Assembly: GCA_022769005.1 (NCBI GenBank)
Contig: JALEKK010000035.1
Location: 1-64,000 of the forward strand
Reading direction: 5' to 3'
DNA length: 64,000 nucleotides
From: Lachnospiraceae bacterium
Lineage (GTDB): Bacteria; Bacillota; Clostridia; Lachnospirales; Lachnospiraceae
Shown here: positions 1 through 64,000 of the stretch, one piece after another
Layout: each line of letters begins with the position of its first letter
How positions within the stretch are numbered: the first letter of the stretch is position 1
The notes under the pieces: model-generated
Database searches by the model: none
Seen by the model: the letters and a program-made list of their open reading frames with translations, nothing else
Told to the model about the DNA's origin: nothing
Position numbers and translations under genes: made by a program

Positions 1-2571
1 AAAATAAAATTTCTGGCATGGGTTTCCGTTGTTGCTCCAAAGATCAACATTTGCATTGTTCTGCTGACTTGCTCCGGAAATATCAACAAATCCGTCTTTT
101 CTTGCAACGGTCTCTATGTTGTAATAATCTCCCGCATTCAGATTATTTACTATTCTGAATCCGTCATTTTCCAATTTTATCAATGAAGTGTCACTAGGGG
201 CCGTTATGGCAATGGTTGTTGAAGCACTCTCGGTTACATCACTCGTACCCTTATATCTTACATAAAGTGTATGTGAACTTCCTTTTTTAATGTTGTAAAA
301 TGTATTGCTGTCCTGCCATGTACCGTTATCAAGCTTATATTCGCATCCTGATTTAACAGGAGCATTATATGTAAACGAACCGTTATTATCAGGTGAAAAA
401 CTTCCCTTTTCATATGAAGCAAATCTCGGTGCTCTTGTACTTGTTTTCTTGTTAATTACATAATAGGCTCTTCCGATTCCCCTGTTGTACTTTTCGCCTG
501 CCTTAGGTGAAATTACTATAGTATAATCTCCTGCATGAATAAGTTTATCCGAAGGAACAGTCTCTCCCTTATAATCCAAAAATGTAACCGTATACTCAGA
601 TGAATCAACTACATTTCCGTTATAAGAAACAGTAATAGTCGGAACTATAGGATAGCCCGTATATGTTGTTGATGCAGGATATACCTGTATTCCGGCTTTA
701 CTGAAATCAATAATGTCGGTTGCAGTCCATGTTCCCGTATATGTAATTGTAGTATCGTTTACATTCTCAGTCCATCCGCTGAATCTGTATACTTTATCAT
801 CAACCACTGTTTCATATGAGGAAGTGTACTTTGTATCTTTATTCTTAGATGCATTTGTATATCCGTTATAGGTTTTTCCGCTTCCCGGAATTTCTTCCGT
901 AACCGGTGCGTTAGTCCATTCATAATTAACAGTATAAGTTTTATCGTATTCATCTGCCGTTGTAGGAGCAACTGTCATTTTATGATCTTTAAATCCTACA
1001 TATATAAGACCCGGATCCGCATCCTTTGGAATTGTAAATGTGGATGAATCCGCCGTTCTTACGTATATTCTGCCTCCGCCTTCTATATTGGCCGAAGTAT
1101 TTGATGCATTGGCCGGGCATGTGTAAGGTCCGACATCTTCACTTATATTGCTTGCAATACCGTATATGCTGCCCTGTTCTTCTTTTAATACTAAGGAAAT
1201 ATAATGTGCCAATGTGAGCTTGGACAACCATTCGTCCTCATTTTTACATACTTCGCTGTTATCCGCGCTGGTATTTATATCCTGCTTGATACTATCCGGA
1301 TATTCTATTACGGAATCGATCTGACTGACCTTGTCTGCCGGAAGTGTCTTCTTTAATATATTGCCGATATTGAGATCGGTTTTTGTTTTAGCTTCTCTCC
1401 AGTTTGTCAGAAATGTCTTCCACATTGTTACGTCAGAGGCCGTAGGATCCGATAATCTGGTTATATAATCCGTATACAGGTATGAAGCGCCGTAAGATGA
1501 CACATTGCTCCGGAAGTTATATATTGATTTTCCCTTTATAATTTCATCCGATTTATTGAAAAAATTTATGTAGCTTTGATTTCTTACCAGTCCGCTCTTA
1601 TATAATTCTTCGGCTTCCATTGCGGTACCTTCCGTAAAATAAGCCGGAATAAATCTCGTCGCATTCTTATTGCCGAGTATATATGCATATGATATAAGAT
1701 GCTGAAATTCATGTGCTATAACGCCGTAAACAGTCTGTTTTCCTCCCGACCTCGTCCATACATTATAGTTTGTATGCATGATACACTGGTCCGTATTCAT
1801 TTTGGAAGGATCAAGATTGGAATAATAATTTGCTTCATCCGTTGAATAACAGTCCTTTGAATATGCGAATCCACCGAGATTCGACTGAGTCATCGGATAA
1901 ACCAAAATATTAACAAGCTGATTGTTTTCAGGGTCGTCGAACCTTGCATTTCCGAAATGCTTATTATCCGATGCATAAATGTTATCATCAAATTCTTTTA
2001 ATATTTCCTGTGCGAATTCCGTGGTTATGTTAGGAGAATCATATGTCCATACTATTCCCTTGCTTCCCACGGCCATGCATTTAAATTGCACAGCATTATC
2101 ATATGCACTTTCATTGTTCATATCCTGAAGAATATGAAAATCCTTTGTTGATCCCACGGCAGGAAGCACGTTCTTTTGGGAAATCACTTCGTTTGAACTG
2201 TTGCTCTTGTTGCTCTCCTTGGCTTTGGAATTATAATATTCCGTAAGATCCTGAAACTCATCTTTGCTGTGATCGAAATATTCTATTCCGGATGACGCAG
2301 CGTTTTGTGCACTTCCGGCATTCTCATCATTATCAGCAGGCACATACAGGCCGTTTATGGTTTCATACGCATCACTGCCCTGTCCTACAATATTACCTGT
2401 AGATTTTGTCACGCCGCTTTCATACATAAGCGGATTATATATTAAAACAGTATCTACATTTGTTAGTTTTGTGGTTGTTTCCGCATTTGTAATTTGCGGT
2501 AACCCTATTCCTACAGTGCCCGCCGCAACTGTTACGCTGCTGACCAAGGCTAAAAATCCCGTTTTTTTCAT
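1..2571 (-). CDS. Secreted M30-like zinc metalloprotease with Ig-like repeats, C-terminus beyond the window
   Basis: At least 857 codons are open and still running at base 1, so the C-terminus is missing. The protein begins with a Sec signal peptide (about residues 1-30, ending near TNAE). The motif HEFQH at residues 287-291, followed by E314 in FTEGTAMEAEE, is a gluzincin-type zinc site, and HEFQHLI plus GASYLYTDY resembles the hyicolysin (M30) family. From about residue 500 the chain is rich in Thr, Tyr and Gly and looks like repeated beta-sandwich, MBG/Ig-like modules, including one near STTYTGYPIVPTITVSY. The expected role is an extracellular or surface protease. The ATG follows the holA stop by only two bases, with GGG of the holA end as a possible ribosome binding site, so the two are co-translated. 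The protease class is fairly sure; the substrate is unknown. Confidence 0.8.
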   Translation of the reverse strand, partial: MKKTGFLALVSSVTVAAGTVGIGLPQITNAETTTKLTNVDTVLIYNPLMYESGVTKSTGNIVGQGSDAYETINGLYVPADNDENAGSAQNAASSGIEYFDHSKDEFQDLTEYYNSKAKESNKSNSSNEVISQKNVLPAVGSTKDFHILQDMNNESAYDNAVQFKCMAVGSKGIVWTYDSPNITTEFAQEILKEFDDNIYASDNKHFGNARFDDPENNQLVNILVYPMTQSNLGGFAYSKDCYSTDEANYYSNLDPSKMNTDQCIMHTNYNVWTRSGGKQTVYGVIAHEFQHLISYAYILGNKNATRFIPAYFTEGTAMEAEELYKSGLVRNQSYINFFNKSDEIIKGKSIYNFRSNVSSYGASYLYTDYITRLSDPTASDVTMWKTFLTNWREAKTKTDLNIGNILKKTLPADKVSQIDSVIEYPDSIKQDINTSADNSEVCKNEDEWLSKLTLAHYISLVLKEEQGSIYGIASNISEDVGPYTCPANASNTSANIEGGGRIYVRTADSSTFTIPKDADPGLIYVGFKDHKMTVAPTTADEYDKTYTVNYEWTNAPVTEEIPGSGKTYNGYTNASKNKDTKYTSSYETVVDDKVYRFSGWTENVNDTTITYTGTWTATDIIDFSKAGIQVYPASTTYTGYPIVPTITVSYNGNVVDSSEYTVTFLDYKGETVPSDKLIHAGDYTIVISPKAGEKYNRGIGRAYYVINKKTSTRAPRFASYEKGSFSPDNNGSFTYNAPVKSGCEYKLDNGTWQDSNTFYNIKKGSSHTLYVRYKGTSDVTESASTTIAITAPSDTSLIKLENDGFRIVNNLNAGDYYNIETVARKDGFVDISGASQQNNANVDLWSNNGNPCQKFYF

Positions 2572-2573
2572 TC

Positions 2574-3557
2574 CTAAATCCCTTTCATTGCACTTATTAT
2601 CATAAGTTCCGTTCCGTTCCTGTCGGAAATTTTACCGGTTTTTATGTCTCCCTCAATAAGTGCAAATTCCCTAATAAGTTGTTTTAATCTTTCCGTTGAA
2701 TACATGGAAGCAAATCTTTTGTACTTTTCAACAACAAATCTCATAACACCCTTAGAGCCTATAAGCTTTGCCAATTCCGAATCCGGCAGTTTCCCGTTCC
2801 CGCTTTTGGTCTGCAATATTCCGATATAGTTTCTTTCCAACAGAGTCAATATCTTAAGCGGAGCTTCCTTCAATGCGATGGAATCATAATAGAGTTTCAG
2901 AGCCTTCTCTTTTCTGCCCGCACATATGGCTTCTATCATTTCAAACACCCTCTCTTGAGGCTGAAAGATAACAATGTCGTCAATATCATCTGTGGTAATT
3001 TCTTCTCTTCCTTCACAATATGATATTATTTTTTCAAGTTCATTATCGATATTATTCATATCATTTCCGGTTCTTGACAACAGATGACTTACAGTACTTC
3101 CCCTGATTTTAAAACCTGTGTCCGACAGTTTCTTAACTGCCCATTTTGTTAGATCACCGTCCGACAATCTGCTTATTTCGCAAATATACCCCTTTTTGTT
3201 AATGATTTTATAAAGCGTCTTTCTCTTATCTACGTTGTCTTCAACAATAACAACGGTGAGATACGACGGTATATTATCCATTAACTCATTGATTTCATCA
3301 TTATTATTTTTAAATAATGATACTCTGTTAAGTACTATAAGCCTTCTGTCAGCAAAAAAAGGCAGTGTGCCCGCAACCGATATAAGTTCTTTTACATCAA
3401 CTTTATCGGTATATTCCGATAAATTCATGGCATCCTCTCCGACAATTGCCTGCCTGAGTTGTCTCAGGCAGGCTGTCTTTAAGTATTGCTCATCTCCGTA
3501 TAACAAATATATCGGTTTAAATGATTTGTTTTTTATATCCGATGCGATATTCTTCAT
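2574..3557 (-). CDS. holA: DNA polymerase III subunit delta (clamp loader)
   Basis: The delta subunit opens the beta sliding clamp as part of the clamp-loader complex. The N-terminus MKNIASDIKNKSFKPIYLLY followed by GDEQYLK is the usual start of the family, and the later blocks (AVKKLSDTGF, LLSRTGNDMNNIDNELEKI, IFQPQERVFEMIEAI) match its order. I start at the ATG at 3557, giving 327 residues; an in-frame TTG at 3578 would add seven residues but has no better ribosome binding site. mscL lies 28 bases upstream and the protease gene begins two bases downstream, so these form one transcription unit. Low overall conservation is normal for HolA, but the assignment is firm. Confidence 0.9.
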   Translation of the reverse strand: MKNIASDIKNKSFKPIYLLYGDEQYLKTACLRQLRQAIVGEDAMNLSEYTDKVDVKELISVAGTLPFFADRRLIVLNRVSLFKNNNDEINELMDNIPSYLTVVIVEDNVDKRKTLYKIINKKGYICEISRLSDGDLTKWAVKKLSDTGFKIRGSTVSHLLSRTGNDMNNIDNELEKIISYCEGREEITTDDIDDIVIFQPQERVFEMIEAICAGRKEKALKLYYDSIALKEAPLKILTLLERNYIGILQTKSGNGKLPDSELAKLIGSKGVMRFVVEKYKRFASMYSTERLKQLIREFALIEGDIKTGKISDRNGTELMIISAMKGI

Positions 3558-3585
3558 ACAGTACTGCTCACGATACAATCATATG

Positions 3586-4017
3586 TCAATTCTTTTCCGT
3601 ATCTTCAAGTATTGAAGTACAATGCGGACATCTTGTAGCGGAAATATCTATTTCGCTTTTACAAAACGGACAAATCTTTGTTGTCGGTTCTTCTTCGGCA
3701 ACCGCTTCGGTTTTTCTTAATGCCGCCTTTTTGAATCCCATCATTGCCTTGATAAGAAGAAATAAAACCAATGCGATTAAGAAAAAGTTAATTGCGGTCA
3801 TAATAAAACTGCCGTATTTGAATTCCGCATCTCCGAACTTAACACTTAAATCATTAAAGTTTATTCCGCCGGTAAAAAGTCCCAAAAACGGTGACAATAT
3901 ATCTTTGACAAGGCTGTTGACAATTGCTGTAAACGCACTGCCCATGATAATACCCACGGCCATATCAAAAATATTACCTTTTGATATAAATTCTTTAAAC
4001 TCCTTTATAAAGCCCAT
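3586..4017 (-). CDS. mscL: Large-conductance mechanosensitive channel with C-terminal zinc ribbon
   Basis: MscL forms a pentameric pore that releases solutes during hypo-osmotic shock. The amphipathic N-terminal helix ([20 protein letters not shown]), TM1 with [19 protein letters not shown] and TM2 at about residues 68-94 ([20 protein letters not shown]) are all present. Where other MscL proteins end in a short charged bundle, this one continues into a zinc-ribbon pair: C116-x2-C119 and C130-x2-C133 (CPFC, CPHC). At 143 residues it is near normal length, so the ribbon takes the place of most of the usual tail. AAGGAGG precedes the ATG. It is cotranscribed with holA. The channel call is secure; what the zinc site senses or holds together is unknown. 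Confidence 0.93.
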
Positions 4018-4101
4018 ATCCGCCTCCTTTCCGTTAATTAATTATAAACTATTTTAAAGAAAAATAAATTATAATACATGTAATATTTTATACTTTTATC
4101 A

Positions 4102-4962
4102 TTAAATGTCAAATTTCTTAATAAAGCTTCTCAACAGGTGTTCCGATAAAACAGAAGTTGTTATGCTTCCCACTCCTCGCGGAACGGGAGTTATTAGTTT
4201 GGCCTTTTCAAACACCGATCCATAATCTACATCTCCGCATAATTCTCCGTTTTCATCGACATTTACACCTACGTCTATTACAACAGAGCCGTCCCCTATG
4301 TAACTCCCGTCAATCATCTTCGCTTTTCCGACGGCTGCAATAACTATATCAGCCCTTTTGCAGATATCTTTTAAATTTCTCGTATGTGAATGACAAATCG
4401 TAACCGTTGCGTTTTTGTCGATTAACATCATTGAAACCGGTTTCCCGATTACATTGCTTCGTCCTATTACGGTGACATTTTTCCCGTCCGTTTCTATATC
4501 GGAGTACTCCAATAACTTTATTACCGCTTCTGCGGTGCAAGGGGCATATCCGCCTGTTCCTGCATACAGACATGCCATATTGGTAAGTGTAAGACCGTCC
4601 AAATCTTTTTCCGGGGAAAAGTTTGAAATTGTTTCCCTCGTATTGATATTTTCAGGCAGCGGCATAAATAACAGTATTCCGTCGATATTATTATCGTTGT
4701 TTATTTTAATAAATTCTTTTTGAAATTCTTCATTTGTTATATTTCCGTCAAATTCAAATATTTCAAAATTCATTCCCAATTTTTCAATTCTTTTAACGGC
4801 GCCTCTCTCATATGCAAGATCATCGTCTCTTTTGCCTATTCTTACAATAGCAAGCTTAGGAAGTCTTCCCGGATATTTATCGCTTTTCTTGGCCGCTTCC
4901 AGACTGTCGGTTATCTTCTCGCATATTTTCTGTGCTACGGGTCCACCCAAAAGTTCAGCCAT
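4102..4962 (-). CDS. folD: FolD-like methylene-THF dehydrogenase lacking cyclohydrolase residues
   Basis: The family oxidises 5,10-methylene-THF to methenyl-THF with NAD(P)+ and usually hydrolyses that to 10-formyl-THF. The Rossmann part is intact (VIGRSNVIGKPVSMML, HSHTRN, AAVGKAKMI, VIDVGVN), as are KDLDG and PLPENI. However, the family motif SQxYVxxK reads DLAYERGA here, so the catalytic lysine (K54 in E. coli) is Ala, and VQLPLP reads LFMPLP, so the catalytic Gln (Q98) is Phe. PVPGGVG reads PVPRGVG. From established work on FolD these residues serve the cyclohydrolase step, so I infer a dehydrogenase-only enzyme. The cyclohydrolase-type FchA gene ends 20 bases upstream of this start, in the same direction. 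Ribosome binding site GAGGGAG. Confidence 0.9.
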   Translation of the reverse strand: MAELLGGPVAQKICEKITDSLEAAKKSDKYPGRLPKLAIVRIGKRDDDLAYERGAVKRIEKLGMNFEIFEFDGNITNEEFQKEFIKINNDNNIDGILLFMPLPENINTRETISNFSPEKDLDGLTLTNMACLYAGTGGYAPCTAEAVIKLLEYSDIETDGKNVTVIGRSNVIGKPVSMMLIDKNATVTICHSHTRNLKDICKRADIVIAAVGKAKMIDGSYIGDGSVVIDVGVNVDENGELCGDVDYGSVFEKAKLITPVPRGVGSITTSVLSEHLLRSFIKKFDI

Positions 4963-4982
4963 ATTTTCTCCCTCTTAATAAC

Positions 4983-5648
4983 TTATACATTCTCGTCGGT
5001 TCTGAGTGACACAATAACCTTAGGAAGATTATTGGCTCTTATCTGGAACGATCTCTTTATAAGTTCATCGGCCTCCTCATTCATCTTATCAGCCACACTT
5101 CTGTTTTTCATAAGTTTGGTATTGCAATATACGTTTAACGCCGCGGATGTTGCCGCTGCGTCACATAAAAGCAAACCTGTTCCAATATCACTTACAGCCA
5201 ACTTTGTACCTATCTCCGTAAGTCTTTCCAATATTTCCATTGCAGGGATGATCTTCCTTATAAGTTCAAGAGGAGCACTTGCGGCGACAACCAGTAACTC
5301 TTCAAGAGTTTCTTCCTTATACTTTTTCTCTTCTTCCGTTTCGCTCGGAAGTGAATATGCCCCGGCAAGAGGCAGGAAACTTTCGGCGTCCCTGCTTATT
5401 CCGTCCATAAGATCTTCTCTTATTACATCTGCGGTTTTTATAATATCTTCTATCTCTTCCTGATATTCCGCATATTTCTTTTTACCGCTTGTAAGATTTG
5501 CAACCATTCCCGCAAGAGCGGTTCCGAGAGAGGCCACATATGCGCTTACACTTCCGCCGCCGGGAACAGGTGATGATGTTGACAAAAGTCCGCAAAAGTC
5601 CTCTATGGAGAGATTTTTTATCATATCCATATCTAATTGTTCGTCCAT
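4983..5648 (-). CDS. fchA: FchA-type cyclodeaminase / methenyl-THF cyclohydrolase
   Basis: This 221-residue protein belongs to the formimidoyl-THF cyclodeaminase family, whose stand-alone clostridial members act as methenyl-THF cyclohydrolases. The hallmark SPVPGGGSVSAYVASLGTAL lies near residues 20-40, and the rest is helical (DADVIREDLMDGI-type helices, SDIGTGLLLCDAAATSAAL) as expected. I chose the ATG at 5648 because GGAGG stands five bases before it; a longer frame upstream has no such site. It is the first gene of a pair with the FolD-like protein that lacks cyclohydrolase residues, which suggests this protein does the hydrolysis. No histidine-degradation genes are near, which argues against a role in formiminoglutamate breakdown. 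Confidence 0.85.
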   Translation of the reverse strand: MDEQLDMDMIKNLSIEDFCGLLSTSSPVPGGGSVSAYVASLGTALAGMVANLTSGKKKYAEYQEEIEDIIKTADVIREDLMDGISRDAESFLPLAGAYSLPSETEEEKKYKEETLEELLVVAASAPLELIRKIIPAMEILERLTEIGTKLAVSDIGTGLLLCDAAATSAALNVYCNTKLMKNRSVADKMNEEADELIKRSFQIRANNLPKVIVSLRTDENV

Positions 5649-5803
5649 ATTTTCCTCCGTAAATTCCGTATAAACATCCGTATATATCATAAAAAGCCAT
5701 TACTTAATATTAAACCGTATCTAAAGCAGAGCTGTATGCAAATGCCGTTGATTGGCGATAAATAAAAGTAATAGCCTTTAATATATTTTATAAAATATAG
5801 TTA

Positions 5804-7144
5804 TTAATATTTGTCTAAATAATTGCTGATTTCCCATGATGAAACCGAATTTTTATATTCATTCCATTCACGGATTTTTGCCTCAGTATATTTTTCAACA
5901 ATATGACTTCCGAGAGCTTCGCAAATCACATCATCTTCCAGTAAACAATCAACCGCATCTATAAGACTCTCCGGAAGTGTTCCCACCCCCGCTTCTTTTC
6001 GTTCTTTCTTTGTCATTTCATATACATTGCAGTCAACGGATTCAATGACCTGAAGCTTATTTTTAATTCCGTCCAAACCGGCTGCAAGGCATACCGCAAG
6101 CGCCAAATAAGGAGTTGCCGACGGATCCGGGTTTCTGAGTTCTACTCTTGTGGATCTTCCTCTTGCCGTCGGTATTCTTACAAGCGGACTTCTGTTTGTT
6201 CCGGACCACGCAATATACACGGGTGCTTCATATCCGGGAACAAGTCTTTTATATGAGTTGACAAGCGGATTTGTGATTGCCGCCATACCCTTGGCGTGTT
6301 TCATAAGTCCGGCTATGAAATGATATGCCGTCTGCGATAAACCGAGCTTGTCATTCTCGTCACAGAATACATTGTTGCCGTCCATATCTTCAAGTGACAT
6401 GTTAACATGCATGCCCGAGCCCGCAACACCCGCAACCGGCTTCGGCATAAATGTTGCATAAAGTCCGTTCTTTTGAGCAATGGTCTTTACGGCAAGTTTA
6501 AATGTCATGATATTGTCTGCGGCGGAAACGGCATCATCATACTTAAAATCAATTTCATGCTGAGCCGGTGCACATTCATGGTGCGACGCTTCGATCTCAA
6601 ACCCCATTTCCTGAAGGTTGAGTACCATCTCCTGACGAACTCCTTCCCCGGGATCGGTAGGTCCTAAATCGAAATATCCGCAATTATCGATAAATTTCGT
6701 GGTAGGTCTTCCTTCATTGTCATATTGGAACATAAAGAATTCACACTCGGGACCCACATTGAATTTATAACCCATATCTTCGGCTTCTTTACATACCTTC
6801 TTAAGTATCGTTCTCGGATCTCCCATAAACGGTTCCTTATCCGCCGTCTTAATGTCACAGATAAGTCTTGCCGTCTTGCCTCTCTCCTGATTCCACGGAA
6901 TTATGATAAATGAGTCGTAATCCGGATACAGATACATGTCCGACTCTTCGATTCTGACAAATCCTTCAACGGAGGATCCGTCAAACATACATTTATTATC
7001 AAGCGCTTTTTCTATCTGATCTGATGTAATAGCCACATTTTTTAGGGTTCCGAAAATATCAGTAAACTGCAGTCTGATGAATTTTACATTTTCTTCTTTT
7101 ACTATTTTAATAATATCTTCTCTTGTGTACTTGTTTCTTGACAT
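5804..7144 (-). CDS. glnA: Glutamine synthetase, type I-alpha
   Basis: GlnA makes glutamine from glutamate, ammonia and ATP as a dodecamer in the cytoplasm. At 446 residues it matches the Bacillus/Clostridium GSI-alpha group. Visible signatures are [19 protein letters not shown] (residues 54-72, with R64 at the position that gives feedback control in B. subtilis), [40 protein letters not shown] and NRSPLVRIP. The adenylylation loop of the beta class is absent, so control should be by feedback and transcription rather than by GlnE. Ribosome binding site GGAGGGG. It starts 12 bases after gltX and shares its promoter. An AT-only palindrome at 5783-5798 lies after the stop but has no GC stem, so I do not call a terminator. 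Confidence 0.97.
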
Positions 7145-7156
7145 CTTTACCCCTCC

Positions 7157-8833
7157 TTACGCTTCTAATTCTCTTATAACTTTTTCAACTCTGTCAACCA
7201 TTGTCTGTAATCCGAGAATCTGATTTATACTCCACAAATCCGGTGTATTACTTCTTCCCGTTACGGCTATTCTCACTATGGTTGCAACCGTTGTTATATC
7301 TCCTTTATATTTTTCCGGCTCTTCCTTATATGCCTTACGGTCTGTTGCAAAACCGTTTGTCATGGCAATAACTCCCAGCTTATCAAACCATTCGGCATTA
7401 GTATCATTATAATCATATGATGTAAGGTAATCCTTAAGCACGGATACAACCGTCTTGTCATCCACCGGAAATTCTTCTCTTTCAGGCATGAACTCATTGA
7501 AGAATATTGCCATCTGTTCGAATGTCTGCTTAGCGTTTATGAGATCCTTTCTTCTTCTCTTCTGACCGTATCCCATAAGAAGCATTAAAATATCAGTAAA
7601 CTTATTCTCATCCGCAAACCATACTTTCTTTTTAGCAGGTTCATATTCATGAGCCCATCCGGCAAGAAAAGTATAGAGTTCCACAACGCCCATTTGTGAC
7701 AATTCATTCTTACAAATGTTTTCCAGTTTGTCTATATCAAATAACGCTCCTGAATTATTCATATGTTTAACCGAGAAAGGAAATTCCTCCAAAGGCTTTC
7801 CCGGATTTTGCTTATGCCATTCTTCGAAGTTTGAATTGAGAAGGGTCATAAGATATATCTTTATGCACTCCGGATGAAATCCCGCCTCTTTATAAAATGA
7901 AAGTCCCATTTCAGGATCTTTTCTCTTTGAAAGCTTTCTCTTTCCGCCGGTTTCTTCGTCAATCTTCATCATATGAGCCGTATGAGCATATTTAGGGTGT
8001 TTCCATCCAAGCGCTTTAAACAGTTCGATATGAATAGGCAGGGAAGCAAGCCACTCTCCGCCTCTGAGTACAAGAGTCGTTCTCATAAGATGATCATCCA
8101 CCACATGAGCGAAATGATATGTCGGTATGCCGTCTTTTTTTAAGAGCACAACATCATGAATATTCTCGGGCAATTTTACCTTCTTCTTAATTTCATCTTC
8201 AAATTCGAATTCTTTGTCCGGAGAACCCTCGCTTCTCAATCTGATAACATAAGGTCTTCCTTCTTCAAGATTTTTCTTTATCTCATCCAATTCAAGATTT
8301 CTGCTTACGGCATATTTCCCGTAGTATCCGGTAAGCTCATTATTTTTCTCCTGAATCTCTCTTATTTTCGCCAATTCCTCTTCGGTGGCAAAACACGGAT
8401 ATGCCCTTCCCTCTTCCACGAGTTTTTTAGCATATGTATGATAGATACTCACCCTTTCACTCTGGGTGTAAGGTCCGTAAATGTTGGCCGGGTCATCTTC
8501 CGGAAGTCCGGCTCCCTCGTCAAATTCAATTCCGAAATAACTTAAAGCCTCTATAACAAGTTCAACGGCTCCGTCTACCTTTCTCTTTGCGTCGGTATCT
8601 TCTATTCTTAAGAAAAAAACTCCGTCCTTGGTATGGGCTATTCTTTCATCGGCAAGGGCACTGTATAAGTTACCTAAATGAATATATCCCGTAGGGCTCG
8701 GAGCAAGTCTGGTAACTTCCGCCTTATTCCCAAGCTTTCTGTATGGATACAGGGCCTCATATTCATCAGGTGTTTTTAATTCCTCTCCTTTAAAAAGAAG
8801 CTCTGCAAGATCTTTATAATCAGTTTCTGTCAT
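7157..8833 (-). CDS. gltX: Glutamate--tRNA ligase
   Basis: GltX charges tRNA with glutamate and is a class I synthetase. The HIGH region is APSPTGYIHLGN (about residues 44-55) and the KMSKS loop reads KRKLSKRKDPE, a permitted variant. At 558 residues it is longer than the common 470-490 residue enzyme, with an N-terminal extension (MTETDYKDLAELLF) and a longer anticodon-binding half; this long form is usual in this part of Clostridia. Two ATGs lie six bases apart; the second (8833) stands seven bases from GGAG and is preferred over the first (8839), which is only two bases from it. It heads an operon with glnA, tying glutamate use in translation to glutamine synthesis. Confidence 0.95.
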   Translation of the reverse strand: MTETDYKDLAELLFKGEELKTPDEYEALYPYRKLGNKAEVTRLAPSPTGYIHLGNLYSALADERIAHTKDGVFFLRIEDTDAKRKVDGAVELVIEALSYFGIEFDEGAGLPEDDPANIYGPYTQSERVSIYHTYAKKLVEEGRAYPCFATEEELAKIREIQEKNNELTGYYGKYAVSRNLELDEIKKNLEEGRPYVIRLRSEGSPDKEFEFEDEIKKKVKLPENIHDVVLLKKDGIPTYHFAHVVDDHLMRTTLVLRGGEWLASLPIHIELFKALGWKHPKYAHTAHMMKIDEETGGKRKLSKRKDPEMGLSFYKEAGFHPECIKIYLMTLLNSNFEEWHKQNPGKPLEEFPFSVKHMNNSGALFDIDKLENICKNELSQMGVVELYTFLAGWAHEYEPAKKKVWFADENKFTDILMLLMGYGQKRRRKDLINAKQTFEQMAIFFNEFMPEREEFPVDDKTVVSVLKDYLTSYDYNDTNAEWFDKLGVIAMTNGFATDRKAYKEEPEKYKGDITTVATIVRIAVTGRSNTPDLWSINQILGLQTMVDRVEKVIRELEA

Positions 8834-8870
8834 CTGCATTCTCCATTATCAAAAAATCATTTTACACACT

Positions 8871-8899
8871 ATAATACAATGAATATTAATGAGTATCAA
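8871..8899 (-). promoter_or_regulatory. Sigma-A promoter of gltX-glnA
   Basis: On the minus strand TTGATA (8899-8894) is followed after 17 bases by TATTAT (8876-8871), about 35 bases before the gltX start. Upstream at about 8945-8962 lies an imperfect inverted repeat (TGTCACA / TGTGTC) that could bind a regulator; this part is speculative. Confidence 0.7.
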
Positions 8900-9000
8900 G
8901 AATTCATATATCATTAAATACGGAAAATATTTGCTTTTTGTTAAATGTCACATAAAGTGTGTCTTTTCATAATTAAGATATCAATATTCTTTATATTGTG

Positions 9001-9029
9001 TTGATTTTAATTTGTTTTTTATATATATT
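9001..9029 (+). promoter_or_regulatory. Sigma-A promoter of the 9090 hydrolase
   Basis: TTGATT (9001-9006), a 17-base spacer, and TATATT (9024-9029) lie about 60 bases before the GTG start. The leader contains a short hairpin (CGTAT / ATACG at about 9044-9060). Confidence 0.65.
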
Positions 9030-9089
9030 GTGGTATATATGCCCGTATTGAGCAGATACGCTTCAATATATTAAAAGGGGGACAATACA

Positions 9090-10073
9090 GTGAAAAAAGC
9101 ATATAAAATAGCATTTGGAGCAGGACTTGTATTGGCAGGTTCACTTTCCGTAGGGTCATACATAGCGAGAAAGTATATTAAACTTGCCGTTAAACGCAAT
9201 TACAAAAAATACAGCAATGAGAAAAACAGAAATGCAACATTTGCAAAAAAATCACCCGAAGAAATAAAAACTCTTATTTCCAACCATACCGCAAAGACTA
9301 ACGAAGCTAAAAAATGGATGGAAAATGTACCTATGCAGCAACTATATGTTACGTCCAGAGACGGTTTGGAGTTGTACGGCGAGTTATATAAAAATCCGAA
9401 TTCAAAAAAATATGTAATAATCGTACACGGTTACAACTGTAATCTTGAGATGATGTACCCTCTGGGGCCTGATTTCTACAACATGGGATTCAATGTTCTG
9501 TTCGTTGATTTAAGAGCTCACGGAAAAAGCGAAGGAGATACCATCGGTATGGGTTGGCTTGAACGACTTGACCTTATTAATTGGTGTAATCTTCTTATTA
9601 AGTATGATCCGGATTGTGAAATCGTTCTTTACGGTCAGTCTATGGGTGCTGCTGCGGTTATGATGGCTTCAGGAGAGGATACTCTCCCGGATAACGTAAA
9701 AGCCATAATCGAGGATTCGGGATACACGTCAATCAAGGACATATTCGATAAAGTCGTAAGAGCAAAGGTACATATTCCGGCAGCTCCTCTTATAGCTCTC
9801 ACAAGCTACAGATTTAAAAAAATGACTAAGTATTCCATTAAAGACGGAGACGCCGTTAAACAGTTAAAGAAAAACAAGCTCCCTACATTATTTATACATT
9901 GCAGCGATGATTCTTATATTCCTTTTCCTATGGTATATAAGTTATACAGCGTCACAAGCGGCCCTAAGGATATCTACACCGTTCAGGGCGGAGAACACGT
10001 TATGGCATATTATATGGATCCGAAAAAATATATGGATCATGTAAAGGCTTTTCTTGACAAATATTTAGATTGA
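9090..10073 (+). CDS. Membrane-anchored alpha/beta hydrolase
   Basis: This is a 327-residue serine hydrolase of the alpha/beta fold. An N-terminal hydrophobic helix (about residues 8-26, IAFGAGLVLAGSLSVGSYIA) should anchor or export it. The oxyanion turn HGYN is at 113-116, DLRAHGKSEG at 140-149 is typical of the fold, the nucleophile is S184 in GQSMG, and the acid and base fit D in HCSDDSYIPF and H in GGEHVMAY. The start codon is GTG with AAAAGGGGG before it. It resembles B. subtilis YqkD-like proteins, for which the substrate is not known. It is transcribed alone from its own promoter and followed by tRNA-Leu. Confidence 0.88.
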   Translation: MKKAYKIAFGAGLVLAGSLSVGSYIARKYIKLAVKRNYKKYSNEKNRNATFAKKSPEEIKTLISNHTAKTNEAKKWMENVPMQQLYVTSRDGLELYGELYKNPNSKKYVIIVHGYNCNLEMMYPLGPDFYNMGFNVLFVDLRAHGKSEGDTIGMGWLERLDLINWCNLLIKYDPDCEIVLYGQSMGAAAVMMASGEDTLPDNVKAIIEDSGYTSIKDIFDKVVRAKVHIPAAPLIALTSYRFKKMTKYSIKDGDAVKQLKKNKLPTLFIHCSDDSYIPFPMVYKLYSVTSGPKDIYTVQGGEHVMAYYMDPKKYMDHVKAFLDKYLD

Positions 10074-10092
10074 TTGGCATGTTTAATGTTTG

Positions 10093-10121
10093 TTGACAAC
10101 AGATTGGAAATTTAGTAGACT
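10093..10121 (+). promoter_or_regulatory. Promoter of tRNA-Leu
   Basis: A perfect TTGACA (10093-10098), 17-base spacer and TAGACT (10116-10121) lie 24 bases before the first base of the tRNA, as expected for a strong stable-RNA promoter. Confidence 0.75.
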
Positions 10122-10145
10122 TCTACAAGTGCTTAAAAAGCATTT

Positions 10146-10227
10146 GCGGATATGGCGGAATTGGCAGACGCGATAGATTTAGGTTCTATTGTCGAGAGGC
10201 GTGGGGGTTCGACTCCCTTTATCCGCA
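10146..10227 (+). tRNA. tRNA-Leu (anticodon UAG)
   Basis: The 7-bp acceptor stem GCGGATA / TATCCGC closes an 82-base class II tRNA with discriminator A and no encoded CCA. The D arm is GCG...CGC, the anticodon stem ATAGA / TCTAT encloses TTTAGGT (anticodon TAG, reading CUN), a long variable arm follows, and the T loop is TTCGACT on a GGGGG / CCCTT stem. The class II shape, A discriminator and TAG anticodon together give leucine. It stands alone, not in a tRNA cluster. Confidence 0.97.
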
Positions 10228-10231
10228 CTTT

Positions 10232-10267
10232 AAAAAACCGATGTCATATTTTGACATCGGTTTTTTT
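10232..10267. terminator. Bidirectional terminator between tRNA-Leu and trmB
   Basis: A 15-bp perfect stem (AAAAAACCGATGTCA / TGACATCGGTTTTTT) with a five-base loop lies right after tRNA-Leu. T runs on both strands let it serve the tRNA (+) and the convergent trmB (-). Confidence 0.93.
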
Positions 10268-10303
10268 GTTTGAAATATTGCATCGTTTTTATCAAATCGG
10301 AAA

Positions 10304-10951
10304 TCATTTCACGTTTCTTGCAATTAATTTACATATCGGATTACCTGCCTCGGAAAACTTAAGCTCATATTCCGTACAAATGTTTCCAACAAGTCTTTCG
10401 GCATCATTATGAAGATCATATGTATAATCCACAAGTTCCCATCCGCACTCTTTTATGGATTCAAGCGAAAAGTCAAATAAATCTCTGTTGTCTGTTTTAA
10501 ATTCAACGAGACCTCCCTTTACAAGAATTTTCTCATACTTTCCAAGAAATCTGTCCGATGTAAGTCTCCTCTTTGCATGTCTGTCCTTCGGCCACGGATC
10601 CGAAAAATTAAGATATATTTTATCTGCTTCTCTTTCCGCAAATGCATCCAATATGTTATCGGCATCCATTCTTATTAATCTCAGATTGTCCAAGTCCGCT
10701 TCTTCCAACTTGTTAAGAGCCTTTAGAAGCACGCTCGAATACTTTTCAATACCAAGAAAATTCACATTCGGTTCTTCCTTTGCATGAGCCGTAATAAACC
10801 TGCCCTTTCCTGTACCTATCTCTATATGAAGCGGATTGTTGTTTTTAAAAACCTCTTCTCTCCACTTTCCTTTTTTAAGCTCACTGTCCGTATATACGAA
10901 CTCATTTACAATCATTTCTTCCCTCGCACCGGGTATATTTCTCAGTCTCAT
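10304..10951 (-). CDS. trmB: tRNA (guanine-N7-)-methyltransferase
   Basis: TrmB places m7G at position 46 of tRNA, using S-adenosylmethionine. The 215-residue length is typical. Motif I is EIGTGKGRFI (about residues 48-57), followed by NFLGIEKYSSVLLKAL, RLIRMDADNI and the catalytic FSDPWPKDRHAKRRLTSDRF, which is diagnostic of the family; TEYELKF near the C-terminus completes it. The ATG follows GGAG by six bases. It is a single gene, divergent from the D,D-carboxypeptidase and convergent with tRNA-Leu, from which a shared terminator separates it. The assignment is secure. Confidence 0.96.
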   Translation of the reverse strand: MRLRNIPGAREEMIVNEFVYTDSELKKGKWREEVFKNNNPLHIEIGTGKGRFITAHAKEEPNVNFLGIEKYSSVLLKALNKLEEADLDNLRLIRMDADNILDAFAEREADKIYLNFSDPWPKDRHAKRRLTSDRFLGKYEKILVKGGLVEFKTDNRDLFDFSLESIKECGWELVDYTYDLHNDAERLVGNICTEYELKFSEAGNPICKLIARNVK

Positions 10952-11105
10952 TACATTCTCCTAAATTTTATATTTTGAATAATATAAATGTGCTATAATC
11001 ATTTTTTGTACAATGTATCGTTAAAATAACAGTTTTCCAATAGACGTATTATTATATTATATAACATACACTTGCAATAAAACAAACAACTATATGAGGT
11101 TATAT

Positions 11106-12488
11106 ATGAAACATAATTCTGCAACAGGTTTTTTTAAATCCGTACATAATAAGATAATCATTATACTTGCTTTATTTGTGGTTATAATGTCATCCGCGGT
11201 CGCTTCGGTTTCACGGGTTGACGCCGATGAGATAAAATGGCCCGAAGCACCTGAGCTTGTATCGGGTGCCGCCATTTTAATGGATGCCGATACGGGCGCA
11301 ATACTGTATGAAAAAAATGCCTATGAAAGAAATTACCCGGCTTCAACCACTAAGATACTGACCGGTCTTTTGGTTGCTCAGAATAATGCCCTTTCCGATG
11401 TTGTTACATTTTCCTCCGAAGCCGCCAATTCGGTCTCACTGGAAGATGCCACTCTTGCAACCAAGCCCGGAGAACAATATACGGTAGAACAGGCATTGCA
11501 CGGATTGTTATTATATTCTGCCAATGAAATTGCATACGGTCTTGCGGAACACACATCAGGTTCGCTGTCGGCTTTTGTTGATAAAATGAATGAGGCTGCC
11601 AAAAATGCCGGTGCGCTTGATACTCACTTTGCCAATGCAAGCGGTCTTTATAACCCGAACCACTATACTACGGCATATGATATGGCGCTTATTGCGAGAA
11701 TGTGTTTTAATAATCCGACATTCTTAACCATTGATTCAGCCACAACATATACCATCCCGCCTACCAATAAAACCAAGGATGCAAGGGTGTTCAGCAACAG
11801 AAACCTCCTGCTTCCGGGGCGAACATACGGATATGAATATTGCGTGGGAGGTAAAACCGGATTCGTCGGAGAAGGCGGATATACATATGTTTCATATGCC
11901 ATGAAAAACGGTATGAGACTTATTTGCGTTTGTTTCAAATCAACCGCCGACGGACGATTTAAAGATGCAAGATCTCTGTTTGAATGGGGATTTAAAAACT
12001 TCACCAAAGTTCCGATTACCGGAACGGCTCTTATATCCCAATTTTCAACCATATCATATCTCAGCTCAACAAGATTCAATTCAAACAATGTCGTATCGGG
12101 ATTTAACGGCTCATATGTAACTCTCCCTAAGGATACATCTCTTGGTCAGGTTACAATATCAGGCGATTCAAAGCATAACGTTCAATCCACCGATAACAAA
12201 GTTGATGTTCCGATTAATTTTATGTACGGAGATCATGTAGTCGGCACAGCCGATATTACTTTCACATCCAAAGAAGATACGCAAAACGAATCTTCGCTGC
12301 TTCCGTATGCGGAAAATTCAAACGCTTCAGGTTCAACACAACCCTTTGCGGTTGTAATTAATATATGGATAATAATTATAGCCGTAGCAGCTGCTGCCGT
12401 AATTATATTCTTTATCAGAAGGAAAAGAATAATAGAGGAAAAATCTCCCGCTAAGTTCAGAAGAAAAAGACATTATAAAAAACACTGA
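11106..12488 (+). CDS. D-alanyl-D-alanine carboxypeptidase (DacF-type, S11)
   Basis: This low-molecular-weight penicillin-binding protein trims the terminal D-Ala of peptidoglycan stem peptides outside the cell. The three active-site motifs are S80-TTK83 in YPASTTKILTGLL, S138-AN140 in LLLYSANEIAYG, and K250-TG in GGKTGFVGEGGYTYVSYA. A signal segment spans about residues 15-38. Unlike most DacF proteins, which end in an amphipathic helix, the chain ends with a true hydrophobic segment (about 415-440) followed by a lysine/arginine tail, so it is anchored at both ends or after signal cleavage by its C-terminus. I start at ATG 11106 because GAGG lies six bases before it; the upstream ATG at 11094 overlaps that site. 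Confidence 0.92.
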   Translation: MKHNSATGFFKSVHNKIIIILALFVVIMSSAVASVSRVDADEIKWPEAPELVSGAAILMDADTGAILYEKNAYERNYPASTTKILTGLLVAQNNALSDVVTFSSEAANSVSLEDATLATKPGEQYTVEQALHGLLLYSANEIAYGLAEHTSGSLSAFVDKMNEAAKNAGALDTHFANASGLYNPNHYTTAYDMALIARMCFNNPTFLTIDSATTYTIPPTNKTKDARVFSNRNLLLPGRTYGYEYCVGGKTGFVGEGGYTYVSYAMKNGMRLICVCFKSTADGRFKDARSLFEWGFKNFTKVPITGTALISQFSTISYLSSTRFNSNNVVSGFNGSYVTLPKDTSLGQVTISGDSKHNVQSTDNKVDVPINFMYGDHVVGTADITFTSKEDTQNESSLLPYAENSNASGSTQPFAVVINIWIIIIAVAAAAVIIFFIRRKRIIEEKSPAKFRRKRHYKKH

Positions 12489-12514
12489 TTAACAGATTAT
12501 AATTTTCAACAACA

Positions 12515-12580
12515 AAATCCCGCTTTGCGCCGTTGCAGGTATCCGAAATTTCGGTCATCTGCACATGCAAAGCGGGATTT
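12515..12580. terminator. Long bidirectional terminator with inner stem
   Basis: The outer 14-bp stem AAATCCCGCTTTGC / GCAAAGCGGGATTT encloses a second stem (GTTGCAGGT / ATCTGCAC, roughly) and an inner CCGAAATTTCGG palindrome. It lies between the convergent carboxypeptidase and AGCS genes and can serve both. Confidence 0.88.
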
Positions 12581-12600
12581 ATCATATTGTTAATTATTGA

Positions 12601-14034
12601 TTATTCTTCTCCGAGATTATGTATTCTTTTTCTCATTTTGAAAAACTTCTTTGTTTCAAATGCCGCAACGCCGCTTAATGCAAACATTGCTATCATATTA
12701 GGTATCGCCATCAGTCCGTTAAATATACTTGCGGATGTCCATACGGCGCTTACCGTCATATACGGTCCTATAAATACCGCGGCTATGTACAAAATTCTGA
12801 ATATCTTTATAACCGCCTTCTTACCTCCGGTAAGATATTCAAGACATTTTTCGCTGTAGTGACACCATCCTAAAATGGTGGTAAAAGCGAAGAACACCAG
12901 ACTAACCATCAATATGAAGCTTGAAACCTGAGGAGGAAAAGGAAGCCCCTGTCTGAATGCATATGTTGTCACCTGTACGCCTTCCAAACCTTCTACCTGC
13001 CATGCACCGGTAATAACTATGGCAAGTCCTGTCATTGTACATATTATAATGGTGTCAATAAATGTACCTGTCATGCTGACAAGTCCCTGTCTTACAGGCT
13101 CTTTAGTCTTTGCAGACGCTGCAGCAATCGGTCCCGTTCCCAATCCTGCTTCATTGGAGAATATACCTCTTGCAACGCCGCTCTGTATAGAAACAAATAT
13201 TCCGCCTACAACTCCTCCCGTAACCGCAGCCGGATCAAATGCTCCCTTTACAATGGTGCCTATGGCCGCAGGCAGAGCTGTTACATTGGTCAATATCAAT
13301 ATTAATATTGTGACAAAATACAAAATTGCCATAAACGGAACAATAATTTCACTTACACCGGCAATTCTCTTAATACCGCCGATAAGGACTATAGCCACAA
13401 CCGCCGTAAGAACTATGGATGAAATTACGATAACAATCGAATATGTTCCTATAAACGGAATACTAACCGTATTGGCATTGGCAGGGTCAAAAAAGTCTCT
13501 TAAAGCACTTGTTACACCGTTTACCTGTGTAAATGTTCCGGTCCCCAGCAATGCGGCAAGAGGACACAATACCGCAAAAACTCCTGCAAGCCACTTCCAA
13601 TTTTTTCCCATTCCGCGCTCAATATAGTAGAATGGACCGCCGAGAGCATGTCCCGTTTTTGTATCCACCGTTCTGTATTTTATTGTCAGCAGACCTTCCG
13701 TATACTTTGTCGCCATACCTACAAATGCGGCTACCAACATCCAGAATAATGCTCCCGGACCGCCTAAGGCTATTGCGGTCGCAACTCCGACTATGTTACC
13801 CGTACCTATTGTAGCGGAAAGCGATGTACAAAGTGCGGCAAAACTTGATACCTCTCCCTTTCCGCCTTTTTCGTTTCTTACCATCCACCTTAACGCAAGC
13901 GGAAGTCTTCTCACCTGTATTAAGCCCAAGCGAATCGTGAGAAGCGTACCGCCGACAAGAATAAGTGCCATAAGCGGTATTCCCCAGACATAGTTCTCGA
14001 CTGTGGACAAGATATTGTTAATTGCTCCCCACAT
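12601..14034 (-). CDS. Sodium:alanine/glycine symporter, AGCS family (copy 1)
   Basis: AGCS carriers import alanine or glycine with sodium. The protein has about ten to eleven membrane helices and the family blocks SATIGTGNIVGVATAIALGGPGALFWML (read in two parts), GIFSNEAGLG and GLVSMTGTFIDT. I start at ATG 14034 (477 residues, MWGAINN) because AAGGAG stands nine bases before it; a longer frame adds 22 residues without support. It is a close paralogue of the gene at 15177-16607, with near-identical stretches throughout. A difference at a generally conserved spot is WCHYSEKC here against WDYYSERC there, which may reflect different substrates. No glycine riboswitch is visible upstream. Confidence 0.93.
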   Translation of the reverse strand: MWGAINNILSTVENYVWGIPLMALILVGGTLLTIRLGLIQVRRLPLALRWMVRNEKGGKGEVSSFAALCTSLSATIGTGNIVGVATAIALGGPGALFWMLVAAFVGMATKYTEGLLTIKYRTVDTKTGHALGGPFYYIERGMGKNWKWLAGVFAVLCPLAALLGTGTFTQVNGVTSALRDFFDPANANTVSIPFIGTYSIVIVISSIVLTAVVAIVLIGGIKRIAGVSEIIVPFMAILYFVTILILILTNVTALPAAIGTIVKGAFDPAAVTGGVVGGIFVSIQSGVARGIFSNEAGLGTGPIAAASAKTKEPVRQGLVSMTGTFIDTIIICTMTGLAIVITGAWQVEGLEGVQVTTYAFRQGLPFPPQVSSFILMVSLVFFAFTTILGWCHYSEKCLEYLTGGKKAVIKIFRILYIAAVFIGPYMTVSAVWTSASIFNGLMAIPNMIAMFALSGVAAFETKKFFKMRKRIHNLGEE

Positions 14035-14253
14035 GTTTAATAACTCCTTAATAATTAATTCCAGATTACAAAAATATTCTTTTGCTATGATGTAAAACAT
14101 TGGATATTGACAACCGTAATAATGATACAGTTAATTTATGATAACATAAAATTTTAATTCTTTATATATTTAATTCATAATCATGGTTTATCCGAAATTT
14201 TATTATTTACCGACAGGTCACCCTGTTTTACTGCCGTTACACTGTAAAATACT

Positions 14254-14934
14254 TTATTTCCGGGTTACTTCCGAATCCTTATCATCTTCGGATTTTTGAA
14301 ACATTATAATCAAAACAATCAGCAGCAGCGCCGGAGAAAGCAGGATTGCATAACCGTTCATTACCATAAGCATTCTGCTTTCAACAAGAGCACCTGCCAC
14401 AAACGACAATATTATTCCGAAATACAAAAACGCCTTCCTCAAATAAGATTTCCGATGCGTATTAAAATATTCACCCATGTTGAAGATGCCGCTTCTTAAA
14501 TTGCCTACGCACATCGTTGTTGATATTACATTCCCGTGTATTTTCCTAAATGACTCTACCTGAATTCCGCAGGCAAAAGAAATCATAATGTTAGCCGTAT
14601 TATCCAATGTCGACGGTATGAAAACAACGATAATAAGTGTAATCGCTTCAATTAAAACAGATATTTGCCGCCAGTGAACATGTAAAAATATTTTCTTCCT
14701 GTTAATAATATCTGAGATAATGATACCTCCCGCAAAAGCCAAAACAGGCCATAGGAATCTTAATGCGGCAAAAAAATCCCCGTTTCCGATATTTAATCCC
14801 AAGAATAAAATATTACCCGTCTGAGCATTTGCAAAAACATGTCCTCTGTACAGATACGAATATGCATCCATACAACCGCCGGATAATGCCAATAAAATAC
14901 CGCACGGAATTGAATCCGAGATTTGTTTACTCAT
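14254..14934 (-). CDS. YoaK/DUF1275 membrane protein
   Basis: A 226-residue membrane protein with about six helices. The N-terminal GILLALSGGCMDAYSYLYRGHVFANAQTGNIL (in two stretches) is the mark of the DUF1275 family, with the conserved glycine/aspartate and NAQTGN. CGIQVESFRKIHGNVISTTMCVGNLRS in the middle also fits. No biochemical role is established for the family; transport is often supposed. It starts eight bases after GGAG and ends with a charged tail (QKSEDDKDSEVTRK). It sits between the two AGCS paralogues on the same strand, which may be chance or may mean an insertion point of the duplication. Confidence 0.88.
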   Translation of the reverse strand: MSKQISDSIPCGILLALSGGCMDAYSYLYRGHVFANAQTGNILFLGLNIGNGDFFAALRFLWPVLAFAGGIIISDIINRKKIFLHVHWRQISVLIEAITLIIVVFIPSTLDNTANIMISFACGIQVESFRKIHGNVISTTMCVGNLRSGIFNMGEYFNTHRKSYLRKAFLYFGIILSFVAGALVESRMLMVMNGYAILLSPALLLIVLIIMFQKSEDDKDSEVTRK

Positions 14935-15084
14935 TACAAAAACTCCGTTAAATAATCATATAAATCCTACTTTCCGTTACATACCGTTTTATGATATGTA
15001 ACAGTATTTATAACATTCTCCGTTATATAAATATTCATCAATATATAAAAACAAACATAATATACTTACGTAAGCGTAACATAC

Positions 15085-15175
15085 AAAAATCTCAAGTGTT
15101 TTATTGACCATACATATTTACGAAGATGCGCCCTTTCGTAAGATTGTAAATATCAAATAAACACTTGAGATTTTT
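15085..15175 (-). terminator. Long composite terminator after AGCS copy 2
   Basis: The hairpin begins one base after the AGCS stop. The outer arms AAAAATCTCAAGTGTTTAT / ATAAAACACTTGAGATTTTT pair over about 19 positions with one shift; the interior folds again as TTACGAA / TTCGTAA flanked by ATAT / ATAT. A T run ends the minus-strand copy. Confidence 0.8.
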
Positions 15176-15176
15176 A

Positions 15177-16607
15177 TTATCCCATATTGTGAATTGTCTT
15201 TCTTGACTTAAAGAACTTCCTTGTTTCAAAGACCACAACGCCGTTGAGCGCGAATATTGCAATCATATTAGGAATTGCCATAAGCCCGTTAAATATATCC
15301 GCAATAGTCCATACCGCGCTTACTGTCATATACGGTCCTATGAAAACCGCAATAATGTAACATACTCTGAATATCTTTATTGCAACCTTTTTGCCGCCTG
15401 TAAGATATTCGAGACATCTCTCACTGTAGTAGTCCCAACCCAATATGGTTGTAAACGCAAAGAATACAAGACAAATCATAAGGATAAAGCTTGACACCTG
15501 AGGCGCAAACGGAAGTCCGTTCTGAAATGCGTATGTCGTAATCTGAACACCCTCAAGTCCTTCAACTTTCCATGCTCCCGTAAGCATTATCGCAAGTCCC
15601 GTCATGGAACATATAACAATGGTGTCGATAAATGTTCCTGTCATGCTGACAAGTCCCTGTCTTACAGGTTCCTTTGTCTTTGCTGCGGCAGCCGCAATAG
15701 GTGCGCTTCCGAGTCCGGCTTCGTTTGAGAAAATACCTCTCGCAATACCGCTTTGCATTGCAACAAATAAACTTCCCACTGCACCGCCGGTAACAGCCAT
15801 AGGGTTAAATGCACCCTCTATTATTGTTACTATGGCATCAGGTAATTTATCTAAATTACAGAGCACAAGAATAAGAACCGATACAAAATACGCAATAGCC
15901 ATAAACGGAACAATTATTTCACTTACTCTGGCAATTCTTTTTATACCGCCTATAAGAACAACGGCAACTACGGCTGCAAGAACAATTGAAGAAATAACCA
16001 CCACTATGGAGTATGTTCCTATAAAAGGAATTTCCACCTTTAATGCATCACCGTTAGGATCGAAAAACCCCTTTACTGCGCTTGTTATTCCGTTTACCTG
16101 ACTGAATGTTCCGATTCCGAACAGACCCACGCATACTCCGAAGAACGCGAATAACTTGGCAAGCCATTTCCAGTTTTTACCCATTCCGCGTTCAATATAA
16201 TAGAACGGGCCGCCGAGAGTATGTCCTGTTTTAGGATCCACGGTTCTGTATTTTACGGCAAGAAGACCTTCCGCATATTTTGTTGCCATTCCGACAAAAG
16301 CCGCAACAAGCATCCAGAATAACGCTCCCGGACCGCCCAATGCTATGGCAGTTGCGACTCCGACAATATTTCCTGTTCCTATTGTCGCGGAAAGAGCCGT
16401 ACAAAGAGCCGCAAAGCTAGATACTTCACCCTTTCCTCCGTCCTCGTTTCTGACCATCCATTTAAGTGCCAGCGGCAACTTACGCGTTTGCAGCACTCCC
16501 ATTCTGATGGTTAGAAGAAGTCCGCCCGCAAGAATAAGTACCATAAGAGGTATTCCCCATACGAAACCGTCCACGGCAGACAAAAAATCATTGAAAGCTG
16601 ACCACAT
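15177..16607 (-). CDS. Sodium:alanine/glycine symporter, AGCS family (copy 2)
   Basis: This 476-residue carrier matches copy 1 almost end to end, including MVRNE-GGKGEVSSFAALCT, TGNIVGVATAIALGGPGALF, GIFSNEAGLG and MTGTFIDTIVIC, and should import small neutral amino acids with sodium. Divergence is concentrated in the segment at about residues 150-190 (FAFFGVCVGLFGIGTFSQVNG) and the loop before helix 6. The ATG is preceded by AAAAGGGG at a rather long distance of about 12 bases, so initiation may be weaker than for copy 1. It has its own long terminator. The 76-residue gene at 16744-16974 lies upstream on the same strand, with a spacer of about 135 bases. Confidence 0.93.
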   Translation of the reverse strand: MWSAFNDFLSAVDGFVWGIPLMVLILAGGLLLTIRMGVLQTRKLPLALKWMVRNEDGGKGEVSSFAALCTALSATIGTGNIVGVATAIALGGPGALFWMLVAAFVGMATKYAEGLLAVKYRTVDPKTGHTLGGPFYYIERGMGKNWKWLAKLFAFFGVCVGLFGIGTFSQVNGITSAVKGFFDPNGDALKVEIPFIGTYSIVVVISSIVLAAVVAVVLIGGIKRIARVSEIIVPFMAIAYFVSVLILVLCNLDKLPDAIVTIIEGAFNPMAVTGGAVGSLFVAMQSGIARGIFSNEAGLGSAPIAAAAAKTKEPVRQGLVSMTGTFIDTIVICSMTGLAIMLTGAWKVEGLEGVQITTYAFQNGLPFAPQVSSFILMICLVFFAFTTILGWDYYSERCLEYLTGGKKVAIKIFRVCYIIAVFIGPYMTVSAVWTIADIFNGLMAIPNMIAIFALNGVVVFETRKFFKSRKTIHNMG

Positions 16608-16743
16608 ACAAATACATATCCCCTTTTAAAAATAATTAAAAATAATCACACACACAATAAACCATATGTTTATTTTTGATATTTTCAAACGATTATATAA
16701 TAAAATTATAAAAATTTATAGTCTTTTTATTTTTCCTGCGGTT

Positions 16744-16974
16744 TTACTCATCAAATTCCACTTCAAGTAAATGTCCTCTGCTCGTTTCTCTTATGTCCGT
16801 TACCCTTCCCCTGCGTGATTTTAATCTTTCAACGGTTGTATAATTCCCGGACATCGCAACCGCAGGCTCTACCGTATAATAATAGCTTGCCGGAAGTTTC
16901 CCCTCCGTAACTTCCACTTCGTCTCCTATATTGACAAGACCGAGCCTTGCCATTGTGAAATCCATTTTTCTCAT
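16744..16974 (-). CDS. Conserved small protein of unknown function (76 aa)
   Basis: I cannot assign a function. The 76-residue protein is soluble, with the pattern [20 protein letters not shown], then [27 protein letters not shown] and a closing [19 protein letters not shown], which looks like a small beta-barrel or KOW/SH3-like fold: short strands, a glycine turn, and an acidic end. GGAG is five bases before the ATG, and codon use matches the neighbours, so it is a real gene. It lies 60 bases downstream of recG on the same strand and may be cotranscribed. I recall similar short proteins beside recG in Lachnospiraceae but cannot verify this here. Confidence 0.75.
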
Positions 16975-17034
16975 AACTTCTCCGTTATATTTACCGAATT
17001 AAAAATTATATAGTGAATAAAAGACCGCCGAAAA

Positions 17035-19110
17035 CTACAAATTAAGTGCATCCTCTCTGTCTTTCATATATTTTTTCAGCCGTTCCGTGATTTTTTTATA
17101 CTTATCAATCTCTGACCCGTATTCATTGTCCATTATTTCATCAACAAGCAGTTTTGCGTTTTCGAATATCTCCGTATCTCTTTCCGGATCCGCCATTGCA
17201 AAAAGTATCTCTCCGCTCTGCCTGACTCCAAAGAAATCTCCCGGTCCTCTGAGTTTTAAATCATCTTCCGCTATTTTAAATCCGTCGTTGGTTGAACTTA
17301 TTACTTTTAAACGTTTCTTTGCGTTTTCTCCCTTGGAATCTGACAAAAACATACAATATGACTGAATATTTCCCCTGCCGACTCTGCCCCTCAATTGGTG
17401 CAATGCGGAAAGGCCGAATCTGTCGGCATTATATATAAGCATCACCGTGGCGTTCGGTACATTAACTCCTACTTCGATAACCGTAGTCGAAACAAGAATA
17501 TTAATTTCACCTTCGGAAAATCTCTTCATTATGTCTGTTTTTTCATTCGGGGACATTTTACCGTGCAAAATTTCCGTTTTTACGGATTTCGGTAAATGTT
17601 CCTTCAATTCTTCCGAAACAGTATATACGTCCGCCGCATTTATTTCATCGTTTTTTTCTATCATCGGACAAATTACATATGCCTGCCGTCCCGCACGAAT
17701 ATGCTTTTCCATAAATGAATATACATTTTTCATATACCCGGAATCTATTACAGCATTTTTTATCGGAAGTCTTCCCATAGGCATCACATCCATCACCGAA
17801 ATATCAAGATCTCCGTATATTATCCAAGCAAGCGTTCTCGGTATGGGAGTTGCGCTCATTACGAGAACATTGCATGATATTGTTTCGTCGGAGCCCTTAT
17901 TTCTTAAGTTTTTCCTTTGATTAACACCGAATCTGTGCTGCTCGTCAGTAATGGCAAGTGCAAGATTTTTAAATTTGACTTTGCCCTGAATGATTGCGTG
18001 TGTCCCGATTACAATATCGATTTCCCCGTTTTCCAAACCTTCATATATTTTTTTCTTTTCAGACATATCGGTCGAACTTGTAAGTAAGGCTGCTTTAATA
18101 TCCATGTTATTATTTATTATAATACGCTCAAGTTCGGTATATTCCTGAACCGCAAGGACTTCGGTGGGGGCCATTAAAGCTCCCTGAAAACCGGCAAATA
18201 CCGTATCAAATAAAGCAATGAAAGCAACTATTGTCTTGCCTGATCCCACATCACCGTGCAGCAATCTGTTCATGGCTTTCTCTGACGCCATATCTTCCCT
18301 TATGCTTTTTACAGCCGCCTTCTGACTGTCCGTAAGGGCATACGGCAATGTATTTATTATACTTTCCGTTTTCTTGCTTTTCTCTACGATATATGAATTA
18401 CTTATTTCCTCGTTTAACCGCTTCTGTCTCTGCACTGCCAGCATAAATAATAAGAATTCGTCAAATATGACTCTTTTTCGTGCTTTATTGAGTTCTTCGG
18501 TATTTTGCGGAAAATGCATCGAATATAAAGATTCAAATAAATCCATAAGCTTAAACCTGTCTCTTATTTCATTTGGCAAATAATCATCCTTAAGCTTATC
18601 CCCCATAATATCAAATGCGCTTTTAACCGCTTTGATTACGGTATTGTTTGACAGTCCCTTTGTCAAAGCATAAACGGGTTTCAGCTTACCTGACAGTTCT
18701 TCATATTCGGACAGAGAATATACTTTCGGCTGTTCCAGAGTAAAGTGTTCCGACGACCGGGAAAGTTTTCCTCTTAGAACAAAGCGCATGCCTTTTTTTA
18801 CCGTATTTATTATATACGGCATATTAAACCATATGCATTTTATTCCGTCTCCGTTTATGTCTTTTGCAATACATGAAACTATGCTTTTTTTGCAGTATCT
18901 CTTTATATCCGGTTTATTGTAAATCACACAATCGACGGCAACATTTCGACCTGTCTGTGAATATATAAGGCTGCCTATTGTTTCCGGCGCCTTAAACAAT
19001 TCATAGTCTCTTGGATAAAATTCCATTAAATCTTCAACCGTACTGATTCCCGTTTTAAAAAACAATGCAGCTGTTTTATCCCCTATTCCCTTTATTTCTT
19101 TAATATCCAT
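17035..19110 (-). CDS. recG: ATP-dependent DNA helicase RecG
   Basis: RecG remodels stalled forks and branched recombination intermediates. The N-terminal wedge domain begins with IKGIGDKTAALFFKTGISTVEDLMEFYPRDYE. The helicase motifs follow in order: LLHGDVGSGKTIVA (Walker A), MAPTEVLAVQEY, IGTHAIIQGKV, TDEQHRFGVNQR (DEQH box), VMSATPIPRTLA, STTVIEVGVNVPNATVMLI and LHQLRGRVGRG. At 691 residues it is full length. The ribosome binding site is weak, and the fakA terminator sits just upstream, so recG may depend on read-through or a promoter I cannot place with confidence. The assignment is secure. Confidence 0.97.
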   Translation of the reverse strand: MDIKEIKGIGDKTAALFFKTGISTVEDLMEFYPRDYELFKAPETIGSLIYSQTGRNVAVDCVIYNKPDIKRYCKKSIVSCIAKDINGDGIKCIWFNMPYIINTVKKGMRFVLRGKLSRSSEHFTLEQPKVYSLSEYEELSGKLKPVYALTKGLSNNTVIKAVKSAFDIMGDKLKDDYLPNEIRDRFKLMDLFESLYSMHFPQNTEELNKARKRVIFDEFLLFMLAVQRQKRLNEEISNSYIVEKSKKTESIINTLPYALTDSQKAAVKSIREDMASEKAMNRLLHGDVGSGKTIVAFIALFDTVFAGFQGALMAPTEVLAVQEYTELERIIINNNMDIKAALLTSSTDMSEKKKIYEGLENGEIDIVIGTHAIIQGKVKFKNLALAITDEQHRFGVNQRKNLRNKGSDETISCNVLVMSATPIPRTLAWIIYGDLDISVMDVMPMGRLPIKNAVIDSGYMKNVYSFMEKHIRAGRQAYVICPMIEKNDEINAADVYTVSEELKEHLPKSVKTEILHGKMSPNEKTDIMKRFSEGEINILVSTTVIEVGVNVPNATVMLIYNADRFGLSALHQLRGRVGRGNIQSYCMFLSDSKGENAKKRLKVISSTNDGFKIAEDDLKLRGPGDFFGVRQSGEILFAMADPERDTEIFENAKLLVDEIMDNEYGSEIDKYKKITERLKKYMKDREDALNL

Positions 19111-19129
19111 GTTAATCGTACTTTAAATA

Positions 19130-19174
19130 AAAAACCATTGAAGTAAATGAATAAACATTTTCAACAATGGTTTT
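19130..19174 (-). terminator. Terminator after fakA
   Basis: AAACCATTG / CAATGGTTT forms the outer stem, with a partly paired interior (TTGAAAATG / CATTTACTTCAA). A T run follows on the minus strand, 20 bases before recG. Confidence 0.75.
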
Positions 19175-19182
19175 ATTATGGG

Positions 19183-20847
19183 TTATTCTACTGAAATTAT
19201 ATAATAATAAACCGGCTGTCCGCCGTATTCCAGCTCGACGTCAATGTCTGAGTATTTATCTTTGACAACTTCCGCTACATCTTCCGCGTCGGCTTCATCG
19301 ACGTCAGAGCCGAAATAAATGCTGATGAGCTCATGTTCATCACTTACCATACCGTCAAGCATTTTAAGTATGGAGTCCTTTATATCCGTTTCCGATGCAA
19401 CAAGACCTTCGTCATTAATTGCAATGTAATCTCCTTTTTTAACATCATGACCGTCAATCTGTGTATCTCTTACGGCATATGTAACCTGTCCGCTCAATAC
19501 GGATTCTATGGCCTCCATCATATTCTCTTTATTGGATTCCGCATCTCCCGTATGATCAAATGATACAAGTGCTGATATTCCCTGTGGAATTGTCTTTGTC
19601 GGAATGACAATTATTTCCTTATCATCGCATAATACGTCTGCCTGTGTGGCAGCAAGAATAATGTTACTGTTATTAGGAAGCACAAATACGGTCTTTGCGG
19701 GAATCTTCTCAACGGCATTTAAAATATCCTCCGTACTCGGATTCATTGTCTGACCGCCCGAAATGGTTGTATCGGCTCCTATTCCCTTAAATATCTCCGT
19801 AAGACCGTCCCCCGGTACCACTGCCAATATTCCGAGTTCCTTTAAATCCTTATGAACCTCTTTTGCCTTTTCTTCATTGGCTTTGTCCACGGCTGACTGA
19901 GAAATAATCTTATTTTCATGTTCCTCACGCATATTATCTACTTTCATTCGTGAAAGCTGACCGTATGTAAGGCCTTTTTCAAACACTTCTCCCGGATGGT
20001 TTGTATGGACATGAATTTTAACTATATCATCAAGAGCAACACATACTATTGAGTCTCCGACAGAGTTAAGATATGATTTAAATTCGTCCTCATCCTCTTC
20101 CGTAAATTCCTTTTCAAGCTTGATAATAAATTCCGTGCAATATCCGAATTCAATATCAACGTCATCAAATGCCGCTCCTACCCCGGATGTATTCGGTACT
20201 TTATCCGGTGCGGGAGTAATGTCAAATTCGCTTACTTTTCCCGTCAAAGCGTCAAAACATCCGTATAAAACACATAAAAGTCCCTGTCCGCCGGAATCGA
20301 CAACTCCTGCCTGCTTAAGAACAGGAAGCATGTCAGGCGTGGAAGCCAATACTTTTTCGCCGTGTTCGAGAACATTTTCAAATGCTTCCGCTATATCTGT
20401 GGTTCTTCCGGCTTCTTCCATTGTTTTTTCGGCTATTCCCTTGGCAACGGTAAGAATAGTACCTTCTTTAGGTTTCATAACCGCCTTATATGCAGTTTCT
20501 GCAGCTTTTTGCATGGCAACCGCAATATCTTTCATATTTAATTCGTCATGCTCTTTGATTTCCTTGCAAAAGCCTCTGAATAACTGTGAAAGAATAACAC
20601 CCGAATTGCCTCTCGCGCCTCTGAGCGACCCCGTTGAAATTGCCTTTGACAAGTTATCCATGGTAGGATTCTCAATACATCTTACCTCATCTGCGGCAGA
20701 ATTAATCGTCATTGTCATATTAGTACCGGTATCACCGTCCGGGACAGGAAAAACATTCAGGTCGTTGATTTTTTCCTTATTAGATTCAAGTGTTGCAGCT
20801 CCAGAGAGAAACATCTGCTGTAACATACGAGCATTTATTGTCTCCAT
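19183..20847 (-). CDS. fakA: Fatty acid kinase catalytic subunit (DAK2/YloV)
   Basis: FakA phosphorylates fatty acids held by DegV-type FakB proteins, producing acyl-phosphate for phospholipid synthesis. The DAK2 N-domain shows LNVFPVPDGDTGTNMTMT (about residues 28-45, whose aspartates bind Mg-ATP), GSLRGARGNSGVILSQLFRGF and GVVDSGGQGLL. A middle domain (FGYCTEFIIKLE, HVHTNHPGEV) and the C-terminal YloV domain (SGGQTMNPSTEDIL, LPNNSNIILAA) follow. I use the ATG at 20847; a TTG two codons upstream is nearer to GGAGG and cannot be ruled out. It follows the Asp23 gene by 27 bases, the same order as yloU-yloV in Bacillus. The DegV gene at 44299 could supply its partner. Confidence 0.93.
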   Translation of the reverse strand: METINARMLQQMFLSGAATLESNKEKINDLNVFPVPDGDTGTNMTMTINSAADEVRCIENPTMDNLSKAISTGSLRGARGNSGVILSQLFRGFCKEIKEHDELNMKDIAVAMQKAAETAYKAVMKPKEGTILTVAKGIAEKTMEEAGRTTDIAEAFENVLEHGEKVLASTPDMLPVLKQAGVVDSGGQGLLCVLYGCFDALTGKVSEFDITPAPDKVPNTSGVGAAFDDVDIEFGYCTEFIIKLEKEFTEEDEDEFKSYLNSVGDSIVCVALDDIVKIHVHTNHPGEVFEKGLTYGQLSRMKVDNMREEHENKIISQSAVDKANEEKAKEVHKDLKELGILAVVPGDGLTEIFKGIGADTTISGGQTMNPSTEDILNAVEKIPAKTVFVLPNNSNIILAATQADVLCDDKEIIVIPTKTIPQGISALVSFDHTGDAESNKENMMEAIESVLSGQVTYAVRDTQIDGHDVKKGDYIAINDEGLVASETDIKDSILKMLDGMVSDEHELISIYFGSDVDEADAEDVAEVVKDKYSDIDVELEYGGQPVYYYIISVE

Positions 20848-20874
20848 TAACAATTTTCCTCCATAATCTCAGGC

Positions 20875-21234
20875 TCAGTCTATAACTCTGACGCCCTCAA
20901 CATATACTCTTATCTTATCTATATTCATTCCTGTAAGTTCTTTAACTTTATAAGACACATTATAAATAAGATTATCCGTAACAGTTTTAATACTTACTCC
21001 GTAAGATACAATGATATGAAAATCAAGTTCTATACTGTTACCGTTATTTATACTTACTTTTATGCCTTTTGTAAGACTGCTTCCCCTAAGCAGCTTGACC
21101 AAGCCGTCAGTCATGCTTACGGTAGCCATCCCTACTATTCCAAAACATTCAAGAGCTGATGTCCCTGCATATTGTGCAATTACCTCAGAAGATATTGATA
21201 CGGACCCTTGTCCCGTCTTAAGACGTCCCTGCAT
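20875..21234 (-). CDS. Asp23/Gls24 family envelope stress protein (YloU-like)
   Basis: A 119-residue Asp23/Gls24 protein. The family pattern SISSEVIAQYAGTSALECFGIVGMA, then a gly-ile repeat region (KGIKVSINNGNSIELDFHIIVSYG), VSIKTVTDNLIYNVSYKVKELTG and a closing VRVYVEGV-like strand are all present. These proteins attach to membrane anchors and help envelope homeostasis; the exact role beside fakA is unsettled. I start at ATG 21234, six bases after GGGGGTGA; the earlier ATG at 21249 overlaps that site. It leads the operon with fakA, with a clear promoter and a 5' hairpin. Confidence 0.9.
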   Translation of the reverse strand: MQGRLKTGQGSVSISSEVIAQYAGTSALECFGIVGMATVSMTDGLVKLLRGSSLTKGIKVSINNGNSIELDFHIIVSYGVSIKTVTDNLIYNVSYKVKELTGMNIDKIRVYVEGVRVID

Positions 21235-21335
21235 TTCAATCACCCCCATGATTTACTTAGTGACCATATATTTAAAATATGTAATATACTGTTTTTAATT
21301 TTAAAAATCTTTATGCCATACGGTATATCATAACT

Positions 21336-21360
21336 ATATAAGAAGGCAAATTTCTTATAT
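21336..21360 (-). promoter_or_regulatory. 5' leader hairpin of the Asp23-fakA transcript
   Basis: A perfect 9-bp stem (ATATAAGAA / TTCTTATAT) with a seven-base loop starts at the predicted first base of the transcript. Such a 5' end hairpin could protect the mRNA; this is inference. Confidence 0.5.
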
Positions 21361-21366
21361 CGGATT

Positions 21367-21396
21367 ATTATAACATATAAAAATAATTTTCGACAA
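21367..21396 (-). promoter_or_regulatory. Sigma-A promoter of Asp23-fakA
   Basis: Minus strand: TTGTCG (21396-21391), 18-base spacer, perfect TATAAT (21372-21367). It lies just after the rpmB terminator. Confidence 0.7.
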
Positions 21397-21407
21397 CAAT
21401 ACAAAAT

Positions 21408-21434
21408 AAAAAGAGGCTCTGTTGAGCCTCTTTT
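21408..21434 (-). terminator. Terminator after rpmB
   Basis: Perfect stem AAAAGAGGCTC / GAGCCTCTTTTT with a four-base loop and a T-rich tail, about 50 bases after the rpmB stop. Confidence 0.93.
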
Positions 21435-21482
21435 ACGCAGTGTAAAGAACGTTTCCGTATTTCTCTAATAGTCATCTTAAAA

Positions 21483-21668
21483 TTAAGCACGCTCTACCTT
21501 ACCTGAACGAAGGCATGAAGTACACACATACATTCTCTTTGCCTGGCCATTCTGCTTAACTCTTACAAGCTTAACATTAGGCTTCCAAATCTTACTTGAC
21601 TTTCTATGTGAGTGACTTACCTGTTTGCCAAACTGAAGAGTCTTCTCGCAAACTGAACACTTTGCCAT
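21483..21668 (-). CDS. rpmB: Ribosomal protein bL28
   Basis: bL28 is a small 50S subunit protein. The 61-residue chain shows MAKCSVCEKTLQFGKQVSHS, the NVKLVRVKQNG strand and MYVCTSCLRSGKVER. The cysteine pairs CSVC and CTSC mark the zinc-binding form of L28. I start at 21668, where GGAGGTG stands seven bases before ATG; an upstream in-frame ATG at 21689 overlaps the ribosome binding site. It is a single gene with a strong promoter and terminator. The gene order rpmB, Asp23, fakA, recG is common in Firmicutes. Confidence 0.97.
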   Translation of the reverse strand: MAKCSVCEKTLQFGKQVSHSHRKSSKIWKPNVKLVRVKQNGQAKRMYVCTSCLRSGKVERA

Positions 21669-21711
21669 GTCAATACACCTCCTCGCCATTCATTAGTAAA
21701 AACTGTTGCAA

Positions 21712-21740
21712 ATTATACCAAATTTATAAATGCTTGGCAA
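21712..21740 (-). promoter_or_regulatory. Sigma-A promoter of rpmB
   Basis: Minus strand: TTGCCA (21740-21735), 17-base spacer, perfect TATAAT (21717-21712), 44 bases before the start codon. Confidence 0.8.
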
Positions 21741-21799
21741 GTTAATATGTAAAATATATTACTGACCGTTTTTTATATTGTTGTTTTGCGTATATTTTC

Positions 21800-23143
21800 T
21801 TATTGTTTTGCATCATTTGCATTTGCAAGAGTAACTTCGGCGGTCTTTTCTTTATATTCGTTATTCTCAAGATGATAGTACTTAATTGTAACGGTTTCTC
21901 CAGCTTTATAATATTTCAAAAGATTTTTAAATCCGTCCATTGAAGATACGGACTGACCGTCAAATGAACTTAAAATATCATATTGTGTAAGACCTGCCTT
22001 CTTTGCCGGTGAATCTTCTCCCACCTGACGAATAAGTATTCCCTGAGGATATCCGTAATTTTGACTTACGGTACTTGTAATATCAACACCCGCTATACCA
22101 AGATATGCACTTTCGCTCTGATCTACGGCAGTTCTCGTCTCTTTTGTCATCAATGAATCAATCAGATTCTGTACCGTATAAATAGGTATTGTATAACCCA
22201 TATTTTCTACATTTGACGATGTATTTCCCGCAAAGTTAATTCCGATGACTTCACCCTTCATATTGAGAAGAGCTCCTCCGGAGTTACCCGAACTAATGGC
22301 CGCATCGGTTACAAACAACTTGGAAAATGTCGTTCCGTCCACATTAATAGATCTGTCCTTTGCGGAAATATATCCTACCGTAACATTTTGTCCGAGACCT
22401 GCCGAGTTTCCTATTGCAACTACCTGTTCTCCTACATTAACATTTTCCGAATCGGCAGAAAGAGTTGCTATTGAAATTGCTTTCATTGTATCATCTTTTA
22501 TCTCTGAGAGCGGAACAGCCACTATAGCCACATCATGTGTAGAATCGGCTCCTTTGACATTTGCAGTCACCGTAGCATTGTTTACAAACTGTGCGCTTAA
22601 TGTGTCTAAACCGCTGACAACATGTGCATTTGTTAAGATCAGAAGTTCTTTGTCATTTTTTCCTATTATAATTCCGGTACCTTTAACTTCTTCAGTTTGA
22701 GCTCCTCCGTATATCAAACCGGAGCTTGTTGTTGTCGTTCCGTCAAGTATTACCATTGCAGGCATATTTGCGCTTGCAATCGACTCTACAGAAGTTGTTT
22801 CATTCGATGCATAAGATGCGTCAGACTGTAATGTATTTGAAACCTGAGAAATATTTGCGCTGTTTCCGCTTCTGTTTGCTACGGCGTTTCCGACGTAGTT
22901 AATTCCGAACATGGTACCGCCTGCAATCGCTCCGAATGCTAATGCAGAACCAATAAAAATTGCAATTTTATTTTTCTTTTTAGGTTCCCTTACTTTCTTA
23001 TGGCCACCCGGCTCTTTTTCCGTGCGTTTTTCGGCACTTTCATCTTTTTTTGATGACGAAGCATTATTCAAATCTTCTTTTTTATATCTGTAAATATACT
23101 TATTTTCGTCATCATTTATGTTGTTATTTTCATTTTCGCTCAT
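21800..23143 (-). CDS. HtrA/DegP-type serine protease with PDZ domain
   Basis: A membrane-tethered extracytoplasmic quality-control protease. A long charged cytoplasmic N-terminus (residues 1-58, rich in Asn, Glu, Lys) is followed by one membrane helix (about 59-86, IAIFIGSALAFGAIAGGTMFGI). The trypsin-like domain carries the triad H174 (TNAHVVSG), D204 (STHDVAIVAV) and S288 (GNSGGALLN). One PDZ domain follows (about 350-447, GILIRQVGEDSPAKKAGLTQYDILSSFDG). The length of 447 residues is usual for Gram-positive HtrA. GGAGG precedes the ATG. No two-component regulator such as CssRS is adjacent. It is likely a single-gene unit. Confidence 0.95.
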   Translation of the reverse strand: MSENENNNINDDENKYIYRYKKEDLNNASSSKKDESAEKRTEKEPGGHKKVREPKKKNKIAIFIGSALAFGAIAGGTMFGINYVGNAVANRSGNSANISQVSNTLQSDASYASNETTSVESIASANMPAMVILDGTTTTSSGLIYGGAQTEEVKGTGIIIGKNDKELLILTNAHVVSGLDTLSAQFVNNATVTANVKGADSTHDVAIVAVPLSEIKDDTMKAISIATLSADSENVNVGEQVVAIGNSAGLGQNVTVGYISAKDRSINVDGTTFSKLFVTDAAISSGNSGGALLNMKGEVIGINFAGNTSSNVENMGYTIPIYTVQNLIDSLMTKETRTAVDQSESAYLGIAGVDITSTVSQNYGYPQGILIRQVGEDSPAKKAGLTQYDILSSFDGQSVSSMDGFKNLLKYYKAGETVTIKYYHLENNEYKEKTAEVTLANANDAKQ

Positions 23144-23229
23144 ATTGTAACCTCCATAAATAGTTTATATTCATGATCATCGACTTAATGCATTAACTAT
23201 AATATGGCAACCTTAAATGAACTTAAAAC

Positions 23230-24984
23230 TTATTTAACAAAATTTACTGTATTTTCCATTAACATATTAAGCAAATTCTTTGAATCTTCCACGTAATTTC
23301 CTCTTACACCTATATAGAATTTTATTTTCGGTTCCGTACCCGACGGTCTGATACATACCCATGCATCATTTTCCAATTCAAGATAGAATACGTTTGATGT
23401 AGGAAGTCCCGTAGGGCGCGTATTTCCCGTTGATGTATCGGTTATAATTCCCGTGCCGTAATCTCTTATTTCAAGCACTTTAAAACCTGCCAATTCCTTT
23501 GGAGGATCAGAACGGAACATCTCCATTATACCGTTAATTCGCTTTGCACCGTCTGCTCCCTTCATGGTAATGGAGTGCTGTCCTTCTCTGTAATAACCGT
23601 ATTTCTCATATAATTCATTTATTCTGTCTATAAGAGTTCTTCCCTTTGCGTATTCGTACGCCGCAACTTCGCAAAGACTCATAACGGCTGACGGAGCATC
23701 CTTGTCTCTGGCGTGAGTTCCCACAAGACAACCGTAACTTTCTTCAAATCCGAATTCATAAAATCTGTCACCACGCTCTTCAAAGAACTTAATTTGCTCC
23801 CCTATGTATTTAAATCCCGTTAAGGTTTCTATATAATCTATGTCGAAATCATTTGCCAGCACTCTGCCCATATTTGTTGAAACTATGGTGGTAACCAACG
23901 CTCCGAGTTTTCCTTCTTTTTTTGTTATTTCGGCATCTCTTGAATGAAGCAAACCTCTTTCCTTTCTTCTTGAAAGAAGATAATCCGCAATAAGTATTGC
24001 CGACATATTACCGGTAAACGGCTCATACTCTCCGGTTTTGGCATCCTTTACATATATTCCCAACCTGTCCGCATCCGGATCTGTTGCAAGAATAATATCC
24101 GCATCCTTTTCCTTTGCAAGCTTTAATGCATATGTAAACGCCTTAGGATCTTCCGGATTAGGATAATCCAGTGTTGTGAAATTCGGATCAGGATTTTCCT
24201 GTTCCTTAACAACATATACGTTTTTAAACCCAAGCTGTGACAACACTCTTCTTACCGGAATATTGCCGGTTCCGTTAAAAGGCGTATATACTATTTTTAT
24301 TTTATCCGCAACGGATTTTATAACCTCCGGTTCAATGCAGTTACTTAAAAGTGCATCTGTATATTTATCGTCAATATCAAATCCGATTACATTGTATAAG
24401 CCTTTAACCTTTGCTTCATTATTATCTATTGATTTTATTTCACCAAGGTCTTTTACTTTTCTTACTTCCGCAATAATTTCACCGTCAATAGGAGGCGTAA
24501 TCTGGGCTCCGTCCTCCCAATAAACCTTATATCCGTTATATTCCGGCGGATTGTGGCTTGCAGTGATAACAATGCCTGCCATCGCTCCCAACTCTCTGAG
24601 AGCAAAAGATAATTCCGGAGTAGGAGTAAGACACGGAAAGATATATGTCTTAATACCGTTTGCGTTAAGGCAGTTAGCCGCTTTTGCCGCAAATTCGGGA
24701 GACATTCTTCTTGAATCGTAAGCAATTGCAACCCCTCTGTCGGCTCCGTTCTTCTTATTAATATAATTAGCCAAGCCCTGAGTCGCTTTACCCACGGTAT
24801 AAACATTCATTCTGTTTGTTCCCATGCCGAGAACTCCCCTGAGCCCTCCCGTTCCGAAATCCAACTCTTTATAAAATCTGTCTTCTATCTCTTTCTCGTC
24901 TGTAACCGCTTTAAGCTCCGCCTTATCGCTTTCGGCAATGATGTCGCTTTCAAGCCATTCGTTGTAAAGATCAATATAACTCAT
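23230..24984 (-). CDS. Alpha-phosphoglucomutase / phosphomannomutase family
   Basis: This 584-residue enzyme interconverts glucose 1- and 6-phosphate, feeding glycogen and cell-wall sugar synthesis. The four domains are marked by TASHNPPEYNGYKVYWEDGAQ (active-site phosphoserine in TASHNP, about residues 140-146), the metal loop DPDADRLGIYV, the sugar loop GFEESYGCLVGTHARDKDAPS and the phosphate-binding RPSGTEPKIKFYIGV near the end. The length and the FEESYG sequence fit the PgcA/PGM2-like group of Firmicutes. AGAGG is seven bases before ATG. It stands apart from other carbohydrate genes. Phosphomannomutase activity is possible. Confidence 0.93.
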   Translation of the reverse strand: MSYIDLYNEWLESDIIAESDKAELKAVTDEKEIEDRFYKELDFGTGGLRGVLGMGTNRMNVYTVGKATQGLANYINKKNGADRGVAIAYDSRRMSPEFAAKAANCLNANGIKTYIFPCLTPTPELSFALRELGAMAGIVITASHNPPEYNGYKVYWEDGAQITPPIDGEIIAEVRKVKDLGEIKSIDNNEAKVKGLYNVIGFDIDDKYTDALLSNCIEPEVIKSVADKIKIVYTPFNGTGNIPVRRVLSQLGFKNVYVVKEQENPDPNFTTLDYPNPEDPKAFTYALKLAKEKDADIILATDPDADRLGIYVKDAKTGEYEPFTGNMSAILIADYLLSRRKERGLLHSRDAEITKKEGKLGALVTTIVSTNMGRVLANDFDIDYIETLTGFKYIGEQIKFFEERGDRFYEFGFEESYGCLVGTHARDKDAPSAVMSLCEVAAYEYAKGRTLIDRINELYEKYGYYREGQHSITMKGADGAKRINGIMEMFRSDPPKELAGFKVLEIRDYGTGIITDTSTGNTRPTGLPTSNVFYLELENDAWVCIRPSGTEPKIKFYIGVRGNYVEDSKNLLNMLMENTVNFVK

Positions 24985-25138
24985 AGAAAAACCTCTTCAT
25001 GTACATAACCTAACAAAAACTCTTTATAAATAAAATATTATAAACAAGTGAAATATACTATAATTGACAGATTTTATCAAATTAAGTGCATTGCCATGCT
25101 TTACGCCGATTAAAATTCTTTTTACATATCTGTTAATA

Positions 25139-25221
25139 AATAATAAAAACCTCCGCGAGTCAATTTTAAGTGCATCACCGATTATGATACATTCAAATTA
25201 CTCACGAAGGTCCGTATTATT
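25139..25221 (-). terminator. Long wobble-paired hairpin after the DUF368 gene
   Basis: Arms of 28 and 27 bases (25139-25166 and 25195-25221) pair along almost their whole length. In the minus-strand RNA the non-Watson-Crick positions are mostly G-U pairs, while in plus-strand RNA they would be A-C mismatches. An inner stem (GTGCATCA / TGATACAT, approximately) lies in the loop. GGTTTTTATTATT ends it. It lies about 40 bases after the DUF368 stop. Confidence 0.75.
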
Positions 25222-25257
25222 AAATATATTCTACATCAAAGGATATATAAATAAATT

Positions 25258-26133
25258 TTATTTATGATTTTTTTTATTTCCCAAAAACTGTAATAAGAAT
25301 ATAAGTGCAACACCTATTCCGAACGCAATCCAGTTAAATGTTCCGAAGGTTATCGGCGGTTTAGGATCGGTTAAAGTCGTAGGTCCCATGATAATGGAAT
25401 ATATTGAACCTATCATCAATCCCAAAATAAAGAACATCGTAACGACTCTGAACTTTGCCATGCATATTTCTATAATCTTAACGATAAATAATGCTCCGAC
25501 AACTATTCCTGCCGCAAAGATAATCATTCCCGGCAGGTAAGAAAGATGAAACTTAAGCAGCTCTCTTCCGGCTGCCATAACAGGAAGATATAATCCCATT
25601 ATCAGAAGAATTGTCGATCCTGAAATTCCCGGAAGGAACATTGCAGATGTAGATGCCACCGCTCCGACAAATATAAGAATACCGCTTCCCCATGTTATGT
25701 TATTCATGCTTACGCCTGAGGAGAAACTGTGCTTATTTAACATTGTAATCAGTATAACGAATACAATACCGACACCCAATGCTATATATCCTCCGACACA
25801 TGGTACAAATGACTTTTTCTCTTCTTTTATCAACATCGGGATAGAAGCAACAATAAATCCTATAAATAATGAACTTACCACATATACACTGCTTTCAAAT
25901 GAATGAGTGATAATAAGAACAGACAGAATCATTCCCACTATCCATCCTATTCCCAGCTTAATTAAATATTCAAAGGCATTTTTTCTCTTCTTTCCGCGTT
26001 CATAAAAAATATCATGTGTTCCGCCTACGAAGTCATTATAGAATCCCATAATGAGGGCCACCGTACCTCCCGACATTCCGGGAACGCTGTCGGCGATAGC
26101 CATGCAAAAGCCATTGATAATAGTCCTTATCAT
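25258..26133 (-). CDS. DUF368 membrane protein
   Basis: A 291-residue polytopic protein with about eight membrane helices. The N-terminal GFCMAIADSVPGMSGGTVALIMGFY and the later VGAVASTSAMFLPGISGSTILLIMGLY are the duplicated SVPGxSGGT / LPGISGS loops that define DUF368. Relatives have been linked to C55 isoprenoid phosphate recycling in bacteria (the UptA/PopT families, in which DUF368 was named as one of the flippases); I recall this and infer a possible role in lipid carrier return. GGAGG lies before the ATG. It is separated from the upstream gene by a terminator and looks monocistronic. Confidence 0.88.
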   Translation of the reverse strand: MIRTIINGFCMAIADSVPGMSGGTVALIMGFYNDFVGGTHDIFYERGKKRKNAFEYLIKLGIGWIVGMILSVLIITHSFESSVYVVSSLFIGFIVASIPMLIKEEKKSFVPCVGGYIALGVGIVFVILITMLNKHSFSSGVSMNNITWGSGILIFVGAVASTSAMFLPGISGSTILLIMGLYLPVMAAGRELLKFHLSYLPGMIIFAAGIVVGALFIVKIIEICMAKFRVVTMFFILGLMIGSIYSIIMGPTTLTDPKPPITFGTFNWIAFGIGVALIFLLQFLGNKKNHK

Positions 26134-26279
26134 ATGGAAACCTCCGGTAAATAATTAGAAATATTTTACCATATTATCTTATTTATTTGTAGGATTTATT
26201 AATTTTGTATTGCTTTTATATTATACATTCTAATATTTATGTGTAAAATATGATTTTATAAAATATTAATTGTATAATA

Positions 26280-26347
26280 AAATGTCACTCTCCGAATAAC
26301 GATATATTCCCATAGCGTAACATATCATTAAACTTAGAGTGACATTT
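26280..26347 (-). terminator. Long composite terminator after the hydroxyacyl-CoA dehydrogenase
   Basis: Perfect 12-bp outer stem AAATGTCACTCT / AGAGTGACATTT, about 44 bases apart, with an inner GATAT / ATATC stem. It lies 21 bases after the gene's stop; the minus-strand copy ends in a short T-rich tail. Confidence 0.75.
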
Positions 26348-26367
26348 AAAATTTATTAATTATTTAA

Positions 26368-27327
26368 TCAGTTATATTTATAGAAGCCTTCTCCGGCATT
26401 AATACCTGTTTTGCCTTCATCGATATACTTCTTAAGTATTGCCGCAATCTTACCGTTTTCCGTTGAAGGATCACTTGCGTCAGGGTTGTTCATAATAATA
26501 TTGTAAGCAGTTGTCAAACCTACGATATCAAGAATTTCAAAAGGTCCCTTAGGAGCTCCCGTTCCCAACTTCCATGTTAAGTCAATGGTCTGTGGGTCTG
26601 AAACTTCTCTTGCAAGAAGCACTTCTGCTGCTTTAAGGAAAGGAATAAGCATTGAGTTGAGGATATAACCCGGCTGTTCCTTTTTAAGTAAAAGAGGTAC
26701 CATTTGAATCTGTGCCGCAAATTCAGCAACTTCATCGTAATATTTCTGCTCGGTTCCGGCATGACCCATAACCTCTGCGGTATTGCCTCTCCAAATGTTA
26801 TTTGCAAAATGAAGAGCAAGATACTTCTCAGGTCTTCCCGTATACTTTGCGAAAGCACTTGGAAGCATGGAAGAAGAGTTTGTTGCGATAACTGTTTTTT
26901 CAGGTAATACAGGAGCAAGTTTTTCGTAGAACTCTATCTTAGCCTGTGGATTTTCTGCCATTGCCTCAATCACAAGGTCTGCATCCTTTACCGCTTCGGC
27001 AAGATCTGTTACATATTTAATATTTTCATATGCCTTATCTGCATTTGACTTAAGTTCATCAATCTTTTCAACCGTAAGATTTTCAGGATGTGGGTAAAGT
27101 CCTCTTCCGAACATTCTTGTAGCAATAAAGTCACCCAATTTTGACTTATAATCTTCTAACTCGGCAAGATAAATCTTATGAAGTCTGTCAATTTTCTTCT
27201 TTGCTCTTTCTACAGACTCTTCGCTTCTTAAATAAATTGTTACGTCAAATCCGCAATAAGCAGACTGATAAGCAATCTGACTTCCCAATACTCCGCCGCC
27301 GGCTAATACAACATTCTTAAAACTCAT
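26368..27327 (-). CDS. 3-hydroxyacyl-CoA dehydrogenase
   Basis: It reduces acetoacetyl-CoA or a similar 3-oxoacyl-CoA with NAD(P)H, or the reverse. The N-terminal Rossmann motif is GGGVLGSQIAYQSAYCGFDVTIY (about residues 10-32). Catalytic His is in LALHFANNIWRGNTAEVMGH, and ATNSSSMLPSAFAKYTGRPEKYL and GTGAPKGPFEILDIVGL match the family. At 319 residues it is longer than butyrate-pathway Hbd (about 282); the extra length is a helical stretch with many Lys and Glu at about residues 50-95. The TAEVMGH site differs from the MKLVEV of Hbd, so the physiological substrate is open. No crotonase or butyryl-CoA genes are near. Its promoter holds a perfect palindrome. Confidence 0.87.
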   Translation of the reverse strand: MSFKNVVLAGGGVLGSQIAYQSAYCGFDVTIYLRSEESVERAKKKIDRLHKIYLAELEDYKSKLGDFIATRMFGRGLYPHPENLTVEKIDELKSNADKAYENIKYVTDLAEAVKDADLVIEAMAENPQAKIEFYEKLAPVLPEKTVIATNSSSMLPSAFAKYTGRPEKYLALHFANNIWRGNTAEVMGHAGTEQKYYDEVAEFAAQIQMVPLLLKKEQPGYILNSMLIPFLKAAEVLLAREVSDPQTIDLTWKLGTGAPKGPFEILDIVGLTTAYNIIMNNPDASDPSTENGKIAAILKKYIDEGKTGINAGEGFYKYN

Positions 27328-27374
27328 AATGTTCTCCTTTTAAAAACTATTTTCTCATGTGCAGCAAATTAATG

Positions 27375-27403
27375 TTTATAAAAGTGTAATATTACATCAA
27401 CAA
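27375..27403 (-). promoter_or_regulatory. Promoter of the hydroxyacyl-CoA dehydrogenase with palindrome in the spacer
   Basis: Minus strand: TTGTTG (27403-27398), 17-base spacer, TATAAA (27380-27375). The spacer contains the perfect 12-bp palindrome TGTAATATTACA (27385-27396), a plausible repressor site. Confidence 0.65.
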
Positions 27404-27585
27404 TACTATTTTTTTCTACATAAGTAAAGATAATTGCCATTGTTTACACTATGTACATATTTTTTTATACATGTTTTATTCTTTGTATTGTCACTGTGAT
27501 GTATCTGTCTTATCAATATGTCAGTTGAATTATATCGCACAATAATATTTTGCACAATATACAATTATCAAATATTATTTAAAAA
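27404..27585. other. AT-rich spacer without a gene
   Basis: Between the dehydrogenase promoter and the carbonic anhydrase terminator I see only AT-rich sequence with poly-T tracts and no supported reading frame or RNA. Confidence 0.6.
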
Positions 27586-27625
27586 ACAAGACCCCGAAGC
27601 AGGACTTTGCCTGTTCCGGGGTCTT
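27586..27625 (-). terminator. Terminator after the carbonic anhydrase
   Basis: A GC-rich 16-base stem (AAGACCCCGGAACAGG / CCTGCTTCGGGGTCTT in the RNA, two mispaired positions), a six-base loop and TTGTTTTTT. Confidence 0.93.
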
Positions 27626-27659
27626 TATGTGAATTTATCTTATATAAATTGTCTTAATA

Positions 27660-28469
27660 TTAATTATTTAAAAATTCCACGGCACCTGTTTCGATATTGT
27701 ATCTTGCACCTACAATTTTAAGTTTGCCATCTTCCTGAAGCTTCTTTAACGTACTGCTTTCATTTAACTTGGCAATGGAATTCTCAATGTTGTAAATCTC
27801 AGCCTTATCTGCTACTTCATCCGTATGGTGATCGGCATCCTGAACATCGTTTCTTGCCTTATCCACGGAAGACTGGATTGTTGAGAGAATAGTACCCAAG
27901 TACACTTCACTGCTGTCAACATGTCCGTGTCCGGCAGCCGCTTCAACAACTCCGCCCACAGCTCCGCAATGAGTGTGACCCATTACCACAACAAGAGGTG
28001 TATTCAAATGACTTGCGGCATACTCTACACTTCCGAGCTCATAATCACCGATGACATTTCCTGCATCTCTGATAGTAAAGATTTCTCCCAATCCTGCATC
28101 AAATACTAATTCCGCAGGCACTCTTGAATCTGCGCATGTAATAACGGTGGCATATGGCTTCTGACCGTTGCTTGCCAAATCTGTTCTTGTTGATTCGCTT
28201 GTATCAATTGTCTTTGCACCCTTTAAGTATTCCGCATTACCGTCTTTTAACGCCTGAAGAGCCGCATCTGCGGATGAGTATTTATTCAAATTCTCTGTAT
28301 AAGTACCTGAAGAACCTGACTGAGTCGTTGTTTCTTCAGCTGTTGCAGCAGCTTCAGTGGTACTTTCGGTTTCGTTTGACTTGCCTCCCGCACATCCCGC
28401 AAAACCAATTGTTGCCGCAGCACCCGCCAATGCAATTGCCATTGCCTTATTAAATCTGAATTTTTTCAT
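27660..28469 (-). CDS. Beta-class carbonic anhydrase with lipoprotein signal
   Basis: It interconverts CO2 and bicarbonate. The catalytic domain (about residues 65-269) has the beta-class zinc motifs C112-A-D114-S-R116 (CADSRVPAE) and H165-x2-C168 (GHTHCGAVGG). Upstream is a lipoprotein signal peptide: basic start KKFRFNK, hydrophobic AMAIALAGAAATIGF, then a lipobox ending AGC at C26, and a Ser/Thr/Glu-rich linker (residues 27-60). Most bacterial beta enzymes are cytoplasmic, so an exported, membrane-anchored form is notable. The ribosome binding site is AAGGGTAGG. It has its own terminator and is likely a single-gene unit. Family and export call are both well supported. Confidence 0.94.
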   Translation of the reverse strand: MKKFRFNKAMAIALAGAAATIGFAGCAGGKSNETESTTEAAATAEETTTQSGSSGTYTENLNKYSSADAALQALKDGNAEYLKGAKTIDTSESTRTDLASNGQKPYATVITCADSRVPAELVFDAGLGEIFTIRDAGNVIGDYELGSVEYAASHLNTPLVVVMGHTHCGAVGGVVEAAAGHGHVDSSEVYLGTILSTIQSSVDKARNDVQDADHHTDEVADKAEIYNIENSIAKLNESSTLKKLQEDGKLKIVGARYNIETGAVEFLNN

Positions 28470-28628
28470 AAATAAGAACCTACCCTTTTCCTAACATAAA
28501 ACACAAAACGTAGAACAACAGTCTGTATATCCGTTATTTTAAATCTAAATATTTCAGTTAATTTATATAACTCGCTTTGTAATAACAAAAATATACAGAA
28601 GATATATAAATATCCACTCTAATCATAA

Positions 28629-28652
28629 CAAAAATATTGCTGTTTAGCAATT
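28629..28652 (-). terminator. Terminator after pfkA
   Basis: Short stem ATTGCT / AGCAAT with a four-base loop followed by ATTTTTG on the minus strand, about 25 bases after the pfkA stop. Confidence 0.65.
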
Positions 28653-28678
28653 TATACATTTTTTTATTTTTAAATAGA

Positions 28679-29650
28679 TTATATTGAAATTATGTACGAT
28701 AAATTGTATAATTTACTGTCAAATTTACTCTTTATTTTTATTCCCGCTTCCAAATCAATATCTTCCACCGCACCGTTTTTACAAATAATCATCTTACTGT
28801 CCTTATGATTATCTTTAAGAATCCTTGCGGCCGATTCTCCCATTTCACTGCCCGTTATTCTATCTTTTGCACACGGACTTCCGCCTCTCTGTACATATCC
28901 CAATACACATTCTATAGAATTAATTCCGGTGCGTTCTTCTATTCTTTTGTGGAGATTATCAACTCCTTCCGCACCTTCCGCAGCAATAAAAATAAAATGT
29001 TTTTTCCCTGTTGACTTCGTAAATTCAATTCTCTCAATCACATCTTTCTCAAAGTCAAACCTTATCTCAGGTATTATTATCCCCGTTGCACCTGTTGCAA
29101 TACCGACTCCGACAGCTAAATTTCCGCATTCTCTTCCCATCACCTTTATTACACTGCATCTGTCATGAGACGTCATGGTATCTCTTATTTTATCAACCAT
29201 CTCTACGGCGGTATTCATGGCCGTATCAAAGCCTATCGTATAATCCGTTGCCGGAATATCGTTATCTATGGTTCCCGGTATTCCGATACATTGAACACCG
29301 CGTTTTGATAATTCGCACGCACCCCTAAACGAGCCGTCGCCTCCTATTACTATCAGGCTGTCAAGCCCCATGTCCCTGCAATTTTCGACAGCCTTTTCAA
29401 TACCTTTTTCCGTTGCAAACTCTTTGCTTCTTGAGGTATGAATCATTGTTCCGCCTCTGTTAATAATTTCCGAAACGGAACGTATATCTAAATCCGTAAA
29501 TTCTTTTTTAAGCAGGCCGTCATATCCTCTTATTATCCCCTTCACTTCCATGCCGTATGATATACATGCTCTTGTTGCCGCCCTTATAACGGCATTCATA
29601 CCCGGTGCGTCTCCGCCGCTTGTTAATATTCCGATACGTTTTTTCTTCAT
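28679..29650 (-). CDS. pfkA: ATP-dependent 6-phosphofructokinase
   Basis: PfkA commits fructose 6-phosphate to glycolysis. Motifs are GILTSGGDAPGMNAVIRA (about residues 6-23), GIIRGYDGLL, TMIHTSRSKEF, IVIGGDGSFRGA (the GGDGS form is that of ATP users; PPi users carry GGDDS), GIPGTIDNDIPATDYTIGFDTA with the catalytic TIDND, and GRECGNLAV. At 323 residues it is the usual short bacterial form. I start at 29650, seven bases after GAGG; this ATG is eight bases from the ChrA stop, so translation is coupled with the chromate-type transporter genes. That pairing is unexpected for a core glycolysis gene. Confidence 0.95.
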   Translation of the reverse strand: MKKKRIGILTSGGDAPGMNAVIRAATRACISYGMEVKGIIRGYDGLLKKEFTDLDIRSVSEIINRGGTMIHTSRSKEFATEKGIEKAVENCRDMGLDSLIVIGGDGSFRGACELSKRGVQCIGIPGTIDNDIPATDYTIGFDTAMNTAVEMVDKIRDTMTSHDRCSVIKVMGRECGNLAVGVGIATGATGIIIPEIRFDFEKDVIERIEFTKSTGKKHFIFIAAEGAEGVDNLHKRIEERTGINSIECVLGYVQRGGSPCAKDRITGSEMGESAARILKDNHKDSKMIICKNGAVEDIDLEAGIKIKSKFDSKLYNLSYIISI

Positions 29651-29658
29651 GTTATTCC

Positions 29659-30234
29659 TCACCATCCGATAAAAGGCTGTAAATATCCGTATGCAATTCC
29701 CGCTCCCGCCGATATTCCTATTATGATTATTGGGTGAACCTTTTTTAACGCAAGTATAAGCATTGATACGAAAATTATTACCGAACTTATAAATGCAAAT
29801 GTCCCCATAACTTCAAGCTTTATTCCCGTAGGGAAAAATACGGTTATTGCGGTTGACAATACTGCGGTTGCGATAAATCCTATAACCGCCGGTTTTAGTC
29901 CCCCCATGGCGCCCTGCACATATTTGTTGGTTTTGAATTTTTCATATATTCTTGCAACTATTAAAATAATAACAAAGGAAGGCAACACGACGCCCAATGT
30001 TGCAAGTACTGATCCCAATATTCCTCCCGCTTCCATACCGACATATGTTGATATATTTATTGCAAAAGGACCCGGTGTGCTCTCGCTTACCGCAATAAAG
30101 TTTATGATCTGATCGTCATCCATCCAGTGATTTTCTTCTATACTCGCCCTTATAAGGGGGAGCATTGCATAACCTCCTCCGAATGTAAACGCTCCGATTT
30201 TAAGAAATGTAAAAAATAAGTTAATAAGTACCAT
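29659..30234 (-). CDS. Half-size ChrA-family transporter, second half
   Basis: A 191-residue protein of the short-chain CHR family, which work as a pair of single-domain proteins. It opens with LFFTFLKIGAFTFGGGYAMLPLI and carries the conserved ESTPGPFAINISTYVGMEAGG and LGVVLPSFVIILIVARIYEKF; about six membrane helices follow. Full-length ChrA exports chromate; short pairs have done so in Bacillus, but in anaerobes the natural anion is unknown. It follows its partner gene by 24 bases and precedes pfkA by eight. Annotated role: anion (chromate-type) transport, substrate unproven. Confidence 0.88.
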   Translation of the reverse strand: MVLINLFFTFLKIGAFTFGGGYAMLPLIRASIEENHWMDDDQIINFIAVSESTPGPFAINISTYVGMEAGGILGSVLATLGVVLPSFVIILIVARIYEKFKTNKYVQGAMGGLKPAVIGFIATAVLSTAITVFFPTGIKLEVMGTFAFISSVIIFVSMLILALKKVHPIIIIGISAGAGIAYGYLQPFIGW

Positions 30235-30258
30235 AATTCTTCTCTGTTTTCGTATACT

Positions 30259-30858
30259 TTATTTTAGTTTGTTCTTTACGGTATTTCCAACCGCAATTGA
30301 ATATATAATGCCGGCAACGGCACATATTATTGTCATATAAATTACATTTATATTAAAAAATGCAACCGCAACAAATGCCGCAGCCATAATTATGTATGAG
30401 AATACATTTTTAGGGCATGATTTATACATTGAGATCAATCCCTTTATAATTAATGCCAATACTCCTGCCCGGATTCCCCAAAAGGCATATTTTACTATTT
30501 CAAGATTTTCAAATTGCCTAAGCACAAAAGATATTCCCACGATTATTCCGAATGACGGCAATACAACTCCCAATGTTGCACAAAAAGCTCCGAAGAAACC
30601 TGCAGTCCTATACCCGACAAACGTAGATGTATTAAGTGAAATCGGTCCCGGCGTACTTTCCGCTATTGCCACAACATCCAATATATCTTCATCGGAAATC
30701 CATTTCTTTTTTGTAACGGTTTCTTCCTGTATGAGTGGAATCATTGCGTAACCGCCTCCGAATGTAAATGCTCCGATCTTAAAAAAAGTAATAAACAATT
30801 CCCAAAATACATTTTTCCGTTTCTTGTTTATTGCACTGTCTTCTCTGTTTTTTTCCAT
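30259..30858 (-). CDS. Half-size ChrA-family transporter, first half
   Basis: Partner of the gene at 29659-30234, 199 residues, with a short charged N-terminus (MEKNREDSAINKKRKN) and then FFKIGAFTFGGGYAMIPLIQEE, AESTPGPISLNTSTFVGYRTAGF and ATLGVVLPSFGII. The two halves align with each other across the whole CHR domain, pointing to an old duplication with opposed membrane orientation, as known for this family. AAGG precedes the ATG at 30858. It is the first gene of the three-gene unit ending in pfkA. No chromate reductase or ChrB regulator lies nearby. Confidence 0.88.
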   Translation of the reverse strand: MEKNREDSAINKKRKNVFWELFITFFKIGAFTFGGGYAMIPLIQEETVTKKKWISDEDILDVVAIAESTPGPISLNTSTFVGYRTAGFFGAFCATLGVVLPSFGIIVGISFVLRQFENLEIVKYAFWGIRAGVLALIIKGLISMYKSCPKNVFSYIIMAAAFVAVAFFNINVIYMTIICAVAGIIYSIAVGNTVKNKLK

Positions 30859-30945
30859 ATAAACCTTCTTTTATTTTATCTGTTTAGTCTGTTTCCTCAC
30901 ATTTAACTTCTCAAAACATTTTATTCATAATAAGCAATAAAATTA

Positions 30946-31851
30946 TTATCGGTTATTCTTATTTATAAATGAAATAATCGTCTTATAAACCTGCCCGTTG
31001 TTATGCTCGTTTAATATTTCATGCCTCATATTTTCAAAAGTTTTTCTTTTAATATTCTTAAAGCCTGCCTTGTGCAGGAAATAAATCGAAGCATTACTTC
31101 CTCTGACTCCGTCAATACACGGATCCTGTGCTCCTCCAATACACAATATCGGAAGATATGAATCAACATTTTTATACAGTTCAGGTTTTCTCATATTTTT
31201 AACAAGTCTGAATAAATCATTAAAAGCAGAAACGGTAAATCCGAATCCGCAATACGGGTCTTTCATATATTCATCGACATTTTTCTCATTTACACTTAAC
31301 CAATCTGCTTCCGTTCTCGGATTATCTACAGCGGAATTAAATGTTCCCACCGACATTTTTTCAATCAGCGGTGAATATGCATTTGCTCCTTTGAATGTCA
31401 TTATAATATTCGAAAGTATTATTCCTGCGGATGCCTCTTTTGCCGGAGCCGGATATCCCGACAGTATTACGCTTTTATATTTATGAGACTCCGTCTGAAG
31501 CAGATTTCTCGCTATTATAGTTCCGAACGAATGCGCAAATATATTCACTTTATTTACACCGAATCTTTTAAAGATATATTTTGTTATAATCTTTTGATCT
31601 CTTATAAGTTCTTTGTGTCCGTTTTTTTCTTTAAAGAAACCTAATGTTTCGGCAGCCTTGCCATGCCCTCTTAAATCTGAAGTTACAACGGAATATCCGG
31701 CTTTGTTCAATTCGTTTGCAAGCTTCTCATATCTGCCCTTATGCTCCATCATTCCGTGAATGACCTGTACAACACCCTTTGCGTTTGGAATTTCGTACAC
31801 TGATAACGATATGTCAGTACCGTCTTTTGACTTTATAATTAAATTTTCCAT
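30946..31851 (-). CDS. Alpha/beta hydrolase, monoacylglycerol lipase-like
   Basis: A 301-residue cytoplasmic hydrolase. VVQVIHGMMEHKGRYEKLANELNKAG and SDLRGHGKAAE are typical of the lysophospholipase/monoglyceride lipase group; the nucleophile Ser lies in IFAHSFGTIIARNLL (the elbow reads AHSFG, where GHSMG is usual), Asp in ILCIGGAQDPCIDG, and His in NMRHEILNE. No signal peptide is present once the start is set at ATG 31851, which follows GAGGTG by about seven bases; a longer frame would add ten residues without support. It is a single gene, with a long spacer on its upstream side. Substrate unknown. Confidence 0.88.
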   Translation of the reverse strand: MENLIIKSKDGTDISLSVYEIPNAKGVVQVIHGMMEHKGRYEKLANELNKAGYSVVTSDLRGHGKAAETLGFFKEKNGHKELIRDQKIITKYIFKRFGVNKVNIFAHSFGTIIARNLLQTESHKYKSVILSGYPAPAKEASAGIILSNIIMTFKGANAYSPLIEKMSVGTFNSAVDNPRTEADWLSVNEKNVDEYMKDPYCGFGFTVSAFNDLFRLVKNMRKPELYKNVDSYLPILCIGGAQDPCIDGVRGSNASIYFLHKAGFKNIKRKTFENMRHEILNEHNNGQVYKTIISFINKNNR

Positions 31852-31881
31852 TGGCGCACCTCGTTTACATATAATAAACAT

Positions 31882-32281
31882 TCATCTCTGCCGATTATAA
31901 AACCGGCCTATTGTTAATATAATAAAGAAAATAAGTATTTATAGTTAATATTATTACATAGTATACAGCTTATAATATTTTTTTCAAGCTGTTAAAGCTT
32001 ATATAACAAGACATTAGTGTCAAGATATCATTTTGATATTTTAATAATATCGGACATTCTCAATAATACGGTATTATTAAAATCATGAATACGCAAGATG
32101 ATTATAAAATTTTCAATCAAAAAAGCCCCTGCAGTGATATGTGCCGCCTTACCGGACTAAACGGTAAGAAATATACATATCTCTGACAGAGGATATAAAA
32201 CTCCCGAACTACAGATAAAAGTCTTGCCTGCAGAACCGTGGAATATTAATATTTTAAATACATAATTGTATGCTATGATTT
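31882..32281. other. Spacer with a possible decayed small reading frame
   Basis: The 400-base gap between the hydrolase start and the DHFR stop holds no intact gene. On the plus strand an ATG at 32085 opens a 33-codon frame (MNTQDDYKIFNQKSPCSDMC...) ending at 32186, and a frame shifted by one base continues for 25 codons from 32188 to 32265. The two may be pieces of one broken small gene. A palindrome AATAATACGGTATTATT (about 32071-32087) lies just before it. Evidence is weak. Confidence 0.3.
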
Positions 32282-32764
32282 TTATTTAATTCTTTCATAT
32301 TTATATTGTTTGTAGGATATATCATCGGTCACTTCATTTATCAACGTTTTTATATATTTTTTTTCGTCCGTTTCTGGGAAAAAGGTATCTCCCTCAACAT
32401 ACATGTCTATTTCGGTTAAATATAGTATGTCAGCAAGTTCTATACCCTCTGAATATACCGATTCGCCTCCGGACAGATAAACATCCTTATTCGGATCCAA
32501 AATATGAGCAAGTTTTACGGCCGTTTCCAAATCATCTGCGGAATATAAATTTTCTCCGCTGTATTTTCGGGATTTTGAAATCACTATCGTAATTCTGTCG
32601 GGAAGCGGTCTTCCTATTTCTTCATACGTCCTTCTGCCCATGATTACCACATTGTCAGTGGTAAGTTTCCTGAACAGTTTCTGTTCGCCGGGTATTTTCC
32701 ACGGGATTATTCCCTTGTTTCCTATTACTCTGTTATGCGCATAAGCGGCTATAATGGCAATCAT
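32282..32764 (-). CDS. folA: Dihydrofolate reductase
   Basis: DHFR reduces dihydrofolate to tetrahydrofolate with NADPH. The 160-residue length is typical. Landmarks are IIAAYAHNRVIGNKGIIPWKIP (about residues 3-24), an acidic residue in the active-site position just after it (Glu where E. coli has Asp27), NVVIMGRRTYEEIGRPLPDRITIVIS and VYLSGGESVYSEGI, and YLTEIDMYVEGDTFFPE near the end. AAAGGA lies eight bases before the ATG. No thyA is adjacent, which is less usual; the neighbours are the repair polymerase cassette upstream and a spacer downstream. Confidence 0.94.
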   Translation of the reverse strand: MIAIIAAYAHNRVIGNKGIIPWKIPGEQKLFRKLTTDNVVIMGRRTYEEIGRPLPDRITIVISKSRKYSGENLYSADDLETAVKLAHILDPNKDVYLSGGESVYSEGIELADILYLTEIDMYVEGDTFFPETDEKKYIKTLINEVTDDISYKQYKYERIK

Positions 32765-32871
32765 ATTGTCATCCTTTATAAATCAAAACTACTATTATAT
32801 GCTTAAAACAGTCAATCACGATTTAATATTGTGCCTGTGTAAAAGAGAACCGTTTTAAACATATAATTATC

Positions 32872-33102
32872 TTAATCTGAATATTCTTCATATTCTGTCT
32901 CATTATTCATCCTGTCATCATTATTTTTTGCAGTATCCGAAAGCATGCTTTCATAGCCTTTCAGCGGTGAGAACGGCATAAAACGCGCAGCTCTTTCACT
33001 GACTGTCATTCTTTTATGCTTCTTTGATATAGGATGAGGCAAATCGATTATATCATTATATTTATCTGTTTTGTATAAGTTTAAATCACCATTGTTATCC
33101 AT
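32872..33102 (-). CDS. YolD-like protein paired with the Y-family polymerase
   Basis: The core IIDLPHPISKKHKRMTVSERAARFMPFSPLKGYE (in two runs) is the motif of the short YolD-like proteins that accompany UvrX/YqjW-type polymerases in Firmicutes. The tail is acidic (NNETEYEEYSD). They are thought to act with the polymerase, but the mechanism is not settled. The gene lies just after the polymerase stop. The start is uncertain: I use the ATG at 33102 (76 residues); GGAGG is 17 bases before it, rather far, and a GTG at 33132 in the same frame would make 86 residues but lacks a ribosome binding site. Confidence 0.8.
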   Translation of the reverse strand: MDNNGDLNLYKTDKYNDIIDLPHPISKKHKRMTVSERAARFMPFSPLKGYESMLSDTAKNNDDRMNNETEYEEYSD

Positions 33103-33146
33103 ATCTGCGTTTATCTTATCCTCCCAAAACACTTTAAAAGATGTTT

Positions 33147-34736
33147 CTATGCCTTATGACCTCCCACCTGCCCGTTTCTTTCAATCCCCGTTGCTCCCTC
33201 TTCTAAACTTGTGCCTTTTATAAGTATATTACTTCCGTACTTGCTTTTCAGCGATAGAAGCGTGCTTTGCAATTTTTTCAGTTTGTCTTTTGAATCTTGT
33301 GAATCCCGACCGGGCATAACATTTTTTACATGTTGATTGTTTTTAACGCCTCCCGTTCCGCCTTTTAAAATCCCATCCGACGAATTGTCTGTTGAATTAT
33401 CGCAATCCAGGTCAAAATCATCAAAAAACGATAATTGCTTTTTTTCATTTTTCCTGATATTTTTTAATTCTTCTTCATTTATCACATCATCCGCCGACAA
33501 TGTAATACGTCGTATAAGCAGTTTTGTATCGGTAATCGAGTTATATAATTTTACAAATGCGTCTGTGATATCCTGAGCAATATATGTATATTCATCGAGA
33601 TTGAAAGTACCTCTGGAATGCTTGGGTTTCAGTCTGCCGTATCCGTCTTTTACCGTATCTCCTTCATATTCATCACCGAATATATTGATGTTATCCGCAT
33701 CATATCCGACGGTAAGGACAAGTTTTTTTGTCACCAGTTTCTTTTTCATAAGTTCATATGACAGATTTTCTGCCATTTCCCGGACTATAATCTCCGCTTT
33801 TTTGTTGTCGTATGCACATTTTAAAACCTGTCCGCTGTTAACACTTCGGCTTTGAGGTTTATATTCCTTTACATCTTTTATGGTACACGGATCATATCCC
33901 CATGCATTGTCTATTAAAATCTCTGCATTTATGCCGAATAAATCATAGAGTAAATCCTCATTGTAAAAATCCGATTCCCCGCCTATGGAGCATCTGGCGA
34001 TATCTCCCATTGTATATAATCCTACATCGGCAAGTTTTTCCTCATAACCCCTTCCTATTCCCCAAAATGATCTGAGAGGTCTGTAATTCCAAAGGTGCTC
34101 TCTAAAGGATTGTTCGGTAAGAATTGATATTCTTATACCGTTTTTATCTGCCTTCATATGCTTGGCTACGATGTCCATGGCAATCTTTGCAAGGTACATA
34201 TTGCTTCCTATACCTGCCGTTGCGGTAATTCCCGTTGTGTCATATACATCTTTCATAATCTTCTTTACAAAATCATATTCACTTATGTCGTAGTATTCAA
34301 GATAATCCGTAATATCAATGAATACCTCGTCAACAGAGTACGGAAATATATCATCCGCGGATACATATTTAAGATAAATATTGTAAATTTCAGCACTGCG
34401 TTTCATGTAAAGTGACATCCTCGGCTTTGCGGCGATAAATTCCATTCCTATAGTCGGATTGTTATCTATAACGGATTTAAATGCGGATGTGCCGGACATA
34501 TTTCTTATTTTCCCGTTATATGTTTTTATCTCTCTTATTACTTCAAATAATCTGGCTCTGCCCGGAATTCCGTATGATTTCAGAGCCGGCGAAACCGCAA
34601 GGCAAATTGTCTTTTCCGTCCTTGAAGGATCCGCAACAACAAGGTTAACATCAAACGGATCCAATCCTCGCTCCACACATTCCACGGATGCATAGAAAGA
34701 TTTCAAATCTATTGAAGCATATACTCTGTCTCTCAT
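33147..34736 (-). CDS. Y-family DNA polymerase, UvrX/YqjW type
   Basis: A translesion polymerase of the ImuB/UvrX branch. The catalytic palm has YASIDLKSFYASVECVERGL (first metal site, near residue 8), the subfamily-specific SRTEKTICLAVSPALKSYG and the second acidic site in FPYSVDEVFIDITDY. A little-finger domain follows, then a probable beta-clamp motif QLSFF and the closing LEEGATGIERNGQVGGHKA, which is typical of this group. At 529 residues it is somewhat long because of a Ser/Asn/Gly-rich insert near the C-terminus. I start at ATG 34736 since the next upstream start lies in the promoter/terminator palindrome. The YolD-like gene follows. A LexA-like box suggests SOS control. Confidence 0.92.
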   Translation of the reverse strand: MRDRVYASIDLKSFYASVECVERGLDPFDVNLVVADPSRTEKTICLAVSPALKSYGIPGRARLFEVIREIKTYNGKIRNMSGTSAFKSVIDNNPTIGMEFIAAKPRMSLYMKRSAEIYNIYLKYVSADDIFPYSVDEVFIDITDYLEYYDISEYDFVKKIMKDVYDTTGITATAGIGSNMYLAKIAMDIVAKHMKADKNGIRISILTEQSFREHLWNYRPLRSFWGIGRGYEEKLADVGLYTMGDIARCSIGGESDFYNEDLLYDLFGINAEILIDNAWGYDPCTIKDVKEYKPQSRSVNSGQVLKCAYDNKKAEIIVREMAENLSYELMKKKLVTKKLVLTVGYDADNINIFGDEYEGDTVKDGYGRLKPKHSRGTFNLDEYTYIAQDITDAFVKLYNSITDTKLLIRRITLSADDVINEEELKNIRKNEKKQLSFFDDFDLDCDNSTDNSSDGILKGGTGGVKNNQHVKNVMPGRDSQDSKDKLKKLQSTLLSLKSKYGSNILIKGTSLEEGATGIERNGQVGGHKA

Positions 34737-34750
34737 TTTATTCACCAAAA

Positions 34751-34790
34751 AAATACTATCATACAAACATTTGTTTATATGATAGTATTT
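34751..34790 (-). terminator. cooS terminator palindrome
   Basis: A 40-base near-perfect palindrome (13-bp AAATACTATCATA / TATGATAGTATTT, one mismatch, then AAACA / TGTTT) followed by TTTTTT on the minus strand. It lies 38 bases after the cooS stop and overlaps the polymerase promoter. Confidence 0.85.
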
Positions 34791-34807
34791 TCTTTTTGTA
34801 TTGTCAA
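34764..34807 (-). promoter_or_regulatory. Polymerase promoter with LexA-like box at the start site
   Basis: Minus strand: perfect TTGACA (34807-34802), 17-base spacer, TATCAT (34784-34779). Immediately after the -10 lies TAAACAAATGTTTG (34777-34764), which fits 12 of 14 positions of the Bacillus LexA consensus CGAACRNRYGTTYG. The box would cover the transcription start, a normal site for repression. Confidence 0.65.
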
Positions 34808-34828
34808 CGAAGTGCTTTTATATTGATC

Positions 34829-36973
34829 TTAATCCCATCCGAGTTTCTTTCTGCTTTCTTTCATGTCATCTAATATCTGTTTTGCAAGTAGTTTAGGATT
34901 TGCGTTTATTGTCATTTTAGACCCTAGAGTTTCCATACTTCCGGATTTAAGATATTCACTTACGTTCCTTGAACCGTAGATTTGCTGTTCAACACAATGA
35001 TATGAATTTATGCCTAATAATCGAAAACCTAAAGCAGCGTCGATTGCCTTTTCATTTGACCACTCCGGTGATGAAAATCCATAAGGCATGTCCGCAATCG
35101 GTATTCCCGCTTCCCTTGCTATGGCAGCCATAATTCCCGAGGATCTCGTATTATCAATGCACTCTCCGACATGCCACACAGGAGGAAGATCAGCTTCCAG
35201 GAATTCCCTGAGCCCGTCACCGGCAAACTTTTCTCCTGAGCCCTTTTCACAAAAGCCCAGCTTCATAAGCGGATACGATGCACAACCGTTTGTAAGTATC
35301 AGTACGTTATTTTTAATAAGTTCCTCCGCAACATCAACTATGCATCTTTCAAAAGGAACCTTAGGATTATTACATCCTACCATGTTGACAATTCCGAATA
35401 TTTTACCTGACTTAAGCGCATCGGCAACAGGTCCGATACCCTTGAAACGTCGGCTCAGATATTCAAGAGAAAATCCGACTTCCGCCGTAACTTCCACATT
35501 TGGAATATGAGTCTGTATTCCCCTCTCTCTTCTCTCTTTAAACCTCTCAATTCCTTTTACAACAATTTCTCTCGCAATTTCGTCGGTCTTATCTATATTG
35601 CTGTGATAATGATCATATTCTATTCTTTCGGCTCCCGGAAGTCTGGCAGACTCGCTTGTCGTTACCACCTTAGTGTGGAAACAGTTGGCAACGTCCATTA
35701 TTGCGGGATAAACATCCTGAACATCGGCAATCCAAAGGTCGATTGCTCCCGTTGCTACAACAAGTTCTGCGGAAACCGCATTTGAAAGAGGTATAACCCC
35801 TCCGTATCTGTACATTGCGGCAAGTGATGAACAACAAATTCCGTAAAACTTAATTCCCTTTGCTCCGCTTTCCTTTGCAAGCCTTACAAGTTCATCACTT
35901 TGTCCGACCTCTACGATTTTACTTACAAGTGTCGGTAAATGACCGTGAAGAGCAATATTTACATATCCCTCTTCTATTGCGCCAAGATTTACCTTTCCGG
36001 TTACTCTGTCGCCTACGCCAAACAATGCATCTGTTGCAATAGAAGATCCCATAACTCCGGAAAATGTAAATGCCAAACCGCAGCGATGGAATTCTTCCAT
36101 AAGACTTTTCCAATCGGCGTCTGTGCCTACCCCAGATTTATGGAATGATTCAAACACCTCATGATACGCTCCTATCGGAATAATTCCAAGCTCCTTCCAT
36201 ATCTTCTTTCTCTCGGGAGGAGCAAATGCTTCCAAAGTTTTATATTCTCTTCCCGGATCTGTATTTGACAAATCTTCAAGAAGAACATCGGCAACATCTT
36301 TAGCTATATTGTTAAACTGTCTTCTCTTAGTCTTAATTCCCAACGCATCGGCAACATCAATAACTTTCTGTTTTCCGATAATCGGAATATTCAATTTGCC
36401 TTCTGCCGCCCATTTAAGGGAAAGAATTACCTCTCTTGCATGCATTCCGTGCTGTGAAACACCGGCTGCGGCACCTCTTAAAAGATTTCTTGCCACAATG
36501 GTGTCGGCATCGGCGCCGCAGGTGCCCTTAGGCGACTTGGCGGTAATCTTGCACGGTCCCATATTGCAGGCTTTACAGCATGTACCCGCAAGTCCGAAGC
36601 TGCAATGCGGCTTTTGTTTATCAAATCTGTCAAATAAGTTCTCAATGCCGTTTTCTTTTTCATATTCAAGCATATCCTTAATTGCCGGATCCGGTGTTTT
36701 TTCAATTACCTCATCTCTCGTAGGAAATGTCTTTTTATATGCCGCAACGGCATCCATATAATCTTTTATAAAATCGGGATTCGCCGAATCTTCCGTATCA
36801 TATTCTCTGTATTTTACATTCTGATTATGTATATGTTCATTCTCATAACTCTTTTTATTGCCGTCGTTAGTATCAGCGTTGTTATGATGTACATCCGCCT
36901 TATGAATAATAACCGAAACACCGTTCTCGTCAAAGCCTATTATATTTCTGTGTGTGTGAAATTTTTCTATCAT
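34829..36973 (-). CDS. cooS: Ni-Fe carbon monoxide dehydrogenase catalytic subunit with His-rich N-terminus
   Basis: CooS oxidises CO to CO2 or the reverse. The D/B-cluster cysteines lie in PHCSFGLAGTCCKACNMGPC (C124, C132, C133, C136, C141) and C152. The C-cluster ligands are all present: His in HGHLPTLVS, then Cys in GICCSS, DVANCFHT, VGCNNPKVP, TNGCASYP and HVGECIDN. At 714 residues it exceeds the usual 620-640 by a leader of about 60 residues with seven His (H6, H8, H24, H29, H30, H47, H49), Asn and Asp, which could bind metal. The ribosome binding site is GGAGG. No cooF, cooC, acsB or hydrogenase gene lies beside it, so its electron partner is unknown. Confidence 0.95.
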   Translation of the reverse strand: MIEKFHTHRNIIGFDENGVSVIIHKADVHHNNADTNDGNKKSYENEHIHNQNVKYREYDTEDSANPDFIKDYMDAVAAYKKTFPTRDEVIEKTPDPAIKDMLEYEKENGIENLFDRFDKQKPHCSFGLAGTCCKACNMGPCKITAKSPKGTCGADADTIVARNLLRGAAAGVSQHGMHAREVILSLKWAAEGKLNIPIIGKQKVIDVADALGIKTKRRQFNNIAKDVADVLLEDLSNTDPGREYKTLEAFAPPERKKIWKELGIIPIGAYHEVFESFHKSGVGTDADWKSLMEEFHRCGLAFTFSGVMGSSIATDALFGVGDRVTGKVNLGAIEEGYVNIALHGHLPTLVSKIVEVGQSDELVRLAKESGAKGIKFYGICCSSLAAMYRYGGVIPLSNAVSAELVVATGAIDLWIADVQDVYPAIMDVANCFHTKVVTTSESARLPGAERIEYDHYHSNIDKTDEIAREIVVKGIERFKERRERGIQTHIPNVEVTAEVGFSLEYLSRRFKGIGPVADALKSGKIFGIVNMVGCNNPKVPFERCIVDVAEELIKNNVLILTNGCASYPLMKLGFCEKGSGEKFAGDGLREFLEADLPPVWHVGECIDNTRSSGIMAAIAREAGIPIADMPYGFSSPEWSNEKAIDAALGFRLLGINSYHCVEQQIYGSRNVSEYLKSGSMETLGSKMTINANPKLLAKQILDDMKESRKKLGWD

Positions 36974-37127
36974 GCGCCCTCCATAAATACCTATATCATC
37001 TATATGTATTATCAGTTTTATTTAATAATACTACACACTGAAATATATATCCAGTAATTCCGATATAGTTAATATTTATAGTAGGAAATAAAATCCGAAT
37101 ATTTTATTTAACCACTTTAAATAAAAT

Positions 37128-37185
37128 ATTGCGAAACCGTTTAAAACAGTGCATTGTGAAGCATTGTTTCAAACAATTCCGCAAT
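37128..37185 (-). terminator. Long wobble-paired hairpin after the MATE gene
   Basis: Two 25-base arms (37128-37152, 37161-37185) around an eight-base loop pair at 24 positions in minus-strand RNA, four of them G-U, with one mismatch. In plus-strand RNA the G-U positions become A-C mismatches, so the element is built for the minus strand. It starts eight bases after the MATE stop and ends in ATATTTTATTT. Confidence 0.8.
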
Positions 37186-37192
37186 AAAAACA

Positions 37193-38521
37193 TTAAGCTT
37201 TATTGTATTGTCTTAATTTATTATTTCTTAAAATATACAGAATAATACCTATGACGGCGACTATTGTTTCCGTAATCGGGAACGCCATCCAAAGTCCTAT
37301 TCTTCCTCCCAAAAACGACATTAAAAACGCCATTGGAATAATAAGCGCAAATCCTCTGAGAACGGATATTATATGAGCGGGAACGGGATATTCCGTAGAT
37401 GTAAAAAATATGGATATAATTATGTTAAAGCCTACAAAAGGACAGGAAATATAATATATTTTTAATCCCTCTTCCGCAATAAATTGCAATAAGTCATTGT
37501 GCTCACTGTTAAATATTGACGCAACATATTCCGCTCCGAAAAACATAATCGAATATATAACGGCCGAGATTATTCCCATAAGTATAAGACCGTATTTTAG
37601 GACTTTTTTTACATTATTATAATTTCCTCTGCCGTAATTATGACTGATGATAGGTTGTATACCCTGTGATATACCCGTAAACATTGACACAACTATAAAC
37701 CAAAGATTGGCAATTACTCCGTATGCGGCAACTCCCGTATTTCCCTCTGTTTTCATAAACAGGAAATTAAATACTATAAGGACTATACCTGTGGAAATCT
37801 CTGCCAGGAATGAAGGAAATCCGCTTGAAAGTATTCCGCCGACCAACTTTCCGGAAATTCCGGTTTTAGCAACGTGAAAACTGTTTTTCTTTCTTATGAA
37901 ATACTGCATGGTAATAAGAATACTGAGTACCGGAGAAATACATGTTGCAAGTACCGCACCGAACATTCCCATACCGAGCGGGAAAATAAACAGCCAATCA
38001 AGGACTATGTTTGACATACTCCCTATTATCATTGCTATCATTGACAAATGAGGAGATCCGTCATTTCTGACAAAACATTGTATTATGTTATTCAGTATAA
38101 ATGCCGGCGAAAACAGCAAAAGCATTTTTAAATATATTTCCGTATTGTACATAACCCGGTCATTGGCTCCGAGAAGTACGGCTATGTTACCGGAGAAAAA
38201 AATGCCCAAAACAACAAAAACGGAAGCAGCTGCGGCACTCAGGTATAAAGTATTGGTAAATACCCTGTTTGCCTCTTCATGATTATCTCTGCTCACGGCC
38301 AATGTATACTTTGTGCCTCCACCCATGCCGATCATAAGTCCGGTTCCGTTCACAAGGCTAAATATAGGCAATGCAAGGTTGATTGCCGTTAATCCGTCAA
38401 CGCCTATTCCCATTGAAATAAATAATGTATCGGCAAAGATGTAGCATGAAAGAGCAATCATTCCGAATACATTAAATGAAGTATACTTTAAAAATATCTT
38501 AAAAAGATTATTTTCCGTCAT
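37193..38521 (-). CDS. MATE-family efflux transporter
   Basis: A 442-residue, twelve-helix multidrug/sodium antiporter. Signature stretches are FADTLFISMGIGVDGLTAINLALPIF, NGTGLMIGMGGGTKYTLAVSRD, RNDGSPHLSMIAMIIGSMSNIVLDWLFIFPLGMGMFGAV (in parts), and GISQGIQPIISHNYGRGNYNNVKKVLKYG. These match the MepA-like/NorM group of Firmicutes. I start at ATG 38521, preceded by GGAAGGG; a longer frame from 38551 has no such site. It is monocistronic, bounded by the Fe-ADH terminator upstream and its own long hairpin downstream. The exported compound cannot be told from sequence. Confidence 0.92.
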   Translation of the reverse strand: MTENNLFKIFLKYTSFNVFGMIALSCYIFADTLFISMGIGVDGLTAINLALPIFSLVNGTGLMIGMGGGTKYTLAVSRDNHEEANRVFTNTLYLSAAAASVFVVLGIFFSGNIAVLLGANDRVMYNTEIYLKMLLLFSPAFILNNIIQCFVRNDGSPHLSMIAMIIGSMSNIVLDWLFIFPLGMGMFGAVLATCISPVLSILITMQYFIRKKNSFHVAKTGISGKLVGGILSSGFPSFLAEISTGIVLIVFNFLFMKTEGNTGVAAYGVIANLWFIVVSMFTGISQGIQPIISHNYGRGNYNNVKKVLKYGLILMGIISAVIYSIMFFGAEYVASIFNSEHNDLLQFIAEEGLKIYYISCPFVGFNIIISIFFTSTEYPVPAHIISVLRGFALIIPMAFLMSFLGGRIGLWMAFPITETIVAVIGIILYILRNNKLRQYNKA

Positions 38522-38584
38522 TTTATTCCCTTCCGTCACTCTCTGCTGCATAATATTGTAAATACAAAAACAGCTTTATAAAAA

Positions 38585-38619
38585 AAGTAAGTTATCGGTA
38601 GTATACCAATAACTTACTT
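38585..38619 (-). terminator. Terminator after Fe-ADH
   Basis: A 16-base stem (AAGTAAGTTATTGGTA / TACCGATAACTTACTT, one mispaired position), a three-base loop and TTTTTTT on the minus strand. Confidence 0.92.
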
Positions 38620-38728
38620 CAATATCCAATATTTTACTTATTTATTAACTTAAATGACTAACCATAGCAGGTGCCTGTTAGAAAATGTCGATATCCAAAT
38701 TTACTTTTGTCTATGCAACTAAATAAAA

Positions 38729-39946
38729 TCAGAAATCTACTTCTGTATCATAGTAGCAAGCCTTAAGAACCTTTTCCATCTCATCAACCGAAACGCTGCG
38801 AGGGTTAGATCCTGTACATGCATCTTCAACTGCTCTTTCTGCGATTGCTCTTGATCTCTCAAGGAATACATCCTCAGGAACAAATCCCTGTTCTGCAACA
38901 GAACCGTCTGCAGCATAGAATTTGATACCGTGTGGAATATTCATATCATCACTGAGCTGTCTTACGGCCTTAATAAGAGATGCAACTTTCTCATCCTCAT
39001 TAGCGCCTGATAAATGCATATAATCAGCGATTGTAGCATATCTCTTCTTAGCTTCAAGATCTCTTGCGTTAAATGCGATAACCTTTGGAAGGTACATTGC
39101 ATTAGCCGCACCGTGAACAATATGAGCTCCGCAATCCTGGAAAACAGCTCCCGTTTTGTGAGCAAGTGAGTGAACTATACCGAGTAATGCGTTTGTGAAT
39201 GCCATACCTGCAAGACACTGAGCGTAGTGCATGTTATCTCTTGCATCCATGTCCTCTTTGTATGATTTTACAAGGTTCTCCTGAATCATCTCAATAGCGT
39301 GTATTGCAAGAGGATCTGAGAATGGGCTCTTAGCTGTTGCAACATATGCCTCAACCGCATGTGTTAAAGCATCCATACCTGTAAATGCAACCATCTTCTT
39401 AGGAAGTGTATGTGCAAGTTCAGGATCAACGATGGCAACATCAGGTGTAATCTCAAAGTCAGCTATAGGATACTTTGTACCTGTTGTATAATCAGTGATA
39501 ACGGAAAATGCAGTAACTTCCGTAGCTGTACCTGATGTTGAAGAAACAGCACAGAAATGAGCTTTCTTACGCATCTCAGGGAGTCCGAATACCTTGCACA
39601 TATCCTTAAATTCAATGTCAGGGTACTCATACTTAATCCACATAGCCTTTGTCGCATCGATAGGTGAGCCACCGCCGATGGCAACAATCCAGTCAGGACC
39701 GAACTCTTCCATAACGGCTGCACCCTTCATAACTGTCTCGATTGATGGGTCAGACTCGATTCCTTCGAATATCTTAACTTCCATGCCGGCTTCCTTAAGA
39801 TACTCTTCAGCTCTCTGTAAGAAACCGCCTCTCTTCATTGCGCCGCCTCCGACACAAATCATTGCCTTCTTACCCTTAAGTTCCTTAAGATGCTCTAAAG
39901 CGCCTTTTCCGTGATAGATGTCTCTTGGTAAAGTAAATCTTGCCAT
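38729..39946 (-). CDS. Iron-containing alcohol dehydrogenase
   Basis: A 405-residue group III alcohol dehydrogenase that interconverts aldehydes and alcohols. The nucleotide site is AIGGGSPIDATKAMWIKYE (about residues 95-113); metal ligands come from D in DITPDVAIVDPEL-type region and the His residues in GMDALTHAVEAY, GIVHSLAHKTGAVF and CGAHIVHGAANA. GKKAMICVGGGAMKRGGFLQ at the start fits the clostridial NADPH butanol/ethanol dehydrogenase group. GGAGG, a near-consensus promoter, a 70-base leader and a codon choice that favours preferred codons suggest high expression. It is divergent from the ferredoxin-tailed aldo/keto reductase. Substrate most likely a short aldehyde. Confidence 0.93.
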   Translation of the reverse strand: MARFTLPRDIYHGKGALEHLKELKGKKAMICVGGGAMKRGGFLQRAEEYLKEAGMEVKIFEGIESDPSIETVMKGAAVMEEFGPDWIVAIGGGSPIDATKAMWIKYEYPDIEFKDMCKVFGLPEMRKKAHFCAVSSTSGTATEVTAFSVITDYTTGTKYPIADFEITPDVAIVDPELAHTLPKKMVAFTGMDALTHAVEAYVATAKSPFSDPLAIHAIEMIQENLVKSYKEDMDARDNMHYAQCLAGMAFTNALLGIVHSLAHKTGAVFQDCGAHIVHGAANAMYLPKVIAFNARDLEAKKRYATIADYMHLSGANEDEKVASLIKAVRQLSDDMNIPHGIKFYAADGSVAEQGFVPEDVFLERSRAIAERAVEDACTGSNPRSVSVDEMEKVLKACYYDTEVDF

Positions 39947-40022
39947 AATGGTATCCTCCGATTAAATATACTTGTCTCATGTATAATTAATGCCAGAATG
40001 CCTTGTCTTGTCTATGGGTCGT

Positions 40023-40051
40023 ATTGTATTAAAAAAAATGCATTTAGTCAA
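40023..40051 (-). promoter_or_regulatory. Strong sigma-A promoter of Fe-ADH
   Basis: Minus strand: TTGACT (40051-40046), 17-base spacer with an eight-T run, TACAAT (40028-40023). It lies 77 bases before the start codon. Confidence 0.78.
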
Positions 40052-40165
40052 TAGCTGTTTTATTATTTTTTTAATCTCAGTTAAAACTTTTGTTAATTAT
40101 ATTTAATTTATACTGTTTTTTTGTTTTAAATTTAAATATCTCATTACGGATTATATTCTCATATG

Positions 40166-40174
40166 TGTTATAAT
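40166..40174 (+). promoter_or_regulatory. Extended -10 promoter of the aldo/keto reductase
   Basis: TGTTATAAT is an extended -10 element 33 bases before the ATG. No good -35 is visible. Confidence 0.6.
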
Positions 40175-40206
40175 ACTTTGAATAATAATTCTACGGGAGG
40201 ATTGAA

Positions 40207-41361
40207 ATGGGTAATAACTTTCCGAAAATAAATAAAAAACTCGGCTTCGGTATGATGCGCCTTCCAATGAACGGTGAGAATGTTGACATTGAACTGACAA
40301 AAGAAATGGTTGACTTCTACATGGAAAACGGCTTCAACTATTTTGATACCGCTCACGGGTATATAAACGGCAAATCCGAACTTGCGGTAAAGGAAGCGCT
40401 GACGGACAGATATGAACGTGAACGATACATACTTGTCAATAAGCTCACGGGATCATACTTTGAAAAAGAGGAAGATATAATACCGTTTTTCAATAATCAA
40501 CTTAAACTGTGCGGTGTTGATTATTTTGATATTTACCTTATGCACGCTCAAGGTTCTTCTAATTATGAAAAATTCAAAAAATGCAAAGCATATGAAACCG
40601 CTTTTCGTTTAAAGAAAGAAGGTAAGGTAAAACATGTAGGACTTTCCTTTCATGACAAAGCAGATTTTTTGGACAAAATTCTTACGGAATATCCCGAAAT
40701 CGAAATTGTCCAGATACAATATAATTACATGGATATGGATAACCCGACCATTGAAAGCAGAAAGGTTTATGATGTTGTTTGCAAACACAACAAACCCATA
40801 ATAGTTATGGAACCCGTAAAGGGCGGAAATCTTGTAAAACTTCCGCCTAAAGCTCAAGAAGTACTTGACGAAATTAACAGGTCGGATAACTCGCACATGT
40901 CAAACGCAAGCTATGCAATTCGCTACGCCGCAGGCGCCGAAAATGTAGCCGTCGTTTTATCCGGAATGAGCAATATGGAGCAAATGCGTGACAATGTTTC
41001 ATACATGAAAGATTTTAAACCTCTTTCACATAAAGAAAACGCCGCGGTGGAAAAAATCGTTGAATTGTTTAACCGTCTTGAAATGATAGATTGTACATCA
41101 TGTCACTATTGCACGGAAGAAAATAAATGTCCGGTCAATATACAAATACCCGAGATATTGGCATGTCTTAATTCTAAAAAAATATTTAATGATTTTTTGT
41201 CAGGTTACTATTATAAAAATTCACTTACGGCAGGAGCTCATTCAAAAGCAAGCGCCTGTGTCGGGTGCGGCGGATGTGAAAAAGTTTGCCCTCAAAAACT
41301 GCCTATTATAAAGCTGCTTAAAGATGCCGCCGAAGAATTTGAAATGTCTGAAGGGAATTGA
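40207..41361 (+). CDS. Aldo/keto reductase with C-terminal ferredoxin domain
   Basis: The N-terminal TIM barrel (residues 1-280) begins KLGFGMMRLP and holds the catalytic set: Asp in NYFDTAHGY, Tyr in that same stretch, Lys in LVNKLTG and His in YLMHAQG. Beyond it come two iron-sulfur motifs, CTSCHYCTEENKCP (about 298-311) and ACVGCGGCEKVCP (about 355-368), enough for one or two 4Fe-4S clusters. This fusion is common in Clostridia and suggests electron exchange with ferredoxin rather than NADPH alone. The ATG follows GGAGG by six bases. It is divergent from Fe-ADH, so both could be involved in aldehyde or ketone reduction; this is inference. Confidence 0.93.
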   Translation: MGNNFPKINKKLGFGMMRLPMNGENVDIELTKEMVDFYMENGFNYFDTAHGYINGKSELAVKEALTDRYERERYILVNKLTGSYFEKEEDIIPFFNNQLKLCGVDYFDIYLMHAQGSSNYEKFKKCKAYETAFRLKKEGKVKHVGLSFHDKADFLDKILTEYPEIEIVQIQYNYMDMDNPTIESRKVYDVVCKHNKPIIVMEPVKGGNLVKLPPKAQEVLDEINRSDNSHMSNASYAIRYAAGAENVAVVLSGMSNMEQMRDNVSYMKDFKPLSHKENAAVEKIVELFNRLEMIDCTSCHYCTEENKCPVNIQIPEILACLNSKKIFNDFLSGYYYKNSLTAGAHSKASACVGCGGCEKVCPQKLPIIKLLKDAAEEFEMSEGN

Positions 41362-41421
41362 TTATTAATTCATGTTTTCGACATTATTGTATTGTCTGTT
41401 ATTTTTATTGTGAGGTGACAT

Positions 41422-42627
41422 ATGCTAAAAGGAAAAAATATTTTACTCGGTGTTACCGGCGGAATCGCGGCATATAAGGCCGCTTCTCTCGCTTCATTAC
41501 TGGTTAAGCAACATGCAAATGTTACTGTTATTATGACTGAAAACGCAAAAGAATTTATCAGTCCGACAACATTTGATGCCATCACCCGTAACCGTACCGT
41601 TACTGATACATTTGACAGAAATCACGAATTTTCAACTGAACACATATCGCTTTCCGACAGCACCGACCTGGTAATTATTGCTCCGGCCACTGCCAACGTG
41701 ATTGCAAAACTGGTTCACGGAATTGCCGATGATATGCTGACTACCACTGTTTTGGCATGTGATTGTCCAAAGCTGATTGCACCTGCGATGAATACCAAAA
41801 TGTGGAATAATCCAATTACTGAAGACAATATAAAAAAAGCAAAAGAATACGGTTTTGAGATTATAGAGCCCGACAGCGGTCGCCTTGCCTGCGGAACCCG
41901 CGGCAGCGGCAGACTCCGTGAACCCGAAGAAATTCTTGAAGCCGTTACGTCTTTCATAAGTGCGCCTAAAGATATGTCTCAGCTTCATATTCTTGTAAAC
42001 GCGGGTCCCACAAGAGAAAAAATAGATCCGGTCAGATTTATTTCCAACAACTCTACCGGTAAAATGGGATATGCCATTGCAAGTGCCGCTGTGGCAAGAG
42101 GTGCCAAGGTAACTCTTGTAAGCGGTCCCACCGCACTCAAGCCCCCAATGTATGCCGAAACGGTACATGTAACAAGCGCAATGGAGATGTTCAACGAAAT
42201 GACCGACCGAAGCGATGATGCGGATATTATTATAATGGCCGCCGCCGTTGCGGACTTTACACCGGTCAGTGTTTCCGAACAGAAGATAAAAAAAGAAAAT
42301 GCTTCGGGCGAGATTCTGCTTGAAAGAACTCCCGACATACTTAAAACCGTGGGCAATGCAAAATCAGACAGGCAGGTTGTATGCGGTTTTGCCATGGAAA
42401 GCGAAGATTTACTTCCAAATGCAAGAAAAAAACTGTCTTCCAAGAATCTCGATTTGATAGTAGCCAATTGCATAGGAACTCCCGGTGCGGGATTTGCCCA
42501 TGACACCAATCAGGTTACAATACTTACCGGTTATGACGAAGAAGCACTTCCGCTTATGTCAAAGATCAGATGCGCACATAAAATACTTGATAAAGCACTT
42601 GAAATTTACAATAAAAAAGGACAATAA
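41422..42627 (+). CDS. coaBC: Bifunctional phosphopantothenoylcysteine decarboxylase / synthetase
   Basis: CoaBC makes 4'-phosphopantetheine for coenzyme A. The CoaC flavodomain (residues 1-185) starts with GKNILLGVTGGIAAYKAASLASLL, carries the catalytic His in EHISLSDSTDLVIIAPATANVI, the substrate motif PAMNTKMWNNP, and the flap Cys in RLACGTRGSGRL. The CoaB domain (about 190-401) has ILVNAGPTREKIDPVRFISNNSTGKMGYA and AAAVADFTP. Length 401 is usual. GAGGTGACAT lies before the ATG. The MurE-like gene begins one base after the stop, so the two are cotranscribed. Confidence 0.96.
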   Translation: MLKGKNILLGVTGGIAAYKAASLASLLVKQHANVTVIMTENAKEFISPTTFDAITRNRTVTDTFDRNHEFSTEHISLSDSTDLVIIAPATANVIAKLVHGIADDMLTTTVLACDCPKLIAPAMNTKMWNNPITEDNIKKAKEYGFEIIEPDSGRLACGTRGSGRLREPEEILEAVTSFISAPKDMSQLHILVNAGPTREKIDPVRFISNNSTGKMGYAIASAAVARGAKVTLVSGPTALKPPMYAETVHVTSAMEMFNEMTDRSDDADIIIMAAAVADFTPVSVSEQKIKKENASGEILLERTPDILKTVGNAKSDRQVVCGFAMESEDLLPNARKKLSSKNLDLIVANCIGTPGAGFAHDTNQVTILTGYDEEALPLMSKIRCAHKILDKALEIYNKKGQ

Positions 42628-42628
42628 A

Positions 42629-44206
42629 ATGAGTTATTCACTTACGCTTTCCGCGATAAAGCAAATTTTAAAAAAATATAAGTTATTAATTACCACCAAC
42701 ATACGAGACGATGACGATACTGTTGTTGAAAAACTGTCTTATGATTCACGAGACATTGATGACAAGACATTTTTTATTTGTAAGGGTATAGGATTTAAAG
42801 ATGATTTCCTTAAGGCGGCCGTTGACAATAAGGCCCTGGGATTTGTCTCTGAAAAATATTATGAAGAATATGTCGATACAGTTCCTTTTGTACAGGTCAA
42901 CAGCGCAACAAAGGCACTTTCGGTACTTGCGATATATTTTTATCAAAGACCGTCGGAATCTTTCTTCCTGACGGGAATTACCGGTACCGCAGGTAAGACG
43001 ACAACCACATATATGATTCACAGTATATTTAATGCCAACGCGGGAAAAGAAACCGGCATAATATCCACAAATGAAACATACTGCGGAACCGTGCATAAAG
43101 AAGCGGAAAATACTACTCCCGAATCATTAAAACTTCAGGAATTGTTTTCCGAAGCTAAAGAGAATGATATTCCTTACGTTACAATGGAAGTTTCTTCTCA
43201 GGCCTACAGTGTGAACAGAGTCTATGATCAAACATTTGATATCGGTATATTTATGAATATTGACAAAGATCACATAGGAGGTTCGGAACACCCGTCATAT
43301 GAGCATTACCGAAACTGCAAGCTCCAACTTATAAAAAACAGTCGTACCATGCTTGTATACTCAAGAACAAAGGAACTTGATTTAATTCTCGAAACCGCTT
43401 CCGAAAGCGATTGTAACCTTATATTATTCGATGTAGACGATACCGATTCGAATTGCGGTCATGGAGAAACCATAGCAACTTTTGACGGCATAAGAACAAT
43501 CAGTGAACTCCAGAAAAAACTGGGAAGACAGCTGGATGTATATAAAACAACTCAATTCAAAAGCTTGGGATCCCGCGGATATTCATTTACCGTAAGTACT
43601 CCGATTAAAGGTGACTTTGAGTTTACTACCAACCTTACCGGTTTCTTCAATCTGGTAAATGCCACTGCAGCCGTTACAGCCGCATTTGAAGCCAATGTAT
43701 GTGTATCCGATATCAGAAAGGGAATATCAAATGTATTTGTTCCCGGAAGGATGAATATATATAACAGCGATAAAAATGTCATTATTGTTGATTATGCTCA
43801 TAACAGACTTACTCTTGAGGAATTTCTAAAATCCATTGAACACGATTACCGTGATTATACTGTCAATATAGTAATCGGCGCGGCAGGAAAAAATCATTTG
43901 CGTCGTGAGGATATAGGAAAACTTTGCGGCACATATGCTCATCACTTATATTTGACTGAAGAAGATCCGGATTTTGAAGATCCTGAAGAAATATGCGAAG
44001 ATATTGCACGATTCATACCGGAAGGTCATGCAACGTATGAAATAATTACAGACAGAGAAAGCGCAATTAAAAAAGCTATAAGCGACAACAGAGGCAAAAA
44101 GGCACTTATTGCCATATTGGGAAAGGGAAGCGAAAAGTTTTCCAAGTTTAAAGGTAAGCATATACCTTATAAATCAGACTCTGTAGTTGTAGAGGAAAAT
44201 ATATAA
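42629..44206 (+). CDS. MurE-like Mur ligase with altered substrate loop
   Basis: A 525-residue ligase of the MurE group, which adds the third amino acid to UDP-MurNAc-dipeptide. The N-domain has YDSRDIDDKTFFICKGIGFK, the P-loop is GITGTAGKTTTTYMIH, then ENTTPESLKLQELF, TMEVSSQAYSVNRV and KDHIGGSEHPSYEHYRNCKLQL with the lysine that is carbamylated. In the C-domain, FVPGRMNIY and GAAGKNHLRREDIGKLC are seen. The diaminopimelate-binding motif DNPR is replaced by EDPD (in LTEEDPDFEDPEEI), so the usual Arg contact is lost. I start at ATG 42629 after AAAAAGG. It could be a second MurE with another amino acid, or a MurE-like enzyme of unknown use. Confidence 0.88.
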   Translation: MSYSLTLSAIKQILKKYKLLITTNIRDDDDTVVEKLSYDSRDIDDKTFFICKGIGFKDDFLKAAVDNKALGFVSEKYYEEYVDTVPFVQVNSATKALSVLAIYFYQRPSESFFLTGITGTAGKTTTTYMIHSIFNANAGKETGIISTNETYCGTVHKEAENTTPESLKLQELFSEAKENDIPYVTMEVSSQAYSVNRVYDQTFDIGIFMNIDKDHIGGSEHPSYEHYRNCKLQLIKNSRTMLVYSRTKELDLILETASESDCNLILFDVDDTDSNCGHGETIATFDGIRTISELQKKLGRQLDVYKTTQFKSLGSRGYSFTVSTPIKGDFEFTTNLTGFFNLVNATAAVTAAFEANVCVSDIRKGISNVFVPGRMNIYNSDKNVIIVDYAHNRLTLEEFLKSIEHDYRDYTVNIVIGAAGKNHLRREDIGKLCGTYAHHLYLTEEDPDFEDPEEICEDIARFIPEGHATYEIITDRESAIKKAISDNRGKKALIAILGKGSEKFSKFKGKHIPYKSDSVVVEENI

Positions 44207-44220
44207 AAATATAATAAATT

Positions 44221-44288
44221 CAGCCGAAGCTAATCAAACAAATCGTAAAGTGAGACTTTTACGAGCATTGCTTAATTAACTTCGGCTG
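44221..44288. terminator. Bidirectional composite terminator
   Basis: Outer stem CAGCCGAAG / CTTCGGCTG between the convergent MurE-like and degV genes, with an inner 8-bp hairpin TCGTAAAG / CTTTTACGA. T-rich ends on both strands. Confidence 0.82.
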
Positions 44289-44298
44289 TTTAATTGTA

Positions 44299-45174
44299 TT
44301 ATTTTTTTACTCCGGCAAGTCCTATGGCTCCCTTACCCCCGTGACATGATATAACACATCCCGTCATTACGTATTCAATATTTTTAAATCCGTATTCCGT
44401 TGCCAATTCTTTCATTCTGTCAAGAACGCTTTTGTCCAATCCCTTTCCGTACATTAAATAAATAATGTCTTTATTAAGATCAAACTTTTCAAAAAAATCA
44501 GGCAAAAACTTTTCACATACTTTTGCCATATTTCCCCTGTATTTCTTTGAGGCTATAAGCACGCCGTTTTCATCTATCTCGATTAGAGGATGAAGCTTTA
44601 ATATACCTGCGATAAGTGCCTTAGCATTAGATACTCTTCCGCCTGCCTTAAGATACTCCAAAGTGGCAGGAATAAAATTGCACTCTATCTTATCGGTTAT
44701 TTTATCCAGTTCATGCCCCAGTTTAATATAATCTTCATCCGAATCAAGAGAACCTGAATAATTATCAATATGCTTTATGGCTTCAATGATATATGCGGTA
44801 CATCCTCCTGAGACGCTTTTTGTATCAATGAGATAAATATTTTTGAAATGCCCCTGCTCCAACGCAATATGACATGCTTCATATGTTGCACTGGATCTGG
44901 ATGCATACGAAAAATGATAAATAAAAGAATCAGGGTTTTCTTCCTGTAATTTATTGAAAAAATCAGTATATTCATGTGTATTGACACATGATGTTGTAGG
45001 AACCTTTCCGGTCCTTTCAAAATATTCAAATACAACGTCCGGATCCGTAACTCCGTCATCATAAGACTTTCCGTCCATAACCACATGCATCGGAATAATC
45101 TTTATATCGTATTTTTCCGCTAAATGTTGAGGAACATCAGAACCGCTTTCAGTTGTTATAATAATCTTTTTCAT
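44299..45174 (-). CDS. DegV family fatty-acid-binding protein (FakB-type)
   Basis: DegV proteins bind a fatty acid and present it to FakA for phosphorylation. This 291-residue member has the N-terminal ITTESGSDVPQHLAEKYDIKIIPMHVVMDGKSYDDG, the ligand-contact segment GKVPTTSCVNTHEYTDFF, LIDTKSVSGGCTAYIIEA, YLKAGGRVSNAKALI and GILKLHPLIEIDENG. The closing HGGKGAIGLA is also typical. AGGAG precedes the ATG. It is monocistronic and convergent with the MurE-like gene. fakA lies elsewhere in this window (19183-20847), so a working kinase pair is possible; which fatty acid it prefers cannot be told. Confidence 0.92.
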   Translation of the reverse strand: MKKIIITTESGSDVPQHLAEKYDIKIIPMHVVMDGKSYDDGVTDPDVVFEYFERTGKVPTTSCVNTHEYTDFFNKLQEENPDSFIYHFSYASRSSATYEACHIALEQGHFKNIYLIDTKSVSGGCTAYIIEAIKHIDNYSGSLDSDEDYIKLGHELDKITDKIECNFIPATLEYLKAGGRVSNAKALIAGILKLHPLIEIDENGVLIASKKYRGNMAKVCEKFLPDFFEKFDLNKDIIYLMYGKGLDKSVLDRMKELATEYGFKNIEYVMTGCVISCHGGKGAIGLAGVKK

Positions 45175-45376
45175 ATTACTCCTGTCAAATATTTGATATT
45201 CATATTTTATTTCTAAATTTTTTTTATTATAACAAGATGTGGTTTCTATTACTACATAATAGGGATATATTAATATAAAGTTTATAATTAAAAAAATTAT
45301 TCCATCATTGTTTTATTTAAATACACTTTATAATATTAAGTTAATAATATATATTTTGATAAAAACCTAATTTTGT

Positions 45377-45571
45377 TTAATTCTCTTTTTTATTGGTTTT
45401 CTTAATTAATTTATCTGTATTATTTGATCTGTCGGATATTCCGGATAATTTTTTGCTTCCTCCGTAATATCTGTTATATTTATATTCACTCTCAGCCTCG
45501 GAAATAATATTTAAATTATTATATTTATCATAAATATCATTAATAACATGCTCACTGAAATAACTATACAA
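45377..45571 (-). CDS. Small Asn/Lys/Tyr-rich protein of unknown function, TTG start
   Basis: I do not recognise this 64-residue protein. It starts with TTG, but an excellent ribosome binding site (GAGGAGGGG, seven bases before) and a promoter upstream argue that it is real. The first half (MYSYFSEHVINDIYDKYNNL) may form an amphipathic helix; the middle is rich in Tyr and Glu (ESEYKYNRYYGG); the tail is basic (DKLIKKTNKKEN). There are no cysteines, membrane segment or signal peptide. It stands alone between degV and gatB with about 200 bases of empty AT-rich sequence on its downstream side and no clear terminator. Confidence 0.55.
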   Translation of the reverse strand: MYSYFSEHVINDIYDKYNNLNIISEAESEYKYNRYYGGSKKLSGISDRSNNTDKLIKKTNKKEN

Positions 45572-45672
45572 TAGAGCCCCTCCTCAAAAACAAAACAAAT
45601 TTTAAATAATCTGATAATAGGAAAAAGTGCGAAATGCACAAAAATAAAATAAAAAGAATAAATTTTGCCTAT

Positions 45673-45701
45673 ATATTAATATAATATCATGTACATATCA
45701 A
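45673..45701 (-). promoter_or_regulatory. Promoter of the small TTG-start gene
   Basis: Minus strand: TTGATA (45701-45696), 17-base spacer, TAATAT (45678-45673). It implies a leader of about 95 bases that carries the short stem GTGC / GCAC (about 45629-45641). Confidence 0.55.
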
Positions 45702-45728
45702 TATATAATATAATTCGTTTATATTTAA

Positions 45729-45774
45729 AAAAAGGATAAAGGCTTTGGGTATGTACCCTGCCTTTATCCTTTTT
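45729..45774 (-). terminator. Terminator after gatB
   Basis: A perfect 15-bp stem (AAAAAGGATAAAGGC / GCCTTTATCCTTTTT) with an inner GGGTA / TACCC hairpin. It lies about 105 bases after gatB; between them only AT-rich sequence is seen. Confidence 0.9.
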
Positions 45775-45880
45775 ACTTAACCTTATATGAACAATATCAT
45801 TTAATTTTATATTTGTTTCGTATTGAAAAAATATGATTATATCTTATAAAACCATATTAATATACTGTCATATCCTGCAA

Positions 45881-47308
45881 TTATAATAATTCTTTGAGAA
45901 TTTTGTTAACCATACCCGGATTTGCCTTACCCTTCATGGCTTTCATTGTCTGACCCACAAGGAATCCTATTGCTTTCTCTTTTCCGTTTCTGTAATCCTC
46001 AACAGATTGCGGATTATCTTCTATAACTTTAGCAACCGTATCACGAAGAAGACCTTCGTCATTTACCTGTGCAAGTCCGTTTTCTTTTACATAAACTTCA
46101 GGATCGATGTTTTTGTCAAATATTTTCTCAAATACTTCCTTGGCAACCGAACTGTTTATTGTTCCTGCCTCTGTTAATTTAACAAGCTTTGCGAGATTCT
46201 CAGGCGAAAATGAAATATCAATTGCATCAATTTCACGTTCTTTGAGAAGTCTAAGTGTATCAACCATAAGCCAGTTTGCAACCTTCTTAGGCTCATTACA
46301 TATAGCCGTTGCCTCCTCGAATATGGAAGCCATTTTTTTAGAGTCTGTTATTATATCGGCATCATATTCCGGTATACCGTACTCCTCAACGTATCTTACC
46401 TGTTTAGCCGCTTTAAATTCAGGCTCTCTTGCCTTCACTCTCTCTATCCATTCGTCTGATATATGGATACCTGGAAGATCCGGTTCCGGAAAATACCTGT
46501 AATCCTGAGCGTCTTCCTTGGAACGCATTGAAAATGAAGTTTCTTTGTTATCGTCCCATCTTCTTGTTTCCTGTATAACTTCCCTGCCGTCTTCAATAAG
46601 TTCTATCTGTCTTTCTCTTTCTCCGGCAATTGCGTGAGCTATGGCCTTAAACGAGTTTAGGTTCTTCATCTCTGTTCGTGTACCGAATTCAACGGAACCT
46701 ACCTCTCTTACGGATACGTTAACATCGGCTCTCATTGAACCTTCCTGCAGCTTACAGTCTGATGCTCCGAGATACTGTATTGTTGTTCTCAAAGTTTCCA
46801 AATAAGCAATAACCTCATCCGCAGACCTCATATCAGGCTCCGAAACTATCTCTATAAGAGGTACACCGGAACGGTTAAAGTCTACGAGAGACGCATCTTC
46901 CCATTCGTCGTGGATGAGCTTACCGGCATCTTCCTCCATATGTATCTCATGAATTCCGATTGATTTTTTAACGCCGTTAACCTCAATATCAACATGACCG
47001 TTTCTGCATATCGGTTCATATAATTGGGAAATCTGATAATCCTGAGGATTATCGGGATAGAAATAATTCTTTCTGTCAAATCTGCAATTCTGATTAATAG
47101 TACAGTTTGTTGCAAGTCCGACTGCCATTGCATATTCCACAACCTGCTTGTTAAGCACCGGAAGAGATCCCGGGAGGCCTGCGCATACAGGACATGTATG
47201 TGTATTTTTCTCTCCGCCGAACTTAGTTGTACATCCGCAGAAAATTTTTGTCTTGGTTGCAAGTTCCACATGAACTTCAAGACCGATGACCGTTTCGTAC
47301 TGTTTCAT
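45881..47308 (-). CDS. gatB: Asp-tRNA(Asn)/Glu-tRNA(Gln) amidotransferase subunit B
   Basis: GatB binds mischarged tRNA and holds the kinase/transamidase site of GatCAB. It opens YETVIGLEVHVELATKTKIFCGCTTKFG and shows the zinc-site cysteines (CGC, CPVC in THTCPVCAGLPG), SRFDRKNYFYPDNPQDYQISQ (in RFDRKNYFYPD), HMEEDAGKL, DFNRSGVPLIEIVSEPD and the C-terminal YqeY-like domain ending MVNKILKELL. Length 475 is standard. GGAGG overlaps the gatA stop, so the two are translationally coupled. The three gat genes form an operon in the order C-A-B on the minus strand. Confidence 0.97.
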   Translation of the reverse strand: MKQYETVIGLEVHVELATKTKIFCGCTTKFGGEKNTHTCPVCAGLPGSLPVLNKQVVEYAMAVGLATNCTINQNCRFDRKNYFYPDNPQDYQISQLYEPICRNGHVDIEVNGVKKSIGIHEIHMEEDAGKLIHDEWEDASLVDFNRSGVPLIEIVSEPDMRSADEVIAYLETLRTTIQYLGASDCKLQEGSMRADVNVSVREVGSVEFGTRTEMKNLNSFKAIAHAIAGERERQIELIEDGREVIQETRRWDDNKETSFSMRSKEDAQDYRYFPEPDLPGIHISDEWIERVKAREPEFKAAKQVRYVEEYGIPEYDADIITDSKKMASIFEEATAICNEPKKVANWLMVDTLRLLKEREIDAIDISFSPENLAKLVKLTEAGTINSSVAKEVFEKIFDKNIDPEVYVKENGLAQVNDEGLLRDTVAKVIEDNPQSVEDYRNGKEKAIGFLVGQTMKAMKGKANPGMVNKILKELL

Positions 47309-47311
47309 TTC

Positions 47312-48787
47312 TTACGCCTCCTTTCCCTGTGCTAACGGACTGTTCTTATATTCTCTTGTCTGCTCAAAAGCATATGCAGCCCTAAGAATCTTATCTTCCG
47401 CAAAACAATCGCCTAAAAGCTGCATACCGATAGGCATTCCGTCCTTATCAAATCCGCATGGGAGTGATATTCCCGGAAGTCCGGCAAGATTTGCCGAAAT
47501 GGTATAGATATCTCCGAGATACATACTGATAGGATCCGACAGTGACGAACCTGTTTTAGGAGCCGTAGTAGGTGCAACGGGACCGAGAATACAGTCATAC
47601 TTTGAAAAAGCCCTGTTAAACGCCTGTTTTATCAATGCTTTTGTTTTGAGAGCCTTAATATAATATGCATCATAATAACCTGAACTTAATACGAATGAGC
47701 CGAGCATTATTCTCCTCTTAACTTCCGAACCGAATCCTTCGGTTCTTGTCTTTTTATACATTTCATGAAGTTCTTCGTACTCAGGTGTTCTGTAGCCGTA
47801 TTTTACACCGTCGAATCTTGCCAGGTTTGAACTCGCCTCTGCCGATGCAATTACATAATAAGCCGGAATTGCGTAATCAACCAGGCTTAAATCAAATTCT
47901 TCAACCTCAGCTCCCAGGCTTCTTAATACTTCCGCTGCGTTCAGAACCGCATCTCTTACCTCGGAATTAAGACCTTCCGAAAAATAGTCTCTCGGTATTC
48001 CGATCTTTAATCCCTTTACTCCGCCGTCAAGCATCTTTGTAAATTCAGTGTTCTGTCTTTTTACGGATGTGGAATCTTTCCTGTCATGTGATGCAATGGT
48101 CTCTAAAACCGCAGCTACATCGGCAACATCCTTTGCTATAGGTCCGATTTGATCCAACGAAGAGCCGTATGCAATAAGGCCGTAACGGCTTACGGTACCG
48201 TATGTAGGCTTCATTCCGGTAACGCCGCAGTACGAACTTGGCTGTCTTATTGAGCCTCCCGTATCCGAACCGAGTGCAAAAGGAACTTCATTTGCCGCTA
48301 CGGCAGCTGCGGATCCGCCCGATGAACCTCCCGGAACTTTCGTAGTATCCCAAGGATTGGCAGTAACACCGTAAAATGATGTTTCCGTTGTAGATCCCAT
48401 GGCAAACTCATCCATATTGGTTTTGCCGACCATAACGGAACCTGCATTTTCCAAGTTCTCCACAGCCGTAGCCGTATAAGGAGGCACAAAATTGCTGAGA
48501 ATTTTAGATGAGCATGTCGTAAGGACACCCTTTGTACACATATTATCCTTAATTGCTACGGGTACGCCTGCAAGAGGTCCGGTGAGTTCTCCCGCTTCTA
48601 TTCTTTTTTGTACATTCTCTGCGGTTTCTAATATTTTTTTCTCATCAAGGACAGTAACAAATGCATTGATATCAGATTCTAATCTGTTGATGTTTGCAAT
48701 ACTCTCCTTTGCCGCTTCAACCGCTGATGTTTCGCCCGACTTGATTTTTTTACCAAGCTCTACAGCCGTTAAATCCATTAAATTCAT
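47312..48787 (-). CDS. gatA: Asp-tRNA(Asn)/Glu-tRNA(Gln) amidotransferase subunit A
   Basis: GatA is the glutaminase of GatCAB and releases ammonia for the amidation. It is an amidase-signature protein with the Lys in GVPVAIKDNMCTKG, the cis-Ser and Ser nucleophile in GGSSGGSAAAVAANEVPFALGSDTGGSIRQPSS (read in two parts), and PTYGTVSRYGLIAYGSSLDQIGP. Length 491 is standard. It starts with ATG 48787, eight bases after GGGG, about 47 bases downstream of gatC. The C-terminus ends a few bases before gatB. The assignment is secure. Confidence 0.97.
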   Translation of the reverse strand: MNLMDLTAVELGKKIKSGETSAVEAAKESIANINRLESDINAFVTVLDEKKILETAENVQKRIEAGELTGPLAGVPVAIKDNMCTKGVLTTCSSKILSNFVPPYTATAVENLENAGSVMVGKTNMDEFAMGSTTETSFYGVTANPWDTTKVPGGSSGGSAAAVAANEVPFALGSDTGGSIRQPSSYCGVTGMKPTYGTVSRYGLIAYGSSLDQIGPIAKDVADVAAVLETIASHDRKDSTSVKRQNTEFTKMLDGGVKGLKIGIPRDYFSEGLNSEVRDAVLNAAEVLRSLGAEVEEFDLSLVDYAIPAYYVIASAEASSNLARFDGVKYGYRTPEYEELHEMYKKTRTEGFGSEVKRRIMLGSFVLSSGYYDAYYIKALKTKALIKQAFNRAFSKYDCILGPVAPTTAPKTGSSLSDPISMYLGDIYTISANLAGLPGISLPCGFDKDGMPIGMQLLGDCFAEDKILRAAYAFEQTREYKNSPLAQGKEA

Positions 48788-48834
48788 GTTTCAATCCCCT
48801 TAATTTATATATTGATACAATATTACAAATTATC

Positions 48835-49125
48835 TTAAAATGTTCTCGGAACAACATATTGACCGTCTTTTTTCTGCGGAGCATTCGCAAGCATGTTATC
48901 CCTGTCGTCGCCGTTTGTTACTTCATCTTCTCTGAAGACGTTTTCCAAATCAATGGCCTGAACGAGAGGTTCCGCTTCGCTTGTGTCAAGTTCCGCAAGC
49001 TTATCAACATAATCAAGCATTTTTTCCATATCTGCTCTTGCTTTTTCTTTTTCTTCTCCCTCAATGTTGAGCTTTGCAAGTATTCCAACATATTCAAGAG
49101 TTTCATCATCTATTTTATTAGACAT
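48835..49125 (-). CDS. gatC: Asp-tRNA(Asn)/Glu-tRNA(Gln) amidotransferase subunit C
   Basis: GatC is the small belt subunit that stabilises GatA-GatB. The 96-residue chain reads DETLEYVGILAKLNIEGEEKE, then MEKMLDYVDKLAELDTSEAEPLVQ, NVFREDEV and NAPQKKDGQYVVPRTF, which is the standard ending. I start at ATG 49125 following GGAG; a nine-residue longer frame has no ribosome binding site. It leads the gatCAB operon. A TATAAT at about 49206-49201 may be its -10 box, with no clear -35. Confidence 0.94.
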   Translation of the reverse strand: MSNKIDDETLEYVGILAKLNIEGEEKEKARADMEKMLDYVDKLAELDTSEAEPLVQAIDLENVFREDEVTNGDDRDNMLANAPQKKDGQYVVPRTF

Positions 49126-49488
49126 GTTTTTCTCCTTATTTTTCCGGTTCAAAATAAAAGTTTAAAATAAATGTTTATTGGTTTTCAAATTAACCTGTAT
49201 ATTATATTACAATAAACAAAATAAATCACCACATAAAACAGCGCTTTTAAATTGTATTTTATACTTTGTTCAAGCTGCGTTTCAACAATACGGCAAATAA
49301 CTCTCCCGCTGCGGTAACTTATATGTTAACATCGATAATTAAATTTTAAAATAATTCATATAAAAAGTAATCATTTTTATGACACATCACGGTTCATTAT
49401 ATTCTGTTCCCCCGCCAAACACATGACTGTAACTCAGAGGAGAATTAAATTATATATCGGCAGCGGGAAGATAAATATATCTATACAA
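49126..49488. other. Gene-free stretch upstream of gatC
   Basis: About 360 bases between gatC and the aspS terminator hold no frame with a ribosome binding site. Two GC-rich blocks, TCCCGCTGCGG (49304-49314) and CGGCAGCGGGA (49458-49468), are inverted copies with one mismatch, about 145 bases apart. No T-box motif is visible. Confidence 0.5.
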
Positions 49489-49525
49489 AAAATCTGAAAT
49501 ATACAAAATGTATATCTCAGATTTT
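49489..49525 (-). terminator. Terminator after aspS
   Basis: Stem AAAATCTGAGATATAC / GTATATTTCAGATTTT in the minus-strand RNA (15 of 16 positions paired with one G-U or mismatch), five-base loop, T-rich end, 28 bases after the aspS stop. Confidence 0.88.
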
Positions 49526-49553
49526 AAATCGGTATAAGTTTTAAATTGTAAAA

Positions 49554-50888
49554 TTAAGGCTCAAGTCTGCTTAAATCTCTTGGGAAAAGTGTTGTTTCCC
49601 TTACATTGTCTTCGCCGAGCATTTTCATTGTTAATCTTTCAAGGCCGAGACCGAGACCTCCGTGCGGAGGCATTCCGTACTTGAATATAGACATATAAGG
49701 CTCCATGCCCTCTTCAGTCATCTTTCTTTCTTCCATTTTTGCTTTCAGCTCGTCATAGTCATGAATACGCTGACCGCCCGTTGTTACTTCTATTCCTCTG
49801 AATAAAAGGTCAAAACTGAGCGTAAACTTAGGGTCTGCCGGATCATCCATTGCATAAAACGGTCTCTTCTTGGACGGATAATGTGTAACAAATACAAAGT
49901 CACATCCGTATTCATCTTTGAAATATTTACTGATGAGCTCTTCCTCTTCAGGCTCAAGGTCATACGGATTCTTGATATTTCTGTTATACTTCTCTGAAAC
50001 TAATTTCTTAGCTTCATCAAATCGTACATAAGGAATTCTCTCAACATTAGGCATATCAATTTTAAGAGTGTCAATTTCTTTCTTATATTCCCTGTTAAGC
50101 AAATCCATAACATATTGAAGCATTTCGGTTTCAAGCTCCATAATATCGTAAAACGAATCAATATATCCCAATTCAAAGTCAAGGGATGTATATTCGTTAA
50201 GATGTCTGTGAGTATTGTGCTTCTCGGCTCTGAATACGGGACCTGTTTCAAACACTCTGTCGAACACTCCTACCATCATCTGCTTATATGTCTGAGGACT
50301 CTGCGCAAGAACGGCGTGTTTTCCGAAATATTCAAGCTTAAACATAGTAGCTCCGCTTTCAACGGAACGGGCTAAAATCTTAGGAGTATGAATTTCTACA
50401 AATTTTTGTGAAGTCATATACTCTCTGAAACCTCTGCATATGGCTTCCTGTATTCTGAACTTTGCTCTTTCCCTCAGGTTTCTGAGGGTAAGAGGACGAA
50501 GGTTAAGTATAGTTTCCAGTGATGTATTAAGTTTCCATTTGTTTATCGGAACAGGCATCTGAGCAATTGCAGGCTTTGAAAGTATTCTGATATTACTTAT
50601 CTTTATTTCATAACCGTTAGGTGAACGGTCCTCACTTGAAGCAATGCCGGTGATTTCAACCGTCATTCCCTCGGTGATATCCTTCTTTGTCATGTTGGCT
50701 TTGCCTTCTTCAAGTGTACACTGTATAATTCCTCTGCTCTGTCTCAAAATTACAAATGACACATCAGACATATCTCTTATATTGTGAATGGCTCCCACAA
50801 CTTTAACTTCACTGCCGATAAGGTTTTGTGAAATAATTTCATCATATGTGACTGTATCTTTCTTTTTAACCTCACTTATAAATTCCAT
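49554..50888 (-). CDS. aspS: Archaeal-type aspartate--tRNA(Asn/Asp) ligase, predicted non-discriminating
   Basis: A class IIb synthetase of the short archaeal type (444 residues, no bacterial insertion domain). Motif 2 is FRAEKHNTHRHLNEYTSLDFE, motif 3 GGLGLGLERLTMKMLG, with QSPQTYKQMMV between. In discriminating archaeal AspRS, Trp26 and Lys85 (Thermococcus numbering) recognise the Asp anticodon; here the aligned positions are His35 (VVGAIHNIRD) and Pro90 (DRSPNGYEI). From published mutational work His and Pro at these sites mark non-discriminating enzymes, so this one should also make Asp-tRNA(Asn). GatCAB next door can convert it to Asn-tRNA. It follows radA by 13 bases and ends in a terminator. 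Confidence 0.93.
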   Translation of the reverse strand: MEFISEVKKKDTVTYDEIISQNLIGSEVKVVGAIHNIRDMSDVSFVILRQSRGIIQCTLEEGKANMTKKDITEGMTVEITGIASSEDRSPNGYEIKISNIRILSKPAIAQMPVPINKWKLNTSLETILNLRPLTLRNLRERAKFRIQEAICRGFREYMTSQKFVEIHTPKILARSVESGATMFKLEYFGKHAVLAQSPQTYKQMMVGVFDRVFETGPVFRAEKHNTHRHLNEYTSLDFELGYIDSFYDIMELETEMLQYVMDLLNREYKKEIDTLKIDMPNVERIPYVRFDEAKKLVSEKYNRNIKNPYDLEPEEEELISKYFKDEYGCDFVFVTHYPSKKRPFYAMDDPADPKFTLSFDLLFRGIEVTTGGQRIHDYDELKAKMEERKMTEEGMEPYMSIFKYGMPPHGGLGLGLERLTMKMLGEDNVRETTLFPRDLSRLEP

Positions 50889-50901
50889 GCTAACTCCTAT
50901 A

Positions 50902-52275
50902 TTATCTTATATATTTTATTGCATCGCCTATGGTTTCCACACCTATATATCTGATGCCGTCTATCTTTTTAATTCCGTCCAGGCACACGGACGGAGCAAT
51001 TATTGTCTTAAATGACAACTTAATCGCCTCGGCGATCCTTTCTTTTGCCCGACTTACGGCCCTTACCTCGCCGGAGAGTCCTACCTCTCCGAAACATACA
51101 AGGTCATCCGGGATGGATATTCCTTTCATGCTGCTTACCAGAGCAAGAACAAGCGCCAGATCAAGTCCCGGTTCATTGGCTTTTATTCCTCCGGCTACAT
51201 TGACATATGCATCCATGCCCGAAAAATCCATTGACGTTCTTTTTTCAAGCACCGCTATAAGGAGATTAACTCTGTTATAATCCATTCCCGAAGCGGTTCT
51301 CCTCGGTAAACCGAAATTGGATCTTGACACCAATGCCTGTATTTCAATCATGATAGGTCTTGTTCCTTCCATCAGGCAGGTAACCACAGACCCCGGAGCA
51401 TTTATACGACCGTTAAGCATATATGCGGACGGATTCAATACTTCAATCATTCCGTCCGAATGCATCTCAAATACTCCGATTTCATTGGTTCCTCCGAATC
51501 TGTTTTTAACACCTCTGAGGACTCTGTAGGAAGCACTTCTCTCTCCCTCCAAATACAAAACCGTATCCACCATATGTTCAAGCATTCTGGGGCCCGCCAC
51601 AACGCCTTCTTTTGTAACATGACCTACAAGAAATATAGCTGTCGACAGCCTTTTGGCAAGTTTCATAAGTGAAAGCGTGGACTCTCTTACCTGAGTAGGA
51701 CTTCCCGGAGCAGAATCGGCATTATCCGAATACATCGTCTGTATGGAATCAATAATAACCACATCAGGTTTCGTATTTTCAATAACTTCCGATATTATCG
51801 ATACGGATGTTTCGCAAAATACTTTTAGGTTGTTGCTTTTTGCGCTCAATCTGTCTGCTCTTAACTTAATCTGTCTTTCAGATTCTTCCCCGGATACATA
51901 AAGCACTTCATGACCGTCATCGGAAATGTTTTTGCACATTTGCAAAAGCAGGGTTGATTTACCTATGCCGGGATCGCCCCCTATCAATACAAGGCTTCCC
52001 GAAATAATTCCGCCTCCGAGAACCCTGTCAAATTCATTAAAGCCCGTTGAAATGCTTATTGATGTGTTCGTATCTATATCTCCGATTGCTATCGGTTTAT
52101 TGTCGAAATGCGAAATTGTTTTTGACGTATTTTTTCGGGTATTTCCGACAACGGAAGAAGGTGCCTCCACTAATGTGTTCCACGCTTTACAGGCGGGGCA
52201 TTGCCCTGACCATTTACTTACTTCATTACCGCATTCGGAACAGTAGAACAATGTTGAGGATTTAGATTTGGCCAT
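50902..52275 (-). CDS. radA: DNA repair protein RadA
   Basis: RadA is a RecA-like helicase that extends recombination branches. An N-terminal C4 zinc finger (CSECGNEVSKWSGQCPAC, residues 12-29), Walker A GGDPGIGKSTLL (about 99-110), the RadA-specific KNRFG in GVKNRFGGTNEIG, and a C-terminal Lon-like domain (NVAGGIKANEPGLDLALVLAL, GLSGEVRAVSRAKERI) are all present. Length 457 is usual. The ribosome binding site is weak (AAGGAT at ten bases). It lies between the 137-residue protein upstream and aspS downstream in one operon. Confidence 0.97.
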   Translation of the reverse strand: MAKSKSSTLFYCSECGNEVSKWSGQCPACKAWNTLVEAPSSVVGNTRKNTSKTISHFDNKPIAIGDIDTNTSISISTGFNEFDRVLGGGIISGSLVLIGGDPGIGKSTLLLQMCKNISDDGHEVLYVSGEESERQIKLRADRLSAKSNNLKVFCETSVSIISEVIENTKPDVVIIDSIQTMYSDNADSAPGSPTQVRESTLSLMKLAKRLSTAIFLVGHVTKEGVVAGPRMLEHMVDTVLYLEGERSASYRVLRGVKNRFGGTNEIGVFEMHSDGMIEVLNPSAYMLNGRINAPGSVVTCLMEGTRPIMIEIQALVSRSNFGLPRRTASGMDYNRVNLLIAVLEKRTSMDFSGMDAYVNVAGGIKANEPGLDLALVLALVSSMKGISIPDDLVCFGEVGLSGEVRAVSRAKERIAEAIKLSFKTIIAPSVCLDGIKKIDGIRYIGVETIGDAIKYIR

Positions 52276-52289
52276 ACAGCAACCGATCC

Positions 52290-52703
52290 TTATACTCTGA
52301 CAACTCTGACGTCAACACTTCCGCCCGGCTTGTCATTGATGGTAAAGGAAAGCTTTCCCGAAATACCGGTGTCTATTGTTCCCATTCCTTCATCATCGAT
52401 GAATAATCTGTAAATTGTATTTTCTGCAAGACCGAGTGTAATTTGAGCATCGGACAGGCAGTCAACGGTAAATGAAACTTCGTCTTCACTCTCCGAAAAA
52501 TTAAATACGCTTGTACCAGGAACGGACTCATAACAAAATGCTTCATCCTTTTCAAGCTTTGTAAGCTCATTAAATGTCTTCACTTTATATGTGTCTCCGC
52601 CGTGGGCGAAATCCGCAACCTTTGTTTTCTCCGTAAGCTCAAAATTACCGAAACTAAGACTTCCGTCTGCTTCACTTCTGATTATCTCTTTTACTACAGA
52701 CAT
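52290..52703 (-). CDS. Conserved protein of unknown function upstream of radA (137 aa)
   Basis: I cannot assign a function. The 137-residue soluble protein opens SVVKEIIRSEADGSLSFGNFELTEKTKVADF and continues GGDTYKVKTFNELTKLEKDEAFCYESVPGTSVFNF, ending SGKLSFTINDKPGGSVDVRVVRV. Alternating polar and hydrophobic residues suggest an all-beta fold of one or two sandwiches. Similar proteins in Lachnospiraceae genomes are, as I recall, labelled endosialidase-like without evidence. GGAGG lies seven bases before the ATG, and it has a good promoter, so it is the lead gene of the radA-aspS operon. Confidence 0.8.
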   Translation of the reverse strand: MSVVKEIIRSEADGSLSFGNFELTEKTKVADFAHGGDTYKVKTFNELTKLEKDEAFCYESVPGTSVFNFSESEDEVSFTVDCLSDAQITLGLAENTIYRLFIDDEGMGTIDTGISGKLSFTINDKPGGSVDVRVVRV

Positions 52704-52819
52704 ATGTGTGCCTCCTTAATGTATATTTACAGGTATGATATCAACCCATACGGTAATTCATACCTTTCCTTATATAAAAACGATATGTATCCTTTTGAAA
52801 AATGTATGATACATATTCA

Positions 52820-52848
52820 TTCATAGAATATAACATATATCATGTCAA
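52820..52848 (-). promoter_or_regulatory. Sigma-A promoter of the 137-aa protein, radA and aspS
   Basis: Minus strand: perfect TTGACA (52848-52843), 17-base spacer, TATGAA (52825-52820), followed by a leader of about 110 bases. Confidence 0.68.
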
Positions 52849-52893
52849 ATATCTATTGCATTGTATTGAGTTTAATTATATTTGTTTAAGAGC

Positions 52894-52932
52894 AAAACCC
52901 CCTATTTATCGCTTTGATAAATAGGGGATTTT
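52894..52932 (-). terminator. Terminator after clpC
   Basis: Stem AAAATCCCCTATTTATC / GATAAATAGGGGGTTTT with one mismatch and a five-base loop, about 60 bases after the clpC stop. Confidence 0.93.
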
Positions 52933-52994
52933 GAAGCCTGACAACTTAATAATAATACAAAACGGCAATACTGTATCGTTTATTAAATTGTTAT

Positions 52995-55448
52995 TCAGCT
53001 GTTAACCTGTATTTTAAACGTAAGTTCATTTTTCTTTGTATCCGACGATATTTTAACGATATCGCCCGGATTTACTTCATGAAGAATGATTTTTTCGGCA
53101 ATAATATCTTCAATGTCTCTCTGAATCTGACGACGAAGCGGTCTTGCTCCGTATTTAATGTCAAATCCTTTCTCAATGAGATAATCATATGCCTTTTTAT
53201 CAAGCTTAACTGAAATATTCTTAGATTTCAGCAATCTGTTATTAAGATTGTCTATCATGATGTTTACAATCTTTCTCATGTTTTCCTTATCTAACTGACG
53301 GAACACTATTATTTCATCAATTCTGTTAAGGAATTCCGGTTTATATGCCTTTTTAAGCTCTTCCATGACATTTTTCTTCATGTCATCAAACTCCAAAGCA
53401 TTTACATCGCCCTTACTGAATCCGAGTTTTTTAGGCTCAACAATATGTCTTGCCCCAAGGTTTGAGGTCATAATAATAACCGTATTTCTGAAATCTGTTT
53501 TTCTTCCCTGAGAATCAGTCATATATCCGTCATCAAGCACCTGCAGCAGAACATTAAAAATGTCGGGATGTGCTTTTTCTATTTCATCGAAAAGCAATAC
53601 GGAATACGGATTTCTCCTTATTTTATCCGTAAGCTGACCTCCCTCTTCAAATCCAACATATCCCGGAGGTGAGCCTATAAGTTTGGAAACGGTATGTTTC
53701 TCCATATACTCTGTCATATCAACTCTTATAAGAGATTTTTCCGTACCGAACAATGCTCTTGCAAGTGCCTTTGCGGTTTCTGTCTTTCCGACGCCTGTTG
53801 GACCGAGGAACATAAATGAACCAAGCGGTCTGTCGGGATCGGCAATTCCTGCTCTTCCTCTCTTTATTGCCCGTACAACGGCTTTAACAGCTTCATCCTG
53901 TCCGATTACGGCTTTTTGAAGCTCCGGTTCAAGATTAATGAGTTTTTCCGTCTCTGTTTCAGTCATCCTGTTAAGGGGAATACCTGTCCATTGCGACACT
54001 ACGCCTGCCACGGATTCTTTGTCAATAACAGGCTTATTGACAGATTTCTCAGCCTCATATTCATCTTCCCGTTTTTCAATCTTTTTCTCAAGGGCTTTGA
54101 TCTTTCCCGTTATGGCTTTAACGTCGTCAAATTTCTTTTCTTTTATCAATTCTTCTTTTTCGGATATTAATTTATAAAGCTTATTTTTTGAATTAACAAT
54201 ATCATCGGGAACCATACCCCTGTTAAGCCTTATCTTTGAGGACGCTTCGTCTATGATATCGAGAGCCTTATCAGGAAGAAATCTATCCGTAATATATCTT
54301 TTGGACAATGTTACGGCCGCCTCAACGGCCTCATCGTCAATAACCACATTATGGAATTCTTCATACTTCGGTCTAAGTCCTTTTAAAATTTCAATTGCGG
54401 CTTCTTCGCTTGGTTCTTCAACCGTAACTGGCTGAAATCTTCTTTCAAGAGCGGGATTTTTTTCTATATGCTTCTTATATTCGTCTATCGTAGTGGCTCC
54501 TATAAGAGTGAGTTCTCCTCTTGCAAGCGACGGCTTAAGCATATTTGAAGCATCTATCGCCCCATCGGCATTGCCCGCTCCGATAATTGTATGTATCTCA
54601 TCCAGGAATAATATTATATTCTTGTTCTCCGACACCTCTTTGATTATTCTCTTTAGTCGCTCTTCGAACTCACCTCTGTACTTGGTACCTGCTACAACCG
54701 CAGGAAGATCCAAAGAAACCAGGCGCTTACCGGCAATGGTATCGGGAACGGTTCCGTCAACCATTCTTTGAGCAAGACCTTCCACTATGGCTGTTTTGCC
54801 GACACCCGGATCGCCTACAAGACAAGGATTATTCTTCGTTCTTCTGCTGAGAATCTGAATTACTCTTTCAAGTTCTTCTTCTCTGCCTATTACGGGATCC
54901 AGCTCTCCGTCTGTTGCCATGGCCGTAAGATCCCTGCTGTACTTGTCAAGAGTAGGAGTTTTACTTGATGTATCCTGAAAATTCAGGTCGTTATATGCCT
55001 TATTATTAGGGTCATATCCCATAGTTGTTATTATTTTGGAATATACTTCATTGTCGTCCAGTCCGAGTCCCAGCAATATTCTTAAAGCCACACAGTCTCT
55101 CTCGGTGATTATCGCCATAAGAATATGCTCCGTTCCGATCAGATCGGAATCAAACTTTTTGGAAATTGAAGATGCATTTTCCAATATTCTTTTTGCTCTC
55201 GGAGTGTATCCGTCTTTATCGCTGACAGCAACTTCCGAATTGTCGGAAATACTGAAATTTACGGAGTTTAGTACCTTATCCGAAGTAATTCCCCTGTCAT
55301 GCAATATGTTGTATGCAAGAGTATCCGGAACTTCGAGTATACCCAATAAAATATGTTCCGATCCGACGCTGCCGCTTCCTTTTTCAAATGCGTATGTTTT
55401 AGCATGCTTTAATACTTCTTCCGATTTCTTTGTATAATTATCCGGCAC
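52995..55448 (-). CDS. clpC: Clp protease ATP-binding subunit ClpC
   Basis: ClpC unfolds proteins for ClpP. The two N-terminal repeats (residues 1-150, VGSEHILLGILEVPDTLAY and IGTEHILMAIITERDCVAL) are followed by AAA-1 (GDPGVGKTAIVEGL, FLDEIHTIIGAG), a UVR-like middle segment (EKEELIKEKKFDDVKAITGKI) and AAA-2 (GPTGVGKTETAKALA, LLFDEIEKAHPD), ending with KYGARPLRRQIQRDIED. At 817 residues it is complete. The start is GTG with GGAGGTG nine bases before. Unlike in Bacillus, there is no ctsR-mcsA-mcsB upstream; the gene closes an operon with leuS and a flippase, and I see no CtsR-type heptad repeats in the spacer. Confidence 0.97.
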   Translation of the reverse strand: MPDNYTKKSEEVLKHAKTYAFEKGSGSVGSEHILLGILEVPDTLAYNILHDRGITSDKVLNSVNFSISDNSEVAVSDKDGYTPRAKRILENASSISKKFDSDLIGTEHILMAIITERDCVALRILLGLGLDDNEVYSKIITTMGYDPNNKAYNDLNFQDTSSKTPTLDKYSRDLTAMATDGELDPVIGREEELERVIQILSRRTKNNPCLVGDPGVGKTAIVEGLAQRMVDGTVPDTIAGKRLVSLDLPAVVAGTKYRGEFEERLKRIIKEVSENKNIILFLDEIHTIIGAGNADGAIDASNMLKPSLARGELTLIGATTIDEYKKHIEKNPALERRFQPVTVEEPSEEAAIEILKGLRPKYEEFHNVVIDDEAVEAAVTLSKRYITDRFLPDKALDIIDEASSKIRLNRGMVPDDIVNSKNKLYKLISEKEELIKEKKFDDVKAITGKIKALEKKIEKREDEYEAEKSVNKPVIDKESVAGVVSQWTGIPLNRMTETETEKLINLEPELQKAVIGQDEAVKAVVRAIKRGRAGIADPDRPLGSFMFLGPTGVGKTETAKALARALFGTEKSLIRVDMTEYMEKHTVSKLIGSPPGYVGFEEGGQLTDKIRRNPYSVLLFDEIEKAHPDIFNVLLQVLDDGYMTDSQGRKTDFRNTVIIMTSNLGARHIVEPKKLGFSKGDVNALEFDDMKKNVMEELKKAYKPEFLNRIDEIIVFRQLDKENMRKIVNIMIDNLNNRLLKSKNISVKLDKKAYDYLIEKGFDIKYGARPLRRQIQRDIEDIIAEKIILHEVNPGDIVKISSDTKKNELTFKIQVNS

Positions 55449-55484
55449 CGAACATCACCTCCTAATCTGTTGTATCAACAATCA

Positions 55485-57050
55485 TCAATATAATTTCTTT
55501 TTCTTCATGAGAATTAATAATCCAAAGTACACCAATACCGCCACTACAACCGCTGCAGCCAGTGAAATGATATTAATATGTATCACCGCGTATATTCCAA
55601 TGTATACAAGCAAAGCCGCAAGAGCCATTACAGCCGAACACATTAAAGGAATAATAAATGTTTTAAATATCTCCTGTCTATAACCAATATATCTGTTAAG
55701 GGCAATAAAATTCAAAACAAATATTAAGCCGCTGAATGTCATTACACCTATAACAAGTGCATATACACCTAAATCAGTCGCAGCAAATAAAATCAAAATG
55801 AGAGGAATATGTATTGCAAGTGATATAAGCGAATGTTTAACGGGAACTCTCATTTTGTCAATTCCCTGCAATGCCGAACTTGATATTGTTGACAATGTAT
55901 AAAATACGATTGCGGACGATCCGAGCTTAAGCATGTTTCCGCCTATTGCGCTGTCATAACTTCTGAACAACAGCTGCACCACGGGTTCTCCCAATACCGC
56001 CAGTCCGAACACAAACGGGATTGATACCATCATGGTTATTCGAACGGTCTTTTTAATCTTCAGCTCCACTCCGTGAATGTCACCCGTAGAATGTGATTTA
56101 ACCACGCTCGGAAGCATTGAGGCGGCCATTGCCGATGCAATTCCCTGAGGTATGCTTAAAAGTAATGTATAACTTGAACTGTAATTACCAAGCATTATCT
56201 TAATCGTGGAACCGTCCATCTTGCCTGCCATCATGTTGCTGAAGAATATATCATCAAGCATAGTGCTTATATTATAGAACGTCTGTCCCAAAATAATCGG
56301 GAACAACGTAAATACAATACTTTTATATGCGGTCTTTGTTGTTAGTTCTATGTCACTTGTATCCGCATACATTTTTGTTTTGTATTTGTCCTTTGCCCTG
56401 AGAAAAATCACAACCACAACGACAAGAGCCGCTATGGCTCCCAGACATGTACCCAGTGTTCCGCCGGCAGCTCCGTATGCAGCTTCGGATCCGCTTCCCA
56501 AAAACATTCTCATAAGAGCAAATGAAGCAACAATGCTGACAACGGCATTTACTATCTGCTCTATAAGCTGGGATATGGCAGTAGGTATCATATTTCCCTG
56601 ACCTTGGAACAAACCTCTGAATACACCCAGAACGGCTACTATAAGTACCGTAGGAGCAAGAACCCTGAGGGGTATCTCAAGTCCGGAAACAGTCGGATAC
56701 AGGACTCTTTGTATTATTCCCGCTCCGAACAGAAGAACCAGCATCGCTATACCGCCCGATATAATTGAAAATATAAGCGCACTTTTAAATATTTTGGCGG
56801 AATTTTTATATTCTTTATTTGCGATTCTTGCGGAAATCAGCTTCGATACGGCCATAGGAATGCCGTATGACGAAAGAATAAGTACAATGTTGTATATGTT
56901 AAATGCAACGCCGTATATTCCGTTACCTTCGCTTCCGATAATATTGACCATAGGTATTCGATATAACATACCTATAATTCTGACCAATATCCCGGCTATG
57001 GCAAGAATGCCTCCGTGAAATATAAATCCGCTTTTTGCTAATTTAGACAT
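55485..57050 (-). CDS. MOP-superfamily flippase, YtgP/SpoVB type
   Basis: A 521-residue, fourteen-helix membrane protein of the polysaccharide/lipid flippase superfamily. FIFHGGILAIAGILVRIIGMLYRIPMVNIIG opens it, and FRGLFQGQGNMIPTAISQLIEQIVN with GIASAMAASMLPSVVKSHS are typical of YtgP and SpoVB. In B. subtilis YtgP (MurJ) moves lipid II across the membrane, so a lipid II or spore-cortex role is the best guess. The ribosome binding site is weak and the ATG lies one base after the leuS stop, which indicates coupling. clpC follows by 36 bases. Confidence 0.9.
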   Translation of the reverse strand: MSKLAKSGFIFHGGILAIAGILVRIIGMLYRIPMVNIIGSEGNGIYGVAFNIYNIVLILSSYGIPMAVSKLISARIANKEYKNSAKIFKSALIFSIISGGIAMLVLLFGAGIIQRVLYPTVSGLEIPLRVLAPTVLIVAVLGVFRGLFQGQGNMIPTAISQLIEQIVNAVVSIVASFALMRMFLGSGSEAAYGAAGGTLGTCLGAIAALVVVVVIFLRAKDKYKTKMYADTSDIELTTKTAYKSIVFTLFPIILGQTFYNISTMLDDIFFSNMMAGKMDGSTIKIMLGNYSSSYTLLLSIPQGIASAMAASMLPSVVKSHSTGDIHGVELKIKKTVRITMMVSIPFVFGLAVLGEPVVQLLFRSYDSAIGGNMLKLGSSAIVFYTLSTISSSALQGIDKMRVPVKHSLISLAIHIPLILILFAATDLGVYALVIGVMTFSGLIFVLNFIALNRYIGYRQEIFKTFIIPLMCSAVMALAALLVYIGIYAVIHINIISLAAAVVVAVLVYFGLLILMKKKKLY

Positions 57051-57051
57051 T

Positions 57052-59457
57052 TTATTTACCTACGATATTTACAATCTTGCCGGGTACATATATTTCCTTG
57101 GTAATATTTTCAGGTAATCTGTTTCCGAGTTCTTCCTTTGCCGCACTGATTACTGAATCTTTGTCAAGATCCGTATCTACATTTATTTTAGCCTTAACTT
57201 TTCCGTTAACCTGTACAACAATCTCTATTGTACTCTCTTTTAATGCGTTTTTATCAACCTCAGGCCAGACAGCCTCAAATACGGAATTTGACTCTCCCAG
57301 ATTTTCCCATAATTCCTCTGCAACATGAGGTGCAAAAGGAGCAATAAGAACAGTCATGGTTTTAAGTGTATCTTTATCGATTCCGCCCTGTTTCTTTGTA
57401 AGATCGGTTATCTTGTTGGTGTTTTCCATAAATCCGCTTATAACCGTATTAAGGCTGAAACTTTCGGTTCTCTCGGTTATTTCCTGTATCATCTTATTCT
57501 TTAATCTGTCCATTTCAGGCGTTTTTCCGAAGTTGCTGTCCTTATTGTCCGTAATAAGCTTATAAAATCTGTTGATGAACTTATAAACACCTTCCATTCC
57601 CCTGTCGTTCCATTCCGCATCAAGTTCCGGAGGACCTACGAAAAGCTCATACATTCTTACCGAATCGCATCCGTAATCTCTTACCAGATCATCCGGAGAA
57701 ACAACATTTCCCTTGGATTTACTCATCTTGGCTCCGTCCTTACAGATCATTCCCTGATTAAATAATCTCTTGAAAGGCTCAACAAAACCCACTACGCCTA
57801 TGTCGTATAAGAATTTTGTGTAGAATCTCGCATACAGCAAGTGAAGAACCGCATGTTCCACACCTCCCACATACATATCCACCGGAAGGTATTTATCAGC
57901 CTTTTCTCTGTCCACAAGCTTTTCAGTATTATTTACATCAATATATCTTAAGAAATACCAGGATGATCCGGCCCATTGAGGCATGGTGTTAGTCTCTCTC
58001 TTTGCATGTGCTCCGCACTTAGGACAAGTCGTGTTAACCCAGTCTTCTATAGCTGCAAGAGGTGATTCTCCGGTTCCCGTCGGCTCATATTTTTCAACAT
58101 CCGGAAGTCTGAGAGGAAGCTCTTCTTCCGGAACAGGCACATGACCGCAATTAGGACAATGAATAATAGGAATAGGTTCTCCCCAGTATCTCTGTCTTGA
58201 GAATACCCAATCACGAAGCTTGTAATTGGTCTTCTTTTTGCCTATGCCCATTTTTTCTATTATATCCGGACCTTCCGCCTTCATGTCACTTGACTTTCTT
58301 CCGTTCCAGTCGCCAGAATTAATCAATATTCCGTCTGTGTCCGTATATGCTTCCGTGAGTTCCGACTCCGTTCCGTCTTTTGAAATAACCTGAACAATAG
58401 GAATATCAAATTTCTTCGCAAACTCAAAATCTCTTTCATCATGAGCCGGAACACACATTATCGCTCCCGTTCCGTAATCTGCAAGAACATAGTCGGAAAG
58501 CCAGATCGGAAGTTTTTTGCCGTTTATCGGATTAACCGCATATGCCCCCGTAAATACACCTGTTTTTTCTTTATCCTGCATTCTGTCAATATTTGAACGT
58601 GTGGAAGCTCTGTAAATATAATCTTCAACCGCTTTTTTGTTATCTTCTGACGCAAGCTCTGCCGCAAGAGGATGCTCAGGCGCAAGCACAATAAATGTTG
58701 CACCGTGTAACGTATCCGGTCTCGTTGTATATACTGTAAGAGACTTATCGGTTCCCTCTACTTTAAAGTCAACCTCGGCGCCGTAACTTCTGCCGATCCA
58801 CTCTGATTGCATTTTTTTGACTTTTTCCGGCCACTCAAGCATATCCAAATCTTCAAGAAGTCTGTCTGCATATTTAGTGATTCTGAGCATCCACTGCTTG
58901 AGATTTTTCTTTGTTACTTCAGAGCCGCATCTTTCGCATTTTCCGTCTACGACTTCTTCATTTGAAAGACCGGTCTTACATGACGGACACCAGTTAATAG
59001 GCATTTCTTTTTCATATGCAAGCCCATTCTTAAACATTTGAATAAATATCCACTGAGTCCATTTGTAGAAATCCGGATCCGTTGTATTAAGTTCCATATC
59101 CCAGTCGTATACCGCAGATATTTCCTTAATCTGTCTCTTAATATTGCTTATGTTAAGTTCTGTTGAAATTCTCGGATGCTTCCCCGTTTTAATTGCAAAG
59201 TTCTCTGCCGGCAGTCCGAATGCATCCCATCCCATAGGATGAATTACATACTTTCCGTGCAAAATCTGGTATCTGCTCCATACGTCAGATATTACATATC
59301 CTCTCCAATGGCCTACATGAAGTCCGGTTCCCGACGGATACGGAAACATATCAAGACAATAATATTTCTCTTTTTTGCCGTCATTTATATTTATTGGCTT
59401 TATTTCCCAATTCTTACGCCATTTCTGCTCTATAGATTTGTGATTGTATTCCGACAC
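57052..59457 (-). CDS. leuS: Leucine--tRNA ligase
   Basis: LeuS charges tRNA-Leu and is a class I synthetase with an editing domain. PYPSGTGLHVGHWRGYVISDV carries the HIGH motif (about residues 37-57), the zinc cysteines appear in CPSCKTGLSNEEVVDGKCERCG and CPNCGH...CPKCG, the editing site is in YTTRPDTLHGATFIVLAPEHPLA, and KMSKSKGNVVSPDDL is the KMSKS loop. Length 801 is standard. The start codon is GTG with GGAGG eight bases before. It heads the leuS-flippase-clpC operon and has a near-consensus promoter. No leucine T-box leader is present in the upstream 60 bases. Confidence 0.97.
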   Translation of the reverse strand: MSEYNHKSIEQKWRKNWEIKPININDGKKEKYYCLDMFPYPSGTGLHVGHWRGYVISDVWSRYQILHGKYVIHPMGWDAFGLPAENFAIKTGKHPRISTELNISNIKRQIKEISAVYDWDMELNTTDPDFYKWTQWIFIQMFKNGLAYEKEMPINWCPSCKTGLSNEEVVDGKCERCGSEVTKKNLKQWMLRITKYADRLLEDLDMLEWPEKVKKMQSEWIGRSYGAEVDFKVEGTDKSLTVYTTRPDTLHGATFIVLAPEHPLAAELASEDNKKAVEDYIYRASTRSNIDRMQDKEKTGVFTGAYAVNPINGKKLPIWLSDYVLADYGTGAIMCVPAHDERDFEFAKKFDIPIVQVISKDGTESELTEAYTDTDGILINSGDWNGRKSSDMKAEGPDIIEKMGIGKKKTNYKLRDWVFSRQRYWGEPIPIIHCPNCGHVPVPEEELPLRLPDVEKYEPTGTGESPLAAIEDWVNTTCPKCGAHAKRETNTMPQWAGSSWYFLRYIDVNNTEKLVDREKADKYLPVDMYVGGVEHAVLHLLYARFYTKFLYDIGVVGFVEPFKRLFNQGMICKDGAKMSKSKGNVVSPDDLVRDYGCDSVRMYELFVGPPELDAEWNDRGMEGVYKFINRFYKLITDNKDSNFGKTPEMDRLKNKMIQEITERTESFSLNTVISGFMENTNKITDLTKKQGGIDKDTLKTMTVLIAPFAPHVAEELWENLGESNSVFEAVWPEVDKNALKESTIEIVVQVNGKVKAKINVDTDLDKDSVISAAKEELGNRLPENITKEIYVPGKIVNIVGK

Positions 59458-59502
59458 AATTAATCCCTCCGAACTTTAAAATATAATTATCATAATTAAT
59501 TT

Positions 59503-59531
59503 ATTATAGATTAGTCATATTGCATTTACAA
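59503..59531 (-). promoter_or_regulatory. Sigma-A promoter of leuS-flippase-clpC
   Basis: Minus strand: TTGTAA (59531-59526), 17-base spacer, perfect TATAAT (59508-59503), about 46 bases before the GTG. Confidence 0.75.
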
Positions 59532-59575
59532 GTTTTACTGCAGCGGATGGGAATAATAACTTTTTATAATTTGCC

Positions 59576-59605
59576 TTGTATCATATTAAACTATTCTACT
59601 ATAAT
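59576..59605 (+). promoter_or_regulatory. Sigma-A promoter of tyrA-tadA
   Basis: TTGTAT (59576-59581), 18-base spacer, perfect TATAAT (59600-59605), about 77 bases before the tyrA ATG. Confidence 0.68.
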
Positions 59606-59681
59606 ATACAGAATATTAATTATTCTAATACGCATTACTCGGCTATATACCGTTAAGTCAGAAATTAACACAGAGGAAATT

Positions 59682-60539
59682 ATGAACTGTATAGGTTTTA
59701 TCGGCTTTGGTTTAATAGGCGGCTCAATTGCCAAAGCATTAAAAAACAAGCTGCCGCATCTTAAAATTATTGCATATACAAGGAATCATGAGGATACCGA
59801 TACGGCTGTTGAAGAAGGTGTGGTTGATGTTGCGCTTTCTTCCATCGACAATACATTTTCGGAAGCTGATATAATATTCATATGCACTCCGGTTAAAATA
59901 ATTCTGAATATTATGAATGAGCTTAAGCCTTACCTGTCTTCAAACCAAACAGTCACCGACGTAGGCAGTGTTAAAGGCTATGTTCATAAATGTGCAAAAG
60001 AAGTCGGAATATCAGACATATATATAGGCGGACATCCCATGGCAGGGTCGGAAAAAAGCGGATATATGGCGGCATACAGTGCTCTTTTTGCCGGTAAAAA
60101 CTACATAATTACGAAAAATACCGAATTAAGCAATGACCCCGTTTATAACAGAAAGGTCAGCAGACTGTGTGAACTTATAGCTTTACTCGGCTGTAACATA
60201 GTTACCATGGATCCCAACGAACACGACTACGCCGTTGCGGGTATAAGTCATGTCCCTCATCTTGTAAGCGCCGCCCTTGTACAGACCGTAATTAAAATGG
60301 ATACCGAAAATAAAGATATGAAACGATGTATCGCAACCGGATTCACAGATTCGACAAGAATAGCCGCATCATCTCCGGAAATGTGGTCACAGATATGTTT
60401 AACCAACAGAGATGAAATTCTTACGGTTCTTGACGGATATCTTGACATTTTAAAGAATATAAGGGAGTCTGTCGCAAATGAGGACGAGCTTGCGATAAAG
60501 AAGATTTTTCAGGATGCAAGAGATTACAGAAACAGTTAA
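59682..60539 (+). CDS. tyrA: Prephenate dehydrogenase
   Basis: TyrA oxidises prephenate to 4-hydroxyphenylpyruvate in tyrosine synthesis. The 285-residue chain starts CIGFIGFGLIGGSIAKALK (Rossmann motif, residues 3-20), then FICTPVKIILNIM, TVTDVGSVKGYV, GGHPMAGSEKSGYMAA with the catalytic His, and YAVAGISHVPHLVSAAL. No ACT domain is present, so feedback control by tyrosine through that domain is not expected. I start at ATG 59682, six bases after GAGG; the frame is open further upstream, but that part runs through the promoter. No other aromatic genes are near; tadA follows. Confidence 0.94.
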   Translation: MNCIGFIGFGLIGGSIAKALKNKLPHLKIIAYTRNHEDTDTAVEEGVVDVALSSIDNTFSEADIIFICTPVKIILNIMNELKPYLSSNQTVTDVGSVKGYVHKCAKEVGISDIYIGGHPMAGSEKSGYMAAYSALFAGKNYIITKNTELSNDPVYNRKVSRLCELIALLGCNIVTMDPNEHDYAVAGISHVPHLVSAALVQTVIKMDTENKDMKRCIATGFTDSTRIAASSPEMWSQICLTNRDEILTVLDGYLDILKNIRESVANEDELAIKKIFQDARDYRNS

Positions 60540-60566
60540 AAATAAAAACAATTTCGGAAATTATTT

Positions 60567-61139
60567 ATGATCGACTATCATGTATCGTGTGCAAACACCA
60601 ATAATATTACAAATGAAAACTATGAACAAAACATTATCGACATCAAATTTATGAGAGAGGCATATAATCTTGCTTTGAAGGCAGATAAGAAAAATGAGAC
60701 GCCTATAGGTTGCGTAATAGTTCATAACAATAAAATTATAGCTAAAGGTTACAACCGAAGAAATACGGATAACTCCACCATAAAGCACGCTGAAATATCT
60801 GCCATAAGCGGTGCATCAAAAGTGTTAAAAGACTGGCGCCTTGAGGATTGTACGCTCTACGTTACTCTTGAACCGTGTCAAATGTGTGCCGGAGCCATTG
60901 TTCAGGCCAGGATTCCACGTGTGGTAATCGGGGCAATGAGCATGAAGTCCGGTTGCGCCGGTTCCGTTATCAACATTTTAAATAATAAAAACTTTAATCA
61001 TCAATGCAGCATAACGTACAATGTCCTTGAGAAGGAATGCTCTGAACTGATGAGTTCATTTTTCAAAAAAATGAGATTTGAAAGAAAATATAAAAAATTG
61101 TTGCTCAAAAGGGCAGATATGCAAAAAAATAAAAACTGA
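60567..61139 (+). CDS. tadA: tRNA-specific adenosine deaminase TadA
   Basis: TadA converts A34 to inosine in tRNA-Arg. Zinc and catalytic residues lie in TIKHAEISAI (HAE) and LEPCQMCAGAIVQARI (PCxxC), with GKNETPIGCV-type substrate loop (KKNETPIGCVIVHNNKIIAKGYN). The C-terminal helix ends in SSFFKKMRFERKYKK. The protein is 190 residues if it begins at 60567, about 30 longer than usual; neither this ATG nor the internal ATG at 60651 (MREAYNLAL) has a good ribosome binding site, so the true start is uncertain and the internal one fits family length better. It lies 27 bases after tyrA and is probably cotranscribed. Confidence 0.93.
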   Translation: MIDYHVSCANTNNITNENYEQNIIDIKFMREAYNLALKADKKNETPIGCVIVHNNKIIAKGYNRRNTDNSTIKHAEISAISGASKVLKDWRLEDCTLYVTLEPCQMCAGAIVQARIPRVVIGAMSMKSGCAGSVINILNNKNFNHQCSITYNVLEKECSELMSSFFKKMRFERKYKKLLLKRADMQKNKN

Positions 61140-61179
61140 AATGACGCAAAATCCGTGAACATATTCCGATGAAATAAAC

Positions 61180-61244
61180 AAACCACCGTAACAGCATTAT
61201 TATCATATTTATTTTCTGATATTAATGTCTGTTTACGGTGGTTT
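61180..61244. terminator. Bidirectional composite terminator
   Basis: Outer stem AAACCACCGTAACAG / CTGTTTACGGTGGTTT between the convergent tadA and lysA, with an inner ATTATTATCA / TGATATTAAT stem. T runs on both strands. Confidence 0.87.
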
Positions 61245-61291
61245 TATTATTTAAGTTTAATATATGTATTTATTCGCTTTGAATATCAATA

Positions 61292-62533
61292 TTACATGAA
61301 TTCAAATAAATCCTCTATGGTTTCTCTTCTTCGTATAAGTTTTACGGTGCCATCCTTACATACCATAACTTCTGCAGGACGCGGTCTCGAATTATAGCTT
61401 GAACTCATACTGTATCCGTATGCCCCGGCATCAAGTATACATGCAAGATCTCCTTTTTTAATTACTGGGAGTTCTCTGTCATTTGCAATGATATCGCCTG
61501 ATTCACATATATTACCCGTTACTGTAACGGTTTCGGTATTCTCTCTCGGAACAACCTTGCCGTCCCTTATAACTTCAATATCATGCCATGAATCGTACAT
61601 TGAAGGTCTTACAAGAACATTCATTCCGACATCTGTTCCTACATATTTTCTTCCCGCATTCTGTTTAACTGAATGTACCCTTCCGAGTATTACGCCGCCC
61701 TCGGCAACACAGTATCTTCCGGGTTCGGATTTAAACAAAGGAGCCGAACCGTATTCTTCGACAAATTTATCTAAAATAGGTTCCAATCTCTTTTTAAAAC
61801 TCTCCATGTCATATTCCGCTTCTCCCTCAAGTTTATGATACGGAATTCCGTATCCGCCTCCGAAATCAATAAACTCAAGGTTTTCAAAACGCATTGCAAT
61901 TCTTAACAGATTGGAAACCGCCTGTAAATATGGCTCCGGATCCATAAATAAAGATCCTATATGTTGGTTGATGCCGGCTATTGTGAGATTATATTTTTCC
62001 GTAATTTTGAATATCTCCGGAATATCTTCTTCCGCAATTCCGAACTTGGTTTTTTTACCTGCCGTAATGACTTTGTCGTGATGTCCCGCACCTACTCCCG
62101 GATTTATTCTTACCGCACATTTTCCTCCTGGATTGATTTCACCGAACATCTCCAGCTGCGAAAGGCTGTCCAGACTTGTCATAATACCGAGGTCAACGGC
62201 GTATTTCATCTCTTCTTCCGATACATTATTAGGTATGTAAAATATTCTTTCTTTAGGAAAACCTGCCTTGAGAAGCATTGAAATCTCACCCGGACTCATG
62301 GCATCACAGTTATTTCCTTCTTCCAAAGCCAATTTTAATATGTGAATATTGGTATTTGCTTTGACTGAATAATTAGCCGTATACGGATACTTGGTAATTA
62401 CTTTAGCTACATTATCCATCTGTTTTCTTATTATTTCTTCATTATATACATAAAGCGGAGTACCGTATTCCTCTGCAATGGTTTCCGGATTATTGCCTCT
62501 AAAGAAATCTCTTTCGTTAATAAATGATTCCAT
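61292..62533 (-). CDS. lysA: Diaminopimelate decarboxylase
   Basis: LysA turns meso-diaminopimelate into L-lysine with pyridoxal phosphate. The PLP lysine is in YTANYSVKANTN (about residue 58), followed by CDAMSPGEISMLLKAGFP, RINPGVGAGHHDKVITAGKKTKFGI, INQHIGSLFMDPEPYL, FIDFGGGYGIPYH, and the C-terminal catalytic Cys in NICESGDIIA and DAGAYGYSMSSSYNSRPRP. Length 413 is usual. GGAGG lies before the ATG, and ddh ends 12 bases upstream, so the two form an operon. No lysine riboswitch is visible ahead of ddh. Confidence 0.96.
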   Translation of the reverse strand: MESFINERDFFRGNNPETIAEEYGTPLYVYNEEIIRKQMDNVAKVITKYPYTANYSVKANTNIHILKLALEEGNNCDAMSPGEISMLLKAGFPKERIFYIPNNVSEEEMKYAVDLGIMTSLDSLSQLEMFGEINPGGKCAVRINPGVGAGHHDKVITAGKKTKFGIAEEDIPEIFKITEKYNLTIAGINQHIGSLFMDPEPYLQAVSNLLRIAMRFENLEFIDFGGGYGIPYHKLEGEAEYDMESFKKRLEPILDKFVEEYGSAPLFKSEPGRYCVAEGGVILGRVHSVKQNAGRKYVGTDVGMNVLVRPSMYDSWHDIEVIRDGKVVPRENTETVTVTGNICESGDIIANDRELPVIKKGDLACILDAGAYGYSMSSSYNSRPRPAEVMVCKDGTVKLIRRRETIEDLFEFM

Positions 62534-62545
62534 ATTTCCTCCGTA

Positions 62546-63526
62546 TTATAGTAAGTGAGCACGAATATCTTCGCCGCTTAATCTGCTGAGGTATGCAGGC
62601 GCAATATCAAATACGGTTTTGCAGCCGGTTATTCCCTCTCTGTGAAGTCTGTCTATGGCACGGGCATAAGCAACTATTACGGAAGCCGTAAATTCAGGAT
62701 TAGAATCAAGCTTCAGGCTGTATTCAATAACATGCTTATTTTCTTTATTTCGGCCCGTTACACCGGAACGGATAACAAAACCTCCGTGAGGAATGCCGGC
62801 ATGATCTCTTTCAAGCTCTTCTTCCGTAATAAAATGTACCGTTGTATCATAGTCTGCAAAATAATTAGGCATGGTCTTAATTTCATGCACTATTCTTTCA
62901 AGGTCCGCCCCCTCCTCAGCTACAACAAAACATTCTCTTGTATGCTTCTCTCTTGTTGTAAGTTCCGGATTTTTACCGGCTCTCACGGCCTCAAGAGCAG
63001 ATTCCGACGGAATGGTATACTGCTTTCCGTTCTTAACTCCCTCTATTCTTCTTATTGCATCGGAATGTCCCTGGCTTACGCCTTTGCCCCAAAATGTATA
63101 CGATTTACCTTCAGGCAGAATGCATTCCGCATAGAGACGGTTAAGCGAAAACATGCCCGGATCCCAACCTGCGGAAATAAGAGCTGTATGGCCGCTTTCC
63201 TTTGCCGATTTGTCAACATTTGCGAAATGCTCAGGTATTCTTGCATGTGTATCAAAACTGTCAATTACATTAAAGTGTTTAGCATATTCAGGAGTCTGTT
63301 TAGGCATATCCGTTGCACTTCCGCTGCATATAATCAAAACATCTATTTCATCTTTATGTTCTAAAATATCCGCCGTATTATATACGGGAACGCCCGGCGT
63401 AACTATATTTACCTTTTCCGGACTTCTTCTTGTAAAGACAGCCGAAAGTTCTAAATCATCATTCTGTCCTATGGCACATTCAACACCTTTGGCAAGGTTT
63501 CCATATCCAAGAATACCTATTCTCAT
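62546..63526 (-). CDS. ddh: meso-Diaminopimelate D-dehydrogenase
   Basis: Ddh makes meso-DAP in one NADPH-dependent step from tetrahydrodipicolinate and ammonia. The 326-residue protein has the N-terminal GYGNLAKGVECAIGQNDDLELSAVFTRRSP, then ICSGSATDMPKQTPEYAKHFNVIDSFDTH and SAGWDPGMFSLNRLY, WGKGVSQGHSDAIRRIEGVK and GMPHGG-like GIPHGGFVIRSG, all typical. This gives the organism the short dehydrogenase branch of the lysine/peptidoglycan pathway. GGAG precedes the ATG. With lysA downstream it forms a compact unit that supplies both DAP and lysine. Confidence 0.96.
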   Translation of the reverse strand: MRIGILGYGNLAKGVECAIGQNDDLELSAVFTRRSPEKVNIVTPGVPVYNTADILEHKDEIDVLIICSGSATDMPKQTPEYAKHFNVIDSFDTHARIPEHFANVDKSAKESGHTALISAGWDPGMFSLNRLYAECILPEGKSYTFWGKGVSQGHSDAIRRIEGVKNGKQYTIPSESALEAVRAGKNPELTTREKHTRECFVVAEEGADLERIVHEIKTMPNYFADYDTTVHFITEEELERDHAGIPHGGFVIRSGVTGRNKENKHVIEYSLKLDSNPEFTASVIVAYARAIDRLHREGITGCKTVFDIAPAYLSRLSGEDIRAHLL

Positions 63527-63703
63527 AATGTATCTCCTTTGCGTTTTAACAAATTGAATAAGAACATAAATAATTCTTATTTTATTTATGTTTATTTTTA
63601 TTAACTAATATAGTTTATATTATAATAAATTTAACCGTAAATCAATTTTATATTTATGAAATTAATCACACAATAAATCTCCGTTTGTTACGGTCGGAAA
63701 CCC

Positions 63704-63743
63704 TAAAAAAACAGCCGCAGGCGGCAATTGCACGCTTACGGCT
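63704..63743 (-). terminator. Terminator after the pyridoxal-kinase-like gene
   Basis: Minus strand: AGCCGTAAGCG / CGCCTGCGGCT (one mismatch, one G-T), nine-base loop, then TGTTTTTTT, about 55 bases after the stop codon of the right-edge gene. Confidence 0.85.
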
Positions 63744-63797
63744 GACAAATATTTTAAAATATCGGATAAATGTAATCATCCGGAACCATGATATAAA

Positions 63798-64000
63798 TTA
63801 AATCTTTATACTCAAAAATTTTTCAAAACATACGCCGTTGAGACCGTCAATATTGTTTTCATCGGAAACTTTAAGAGCTTTTGCAACAAAGTCCGACGCC
63901 CTCTCCACCGAATTTAAAAATTTCTTACCGTTCAGTGCGTCCGCTGCAATAACGGCAGAAAAAACATCTCCGGTTCCCGGTCTTTCATTATGTTGTTTTT
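63798..64000 (-). CDS. Pyridoxal/pyridoxamine kinase-like protein, C-terminal end only
   Basis: Only the last 67 codons are inside the window. They read ERPGTGDVFSAVIAADALNG, then KKFLNSVERASDFVAKALK, and end GVCFEKFLSIKI. GTGDVFSAVI holds the catalytic Asp of ribokinase-type kinases, and the closing GVxFEKxL is typical of the PdxY/pyridoxamine kinase branch seen in Lachnospiraceae. The protein would phosphorylate a B6 vitamer to the cofactor form used, for example, by LysA nearby. The start lies beyond base 64000. A terminator follows it, so it is separate from ddh-lysA. Confidence 0.82.
   Translation of the reverse strand, partial: KQHNERPGTGDVFSAVIAADALNGKKFLNSVERASDFVAKALKVSDENNIDGLNGVCFEKFLSIKI

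Follow-up and report, generated by a model that had tools for sequence, protein, structure and literature searches.

Aluri et al. reportedly found in 2016 that FolD of Clostridium perfringens is a dehydrogenase only, and that folD and fchA are both needed to replace folD of E. coli. PMC7219735 notes that FchA exists as a protein of its own in some bacteria, and cites the C. perfringens paper (PubMed 26531681) for it. The dehydrogenase of Peptostreptococcus productus, which is the same organism as Blautia producta, is monofunctional and NADP-dependent (PMC6443876). In Acetobacterium woodii the genes stand in the cluster fhs1-fchA-folD-rnfC2-metVF (PMC10472528). A survey of acetogens terms folD bifunctional, yet most acetogens also carry fchA (PMC10103890). 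The division of labour between FolD and FchA is already published for C. perfringens and B. producta, and the locus described here, from a Lachnospiraceae bacterium, is another case.

Results

We analysed a stretch of 64,000 nucleotides, called here the window. On the coding strand the genes follow the order glutamyl-tRNA synthetase (by its sequence), glnA, fchA, folD, mscL and holA, with fchA 20 bp upstream of folD (Table 1). The fchA start given in a first-pass annotation of this DNA, the ATG at 5648, was kept in preference to the ATG at 5690, because GGAGG lies ahead of it. The second, normal folD that the same annotation had listed as grounds against its own reading was not found: in the small host genome, at 95.7% completeness, folD and fhs each occur once. 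The MscL gene beside folD encodes a zinc-ribbon-like C-terminal tail, CPFC...CPHC, whose matches to Pfam zinc ribbons are weak and below cut-off; such a tail looks unusual in a mechanosensitive channel.

Table 1. Features of the fchA-folD locus (coordinates of the window).
Feature	Position	Strand	Description
mscL	3586-4017	minus	
folD	4102-4962	minus	286 aa; predicted methylene-THF dehydrogenase lacking both the Lys and the Gln of the cyclohydrolase site; function assigned by sequence
LFMPLP, FolD codons 98-103	4654-4671	minus	catalytic Gln replaced by Phe99
DLAYERGA, FolD codons 48-55	4798-4821	minus	YxxxK motif; Lys replaced by Ala55, Val by Glu52
Shine-Dalgarno-like AGAGGGAG before folD	4968-4975	minus	read directly
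fchA	4983-5648	minus	221 aa; predicted methenyl-THF cyclohydrolase, FTCD_C family; the ATG at 5690 is a possible longer start
Shine-Dalgarno GGAGG before fchA ATG 5648	5654-5658	minus	read directly

The window FolD matches both Pfam domains, PF00763 (90.6 bits, cut-off 32.8) and PF02882 (195 bits, cut-off 27). Alignment with E. coli FolD confirmed the loss of two catalytic residues noted in the first-pass annotation: SQIYVASK is replaced by DLAYERGA and VQLPLP by LFMPLP, placing Ala55 where the catalytic Lys stands (Lys54 in E. coli, Lys56 in the human enzyme) and Phe99 where the catalytic Gln does (Gln98 and Gln100, respectively). Since 12 other full-length FolDs and one partial FolD of the family or order share this type of substitution, chance and sequencing error were discarded as its cause. 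The NAD(P) site is intact, as had been claimed, with GRSNVIGKP and CHS both present, and Tyr51, Lys119, Asp120 and Asp122 are retained, of which Tyr51 and Asp122 bind folate. In human MTHFD1, Ser197 contacts the 2'-phosphate of NADP (PMC9173628); Ser192 of the window FolD is probably its counterpart, which makes NADP the likely cofactor. An AlphaFold model of the protein (pLDDT 95.1) superposes on FolD of T. thermophilus with Z 38.8 and on human MTHFD1 with Z 38.6.

The assignment of the lost Lys and Gln to methenyl-THF hydrolysis stands, but it is incomplete, because human Lys56 and Gln100 are credited with a part in the dehydrogenase reaction as well (PMC3368264, PMC6443876). This suggests that the dehydrogenase site, too, has been rebuilt, and it means that dehydrogenase activity of a FolD without these residues relies on precedent. 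The role of Lys and Gln in the dehydrogenase step is still argued (PMC9173628), and the rebuilt site offers a way to probe it.

The first-pass annotation had proposed a test of whether fchA always accompanies the variant FolD. Among 31 genomes of relatives, 25 gave a FolD match. Window-type FolD was present in 14 of them (one partial), all 14 with fchA, mostly adjacent, while fchA was found in none of the 10 with a Lys- and Gln-containing FolD; one further relative (G027) has a FolD with Ile and Glu, and fchA elsewhere in the genome. We then took 196 Clostridia genomes, searched them for FTCD_C and the FolD N-domain and read the FolD motifs from the DNA. FchA scored over the cut-off in 70 of these genomes, 68 of which have a FolD. 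A readable FolD was Lys-less in 67 of the 68, whereas Lys and Gln were both kept in all 59 fchA-negative genomes read, including one with a sub-threshold fchA match (G144). The resulting contrast (67/68 versus 0/59) gives a Fisher p of 7e-36, uncorrected for kinship. For nearly all the remaining fchA-negative FolDs, whose motif was not read, the score against PF00763 was at least 148 bits; the scored Lys-less FolDs all reach at most 127. Four families (f1, f26, f47 and f64) each hold both FolD states, and the state agreed with fchA every time. Together, the sequences point to a near-strict rule across Clostridia that couples Lys-less FolD to fchA.

The one exception, G078, combines an fchA match over the cut-off with a canonical FolD as its only FolD. 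Its FTCD_C protein (L300:5154-5774) has PAGG in place of PGGG, lacks GKKKY and is flanked by ABC-transporter and cysteine-synthase-like genes, and is therefore probably a divergent paralogue of other use. Another genome, G033, carries a FolD of each type, but its assembly is fragmented and the two lie on separate contigs, so one of them may be a contaminant. In five small (0.8-1.1 Mb), near-complete Clostridia genomes of family f19 (G034, G068, G117, G139 and G179) no FolD was found and fchA was not listed.

A set of 80 named loci from the genome collection extended the comparison to Clostridia, Coriobacteriales, Synergistales and the delta-proteobacterium NaphS2. FolD is Lys-less at 72 of these loci, and fchA is in the genome for 69 of the 72 (within 3 kb in 53, elsewhere in 16); it is in none of the 8 with canonical FolD. 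In the remaining three Lys-less genomes, the MAGs L237, L259 and L273, whose completeness is unknown, fchA was not found. Variant FolD in a genome lacking fchA, which the first-pass annotation had also listed as grounds against its reading, was seen only in these three MAGs. In co-located pairs fchA lies ahead of folD in 99 of 101 cases (repeats of a locus counted), and the 86 distinct pairs have a median gap of 17 bp. Identity among FolDs rises with identity among FchAs (rho 0.53, 0 of 999 permutations), a correlation confounded by species kinship.

FchA of the window is a stand-alone FTCD_C domain (PF04961, 196.8 bits), the sole family match in 235 aa, with no formiminotransferase domain. 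The first-pass annotation had described the pair as a bifunctional enzyme split into two proteins. This description fails, as FTCD_C is unrelated to FolD: no gene was split, and a different protein carries one of the two activities. Residues invariant across 27 FchA proteins are present in the window protein (by construction of the alignment); one of them, Asp101, aligns with Asp412 of FTCD, which we take to be catalytic. FchA shares its family with the cyclodeaminase domain found in FTCD, so it could be a cyclodeaminase that acts on formimino-THF in histidine or purine breakdown and lies next to folD by accident; in addition, its 147.9 bits against NCBIfam NF045657, the sole NCBIfam family matched, fall under the cut-off of 275, an annotation threshold and not a biochemical one. 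We consider this role very improbable, given the same-strand order and short spacing of nearly all co-located pairs and the solved structures nearest to FchA, among which the cyclohydrolase 7vg4 (presumably the Methylorubrum protein) is closer than protein 1o5h and FTCD.

Lys-less FolDs vary at the two sites. In the hydrophobic type, Lys is replaced by Ala, Ile, Val, Leu or Met, together with Gln by Phe, Leu or Met; a separate group within family f48 shows Gln in place of Lys but retains Gln98. In the hydrophobic type, Glu stands for the Val that follows Tyr in 70 of 81 FolDs, and Arg for the Leu that followed the lost Gln in 65 of 81, which suggests that the active site was rebuilt and did not simply decay. 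A pocket rebuilt in this way might let FolD stay bifunctional, with residues such as Glu52 or the nearby Arg performing hydrolysis and FchA adding capacity or serving formimino-THF. There is only a slim chance of this, however: Lys-less FolD depends almost completely on fchA, monofunctional enzymes are published, and the window FolD has Glu52 but Met rather than Arg at the second site.

In an unrooted FolD tree built with the motif columns removed, Lys-containing FolDs fall on one side of a branch with support 89, and the hydrophobic type falls on another branch with support 94. One change between Lys and non-Lys suffices on this tree, in which many branches are weak. We therefore dropped the idea of repeated independent Lys loss; with the root unknown, neither the direction nor the number of losses can be read from the tree.

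Two loci depart from the usual arrangement. Genome G211 (L175) carries fchA and two copies of folD, one Lys-less and the other canonical but with a single in-frame TAA in its reading frame; its fchA coordinates are identical to those of L264/G242, so it is probably the Alkaliphilus transvaalensis genome. In an Oscillospiraceae MAG (L241:2362-3843), FchA and FolD share one 494-aa frame with no stop between them and with no ATG, GTG or TTG where FolD normally starts. This is an apparent natural FchA-FolD fusion protein, as judged from its reading frame, although an assembly error is possible since it comes from a single MAG. Among the best matches in 391 genomes of the class, no further fusion lacking a stop between the genes was found.

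Discussion

FolD has lost Lys and Gln but retains the residues for folate and NADP, it is the only FolD of its genome, and fchA is both its neighbour and its near-strict companion across Clostridia; all of this argues for a dehydrogenase-only FolD. We hold with high confidence that FolD would oxidise methylene-THF, probably with NADP, and would not hydrolyse methenyl-THF, that FchA, probably co-transcribed with folD, would act as the cyclohydrolase, and that Fhs, encoded elsewhere in the genome, would link 10-formyl-THF to formate. The three MAGs with Lys-less FolD and undetected fchA count against this explanation. It is extremely improbable that FolD is decaying or repurposed and without dehydrogenase activity, even though two catalytic residues are gone whose human counterparts aid hydride transfer (PMC3368264), for it is the sole folD of its genome, is 55-61% identical over nearly its full length to FolDs of the closest relatives, retains its Tyr, Asp and NADP-site residues and, in the predicted model, folds like FolD.

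Beyond this locus, we see an even chance that the FolDs without Lys are a clade that is both old and distinct and whose dehydrogenase site was rebuilt (a small or hydrophobic residue in place of Lys; Phe, Leu or Met in place of Gln; a new Glu behind the Tyr and a new Arg behind the former Gln), and which with fchA makes a two-gene cassette that replaces bifunctional FolD across Clostridia and into other phyla and has given at least one FchA-FolD fusion. Databases call such FolDs bifunctional, as do the NCBIfam models matched by the window FolD. The Lys of YxxxK and the presence of fchA predict which Clostridia carry a dehydrogenase-only FolD, and metabolic models and drug work on FolD should use both.

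To the known arrangement our analysis adds the signature of Glu and Arg that Lys-less FolDs usually show beside the lost residues, an fchA-positive genome whose canonical folD contains a stop, and the apparent FchA-FolD fusion. Neither this signature, nor such a fusion, nor the near-strict coupling of Lys to fchA was found stated in a limited literature search, which is weak evidence of novelty. C. perfringens is like the genome studied here in having FolD, the separate cyclohydrolase FchA and Fhs, a likeness that concerns the gene set. The P. productus enzyme has been characterised biochemically in a named species, whereas the function of the window FolD is read from sequence; Blautia hansenii (L227) has an Ala/Phe-type FolD with fchA adjacent. 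Dehydrogenase and cyclohydrolase are likewise separate in Methylorubrum extorquens, as MtdA and Fch, but MtdA is a different dehydrogenase and not a Lys-less FolD. Yeast Mtd1 (1edz), monofunctional and NAD-dependent, shares the FolD fold and has dehydrogenase activity only, but it is eukaryotic and distant from the window FolD (E 4e-8, Z 29.2), and we know of no FchA partner for it. In A. woodii, as in the window, fchA is directly followed by folD; there, however, the pair is part of a Wood-Ljungdahl cluster, whereas in the window it lies between glnA and mscL-holA.
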